Part shown: piece by piece, positions 1-21,556 of the stretch
How positions within the stretch are numbered: the first letter of the stretch is position 1
How the letters are laid out: every line of letters begins with the position of its first letter
Source of the DNA: a virus
DNA length: 21,556 nt
Direction: 5' to 3' (one strand)
IMG/VR virus record: IMGVR_UViG_3300017967_004276
Location: 1 to 21,556 of that record
Program-made: the position numbers and the translations under genes
Notes under the pieces: model-generated
What the model was told of the DNA's origin: nothing
What the model saw: only the letters and a program-made list of their open reading frames with translations
Databases searched by the model: none

Positions 1-258
1 AATCTTATCACGCACATCATCTACTGAGTTTGTACGACTTGCGTTGATCTCTAACACATCATACTCTTGAATGTCAAGCTCACTGATAAGCATTTTAGCA
101 AGTGTTGTCTTACCAATACCTGCTGAACCACTAAAAAGCAAGTGCGGAATACTGCCGTCTTTGATCCAAGTTTCGATTTGTTTCTTTTGTCCTTGATCAC
201 GGAATACGTAACCATCTACTGTTTTAGGACGATACTTTTCTACCCATAGTTCTTTCAT
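1..258 (-). CDS. 44: Clamp-loader ATPase small subunit, gp44-like (partial, C-terminus beyond left edge)
   Basis: The first 86 codons of a sliding-clamp loader ATPase are present; the gene runs off the left edge. It opens MKELWVEKYRPKTVDGYV, the usual start of archaeal, eukaryotic and T4-type clamp-loader small subunits (W-x-E-K-Y-R-P). A Walker A loop, GSAGIGKT, lies at residues 44-51, followed by INASRTNSVDDVRDKI (about 71-86), which matches the family's LNASDERGIDVVRDKI segment. In T4 the gp44/gp62 complex uses ATP to load the gp45 clamp onto primer-template DNA, and this protein should do the same during phage replication. The start ATG overlaps the stop of the upstream cytidylyltransferase in an ATGA junction, so the two are translationally coupled. 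It belongs to the short unit driven by the sigma-70-like promoter at 884-912. Walker B and the arginine finger lie outside the window. Confidence 0.93.
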   Translation of the reverse strand, partial: MKELWVEKYRPKTVDGYVFRDQGQKKQIETWIKDGSIPHLLFSGSAGIGKTTLAKMLISELDIQEYDVLEINASRTNSVDDVRDKI

Positions 259-665
259 GCCTGTTCTATCCTTTGTCTTAGTCCGCTCGTACTGAACGAA
301 TGTTGTCTTTTATTATAGTATAATTCTATGCCTTTGTCAACACATAATTGCTTACCTGTAAACAATTGATCTTTGTATTCTTCTCCAATGAATCGTACAT
401 CAATTTTATAGGTAAGAAGTATATCAATTACTTCAGTTTCGGTAGAATATGGAATAATTTCGTCAATGTACTTACAACCTTCGAGTTGTACATATCTTTC
501 AAATACACTTTGAATTGGTTTATTTTTTTCGGGTCTATCAATCGTTGGATCAGTTTGTAAACCAACCATTAAGTAGTCGCAGTTTGCTCGTGCTTCTTTT
601 AGCATAGCAACATGGCCGCTATGAAATAAATCAAATGCTGAAAATGTTATGCCTACTTTACCCAT
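255..665 (-). CDS. Glycerol-3-phosphate cytidylyltransferase-like nucleotidyltransferase (TagD family)
   Basis: A 136-residue protein of the small cytidylyltransferase family, whose members transfer CMP from CTP to a phosphorylated alcohol or sugar such as glycerol-3-phosphate. The catalytic HxGH signature is intact (FDLFHSGHVAML, H15 and H18). The family's ERxxxLxxxKYVDEVIP-like segment is seen as FERYVQLEGCKYIDEIIPY (about 55-73), and the C-terminal nucleotide-binding RTxGISTT-like motif appears as KRQHSFSTSGL (119-129). The length is close to bacterial TagD (about 130), so it looks complete. It overlaps the upstream small gene by 8 bases and gp44 by 4 (ATGA), so all three are probably co-translated. 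The true substrate cannot be read from sequence. In a phage it could feed phospholipid or glycan synthesis, or modify surface polymers. Assignment to the fold is strong; glycerol-3-phosphate specificity is inference. Confidence 0.85.
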   Translation of the reverse strand: MGKVGITFSAFDLFHSGHVAMLKEARANCDYLMVGLQTDPTIDRPEKNKPIQSVFERYVQLEGCKYIDEIIPYSTETEVIDILLTYKIDVRFIGEEYKDQLFTGKQLCVDKGIELYYNKRQHSFSTSGLRQRIEQA

Positions 666-855
666 CAGATCTTATACATACCGCTTGTGTGTTAACAGGA
701 TAGAATTCGCTATCTGTTCCGAGATCAGTGAGAAGTTGCTCTCGAGCGTTAAAGCATTGTTCCATAGAGTCAAACTCGTACCAAGCTTCAACAAAAGGCT
801 CTTTATAACCTGCTTCAGCATTAAAGATTAAATTTATGAAGACCAGTGTCCACAT
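658..855 (-). CDS. Small hypothetical protein with hydrophobic N-terminus and two cysteines
   Basis: A 65-residue protein I cannot name. It begins with a short hydrophobic stretch, MWTLVFINLIFNAEAG, which resembles a brief signal peptide with an A-E-A cleavage-like site. It then has a compact region with two cysteines, C34 (DSMEQCFNAREQLL) and C60 (TQAVCIRSDG), which could form a disulphide after export. Small proteins of this layout are common in marine T4-like phages and are usually unassigned. The start is supported by an AAGGA ribosome-binding site about 8 bases upstream; a nearby ATG at 860-858 is out of frame. It is the first gene after the sigma-70-like promoter at 884-912 and overlaps the cytidylyltransferase by 8 bases, so early or middle expression is likely. 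Confidence 0.7.
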   Translation of the reverse strand: MWTLVFINLIFNAEAGYKEPFVEAWYEFDSMEQCFNAREQLLTDLGTDSEFYPVNTQAVCIRSDG

Positions 856-883
856 ATCATATTCCTTCTAATTCTATAATACA

Positions 884-912
884 AGTATACTAGAAGAAAT
901 ATGAAATGTCAA
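884..912 (-). promoter_or_regulatory. Sigma-70-type promoter for the hypothetical/cytidylyltransferase/gp44 unit
   Basis: On the minus strand TTGACA (912-907) and TATACT (889-884) are separated by exactly 17 bases. That is a perfect -35 box, a -10 box with one mismatch to TATAAT, and ideal spacing. The expected start of transcription is about 20-25 bases before the ATG at 855. It lies in the 61-base gap after the MazG-like gene, so it separates the long structural block from a host-polymerase-driven early or middle unit. Confidence 0.75.
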
Positions 913-916
913 TGAT

Positions 917-1273
917 TTATTTTATGAATTGTGCCAATTCAGGTGCTTTCCAACCTTCCGGTTTTAACACCTTACCATCTTCACGTTTGCGGACTTTGCC
1001 TGTGGTAGGATCAATTTTGGCAAAGTTTGTGTCCATTACTTCTTTCCAAGCGCCTTCACTATCCCATCCTGCTGTACGAATAGCACCCATAGTAACAACG
1101 AGGATATCAATAAGTGCGTCTAGTTGTTCTACTTCGTCGTTATTTGCTAGAGCAAGTTGTAGTTCATCATATTCTTCCTTGATTAAATCAAGATACATAG
1201 AATAGTTTTCCTTTGAAGGCTGTTGATCACAAGCCGTTTGAAATGTGTCGATATCTTTGAATGGGTTTGTCAT
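917..1273 (-). CDS. MazG-like nucleotide pyrophosphohydrolase
   Basis: A 118-residue all-alpha NTP pyrophosphohydrolase of the MazG/HisE superfamily, which hydrolyses nucleoside triphosphates (or a related nucleotide) to monophosphate and pyrophosphate using Mg2+. The metal-binding pattern EExxE followed by ExxD is visible as IKEEYDEL (E33, E34, E37) and EQLD (E49, D52), then a helix ALIDILVVTMGAI. The C-terminal part, TTGKVRKREDGKVLKPEGW (91-109), resembles the tail seen in phage versions of this family. One domain and short length fit a phage enzyme rather than the two-domain bacterial MazG. Start and upstream stop share a base (TAATG with the co-chaperonin gene), so it is translated in the same operon. 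Phage MazG-like enzymes are thought to adjust nucleotide or (p)ppGpp pools; the substrate here is unknown. Confidence 0.8.
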   Translation of the reverse strand: MTNPFKDIDTFQTACDQQPSKENYSMYLDLIKEEYDELQLALANNDEVEQLDALIDILVVTMGAIRTAGWDSEGAWKEVMDTNFAKIDPTTGKVRKREDGKVLKPEGWKAPELAQFIK

Positions 1274-1674
1274 TAATTTGCTCCAAATTCTTCTGGACGT
1301 ATTGTTGCCGGCCCATCTGAGTATTCTTTACCAATCATATGACCGGAAGGCTTTTCATCGGATATTGCTAACATTGCTTTGTTTTCAACCATTCTAATGG
1401 TTGTTTTAACTTCTTTGCCATCAACATCGTTAATTAGGTCTATACCGCGTGTCCAACGACCGTGTTCAATTAACACCCATTCGCCAATCTTAACATCTTT
1501 TTGATCAGGACCTACAGCATATACCTTGCCCCAGCGAGGATAAACTCCGTGTGCTTTACCATCATCACTGTTAATGATAATTCCACCTGCTGTCTTTTGC
1601 TCTCCAAAATCCATGTCTGAAACAAGGACCTTATCTTTGATGGGTTTTATAGTTTGGTTACGAAGTGTTGGCAT
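1273..1674 (-). CDS. 31: GroES-like co-chaperonin, T4 gp31-type
   Basis: A 133-residue GroES-fold protein. It starts with the typical IKPIKDKVLVSDM strand and carries a mobile loop at about residues 24-42 (GEQKTAGGIIINSDDGKAHG) with the hydrophobic GGIII that binds GroEL. After it come GKVYAVGPD and the barrel strand VKIGEWVLIEHGRWTRGI. Bacterial GroES is about 97 residues; the extra C-terminal 30 residues (ISDEKPSGHMIGKEYSDGPA...) are phage-specific. T4 gp31 replaces GroES on the host GroEL so that the major capsid protein can fold, and the same role is likely here. The ribosome-binding site GGAG lies inside the end of the upstream gene's tail, and the stop overlaps the MazG-like start. Its place directly after the structural genes fits late expression. 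Confidence 0.88.
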   Translation of the reverse strand: MPTLRNQTIKPIKDKVLVSDMDFGEQKTAGGIIINSDDGKAHGVYPRWGKVYAVGPDQKDVKIGEWVLIEHGRWTRGIDLINDVDGKEVKTTIRMVENKAMLAISDEKPSGHMIGKEYSDGPATIRPEEFGAN

Positions 1675-1677
1675 TTA

Positions 1678-1917
1678 TTATTCTCCGTCGTTATCTGGAA
1701 CCATTTTATTGTCAGGCTTGACAACGTTTTTGTTACGCTTGTTATAGAAATCTTTCATAATTTCTTCGCGAGTCTTTACAATTTTTCCACCTGGACCTAA
1801 TTCGTCGCCTCGAGCGTTAACTTTAACATTACCTACCGCTGGTGTCATTTCATTGGCCAGTTGTAGTTTTTCCATATCAAGGACTTTACCTTGCATTGTT
1901 TTAACAGTTTTAGCCAT
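1678..1917 (-). CDS. Conserved small phage protein, unknown function
   Basis: A 79-residue protein starting MAKTVKTMQGKVLDMEKL. I chose this ATG because an AAAGGAG ribosome-binding site lies a few bases upstream and the sequence after it has the compact, conserved look of a known marine-phage hypothetical. A longer in-frame start at 1956 would add 13 unlikely residues inside the upstream gene. The middle holds the strikingly regular segment NVKVNARGDELGPGGKIVKT, followed by REEIMKDFYNKRNKNVV and a charged, probably disordered tail. No catalytic motif or membrane segment is visible. It overlaps the upstream polymerase-III-like gene by 8 bases and ends three bases before the co-chaperonin start. 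The context suggests a small structural or assembly-linked protein, but this is inference only. Confidence 0.75.
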   Translation of the reverse strand: MAKTVKTMQGKVLDMEKLQLANEMTPAVGNVKVNARGDELGPGGKIVKTREEIMKDFYNKRNKNVVKPDNKMVPDNDGE

Positions 1918-2395
1918 TATTTTCTCCTTTAAAGAATTCATTGATTGGTAAATCATATTTTAAACTATCAATCTTATGTATCCCTATTAGGTATAGACAG
2001 TAGCAAGAAACGGAACTGCCTCTACCGACTCCCCATAATATGTTTTGGGATCTCAATGTATCTACAATGTATAACATAACAGGAAGTATATCTGTCATGT
2101 TGTTTTTATCAAAAAGGTCAAGTTCTAACTCAACCCTGTCAATTTGTTCTTGAGTTTTACAGTTTGATAGCAACCATTCACGAATGTTTATATTTTTATA
2201 TTCTTTTGGAATAAACCATTCTCTAGTTGAAGGGACATCAACCATAGGCATTGGATAGTTTAATTTTTCCGCAATAACACGATCAACATACTTTTGTATA
2301 TTTTCACTAATATCTTTAGTGTATGCTGACTCTAACACATCTGGACCGTGTGTTAGTATACCTGTAATTAAGTCTTTATCTTTATTTGTTAACAT
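1910..2395 (-). CDS. Orphan DNA polymerase III alpha-like (DnaE/PolC) domain fragment
   Basis: A 161-residue protein whose C-terminal half matches the region of bacterial replicative polymerase III alpha just before the active site. ILPVMLYIVDTLRSQNILWG corresponds to the DYFLIV-x-FIxWA helix. VGRGSSVSCYCLYLIGIHKI (about residues 124-143) then corresponds to the palm motif VGPGRGSGAGSLVAYALGIT, and DSLKYDLPINEFF to IDPLKYDLLFERFL. The protein stops right there (KGENNG), before the PDxDxDF segment that supplies the catalytic aspartates, so polymerase activity is not expected. The N-terminal 100 residues contain VELELDLFDK, like the family's YELDVI helix. A full-length DnaE is over 1000 residues. 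The start is the first ATG, with 14 bases of overlap with the upstream gene and a weak ribosome-binding site. It may be a co-opted nucleotide- or clamp-binding module; the function is unknown. Confidence 0.72.
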   Translation of the reverse strand: MLTNKDKDLITGILTHGPDVLESAYTKDISENIQKYVDRVIAEKLNYPMPMVDVPSTREWFIPKEYKNINIREWLLSNCKTQEQIDRVELELDLFDKNNMTDILPVMLYIVDTLRSQNILWGVGRGSSVSCYCLYLIGIHKIDSLKYDLPINEFFKGENNG

Positions 2396-2630
2396 TAACT
2401 AATTGATCCAAGTCACCTTTTTCTAGCTCTTGAGCAGAATTTTTCATTGTTTCTCTATACCTACGAGCCATCTCTTCTCTGTATATTGTAACAAATGTTT
2501 GTACTTGTGTCAATAGTTCTTGATTGCCAATTCTTTGTGCTACCAAATATTTTTTAGAAAGTTCGGAAATTTTTTGTTCAATTTCCGAATCTTTGTATTT
2601 GGTTAGATCTTCAGAAAATGGATGAAGCAT
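2382..2630 (-). CDS. Small helical conserved phage protein, unknown function
   Basis: An 82-residue, probably all-helical protein beginning MLHPFSEDLTKYKDSEIEQK. It has a heptad-like run, ISELSKKYLVAQRIGNQELL, followed by TFVTIYREEMARRYRETM, consistent with a helical hairpin or short coiled coil. No cysteines, membrane segment or catalytic motif are visible. Similar short proteins with an HPF start and an E-I-x-x-K-I-x-E-L pattern are found in marine T4-like phages near tail genes, but have no assigned role that I know. The gene starts two bases before the stop of the 210-residue structural gene and overlaps the next gene by 14 bases, so it is an embedded member of the operon. The ribosome-binding site is weak, suggesting translation by coupling. 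Confidence 0.75.
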   Translation of the reverse strand: MLHPFSEDLTKYKDSEIEQKISELSKKYLVAQRIGNQELLTQVQTFVTIYREEMARRYRETMKNSAQELEKGDLDQLVNVNK

Positions 2631-2631
2631 A

Positions 2632-3264
2632 TTAAGCCTGATAAGATCCTTCGTATTTTAACAATATAGTTGCTGGTAAAGGATACGCAGTTCCGTCTTG
2701 TCTTACACGATATTTGATTTTTACAATATGAATTACATCAGTATCTTGTACTGTAAACGAGCTAGGAAAGTTGTTATCTTTCAATAAAGCATAGTCGCCA
2801 TTAGTGGAAAATGACACAGTTCTTTGAGTTCCGTCGCCACGTAACTCGATTTCAAATTCTTGTAAATTTCCGTAACCTTGATCGTTGCCGGTATTTTGTG
2901 TTGGAAAATTGTTTACATTAAAGGCAAATGTTACATCACTTACAATTTTAAATGTTTGGTAATCTCCATTTCTCCAGTTAAGTTCTACATTGGCTGTAGC
3001 ATTAGTACCTGGATTCAAAATACTTTTATGTGTTGCTTTACTAATAGTATTACTTACAATCTTACCGTTAAAGTCACCGCCGTCTGTAATACTACTTACA
3101 TCTATTCCAGCAGTTTTATTCTGTAGTGCGGTAATTTCAGTACCGGTTGTTGTTAGAGCGGTTTTGATATAGTTAAAATTATCTCTAAAACCCTGTGTGT
3201 CGTTATCCTGTCCTGCGACTGGATACGTTTCATCAATTGGTGTTGCGTTTACATTACTTGTCAT
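2632..3264 (-). CDS. Structural (fibre or baseplate-associated) protein with shared N-terminal module
   Basis: A 210-residue virion-type protein. The N-terminus, DETYPVAGQDNDTQGFRDNF followed by NYIKTAL (about 11-37), is a diverged copy of the module that opens other proteins in this block (NDGTGDxLRxxFxKVNxNF). A short helix, TTTGTEITALQNKT, follows and may start a trimeric coiled coil. The rest is beta-rich and ends with VIHIVKIKYRVRQDG and ILLKYEGSYQA. It contains no enzymatic motif. The start has a GGAGAAAAAG ribosome-binding site and shares TAATG with the stop of the 854-residue gene upstream. A GATAAATATC late-promoter-like site lies 33 bases before the start, inside the upstream gene's end, so it may also be transcribed on its own. 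A virion role is inferred from module sharing and position. Confidence 0.78.
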   Translation of the reverse strand: MTSNVNATPIDETYPVAGQDNDTQGFRDNFNYIKTALTTTGTEITALQNKTAGIDVSSITDGGDFNGKIVSNTISKATHKSILNPGTNATANVELNWRNGDYQTFKIVSDVTFAFNVNNFPTQNTGNDQGYGNLQEFEIELRGDGTQRTVSFSTNGDYALLKDNNFPSSFTVQDTDVIHIVKIKYRVRQDGTAYPLPATILLKYEGSYQA

Positions 3265-5828
3265 TATACTTTTTCTCCACTTTGCGGAAATGCAAGATAT
3301 TTATCACCTGCTACGCTGTCTATATTATCGATCTGATATCTATCTACAACAAAGTCGATTATCTTGAAATCAAAGCCGCTGTTTTTTATATTTAATATTA
3401 TATCGTCTGCTGACCCTGGTTTACAGAAGCAAATTGGCATAGCACTTACAAATCCAGGCTCTACAAAACTATCTTCTTGTATACTACGCATCCATAATGG
3501 CAAGAATGTGCGATCTCTTTTACCAATACCTTTTATACGACTGCGCATATTTTTAATGCTATTTGGATAAATTCTTTGATGATCACGATCACTTGCTAAC
3601 AATAGGTTTTCGTCAACACTAATTTTGTCAGAACTTATTCTGACAGGACTGTTAATTTTGTCTGGTAAATTTATTAGATTACTGATAGACTTTCCATTTT
3701 TTTCAAGATCGTCGATTATGTCAACATAAACAACTTCATATTCTACTTCTTGAGTGGTTTGATTTTTTCCTAATGCTTTTCTAATTGATCCAAATTTTAA
3801 TCTTTTATTATAGTGATTTCTTGTCATAGCGTTTACAAATGTATAAGCATCTTTTGATTCAATGCCAGCATACATTAACATTTTTAATTCGTTTTGAACT
3901 CCGAATGCTGGGTCGCCATATCTATATATTTTAGTAGGATCAAAAACACTAATGTCATTTATAAAGTTATTAAATTTAACTCTTTTGCTTTGTTTTTGTA
4001 ATACTCTAAAAAACAAATTACTGTAACTAGTATCAGCGGCACTGTCAATAGTAATTTGGAAAGTTTTTGAACTTTCTGTATAATTGAAAATATCTCTAGC
4101 CGCTACTACAAATGTATATGTTCTGTCAAAGGAAGTTAATGCGCTATCATATGTTGTTGTAGTAAAATCTAAAGCACTGCTTCCATCGTTATTGTAAAAT
4201 CTAGTAATACCATTAAGTTCAGGAGTTCCTATTTGATTTACCTTGCCAACAATTTCACCAGATGTAATTAGTGTAAGCCCTGGAGGTAATTCTCCTGATT
4301 CTAAAATGAATACTGTTGTTCCACCTCTTAGTTTACTGATAGCTTCAACATAGAATGTACTATCAATGTTTGGAGCAATGCTTCCAAGATTAGCATCAGA
4401 GATCCATTCGATACCACTTTCAATTTCACCTATTATTTTTATATTAAATGTTCTTGGTGTACTTGCTTTTACTTCACCGTTGTAAATTGCTTTCGCTGTA
4501 ATTGTAAATTTGTATTCTTCGGTCACTCTAGGCTGATATGGAATTTGTCCTGTAAGTTCTCCATTGAGTGTATCAACAGTAAGACCTGGAGGTAGTTCGC
4601 TAACATCGCCAATAATTATTTCTACATCTTTACTAATTTTTTCTACAAGTTGAGGATCTAAATGAATTCTAAATTGTCTTTTTGCTTCATTTAAAGTTTC
4701 TACTCGGTTAATAGTATATGTTCCTAGTGTGCTATCTGTAAAATCGTAGACATCTTTAATAGCAACTTTTTGATTTCTTTTAGGCATTGTCCAGTTGCCC
4801 TTGGCATCTGTTTCAACTTCAATATCCAAATAATTTCTATCAATTAAACTAATAGCAATAGTTTTAGCATTAATTTGTGGATTAACTGTTTCGAATTGAT
4901 ATGTTATTAGCCCTTCAAGTGTTGGAGGATCGTACACATCTAAGAAAACAGTAACATAATTATTTGCTCTTTTTATTCCTAAATCTGGATCAGTAATCCA
5001 AACAGGATTTCTATAATGTGTATTGTCAGCACGGAACACACCAGTGGCTACTTGCATGATTGTGTTATCTGACTTTAGAAAACTTTCGCTTACAACAAAT
5101 ATTTGGAAAGTCCTACGGATTTCATGAATGCCATCTGTTGCCGCAATGGTAAATTGATAATAACGAGTTAGTCTTCTAGGAAAATTAGTTTCTTCAAAAT
5201 AATCAAATGTTGCTCCGTCAAAGTCAAAAGTATCAAAACCACTTGCTGGTCTTGTTCCAAGATCGTAAGGATCGGTATCGTATAAATTTAAATCAAAGTT
5301 ACCACTAACAATTTTGTATTCTAAACTAAAAATAGGATCAGTGAATCCGCTAATTCTTCCAGTTTTGGATAAACTTAAACCAGGTGGTAATGTACCACCG
5401 TTAAAAGGAATGTAATATTCAATTGTATCGCCGGCTGGAATATCAGGATCTAACACTTGAAGTTGAAAGTCAACTCTATCGTTATCTAAAACAAAATAAG
5501 TATCATTAGGACCTACAGGTAATAAACCTTCTGGAGTAGCCCATGTAGGTTCGTCTGCGCCAAGAACTGTGATACTAAATGTTCTATCGCCTATGTCATT
5601 AGCATCTTTTGCTCTGACTACAAATCTACTTGTTGTTGATTTTGCTACTTCTAAAGGAGTTCCGACTATGCGTTTTTCTTCAACTCGAAGACCTCTCGGA
5701 ATGCTTCCAGAAATTATTTCAATGGTATAATCACCTAGATCAGAACTTACATCTAGAAGTATGTTCTGAACTTCTCTCTCATTAATAGTTCCTAATGAGC
5801 CTGATGGAATATTCCATGTGATTGCCAT
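3264..5828 (-). CDS. Large structural protein with Ig-like (He_PIG-type) repeats
   Basis: An 854-residue beta-rich protein built from Ig/cadherin-like repeats. The He_PIG signature LPPGLxLxxxGxIxG is seen at about residues 40 (IPRGLRVEEKRIVGTP), 148 (LPPGLSLSKTGRISG), 411 (LPPGLTVDTLNGELTGQIP) and 511 (LPPGLTLITSGEIVG). Each is followed by a strand such as TRYYQFTIAATDGI, EYKFTITAKAIYNG or TYTFVVAARDIFNY. After about residue 650 the repeats end and a distinct C-terminal region follows, with DRTFLPLWMRSIQ, SAMPICFCKPGSADD and DFKIIDFVVDRYQID. This kind of C-terminus recurs in large structural proteins of marine T4-like phages. No signal peptide or catalytic motif is seen. It begins 12 bases after the 468-residue fibre gene and overlaps the next gene by TAATG. 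It probably forms an extended virion appendage that binds carbohydrate or protein on the host. Confidence 0.8.
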   Translation of the reverse strand: MAITWNIPSGSLGTINEREVQNILLDVSSDLGDYTIEIISGSIPRGLRVEEKRIVGTPLEVAKSTTSRFVVRAKDANDIGDRTFSITVLGADEPTWATPEGLLPVGPNDTYFVLDNDRVDFQLQVLDPDIPAGDTIEYYIPFNGGTLPPGLSLSKTGRISGFTDPIFSLEYKIVSGNFDLNLYDTDPYDLGTRPASGFDTFDFDGATFDYFEETNFPRRLTRYYQFTIAATDGIHEIRRTFQIFVVSESFLKSDNTIMQVATGVFRADNTHYRNPVWITDPDLGIKRANNYVTVFLDVYDPPTLEGLITYQFETVNPQINAKTIAISLIDRNYLDIEVETDAKGNWTMPKRNQKVAIKDVYDFTDSTLGTYTINRVETLNEAKRQFRIHLDPQLVEKISKDVEIIIGDVSELPPGLTVDTLNGELTGQIPYQPRVTEEYKFTITAKAIYNGEVKASTPRTFNIKIIGEIESGIEWISDANLGSIAPNIDSTFYVEAISKLRGGTTVFILESGELPPGLTLITSGEIVGKVNQIGTPELNGITRFYNNDGSSALDFTTTTYDSALTSFDRTYTFVVAARDIFNYTESSKTFQITIDSAADTSYSNLFFRVLQKQSKRVKFNNFINDISVFDPTKIYRYGDPAFGVQNELKMLMYAGIESKDAYTFVNAMTRNHYNKRLKFGSIRKALGKNQTTQEVEYEVVYVDIIDDLEKNGKSISNLINLPDKINSPVRISSDKISVDENLLLASDRDHQRIYPNSIKNMRSRIKGIGKRDRTFLPLWMRSIQEDSFVEPGFVSAMPICFCKPGSADDIILNIKNSGFDFKIIDFVVDRYQIDNIDSVAGDKYLAFPQSGEKV
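3298..3305 (-). promoter_or_regulatory. T4-type late-promoter-like octamer GATAAATA
   Basis: The minus strand reads GATAAATA here, one mismatch from the T4 late promoter TATAAATA, and sits 33 bases before the start of the 210-residue structural gene. The ten-base context GATAAATATC is identical to the site before the giant gene (19731-19740). It lies within coding sequence (GDKYL codons of the 854-residue protein), so it could be chance. Confidence 0.4.
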
Positions 5829-5839
5829 TAACTATACCC

Positions 5840-7246
5840 TTACCAAGCAACATGAGCTGATCTAGTCCAAATTTCAGTAACGCCATCATAGTCACCTCTA
5901 CAGACATAAATGTAGTTTGCGTCAGCAAACATTAATCCTTCTGTATCGCCTGGACGTCCAGCGCCTGTTGCTGGTGCTGAATCTGTGTATACTGCGTTCG
6001 GTACTGATGGATTATAAAATGAAACTGAGTCTCCATTATTACCGCCGGATGGTGTAAATGATGTTGTAGTTGTTACAACGCCAGCCGCTACACTTTGAAC
6101 TACAAGTTCATCAGTTCCTGGCAGTCTAAAAATAGCGCCGTTTTGAATGTTAGTATCATTATTAACAGCAACCGTTGTTCTCGATACGCCTACTGGAATA
6201 TTTCCATTAAGTGTAGTTGTTACACCTGGCTTAGTAAGATAACCACCTTTAGATGTAACTCTGTCATTTTCACCTCTTAGGTTAGTTAGGTCATAGTTGC
6301 CAATATAAATTTTTCCTCTAATATGAGCATCAGAAAAACCATTTAATGATCCGCCGAGTTCTACAGTATTATCACCATCTGGTCTAATATTAGATTTAAT
6401 AGTACTGTCTAAGTTAATCTCGCCTGATGTTTGATCCCATAATCTAGTTGAATCGTCAGCAAATACTGAACCGTATAAGTCTCCTGAAAACGTTGCTGAT
6501 ACAAGAGTACCTGCTCCGCCTAACGCTGGACTTTGAAGTTCAACAACAGGAACACCATTTCCATCTAAAACGCTACCAGTTAAATCACCAGTAACATCAC
6601 CAGTAACATCACCAGTAACATTACCAGTTAAATCACCAGTAACATCACCAGTAACTGTAGCACCAGTCATGTCTACTGAACCTGTGAATACTGCGGTAGA
6701 TGAGTTCTGAATTGGTCCAACAACTTTACTAGCAATGGCGTCAAGTAACGGAGTAGAATCTTCGCCAAATACTGAACCTTTTACATCGCCGTCTAGTGTT
6801 CCTGCGATTGTGTTAGATGTAATAGCATTGGCCTGTACGCTATTAACAACTGCTAGGTTCCATCTTTTGCTAGTTGAACCAAGAGCATAAGTATCTGTTT
6901 GGTCCGGTATAATGTCTGAAGTTAATTCAGCATTTAATGTAATGCCATCTGTGTCAGCATCACCTAGTGTTAGATTTCCATCTGCTGTGATATTACCTTG
7001 AGCATGTATATTTCCTGTAACATCAATGTTACCAGTAATGTCAATATTACCAGTTCCTGTAATGTCGTTGCTGTTTAGCACAATGTCACTAATAATTGCA
7101 CTTCCACTAGCAAGTAATTTTCCACCTACCGCTGTACCATCGCCAACGTATAGGGCTTTTGTATCTGTTGTGTAAATGAGTTCACCGGCAAGAGGAGTAA
7201 TTGTTTGTCTCTCTGCGTCGGTTCCTCTTCTGATTCTTAAGGCCAT
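5840..7246 (-). CDS. Tail-fibre protein with Mtd-type N-terminus and GDVTG repeats
   Basis: A 468-residue fibre-like protein. Residues 1-45 (RIRRGTDAERQTITPLAGEL, then YTTDTKALYVGDGTAVGG) match the short beta-prism start found in many phage fibres, including the major tropism determinant family. A beta-helical stretch follows with repeats such as TGNIDVTGNIHAQGNITADG and, at about 196-223, seven tandem 12-base DNA units encoding alternating TGDVTG/TGDLTG. Other fibre signatures are DTYALGSTSKRW (about 117-128) and two GSVFxxDS motifs (GSVFGEDST, GSVFADDST). The C-terminus, FADANYIYVCRGDYDGVTEI followed by WTRSAHVAW, looks like a small globular tip. GGAG lies 11 bases upstream of the start. 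It is probably a trimeric receptor-binding or accessory fibre; the receptor is unknown. Confidence 0.83.
   Translation of the reverse strand: MALRIRRGTDAERQTITPLAGELIYTTDTKALYVGDGTAVGGKLLASGSAIISDIVLNSNDITGTGNIDITGNIDVTGNIHAQGNITADGNLTLGDADTDGITLNAELTSDIIPDQTDTYALGSTSKRWNLAVVNSVQANAITSNTIAGTLDGDVKGSVFGEDSTPLLDAIASKVVGPIQNSSTAVFTGSVDMTGATVTGDVTGDLTGNVTGDVTGDVTGDLTGSVLDGNGVPVVELQSPALGGAGTLVSATFSGDLYGSVFADDSTRLWDQTSGEINLDSTIKSNIRPDGDNTVELGGSLNGFSDAHIRGKIYIGNYDLTNLRGENDRVTSKGGYLTKPGVTTTLNGNIPVGVSRTTVAVNNDTNIQNGAIFRLPGTDELVVQSVAAGVVTTTTSFTPSGGNNGDSVSFYNPSVPNAVYTDSAPATGAGRPGDTEGLMFADANYIYVCRGDYDGVTEIWTRSAHVAW
6575..6658 (-). repeat. Tandem 12-bp repeat (seven units) in the fibre gene
   Basis: On the plus strand seven consecutive 12-base units follow the pattern accagtaacatc or accagttaaatc, with the last unit diverged. 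They encode the TGDVTG/TGDLTG/TGNVTG run of the 468-residue fibre. Because the unit is a multiple of three, gain or loss of units would change fibre length without a frameshift. Confidence 0.85.
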
Positions 7247-7262
7247 TTGTTTTATATCTCCG

Positions 7263-7940
7263 TTATATTATCGTTCCTAGATCAACATCATTTTCAGATG
7301 GTGCTAGTATATTTCCAAAATCGTAGTCACTTATCTGATAAAGTGCTTGTACCGCATTTTGTGGATTTTGGTCAATAGTCCCAAAATCATTATCAAAAAG
7401 TGCATTAAGTATACTGGTTTGAGTTTTTCCGCCATAACTTCCTACAAAGTTTGTAGCGGTAACGCCACCAGTAATGTTAATTGATCCTGTACCTACAATG
7501 CTTTGACCATTTAAATCTAATGGTCCAGTTAACTGAGCATTAACAAGATCAGCACTAATTGTAATTTGTTTACCTGAAGATTCAACTTGAACGTTTGAAC
7601 CTCCAATTAATGTTAGTGTATCACTTTCTAAAGTAGCAAGTGAATTACCACTGTCAGTTATAATATTCGCAAACGAATTTGCTTGATTTTTACTAACAGT
7701 AATATCATCAGCATTCTGCGTGACTGTGATACCAGTACCAGAAACAATACTTCTAAATTTTAGTAAATTAGCTTGTTTTTCAACAAAACTTTCTGCTCCA
7801 CTACCAAGATTTTGACCCGTAACGGCTAGTTCATTACTTAGTGAAGTAAAGTTTTTGTTTACTTTAGCAAATGCGGTACGTAAATCATCGCCTGTACCAT
7901 CATTTACTAAATTACCAATATTAATTTCTTCGATTGCCAT
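7263..7940 (-). CDS. Fibre-like structural protein with NDGTGD N-terminal module
   Basis: A 225-residue protein that starts with the shared module EINIGNLVNDGTGDDLRTAF followed by AKVNKNFTSLSNEL (about 4-37), nearly the same as the start of the 2454-residue protein. The middle is beta-rich, with phage-fibre phrases such as GTGITVTQNADDITVSKNQA and TLIGGSNVQVESSGKQITIS, then LTGPLDLNGQSIVGTGSINI. The C-terminus, QALYQISDYDFGNILAPSEN and DVDLGTII, is short and acidic. No enzyme motif is present. A TAGGAG ribosome-binding site lies 6 bases before the ATG. A GATAAATA late-promoter-like octamer begins directly after the protease gene's stop, 17 bases before the start. It is probably a short fibre or a connector that docks to the same baseplate partner as the other proteins with this module. 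Confidence 0.8.
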   Translation of the reverse strand: MAIEEINIGNLVNDGTGDDLRTAFAKVNKNFTSLSNELAVTGQNLGSGAESFVEKQANLLKFRSIVSGTGITVTQNADDITVSKNQANSFANIITDSGNSLATLESDTLTLIGGSNVQVESSGKQITISADLVNAQLTGPLDLNGQSIVGTGSINITGGVTATNFVGSYGGKTQTSILNALFDNDFGTIDQNPQNAVQALYQISDYDFGNILAPSENDVDLGTII

Positions 7941-7957
7941 TACATGCTCCTACTAAC

Positions 7958-7965
7958 TATTTATC
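7958..7965 (-). promoter_or_regulatory. T4-type late-promoter-like octamer GATAAATA
   Basis: GATAAATA on the minus strand, one mismatch from TATAAATA, lies in the 25-base gap between the protease stop (7966-7968) and the ATG at 7940. The leader would be only about 10 bases but would still hold the TAGGAG ribosome-binding site. It is outside coding sequence, which makes it more believable than the copy at 3298. Confidence 0.5.
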
Positions 7966-10900
7966 CTAACGCCTGATTCGAGGTCTTGGATACGCTACTC
8001 CAGAATTTGGTCTTGCTTTATAATTACGTTTAGGATACGTAGTTCCTTCACTTTTTCTTTGTTGTCTATATCTTAATACAAGATTTGGTGATCCTAAAAG
8101 TGCTTCAATATCTTCATAATTTCCTGACCCAGTGTCACCTAAAGTATTTGGTTCAGCCATTGCTACAATCATATCTCTGGCCTCCTCACAAGTCATGTCA
8201 GGATACGTTTGGCAAAGGCAAGCAATAACACCAGCAACTTGAGGACTGGCCATACTTGTTCCTGAAATTTTTCCAACCCTATAACTTGAGTTTCTTGGAT
8301 CTCCGTACGGGCTAGCCGTTGTGTAAGCACTTTGAATATAAGTTCCAGGTGCCCAAATTGTTATTCCAGGACCTCTATCACTATAATCAGCTGGTTTTTC
8401 TCTAAGCGATGTATAATCTCCCATTGCTCCAACACAAATAGTAGGCAAGTCATAACCGCCAGATGCTGTAGTATCAACTCGAGTCGGCGAAGTTCCTCTC
8501 ATATAATAGTAAGGAAAGTTTACTGAATCAGGATAGCGGTTTGCCATTTCAAATGTATTATCCCAATCCTGATCCCCAGGAGCGGCATGGTACCATTGAC
8601 CATTGCCTGCCGCACCTATGTTGATAATTCCTTCGTCAATAGCATCTTCAACATCTGCGTCTAGAGCATCGACAGGAACAGGTATTCGTTTACCAGATAT
8701 AAATCCCCAGTCATTAAGTTGTTCTGTTGTAAATGGCACAATATCTGAAGTAACTTGATTGTTTTGTTCTATAGTTACTCTGAAATTTTCTGGATTGTCT
8801 TCGTCAAATCTTACTTCCCAGCGTATACCAGGATCGCCAAGTGTTCCCGAACTTGCCGCATTTCCTTCAAATACAACTCTATAGTATTCTGTGCCTGGAT
8901 TAGAAGACACAATAATTTGGCCATTCATATTGGTATGATTGCTACATTGATAGAAGTAGGTGCCTGCCGCAGTAGGAGTCCAACTTACAGTGTTACCACT
9001 AACGGCACCTTGTCCAGTTGCTCCAGCTACTTGACTACCTGTACCTGTAATTTGAGCTGTTTTGAAATACATAGGATGAACAAAGTTTGAATTGTTTGTG
9101 ATTTCTAAAGTGTCGCCTACTAGTATATTAATAGTTGCGTTATCTCCACTAACTGCTCCATTACGATCAGTACCGTTACTTAATGAAAATGCTATGTTAC
9201 TGTTGTTAACAGCATCAATAGTATAAGTGTTTACAGGTGTAGCATAATTCCCTGTTGGTTCAGTTCCATAATAAATTCTTTGACAGCTTGTATCCGGAGC
9301 GTTACCACCAAATCGTTCTCCACTTCCTATCATAATTTTAGCATAAGGAACATTATTTGGAGAAATGTTAGGTTCAGTAGTTGAACCACCACCAAATGTA
9401 ATATAACTATTTGTTCCTACATTAATTTGAGTATAATCAGTACTAAACATAGTAAAAGTAAATGGTAAGTTTAGTGTCCAGTAACCGTCATCATTATCTC
9501 CTGTAGTAGGACTAGTTAAAGAATTTAATCCTGCTACAGAATCAATACTAACATTTGCCTCTCCAGTTGCTCCCCTTGTAGCAGTAGCTGCAGGAGTTGA
9601 GTCTTGAGTAACATTAAGGGTAACATCAATGTTAGTATCAAAGGTACAGTTAGGATTAGGTTCAGTGCCGTAATTTGTAGTAATGTTTATAGTATATGTT
9701 CCATCTTTTTGTACAGTAAATTGTTCATCGATTGTAGCGGTTACTGAAGCACCAGTATATATACCATCAGTGTATGTTGCCACAACCACATTATCTGGAT
9801 CTCTAATTTCAACTTCGATATCTAAATCAACAGTACCTGTAGGTGTAGCATAAGTTATTTCTTGGAATACGTCTACAGTAAAGTTTCCGTATCTTGTACC
9901 ACCTTGTGGTAGAGTTTGTACATAAACTGTGTTAGTAGTAGCTGATTTTAATGTATCATTAAGGAAAGCTCTAGTGCCACCTGAAACAGTCCATCCACCT
10001 CCACCAATAAGTCCTCCCGTTGGAGAAGGATTTAATGTACCTTCTGTATTACCAGGGTTCGGAGTTCCTGAAGTTGTACAGGCAAATTGTACCCAATCGT
10101 CTTTTGCTCCGTCGCCTATGTTATATCTAAAACTGGCTAAATCTGAGGAATTGTCTGCGCTGTATATTCCTGAAAACCCTGTAGGAGTTCCCGTGCCTGA
10201 AGTTGCTGTATATCTAGTTCCTCTATATGTAACTGCGGTAATATCATTAAAGGTCCATTCTGATGGAAAAATACTCATCCCCCAACTGCTGTTCACCACT
10301 GTAGGATTTTTTATACCGGTATCTGGATTAACAGATTTTGTTCTATGAAACTCTCTTACATAATCGTATACGTACGGAAAGTTAGTGTTTCCGACGTCGC
10401 CAGCGTAATAGTAAATGTTATATAGATTAGCATCTCTGGCCCAACCTTGTGTATTACCACCTGCTGTTCCCATTACGTGTAAAGCATGGTAGTTACCGGA
10501 AGTATACTGTCCATATGTATAAGTACTACCTGCTACGCCTCCAACTTCATTGTTATATAAAGCATACCAGTCGATTAAGTTTACTCTAGAACCTCCAGTC
10601 CCGTCAACATTAACAGCATATTCTGGGTGACCTGTTGCTTGTCCATCAGCATCCATAATAACTATGTCTACATTCTTACCAGTTTCTGTTAGTGTAATTG
10701 TTTGCGTATTATCACCACTCCAATCATTGTGAACTCCACCTTCGACACATCTAAGCAAACCCCAATTTTTATGATTACTATTTTGTACTGACTCTCTATT
10801 GAAATTTGAAGTTTGTGTTATGACATGACTTGAAATAGATACACCCATTTCTGAAGGATGAGGTTGTACAGCTCTTACATCAGGATGTAGTTTTAAACTA

Positions 10901-11094
10901 ACTGCTTCCTTTCTAGTTAGATAATAAGATGTAGATCTGCTCTTCGGACGTTCTTGATCTATCATAACAGGTCTAGTGATTACAGTATTGGTAGGTGTAG
11001 TATCTGCTGTTGTTAATTCTTCGTGAATACGAAGCATGCCTTCCATATTTTTAGCAGTTACAATGTAACGTCTTTGTGTAACGTCTCTAGCCAT
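7966..11094 (-). CDS. Subtilisin-like (S8) serine protease with large insertion holding a cupredoxin-like domain
   Basis: A 1042-residue protein with a complete S8 protease split by a long insertion. Residues 8-80 look like an I9-type propeptide (RRYIVTAKNMEGMLRIHEEL; LTRKEAVSLKLHPDVRAVQP). Catalytic Asp148 is in DIVIMDADG, His203 in NYHALHVMGTAGG and Ser947 in GKISGTSMASPQVAG; the oxyanion Asn831 is in NIGAAGNGQW. Between VVNSSWGMS (267-274) and EDAIDEGIINIGAAGNG (816-832) lie about 540 extra beta-rich residues. These include a cupredoxin-like unit at about 650-732 with the copper-site pattern His673, Cys717, His720, Met723. The C-terminus is basic (KRNYKARPNSGVAYPRPRIR). No classical signal peptide is seen. 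The ribosome-binding site TAGAGG is 9 bases upstream. It lies in the middle of the fibre genes, so it is likely a virion-associated or maturation protease; its target is unknown. Confidence 0.88.
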   Translation of the reverse strand: MARDVTQRRYIVTAKNMEGMLRIHEELTTADTTPTNTVITRPVMIDQERPKSRSTSYYLTRKEAVSLKLHPDVRAVQPHPSEMGVSISSHVITQTSNFNRESVQNSNHKNWGLLRCVEGGVHNDWSGDNTQTITLTETGKNVDIVIMDADGQATGHPEYAVNVDGTGGSRVNLIDWYALYNNEVGGVAGSTYTYGQYTSGNYHALHVMGTAGGNTQGWARDANLYNIYYYAGDVGNTNFPYVYDYVREFHRTKSVNPDTGIKNPTVVNSSWGMSIFPSEWTFNDITAVTYRGTRYTATSGTGTPTGFSGIYSADNSSDLASFRYNIGDGAKDDWVQFACTTSGTPNPGNTEGTLNPSPTGGLIGGGGWTVSGGTRAFLNDTLKSATTNTVYVQTLPQGGTRYGNFTVDVFQEITYATPTGTVDLDIEVEIRDPDNVVVATYTDGIYTGASVTATIDEQFTVQKDGTYTINITTNYGTEPNPNCTFDTNIDVTLNVTQDSTPAATATRGATGEANVSIDSVAGLNSLTSPTTGDNDDGYWTLNLPFTFTMFSTDYTQINVGTNSYITFGGGSTTEPNISPNNVPYAKIMIGSGERFGGNAPDTSCQRIYYGTEPTGNYATPVNTYTIDAVNNSNIAFSLSNGTDRNGAVSGDNATINILVGDTLEITNNSNFVHPMYFKTAQITGTGSQVAGATGQGAVSGNTVSWTPTAAGTYFYQCSNHTNMNGQIIVSSNPGTEYYRVVFEGNAASSGTLGDPGIRWEVRFDEDNPENFRVTIEQNNQVTSDIVPFTTEQLNDWGFISGKRIPVPVDALDADVEDAIDEGIINIGAAGNGQWYHAAPGDQDWDNTFEMANRYPDSVNFPYYYMRGTSPTRVDTTASGGYDLPTICVGAMGDYTSLREKPADYSDRGPGITIWAPGTYIQSAYTTASPYGDPRNSSYRVGKISGTSMASPQVAGVIACLCQTYPDMTCEEARDMIVAMAEPNTLGDTGSGNYEDIEALLGSPNLVLRYRQQRKSEGTTYPKRNYKARPNSGVAYPRPRIRR

Positions 11095-11098
11095 GCTA

Positions 11099-12325
11099 TT
11101 ATGCCTCTAACTGAATTAGTGTAAGTGTAACAGTAAATGTTCTTGTGCCGCCTGATTTATTTTTAACTGATATAGGTATTACATCAGTAACAGGACTTTC
11201 ATTATTAAAACCTAGTACAGCCGGACTTATCAATACTGTATCAGCACCTGTTGTAATAGTTTCAACTACCACACCAGCACCTGGAGCTGGATCATCTGTT
11301 TCTAATCTTGAAGCATCTGCGGTTCTACTTGCTTGATCAGTATAAACCCTAACCCATGCCGCGGCATCAACTTGTAATTTTAATACCATGTATCCTTTAA
11401 AGGCTCCTGTGATATTAGTGGTTGCTGTTACTCCGTCGGCAATACTAGATGTTGAAGCTGATTTAGTAGTTCTAGATCCTAATCCAGTACCACCACCGCC
11501 AGCGGCCGCGCCCGGCTGCCATCTTACGTTAGCCGCGTCCCATACAAGAGCTTGTCCGTCTGTTGCTCCTACTTGATCTAATTTATATGTATTGAGTACG
11601 CCATGTAATCCATCAACTAACACACCTGAACTATCTTCAGAATAAACACTACCAGTAACATCACCATCTATATTTCCAATAACGTTACCAACAACACCAC
11701 CAGTGTGTGTACCTTGTGTGTTACCTACAATAGTATTTGAAAAAGTTTTAACTCCGGCAATAGTCTGGTCGCCCGCCGTATACACTCCATTTGTGACTGT
11801 GCCAGCGTTACCACTAACATTACCTGTTACATTTCCTGTAAGATTTCCAACAACGCCTTGGCCTGCCTGTAAAACACCATTAGCATCAATATAAACATCG
11901 CCGCCATCAACTTTAAAGTTAATAATATTTGTTGCTCCATTAGAAGCATCAAAAGTAAAATCATTATTAGCATCATTAATGCTCATGCCGCCTGAGAATG
12001 TTATACTATTTGTAGAAATAGTATTTCCAGTAGCATCAATAATCATTGAACTGTCATCAGCAAAAACTGATCCAGTAACGTCAGCAGTAATACTTCCTAC
12101 ATCAACATTATTTGCGTATATATTATCCCAGCGTTGTGTCGGTGAACCTATGTTATAACTAGCCCCCCACGCTGGTGTAATGTCCTGTGTAAGATTTGTA
12201 AGTATACCAGTTGTTGCTTGTGAGTTTACAAACAGAAAATTATCGTCGACTACCTTTAGTACTTCATTTACTTTGTCCCAGGTTAGTGGGTGATTAGTTG
12301 AATTATATAGAGTTGTTAATGCCAT
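11099..12325 (-). CDS. Tail-fibre protein with C-terminal beta-sandwich domain
   Basis: A 408-residue fibre-like protein. The N-terminus (LTWDKVNEVLKVVDDNFLFV, about 14-33) is a remote version of the docking module in neighbouring proteins. It continues with NIGSPTQRWDNIYANNV, the YxLGSxxxRWxxxY signature common in phage fibres. Two GSVFADDSS/GSVYSEDSS motifs and a beta-helical GNLTGNVTGNVSGN run follow, close to those in the 468-residue fibre. A glycine-rich hinge, PGAAAGGGGTGLGS, separates a C-terminal domain of about 115 residues (FKGYMVLKLQVDAAAWVRVY; ASRTADASRLETDDPAPGAG; VTLTLIQLEA). That domain type recurs in marine phage fibres and is probably the distal binding tip. The start shares TAATG with the giant gene's stop, and GGGGAG provides the ribosome-binding site. 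Confidence 0.82.
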   Translation of the reverse strand: MALTTLYNSTNHPLTWDKVNEVLKVVDDNFLFVNSQATTGILTNLTQDITPAWGASYNIGSPTQRWDNIYANNVDVGSITADVTGSVFADDSSMIIDATGNTISTNSITFSGGMSINDANNDFTFDASNGATNIINFKVDGGDVYIDANGVLQAGQGVVGNLTGNVTGNVSGNAGTVTNGVYTAGDQTIAGVKTFSNTIVGNTQGTHTGGVVGNVIGNIDGDVTGSVYSEDSSGVLVDGLHGVLNTYKLDQVGATDGQALVWDAANVRWQPGAAAGGGGTGLGSRTTKSASTSSIADGVTATTNITGAFKGYMVLKLQVDAAAWVRVYTDQASRTADASRLETDDPAPGAGVVVETITTGADTVLISPAVLGFNNESPVTDVIPISVKNKSGGTRTFTVTLTLIQLEA

Positions 12326-15300
12326 TATAGTCTCCCCACCGCTACTTCAATTGTTCCTATTCGATCACTATCATAAACATCGATAGCTTTACCAATAATT
12401 GTTCCTGGCTTAGCATCTCCGCCTGCGCTTGTAGCAACTCCTGGTATACCACTAGCAATAATAAGATCTCCTTTTTCAATTTTTCCTACTACCTTACAAG
12501 GTACTCTACCTTGTAGTGCTACTAGAACTTTTTTGCCTTGACAATCAGAATTCATAATGTAAGCGGCTTCAGTACTTACTACACCGGCAACTTTATGTGT
12601 TCCTAATTCTCCGGACAATGTAACTTCTTTATCGCCCCCGAATTGAACAACTGTTCCTGGTTCGTATGTCTTATCACCCTCATAATACTCTGCCAAGTCA
12701 GCCCAAGTAGCTTGCATTCTACTACCTGCTGTTAATTGCCAGTTACCTTCAATGTAACCAATTGCTGATGTATTACCATTTTCTGCTGTAAGTGTTCCGC
12801 CGGAACCTACTTCAACTCTACCAGAACTACCTCCAGCAGTTCTAAATTTGTGTACACCTGCTCGATATTCAGTAAAGTGATTAGCGGCAACGTTACTAAA
12901 CTGTGCCTTAATAGCAACTTCACCATTACCGTTTCTGTAGTTAACATAGTAAGCATTGTCAGCTGAACTTTGTTCGTGTTTTGTAATTACAGGTGTAGTC
13001 GAAGTTTGGTAAGTCATCCATATACCTTCTAGGTCTGAAGGATTACCACTTTCAACACCATCACTTACATTAATTGTAATATTACCATCTGCAGTAATAT
13101 TTTCAAAATTAGATGTACCAGCAAAGTCTGCGCTACCAGTTCCACTTCTTTGTACAATAGTATTTGCTGTGTTAGAACTAGTAAATTCAATAGTAGCAAA
13201 ATCAGCGGCTGTATTACCTGTTCCGATTCTAGCCATAACACCAATGTCGCCAAAGTCAGGACGTCTACATCCTAAACCATCTTCAACAATAGTTTTAGCA
13301 TCAATTGGAACAGGTGGTCCGTCGATAGATTGACCTATTCCTCCTGGATTAGATCTTCTAGCAAGAACTTTTGTATTAGAGCCAACTGCTAAGTTTGTGT
13401 TATCAGTAACATCTATAACTGCTACATCAATATGTCTTAGTTTTTCAAAACCAATACCATCATAGTAAGCGCCTGATCTTGTTGCGTTGGTAGAATCTTT
13501 TAATGCTAAGAATCCATTAACAAGGGTAAATTCTAATGTTTGAGCACCACTAATAATTCCGTAGTGTCTTATTTTACCACCTGTAATTGTTCCGCCTGTT
13601 GATGTATCAGCTGGAATTCTAAATGTATTTGCTGTGATGTTGGTTGCTTTCCAGTCACCATTGATTGCTGTAACAACAGTTTCTTCTGAAATTACAACAG
13701 CATCACCTTCGCTCATTCCATGGTTTTCAGATGTTGTAATTGTAGTATAGTCATCACCAGCACCTGGAGCAGATTCTGCTGTGTATACATAACTTGCGAT
13801 TCCAATACCTTCAAACTCTGTTGCTCTAGCAGTATTAAGATCTAATTTATGCTGTTCAATACCAGCATCATAATTAACATCTGCGTTGACAATAACGTTA
13901 TCGTTAATTGTAGCAACAATTTGAGGATCAGGATAGTTAGTTACAGTTGGTGATACAACATCAGCAACGCCTGGAGCATTTTGTTGGAATGTAAATGTTA
14001 ACGCTCCTACAACTGTTGCGTTTGAAAATTCACTTGAACCATTGGTTGTAAATGCTAATATGTCAGCACTTTCAATATAACTGTAATCTGGTTGTCTATT
14101 GTTATTTGGATCTACTGGATTGGCTTCATACATCCATCCTTCCGGAGCGTCTTGTAAGTTACCAATCTTCATGTATGCTTTTCTAATAGCATCACCTTCA
14201 CCTTCAATTCCTACATCAGGATCTGGCAAACCTCTAACAAAATTATTACTCATATCAATCGGTCCAGTCATCTGACGTGAACCATCACGCGGTAAGTATC
14301 CTGGTCCAATTAATACTGTTTGAATTCCACCTTCGTGTGTTAAACCTAAACGTCTATCAATATAAGCTCTAACAGCCGCTTCGGTTGGTACTGCTTGGTT
14401 ACTTGCTTCACCAGCACCACCCAGTGTAACGTCACCGGTAAATTCACTAATTGTTTCACCAGCGGCAAGTCTTAAACTTGTAATACCTTGTAAGTCGATC
14501 TTAGCATCAAGTGTAACTTTACCAGTACCTTGGTCAACAGCAAAGAATTCACCAACTCTAAAGTTACCTGACTGATCTGATGATACCCAGAACACACGCC
14601 CTGTACCTTCTTCAACTGCTTCGTTTGATTGTAGAGGATTGTTGTTAGGTGGACCAAAAATGTTTGATGGATAGTTAGTATCAGCATAAGATCCTGTACC
14701 AATGGATAAGAAGTCATGTCCTGTTGCTCTCATAGTTGAGATGTTAACAGTAACTTGTCCTTGTGCTCCAGCTCTAATACCTGCTTTAAGTTGTAGATTT
14801 TCTAGAGAAGCACTAAAGTCTGATGTAGCACCGCCAAATAGTTCAACAGTACCTGAAGTTGCCGCGGCACCAAATCCGCTACCGTCTGCTTTTGTTGTTA
14901 AGTCTTTATCAGTGTAAAGAACAAATGTGTTCGTTGTAATATCACCAGCAAAATATAAGCCATCAAATGAAGCATTGTCAGCACCAGTAATTCTAATCTG
15001 TCTACCAGTACGTAAATCAAGTGTTCCTGATACTGTAACAGTAATAGTACTAGCCGCTGTTGCGCCTGTGATTGTATAACTTCTATTAACTAAAGTTTCG
15101 TTTGAATCTGTAATATTTTTAAATGATACTAGACCGTAACTTCCAATTTTGTTTCCAAAACCGTCTAATAGATCTACATCTTTATAATCAGTTACTTCAT
15201 ATAAAGCATCTTGATAACCGAATATCATACCACCTGTGGAAGTACTACTTCCATCATAGATAGCATATCCTGTTGTTTGTTTTGTTAAACGTGCAGCCTG

Positions 15301-18300
15301 TTCTGGTTCAACTGTTTGAACAGTGATAGCATCATCACCAATACCATTGGCATAACTTGGTGGTGTAAATGTTGGATCTGCTTTTTTAAGGTTTAGGTTA
15401 ACGTATGGAAAACCGTCTTTTGTTGTAATGTTCTGATCACCATCTTGAGCATCTAGTCCATTAAATCCATTAAATGATAATACTCTGATAACAGCATCGT
15501 CAATACCTGAGCTTTCGTCAAATACTAATGCTGTCGAAGGTCGTGTACTAACAACTTGAATTTTATCAGTAATTGTAAACTCTTCAAAAGCTCTAACAAT
15601 AACTTTTTTACCTGCTGGAACATCTGCGGCCAGTCCGCCACCTGTAACATCTGTATCGATACTACATTCGTAAGTTCCACTTGGTAGTCCACTAGTTGAA
15701 ATTGCTGAAATTTTATAAGCTCTAAAACCAGTTATTGAATTTGGACCTGTTCTTTGAGGATCATTTGAGTGATCAACTTCAATAAAACATCCTGGGAATG
15801 GAGGATAAGCAACATCGTTGATGTAAATTTTTGCTATAGTTTTATCGTTAACTACATCTACGGGTCTATCTTCGTATACAGATGCTGTTTGAATTAAAGG
15901 AAATTTAAGTCCAATTCTATCTGGAACTTCGTTTGGATCAGCACCATTTGATCTTAAACCGTAAACACCATGTGCTGACGATCCGTTAAGCGATCTAATT
16001 TGAGCACCATTTAAGGCAAAGTAAGCAGTATGACAGTAGTATGTAAACATGGACACTGATTCAACAAGTCCGTTGTTCATAGCAAACACACCATAACCCA
16101 TATCGTTAACTTGTGTAAAGTCATTACCTAGCATTGACTTATTACCTGGTGTAGCAAGTGTAACTTTACCAGCAGTCATTTGCTCATATGGATTATCTAG
16201 AACACATTCATATAACGGATATAAAACAGGCACACCAGTTGAATCACCGAACGAAGCATAAGTTTCGCCCGGAGCTGCATCATCGCCAGCAATAAGTGTT
16301 TTCATATAACCTATTGATGTGTTGATAGCTTCTGTAATACCAGCATCGACTAGATCTTGTGCTGTTAATGTTGTGTCTTGTGTTACATCCCATTGGAAAC
16401 TATGAGAAGTTCCTGTACCAAGACCAGTAAAGTCAATTTCAAATTCTGATCCTGGATCTCTTTCTTGAGCTCTTACAAGTTCGATTGAGTTGTATAATTT
16501 AAAATTGTCAGCATCGACTCTAAATGTAAAGTAAACTCCGCCGTTGGTAAGAGTTCCTCCACCAGCAAGATCTAATGAATCTGCTCCCCCGTTGCTGTAT
16601 ATTATACGTGATCCTGTATTAAATCCATGATTTGTAATAGTAAATGTATTTGAAGTTACATCTAAAACAAGATTCGGATCAAATGTTTGACCGATGAACA
16701 CACCTGAAGGTGCTGTGTTGTTTAGAATTTCGCCTATTCTAGTTTTAATGTGTTGAACAGCGTCAAGTGTCGCTGGCAATTGATTAACTGTTTGTGGATC
16801 CCCGCTCGAAGGAATAAGTTTTTTACCTGCTCGGTAGTAACTGTAACCTGCTCTAATAGAGTTATTAAAGTTACCTTGATTTAAATCACTAACACCTGCG
16901 TTAGGAGCATTACCGAATAAGTCAATACTTAAAGCATCAACAATATATCCTGAATCTCTAAAACAAATATCTACATTATAATCTAAGTTAGGATAGTTTA
17001 CAGCAAGGAATCCAATTACATCTGCTTGAATAAATTCTTTGTTTTCTTGCAATAGTTTTTTAGCAACATACATTTTCTCACCGTAGCGGATAATGTTTGC
17101 TACAATATCAAAACAGTTTTGAACTTCTTGTTGAGCTCCACCTTGCTCTGCGTTTGTAATTGATGCTATTTTAGTTTGTGCTATAGTTCCTAATGCTGGC
17201 CAAGTGTTTTGTTGTACACAAGTAATTGCGATGTCTCTCGCTTTTTCAATTGCGGCCGCTGTTGCTGTTACTTGTCCAGCAACAACTGTGAGTCCACCTG
17301 AGAAGTATAGTCTACCTGCTCTTGTTGATTCTTCGTAACCGCCAAATAATACATCATTAACTGCGGCATCAACAATCAGTCCAACGTCTCTTCTACACTT
17401 ATCTTCATTAAATGTAAAACCTAAGTTCTGTGTAGCAAGCCATTGTATTGTTTCTTCTTGTATGAAAGACCTATTCTGTTCAATTAATACTTTAGCATCA
17501 AAGAAAGCAGATTCAATTCTATTTGTTAATGTAATTCTATAAATATCTTCGCCGATATTAAATGAAGTTGGAAGTTGTGGCTCTCGTTGTAGACCACCAA
17601 TTACAATTTTATTATCATCTCCGCCTTGTGGATTGCGTGTTAATTCTCCAGTTTCGCCTGACTTATAAAGTAGGATACCATCTAGGTTACCCATGAATCC
17701 GTCAACAAATTGTCCACCAGCAAAGTTTTTAACGTTAATACTTTTAGCAAATGATGAACCTGTTTGACAATAAGGTGATTTAGAATTAATCTGATTGTTT
17801 GGATCTAGTACCATCATAAATCCGCCGTGTCCTTGAACACTAACATTTCTTACAATAGTAGCATCAGCACATAAGAAAACATCCATTTCATCATTTTTCT
17901 TAGGTTGACTTGAGAAGTCTAAAGGATCTGTTAGGTATTGATAACCAAATTCATAATCAGTAACTCTTAATCCGTCAATAACAGGATCTCTTCTAAAAAA
18001 TACTCTACTCCATGGAGATTCTGATACTCCTAATTTTGGTCTTAGAATTGTACGTCTGAATTCATCACCTCTTAATGATACGTTTGGTGATAATCTAATT
18101 GGAAAATGTTCGTAGTAGATGCCAGTTTCTACTTGGATTGTAATCTGAATGTTCTGAGCAGGATCACCGTACTGAATTACTTCACCTATTTGGAAAGATC
18201 CTTGTAATAATTCAACTTCAAAAATTTCTCTACCTGAAGCATCACGTTCGGCAGAGTGTGAGATAATTTTAGCAACAGCATCTGAATCAATACCTCTAAG

Positions 18301-19689
18301 TAATTGTCCTTCTCTTAGATCATCTGTAAAGTCAGTTCCTAAATTTTCAGTTTCAAGTAACATTCTTGGCAAGAATATATCAACTGTAGGAATCGCTGTG
18401 TATCCTGTACCCTTTCTAACAATAGTAATTTCTTTAATTTCGCCCGCGATTTCAACAGTACTTGCTTCAGCACCACTACCATTGCCACCACCATTAAAGA
18501 TAACAGAAGCACTACCGTAATCTGCGCCAGAAGCAGTAACTAAAATTCTGTTTACACTAAAAGTAATACTAAATTTAGCAGTACCACTACCTGTTACAGC
18601 AGAAACGTGTCCTACATTTGTAATATCTGTAGGTAAAGCACTAAAGATACCCGGTTCAACAATAGCAACTTGTGTAATAGAACCAGCAAAGTCTTTTGCT
18701 ACAACCCTTAAAACAGCCGGAGATACAACATTACCACCTGTTAGTGTAAGTTCTGTTCCTATTTCATAATCAGTACCGCCATTAACAATCTGAATAGTTT
18801 GAGTTTCGTCAAGCTGCATTTCAACAGTACCAGTAGCACCATTGCCTGATAATGGAGATTGAATTAAATCTTCAAGTGTACAATCTTTAGTACCATTTTC
18901 GTATGTTAGTGTCTTTTGATATGGTCCTAGTTCTACAGGAGCCGCATTAACAAGTTCTTCAGCTACTTGTGCGGCTTTCGATACAGTTCTAAATGCTGTA
19001 GAAGGTGAACGTCCTATTTGGTTTGTTGGAATATCTGTTCTTTCATCTTGTCCGTTTGTAGCAACATAGAGGTTATTTGCTGACAAAAATGTTTTACTAT
19101 CAACGTATGCTTTAGTAGAAGCAATTAAACCGCCATAGTTTACATCATCTGAGTCAATTGGGTTTCTTGATAAAATCAAAGGACCAGTCATTGTGCCCCA
19201 ATCTGGCTCAATATTACCGGTTTCGTCAATAGCATCAACACCTGCTAATGAAATTTTAGTATCTACATAACCTTTATTAGGGGCATCTGAATCTAATTGT
19301 GCGTCAGCAATGTTAGTAAGTCTTTTATTGTTACCATCTAAATCCGCGGCAAGTGTCGGATCTGGGTCATTAATAAGCGCAGAAGCAAGTGAGCTAAATT
19401 TAATTACGCCCGGAACGCTTGAATCAATAACAATAGTATCGTTACTGTCTAATTTTGTAAATTGTATCTTTTCGTTGTTTGAGTCAACTGTAAGGATTTT
19501 GTTGTTATCTTCTGTTCTATAACTGTTTTGTGCTACATCATCTAAGCCAATAAAACTTAGTGCGCCACCTAAACCTAGTACAGCATATAACTCACCGAAG
19601 TTATCGTTTACCTTACTAAACGAATCGCGAATACTATCGCCGGTACCGTCATTTCCTTCAATACCGATATTAATTTCTTTTCTTGCCAT
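12325..19689 (-). CDS. Giant multidomain virion protein (fibre/adhesin-like, beta-helix and processing-type C-terminus)
   Basis: A 2454-residue protein. The N-terminus carries the docking module KEINIGIEGNDGTGDSIRDS FSKVNDNF split over residues 4-31, then fibre motifs PNKGYVDTKI and STKAYVDSKTF (about 140-200). Residues 300-430 hold GxGY-type beta repeats (GGTDYEIG, ASGADYGS, RKGTGYTAIP). A pectin-lyase-like beta-helix starts near 515 (VETGIYYEHFPIRLSPNVSL). Two copies of a helical repeat lie at about 727-797 (NRSFIQEETIQWL) and 873-957 (NKEFIQADVIGFL). A second beta-helical part (about 1193-1253) and a conserved block with STMRATGHDFLSIGTGSYAD (about 1650-1690) follow. The C-terminus from about 2326 (WADLAEYYEGDKTYEPGTVV) resembles the peptidase-G2-like self-processing domain of phage appendages. 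Its start has GGAG and a late-promoter-like site 43 bases upstream. It is probably a long host-contact appendage. Exact identity is unknown. Confidence 0.83.
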   Translation of the reverse strand: MARKEINIGIEGNDGTGDSIRDSFSKVNDNFGELYAVLGLGGALSFIGLDDVAQNSYRTEDNNKILTVDSNNEKIQFTKLDSNDTIVIDSSVPGVIKFSSLASALINDPDPTLAADLDGNNKRLTNIADAQLDSDAPNKGYVDTKISLAGVDAIDETGNIEPDWGTMTGPLILSRNPIDSDDVNYGGLIASTKAYVDSKTFLSANNLYVATNGQDERTDIPTNQIGRSPSTAFRTVSKAAQVAEELVNAAPVELGPYQKTLTYENGTKDCTLEDLIQSPLSGNGATGTVEMQLDETQTIQIVNGGTDYEIGTELTLTGGNVVSPAVLRVVAKDFAGSITQVAIVEPGIFSALPTDITNVGHVSAVTGSGTAKFSITFSVNRILVTASGADYGSASVIFNGGGNGSGAEASTVEIAGEIKEITIVRKGTGYTAIPTVDIFLPRMLLETENLGTDFTDDLREGQLLRGIDSDAVAKIISHSAERDASGREIFEVELLQGSFQIGEVIQYGDPAQNIQITIQVETGIYYEHFPIRLSPNVSLRGDEFRRTILRPKLGVSESPWSRVFFRRDPVIDGLRVTDYEFGYQYLTDPLDFSSQPKKNDEMDVFLCADATIVRNVSVQGHGGFMMVLDPNNQINSKSPYCQTGSSFAKSINVKNFAGGQFVDGFMGNLDGILLYKSGETGELTRNPQGGDDNKIVIGGLQREPQLPTSFNIGEDIYRITLTNRIESAFFDAKVLIEQNRSFIQEETIQWLATQNLGFTFNEDKCRRDVGLIVDAAVNDVLFGGYEESTRAGRLYFSGGLTVVAGQVTATAAAIEKARDIAITCVQQNTWPALGTIAQTKIASITNAEQGGAQQEVQNCFDIVANIIRYGEKMYVAKKLLQENKEFIQADVIGFLAVNYPNLDYNVDICFRDSGYIVDALSIDLFGNAPNAGVSDLNQGNFNNSIRAGYSYYRAGKKLIPSSGDPQTVNQLPATLDAVQHIKTRIGEILNNTAPSGVFIGQTFDPNLVLDVTSNTFTITNHGFNTGSRIIYSNGGADSLDLAGGGTLTNGGVYFTFRVDADNFKLYNSIELVRAQERDPGSEFEIDFTGLGTGTSHSFQWDVTQDTTLTAQDLVDAGITEAINTSIGYMKTLIAGDDAAPGETYASFGDSTGVPVLYPLYECVLDNPYEQMTAGKVTLATPGNKSMLGNDFTQVNDMGYGVFAMNNGLVESVSMFTYYCHTAYFALNGAQIRSLNGSSAHGVYGLRSNGADPNEVPDRIGLKFPLIQTASVYEDRPVDVVNDKTIAKIYINDVAYPPFPGCFIEVDHSNDPQRTGPNSITGFRAYKISAISTSGLPSGTYECSIDTDVTGGGLAADVPAGKKVIVRAFEEFTITDKIQVVSTRPSTALVFDESSGIDDAVIRVLSFNGFNGLDAQDGDQNITTKDGFPYVNLNLKKADPTFTPPSYANGIGDDAITVQTVEPEQAARLTKQTTGYAIYDGSSTSTGGMIFGYQDALYEVTDYKDVDLLDGFGNKIGSYGLVSFKNITDSNETLVNRSYTITGATAASTITVTVSGTLDLRTGRQIRITGADNASFDGLYFAGDITTNTFVLYTDKDLTTKADGSGFGAAATSGTVELFGGATSDFSASLENLQLKAGIRAGAQGQVTVNISTMRATGHDFLSIGTGSYADTNYPSNIFGPPNNNPLQSNEAVEEGTGRVFWVSSDQSGNFRVGEFFAVDQGTGKVTLDAKIDLQGITSLRLAAGETISEFTGDVTLGGAGEASNQAVPTEAAVRAYIDRRLGLTHEGGIQTVLIGPGYLPRDGSRQMTGPIDMSNNFVRGLPDPDVGIEGEGDAIRKAYMKIGNLQDAPEGWMYEANPVDPNNNRQPDYSYIESADILAFTTNGSSEFSNATVVGALTFTFQQNAPGVADVVSPTVTNYPDPQIVATINDNVIVNADVNYDAGIEQHKLDLNTARATEFEGIGIASYVYTAESAPGAGDDYTTITTSENHGMSEGDAVVISEETVVTAINGDWKATNITANTFRIPADTSTGGTITGGKIRHYGIISGAQTLEFTLVNGFLALKDSTNATRSGAYYDGIGFEKLRHIDVAVIDVTDNTNLAVGSNTKVLARRSNPGGIGQSIDGPPVPIDAKTIVEDGLGCRRPDFGDIGVMARIGTGNTAADFATIEFTSSNTANTIVQRSGTGSADFAGTSNFENITADGNITINVSDGVESGNPSDLEGIWMTYQTSTTPVITKHEQSSADNAYYVNYRNGNGEVAIKAQFSNVAANHFTEYRAGVHKFRTAGGSSGRVEVGSGGTLTAENGNTSAIGYIEGNWQLTAGSRMQATWADLAEYYEGDKTYEPGTVVQFGGDKEVTLSGELGTHKVAGVVSTEAAYIMNSDCQGKKVLVALQGRVPCKVVGKIEKGDLIIASGIPGVATSAGGDAKPGTIIGKAIDVYDSDRIGTIEVAVGRL

Positions 19690-19732
19690 GTAATAAACTC
19701 CAAAAATAGGATAAATTTGCTTCTATCAATGA

Positions 19733-19740
19733 TATTTATC
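19733..19740 (-). promoter_or_regulatory. T4-type late-promoter-like octamer before the giant structural gene
   Basis: The minus strand reads GATAAATATC at 19740-19731, of which GATAAATA is one mismatch from the T4 late promoter TATAAATA. It lies in the 84-base intergenic gap, 43 bases before the ATG of the 2454-residue gene, with GGAG in the intervening leader. This is the best-placed candidate for starting transcription of the whole 17-kb structural block by a gp55/gp33-type late system. Confidence 0.6.
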
Positions 19741-19773
19741 GAAATGTTTTAAAAGCCGAATGTAAATACTATT

Positions 19774-20061
19774 ATGTTCATACGAGAATACATTCTTAAA
19801 AAACTGTACGAAAGACGCAGTAAACACGGTAAAGTACATCAATACTATAGAGATGTTGCTATGGTTGTATTGAGATGTGATAATTGCGATGCTGACTTTG
19901 AAAGATCACGTAGTAAAATGGATTATAGGCGTATGAGCAACAACTATTTTCATGTATGCTCTGACTGTGATGCTAAAAGATTTGCTCAAAGAAAGGGTGT
20001 AGAGCGTAAAAAAATATGGGATATGCCAGCTAGTAGTGATTTACCCGTTAGTAAATACTGA
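19774..20061 (+). CDS. Small zinc-ribbon-type protein, unknown function
   Basis: A 95-residue basic protein on the opposite strand to nearly everything else. Two CxxC pairs, C35/C38 (RCDNCDADF) and C62/C65 (VCSDCDAKRF), would bind one zinc ion as a ribbon or treble-clef. The N-terminus is strongly basic and helical (REYILKKLYERRSKHGKVHQ), and a KRFAQRKGVERKKIWDMP stretch follows the second pair. HNH nuclease residues are not evident, so nucleic-acid binding is more likely than cleavage. Similar small proteins occur in marine T4-like phages without assigned function. No convincing ribosome-binding site precedes the ATG; the start is kept because the N-terminus looks protein-like. It diverges from the giant gene and its end overlaps the IscA-like gene tail to tail by 21 bases. 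Antisense reading of the overlap may affect both genes. Confidence 0.72.
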   Translation: MFIREYILKKLYERRSKHGKVHQYYRDVAMVVLRCDNCDADFERSRSKMDYRRMSNNYFHVCSDCDAKRFAQRKGVERKKIWDMPASSDLPVSKY

Positions 20062-20394
20062 ATCATCAAAATTTACACTAACACCACAACCGCATGACGA
20101 CTTAGCATTAGGGTTTTGAATATCAAACATAGCACCCATTATGTCTTTTTTATAATCTATTGTAGATCCAAACAAAAACATTATGCTTTGACCCCCAATA
20201 ATTAACTTTCCACTGCCACATTCAATAACTTCAACTTCTTCTTTGATCGAATCTTGTGTGTCAACAAGCCCCCAATCATATTCAAATCCAGCACAGCCAC
20301 CGCCTTTTATGTTTAAAGATACGGCATAACTGTTATGGTCTTCACAAAGTTTGTTTATTTGATCTTTTCCGGCTTGTGTTACATTACAAATCAT
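20041..20394 (-). CDS. A-type iron-sulphur cluster carrier (IscA/ErpA/HesB-like)
   Basis: A 117-residue A-type carrier that holds and delivers Fe-S clusters to target enzymes. All three ligand cysteines are present: C34 in NIKGGGCAGFEYDWG (family pattern SGCSGFxY) and C101 and C103 in SSCGCGVSVNF (family CGCGxSF). The length agrees with bacterial IscA (about 107). The segment between them, GKLIIGGQSIMFLFGSTIDY, fits the beta core. HesB/IscA-like genes are known in marine T4-like phages, where they may support Fe-S enzymes of host or phage during infection. Its start overlaps the upstream 55-residue gene by 11 bases and its end overlaps the zinc-ribbon gene from the other strand. The client protein cannot be deduced from this window. 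Confidence 0.88.
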   Translation of the reverse strand: MICNVTQAGKDQINKLCEDHNSYAVSLNIKGGGCAGFEYDWGLVDTQDSIKEEVEVIECGSGKLIIGGQSIMFLFGSTIDYKKDIMGAMFDIQNPNAKSSCGCGVSVNFDDSVFTNG

Positions 20395-20551
20395 TGTTTA
20401 AACTTTTTAGTTCAGCATAAGCATCATTTAGCTCTTTATAAGTTTTTTCCATATACTTATCAGGAGCCTTTTCTGCTTCTGCGGCTTCGATTATCTTTTG
20501 TAGTAGATCAATTCTTTGTTTAAGATTATCTACTTTATCCTCGATGCTCAA
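20384..20551 (-). CDS. 55-residue coiled-coil protein, TTG start
   Basis: A small gene below the usual length cut-off. Starting at TTG (20551-20549) it encodes 55 residues, MSIEDKVDNLKQRIDLLQKI followed by an E/A-rich segment and YKELNDAYAELKSLNNDL. This is a clear heptad pattern for one or two short coiled-coil helices. TTG is chosen because an in-frame stop lies three codons upstream, no earlier ATG exists, and AGAGG sits 9 bases before it. The stop of the preceding short frame overlaps this start in a TTGA junction, and its own stop overlaps the IscA-like start by 11 bases. Such tight linkage and the coherent helix suggest a genuine protein. Function unknown; it might pair with the Fe-S carrier or simply share its transcript. 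Confidence 0.68.
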   Translation of the reverse strand: MSIEDKVDNLKQRIDLLQKIIEAAEAEKAPDKYMEKTYKELNDAYAELKSLNNDL

Positions 20552-20715
20552 TTTAATTTACCTCTACGTTGTATTTTGACTTTGTCAAAAGAAACAGACT
20601 TAGGTGGAGGGTCAATTTTTTGGGCCTTTATCCAATAGTTATAGTGTTCTCTAATACCATTGGAACTCCACCTTTTAATCAAGAGGTCTTGATTTATAAG
20701 TCTGTGTTGCTTCAA
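20548..20715 (-). CDS. Possible 55-residue basic protein in frame after a TAG stop, TTG start
   Basis: An open frame directly following, and in frame with, the TAG that ends the small membrane protein. If started at TTG (20715-20713) it gives 55 residues, including LLIKRWSSNGIREHYNYWIK and AQKIDPPPKSVSFDKVKIQR, ending RGKLN. GGAAG lies 9 bases before the TTG. The composition is protein-like (aromatics, alternating charges) and its stop overlaps the next gene's TTG start, as expected in this operon. No domain is recognised. Alternatives are amber read-through giving a C-terminal extension of the membrane protein, a later internal TTG start at codon 12, or a decayed gene. A 17-base inverted repeat (20574-20590) lies inside its 3' part. 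Confidence 0.5.
   Translation of the reverse strand: MKQHRLINQDLLIKRWSSNGIREHYNYWIKAQKIDPPPKSVSFDKVKIQRRGKLN
20574..20590. repeat. Perfect 7-bp inverted repeat with 3-base loop
   Basis: TTTTGAC and GTCAAAA flank a three-base loop. On the minus-strand transcript this hairpin would sit about 20 bases before the TTG start of the 55-residue coiled-coil gene and just ahead of its AGAGG site. It is AT-rich, so stability is modest, and no T-run follows it; a mild translational or protein-binding role is possible, chance equally so. Confidence 0.35.
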
Positions 20716-20889
20716 CTATTCGGACTTCCAAATAGTCCAAGCACCATATGCGATTGCCGCATAAGCAAGAATACCTGCTAACGGTTTTGCAATTAGTACA
20801 ATAATTCCTAAAGCGATTAATGCCGCACCGTCCCAAGAAGTTCTTTCTGTGAAACGCTTTGACACCCAACCTTTAAATTTATCTAACAT
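20716..20889 (-). CDS. Small membrane protein
   Basis: A 57-residue membrane protein starting MLDKFKGWVSKRFTERTSWD. The N-terminal 20 residues form a basic amphipathic helix. It is followed by hydrophobic residues GAALIALGIIVLIA (21-34), a KP break, and a second hydrophobic run, AGILAYAAIAYGAWTIW (38-54), so two short membrane helices or one bent hairpin are likely. The ATG at 20889 is preferred over one at 20922 because GGAG lies 9 bases before it and the 11 extra residues look untypical. Proteins with the same RFTERTSWDG phrase are familiar among marine T4-like phages but have no known role. It is the first gene of the minus-strand cluster leading to the Fe-S carrier and diverges from the AT-hook gene across a 68-base gap. 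Confidence 0.75.
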   Translation of the reverse strand: MLDKFKGWVSKRFTERTSWDGAALIALGIIVLIAKPLAGILAYAAIAYGAWTIWKSE

Positions 20890-20957
20890 AATTATTATCT
20901 CCATTTTAGTTGTGTCACGCAAACATATTTAGTAAATACACCACAGGAGGAAAAATT

Positions 20958-21113
20958 ATGTTTAAATGGTTAAAAGAGCTTTTTGGGTTTGATACACCGG
21001 ATACTCCGGAAATTGCTAAAAAAGCACCTGCCAAAAAGAAAACACCTGCTACTAAGAAGCCTGCGACAAAGAAGGCTCCTGCGAAGCGTGGTCGTCCAAA
21101 GAAGAGTTCATAG
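20958..21113 (+). CDS. Histone-H1-tail-like AT-hook protein, 51 residues
   Basis: A 51-residue protein with a hydrophobic, amphipathic start (MFKWLKELFGF), then an acidic linker (DTPDTPEIAK) and a long Lys/Ala/Pro tail: KKAPAKKKTPATKKPATKK, ending APAKRGRPKKSS. The end is an exact AT-hook core (KRGRPKK), which inserts RGRP into the minor groove of AT-rich DNA. The repeated KKAPAK/ATKKPATKK pattern resembles the C-terminal tail of histone H1 and of bacterial H1-like proteins. The start is fixed by a strong AGGAGG eight bases or so upstream; an in-frame ATG at 20910 lacks a ribosome-binding site. It lies on the plus strand, and its last 62 bases overlap the end of the uvdE-like gene. It probably binds DNA, possibly tethering it to a membrane or protein surface through the N-terminal helix. 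Confidence 0.78.
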   Translation: MFKWLKELFGFDTPDTPEIAKKAPAKKKTPATKKPATKKAPAKRGRPKKSS

Positions 21114-21556
21114 ATTCTTCATACAATTTGATGCTGGCAAGATTCTTAGCCTTAGATTCTACCATAATGTCAGCGTAATCCCTGAAACTAAGAGCCCATT
21201 CATTAACTGCTTTATTCCACATAAAGTCTGAATGAGCTCTTAGTTTTTGTTTCTTGTATCCCTGTTCAAGTAATTCTTCCATATTTGGCATGACGTTAGG
21301 ATCGTGTCCTACAAGTAAATCCTCTCGTGAAACTGAGTAATGAATAACGGGACGCACACCACGCCAACTATCAATTATGCGAGCAAATCTATCGTCGGTT
21401 GGCTGAATGTATTCTCCTGTACGGACCCAGTGGTGGTGTATGTCAAGAACGAGTGCGACGTGTTCGGCAAGTTCCAAACTGGCGTCGATGCCCCAGGACA
21501 TTTCGTCATTTTCAATTGTAATACAGTTTCGTGCTTCTGGAGACAGTCTTGGAAGG
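21052..21556 (-). CDS. UV-damage endonuclease UvdE/UvsE-like (partial, N-terminus beyond right edge)
   Basis: The C-terminal 168 residues or so of a UvdE-type nuclease, a TIM-barrel metal enzyme that nicks DNA 5' of UV photoproducts and other lesions. The open frame continues to the right edge, so the gene starts outside; the ATG at 21501 is internal. Visible family features are ITIENDEMSWG (the TIENDD-like strand with a metal-binding Glu), LVLDIHHHW (metal-binding Asp and His), RPVIHYSVSRED (barrel strand with His) and LRAHSDFMW (HSDY-like strand). After ASIKLYEES the tail MNSSLDDHASQEPSLSQAS is unstructured-looking and is encoded exactly where the plus-strand AT-hook gene overlaps. Marine phages exposed to sunlight commonly carry such repair genes. 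Function is confident; the overlapping tail is probably dispensable. Confidence 0.88.
   Translation of the reverse strand, partial: LPRLSPEARNCITIENDEMSWGIDASLELAEHVALVLDIHHHWVRTGEYIQPTDDRFARIIDSWRGVRPVIHYSVSREDLLVGHDPNVMPNMEELLEQGYKKQKLRAHSDFMWNKAVNEWALSFRDYADIMVESKAKNLASIKLYEESMNSSLDDHASQEPSLSQAS

Follow-up and report, generated by a model that had tools for sequence, protein, structure and literature searches.

A cupredoxin domain with a predicted type-1-like copper site is grafted into a phage subtilisin-like protease and recurs in marine phage tail and baseplate proteins

The described proteins most similar to the domain reported here are cupredoxins. Amicyanin (PDB 1aac and 4p5r) has the same ligand order and the same tight C-x2-H-x2-M loop. 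It places an Asn after the ligand His and works in the context of methylamine dehydrogenase, whereas the present domain has His-Pro, lacks that context and is part of a phage structural-type protein. Plastocyanin, a soluble photosynthetic carrier in which Asn usually follows the ligand His, is built as the same sandwich; our domain is not such a carrier, has Pro at that position and shows a shorter His-Met spacing (two residues rather than four). The petE genes of cyanophages are a separate matter from a grafted domain of this kind. By fold, the closest structures in the PDB are the cupredoxin domains of rusticyanin, copper nitrite reductases and two-domain laccases. In multicopper oxidases, Pro follows the type-1 His, as it follows the first ligand His here, but nitrite reductases and laccases differ from the domain, which has neither catalytic or trinuclear copper ligands nor a fused reductase or oxidase domain. 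Cupredoxins of marine Bacteroidota belong to the same family, with identities of at most ~50% and a complete ligand set in 13 of the 14 clusters, and differ in being cellular, exported proteins.

Relatives of the carrier protein are also on record. The subtilases of the cyanophages S-H9-1, S-CAM4, S-H38 and S-CREM1 share the protease family and the baseplate or tail-fibre setting of the subtilase studied here. Those of the cultured phages S-H9-1 and S-CAM4 are S8 proteases with a C-terminal cupredoxin, whereas ours is inserted, and those of S-H38 and S-CREM1 have no cupredoxin at all. Iron (HxH) sites occur in phage tail fibres (PMC11705849) and offer a parallel, a metal site in a receptor-facing protein as predicted here, with a different metal, different ligands and a different fold. 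Cupredoxins, phage subtilases and iron sites in phage tails are thus known already; their combination, the spread of the module and its repeated grafting appear undescribed in the open-access literature searched. That literature, which takes in only a minority of subscription journals and preprints, yielded no report of phage particles that carry a cupredoxin, plastocyanin or copper module, and no relevant paper on the subtilisins of cyanophages or marine phages.

The window is the whole 21,556-nucleotide (21.5-kb) viral record IMGVR_UViG_3300017967_004276, and all features described below lie on its minus strand. Positions 7966..11094 encode a 1042-residue protein that is an S8 subtilase, and a putative protease, by its Pfam match (Peptidase_S8, 64 bits against a cut-off of 21.8) and its D-H-N-S motifs. 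Putative catalytic Asp148 (IMDADGQ, 10651..10653), putative catalytic His203 (HALHVMG, 10486..10488) and putative oxyanion-hole Asn831 (AAGN, 8602..8604) are invariant in an eight-member family alignment, and putative catalytic Ser947 (8254..8256) is assigned from its GTSMASP motif. Ahead of the catalytic domain lies an alpha/beta segment (residues 1-80, 10855..11094) that is probably an inhibitor-I9-like prodomain. This segment is locally confident in a full-length AlphaFold model of the 1042 residues, which drew on eight aligned sequences, has a pLDDT of 39 and was used for the N-terminal segment only. The original prediction had read His673, Cys717, His720 and Met723 in this frame and set a cupredoxin-like module between the catalytic His and the catalytic Ser; the frame and the four residues are as claimed, and the module does fall between His203 and Ser947. 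In one related protease ORF, unrelated sequence follows beyond approximately residue 880, reflecting either a chimeric assembly or a real fusion.

The module is a true cupredoxin domain, folded as a Greek-key beta-sandwich by prediction. Copper-bind (PF00127, Pfam) matches at 28.7 bits with the domain alone and at 24 bits with the whole protein (cut-off 21.2). Phmmer searches of the PDB with the domain as query give E-values from 5e-5 to 3e-4, among them plastocyanin at 5e-5 and amicyanin at 2e-4, and a profile of 62 relatives reaches a best E of 1.5e-7 in a PDB profile search. The amicyanin model TIGR02657 is the best NCBIfam match (E 2e-7, 31.1 bits against a cut-off of 110.2, not passed), and the plastocyanin model TIGR02656 also matches (E 1.5e-6, 28.5 bits against a cut-off of 87.85, not passed); because the scores lie far under these cut-offs, the domain is neither an amicyanin nor a plastocyanin as such. 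The sandwich proposed from the sequence was obtained when the structure of residues 618-735 was predicted: with 62 aligned sequences, AlphaFold returned nine strands at a pLDDT of 96.3 and a pTM of 0.90. Foldseek places rusticyanin, the cupredoxin domains of nitrite reductases, amicyanin and two-domain laccases at the top of its matches (E from 9e-6), and all of the best PDB structure matches are cupredoxins. VIA comparisons of the model give Z 11.3 with 2dv6 (rmsd 2.8, 99 aligned) and Z 9.6 with 2cal (rmsd 2.5, 98 aligned). Of the limits first suggested, approximately residues 650-732, the end stands, while the start moves to about residue 621 so as to take in two N-terminal strands that are part of the domain. 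Residues 621-732 (approximate limits; 8899..9234) are covered by the Pfam, PDB and NCBIfam matches and the predicted fold, and the window holds no second cupredoxin copy. A host photosynthesis gene (petE) was considered and rejected, the domain being no separate gene and falling under the NCBIfam plastocyanin cut-off, and a plain Ig-like domain was rejected on fold and ligand evidence.

Within this sandwich, a predicted type-1-like site formed by His673 (9076..9078), Cys717 (8944..8946), His720 (8935..8937) and, as axial ligand, Met723 (8926..8928) most likely holds one copper ion. In sequence alignments with PDB relatives, each of the four residues falls on a known ligand position, which bears out the plastocyanin-like H-C-H-M set originally proposed. 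His673, with Pro674 behind it, aligns with the ligand His of plastocyanin and amicyanin, and the C-x2-H-x2-M spacing is that of amicyanin. Cys717, the only Cys of the domain, closes a predicted strand; the loop behind it contains His720 and Met723, and Met723 is directly followed by the last strand, so the order of strands around Cys717-Met723 is the same as in known type-1 sites.

All four predicted ligands are invariant in the 62 aligned sequences, a set recruited in part with a pattern that includes the Cys. Because of this bias, copies were also recruited with a DNA pattern taken from the N-terminal part only, which is blind to the Cys, the second His and the Met. Among the 72 complete unique copies found in this way, 56 have all four ligands, eight have the first His only, with the domain cut off ahead of the hairpin, and eight have no ligand; Cys-His-Met without the first His occurs in 0 of the 72. 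When viral and bacterial sequences are grouped at 62% identity, 59 of 70 clusters show H-C-H-M and four show H-C-H-Q. The remaining seven have lost the Cys and the second His jointly, six of them together with the first His. For this coincidence of losses p is ~1e-9 when the clusters are treated as independent, although in fact they are related. A site lost in part would have been recruited more readily than one lost entirely, so the lack of partial losses is not an artefact of the search. As judged from these sequences, the ligands behave as a unit, with loss that is all-or-none and not piecemeal. Ligand-free copies do exist, and the fold is therefore able to serve without copper. The Pro after the first ligand His is present in 63 of the 70 clusters.

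Several variants were observed alongside these counts. Gln is the axial ligand of stellacyanins, and a stellacyanin-like replacement of the axial Met by Gln (CHFHTGQG) is found in the last domain copies of four loci. Three loci encode tandem cupredoxins whose second copy is without the Cys and the second His, and in two of the three the first copy retains all four ligands. Half-cupredoxins, in which the strands through the first His are present and the Cys-His-Met hairpin is absent, occur in six phage proteins that are apparently subtilases, with two such halves per locus in two cases.

The nesting of the cupredoxin in the protease, as first described, is real, but it goes one level deeper: an accessory beta insert of the protease carries the cupredoxin in one of its loops. 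The grafted segment, residues ~613-734 (8893..9258), is missing from cupredoxin-less relatives. An alignment of nine carriers against 12 such relatives reveals a clean insertion of ~120 residues, and the uninterrupted junction reads ...QRIYYGVEG/TAPNRTYRVRIEGN... in the relatives. Lengths agree: in the closest protease family, cupredoxin-less members are mostly ~880-930 residues long and full-length carriers ~990-1047, while the S-H38 (550 aa) and S-CREM1 (559 aa) relatives are too short to contain the accessory beta insert. A scan of viral contigs that used only the protease part recovered 70 unique S8 ORFs in its 80 best loci, and 11 of these 70 have the cupredoxin. Grafts at this loop come in two sequence types, one with a DRNGxVSG start, to which the window's copy belongs, and one with none. 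In a protease tree built after removal of every alignment column with <55% of rows filled, a filter that also took out the insert, the carrier label needs at least five changes, three of them forced by well-supported branches. A domain tree, built on a short alignment, rejects a single origin of all grafts at the loop (AU p 0.017). The graft has been gained or lost repeatedly at one loop. Other phage subtilases have the module elsewhere, either N-terminal and tandem, between other protease segments, or C-terminal.

The original prediction called a copper-site module in a virion protease unusual; the module is not confined to this protease and is widespread in tail and baseplate proteins of marine T4-like phages and in marine Bacteroidota. 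A protein search matched 38 phage records (Prochlorococcus and Synechococcus phages and marine single-cell viruses), and 442 stretches of viral contigs encode a relative. Among further cultured phages, the module flanks the protease on both sides in P-HM1_104, is part of a collagen-like fibre in P-SSM2 and occurs in a podovirus protein in P-SCSP2. A structure library of viral proteins contains the same fold in proximal tail fibres, in baseplate-wedge tail-fibre connectors and in other S8 peptidases. Matches in cellular genomes are nearly all from marine Bacteroidota, as small lipoproteins or as C-terminal domains of exported proteins. Eight of the Bacteroidota proteins are only ~130-150 residues long and consist of the cupredoxin, a signal or lipoprotein-like N-terminus and little more. 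No fusion of the domain to a subtilase was found in the examined loci, except one that is probably a phage contig. This contig, titled as a gammaproteobacterial metagenome-assembled genome (MAG), is phage-like, encodes an S8 protease with a cupredoxin and is probably misbinned. A second phage-like contig, under a euryarchaeal MAG title and also probably misbinned, encodes several cupredoxins in one long protein.

The genes around the subtilase point to the tail. On one side lies a 225-residue protein with the N-terminus of a baseplate-wedge or tail-fibre connector (7263..7940; phrog_677 and phrog_958), and on the other a 2454-residue fibre-like protein with a T4 gp9/10-like N-terminus (12325..19689; T4_gp9_10_N at 25.4 bits against a cut-off of 25, and PHROG tail-fibre families). 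An adhesin-like protein of 854 residues with Ig-like (He_PIG) domain matches is encoded at 3264-5828. The same phage fragment encodes an iron-sulphur cluster assembly protein (IscA/HesB-like, 20041-20394), as well as a 161-residue ORF (1910-2395), near GroES-like and MazG-like genes, whose match is limited to a fragment of DNA polymerase III alpha. In cultured cyanophages, S8 proteases are set among baseplate or tail-fibre genes, and the S-H38 and S-CREM1 relatives stand between tail-pin and baseplate-wedge genes. The label of virion protease given in the original prediction fits this context and these relatives, from which the subtilase of the window is most likely a baseplate or tail-fibre component. 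Another protein with the module has been detected in virions: published mass spectrometry of purified particles identified the baseplate wedge protein S-SZBM1_206 from nine peptides (24.9% coverage of the full-length protein; PMC9146016, Table 1). The C-terminal 91 residues of S-SZBM1_206 are the cupredoxin module, with the four ligands present.

The explanation we hold to be best, with somewhat better than even confidence, is that the domain serves the virion as a mobile accessory module: a grafted cupredoxin with a type-1-like copper site and a role in anchoring or stiffening, both the binding and the role being inferred. Under this explanation, the cupredoxin would have been grafted into an exposed loop of the accessory beta region of a subtilase that sits in the baseplate or tail-fibre apparatus, as one example of a mobile unit with which marine T4-like phages equip their receptor-facing proteins. 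One copper ion would be taken up at or after lysis, and the metal would lock the sandwich into a rigid accessory domain that may help the protease or fibre to sit on the host surface. The adhesion part of this proposal is a guess from placement. The free placement of the module around the protease and its presence on non-enzymatic fibres argue for a general accessory role, and the all-or-none pattern of the ligands argues for a working metal site.

Anchoring or stiffening appears preferable to electron transfer. A redox module, cycling between Cu(I) and Cu(II) to sense or exchange electrons at the host surface and perhaps to gate the protease, would account for the retention of the full type-1 ligand set as a unit, for electron-transfer proteins being the nearest solved folds and for the standalone lipoprotein or secreted forms in marine Bacteroidota. 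It seems quite unlikely, however, because no recognisable redox partner adjoins the module, which also occurs on a collagen-like fibre and on enzyme-free baseplate proteins, and because its many unrelated positions around the protease are ill-suited to a fine-tuned electron path or gate. The module may instead be a pure scaffold, a stable beta-sandwich used in the manner of the Ig-like domains of phage tails, whose ligands would be a legacy of a bacterial cupredoxin and would bind no metal in the virion. The seven site-less clusters, which keep the family resemblance, the half-domains and the free shuffling of the module all speak for this, yet we consider it unlikely: the four ligands, an unpaired Cys among them, match the best-conserved structural residues in conservation, their loss is all-or-none where drift would leave sites lost in part, and the one axial substitution that recurs, Gln, is itself a known type-1 ligand.

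Metal capture or mimicry, in which the site would load copper, or some other soft metal, and either be recognised by a host metal-uptake system or compete there as a copper 'Ferrojan horse', suits a marine setting and a module on receptor-facing proteins, and has a precedent in the iron sites of phage tail fibres (PMC11705849). The metal of a type-1 site is buried and tightly bound, which makes such a site a poor match for delivery or recognition, and this reading is improbable. Hardly any credence is left for a chance motif on a different fold, unrelated to cupredoxins. Beta-rich, low-complexity phage proteins are able to yield weak matches, but here Pfam, NCBIfam, the PDB profile search and a high-confidence fold are concordant, and we regard chance as refuted by the predicted fold and the profile search unless the model is wrong.

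Beyond the preferred explanation of a mobile accessory module lies a broader proposal, possible but doubtful at present, in which marine T4-like phages follow a general 'copper module' strategy. Copper-loaded cupredoxins would have been grafted repeatedly onto tail proteases, fibres and baseplate proteins, a large share of marine virions would be copper proteins, and the state of the metal would affect attachment or protease action. A natural comparison exists within the family, between proteases that have the module and those that do not, between the two module types at one loop and with ligand-free copies, which makes the role of the site testable. The domain would also give a structural name to regions of marine phage proteins that are now annotated as hypothetical, Ig-like or tail fibre. 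If the site binds copper, marine virions would represent an overlooked class of copper proteins, comparable to iron in phage tail fibres, with a bearing on host attachment and on the trace-metal chemistry of the ocean.
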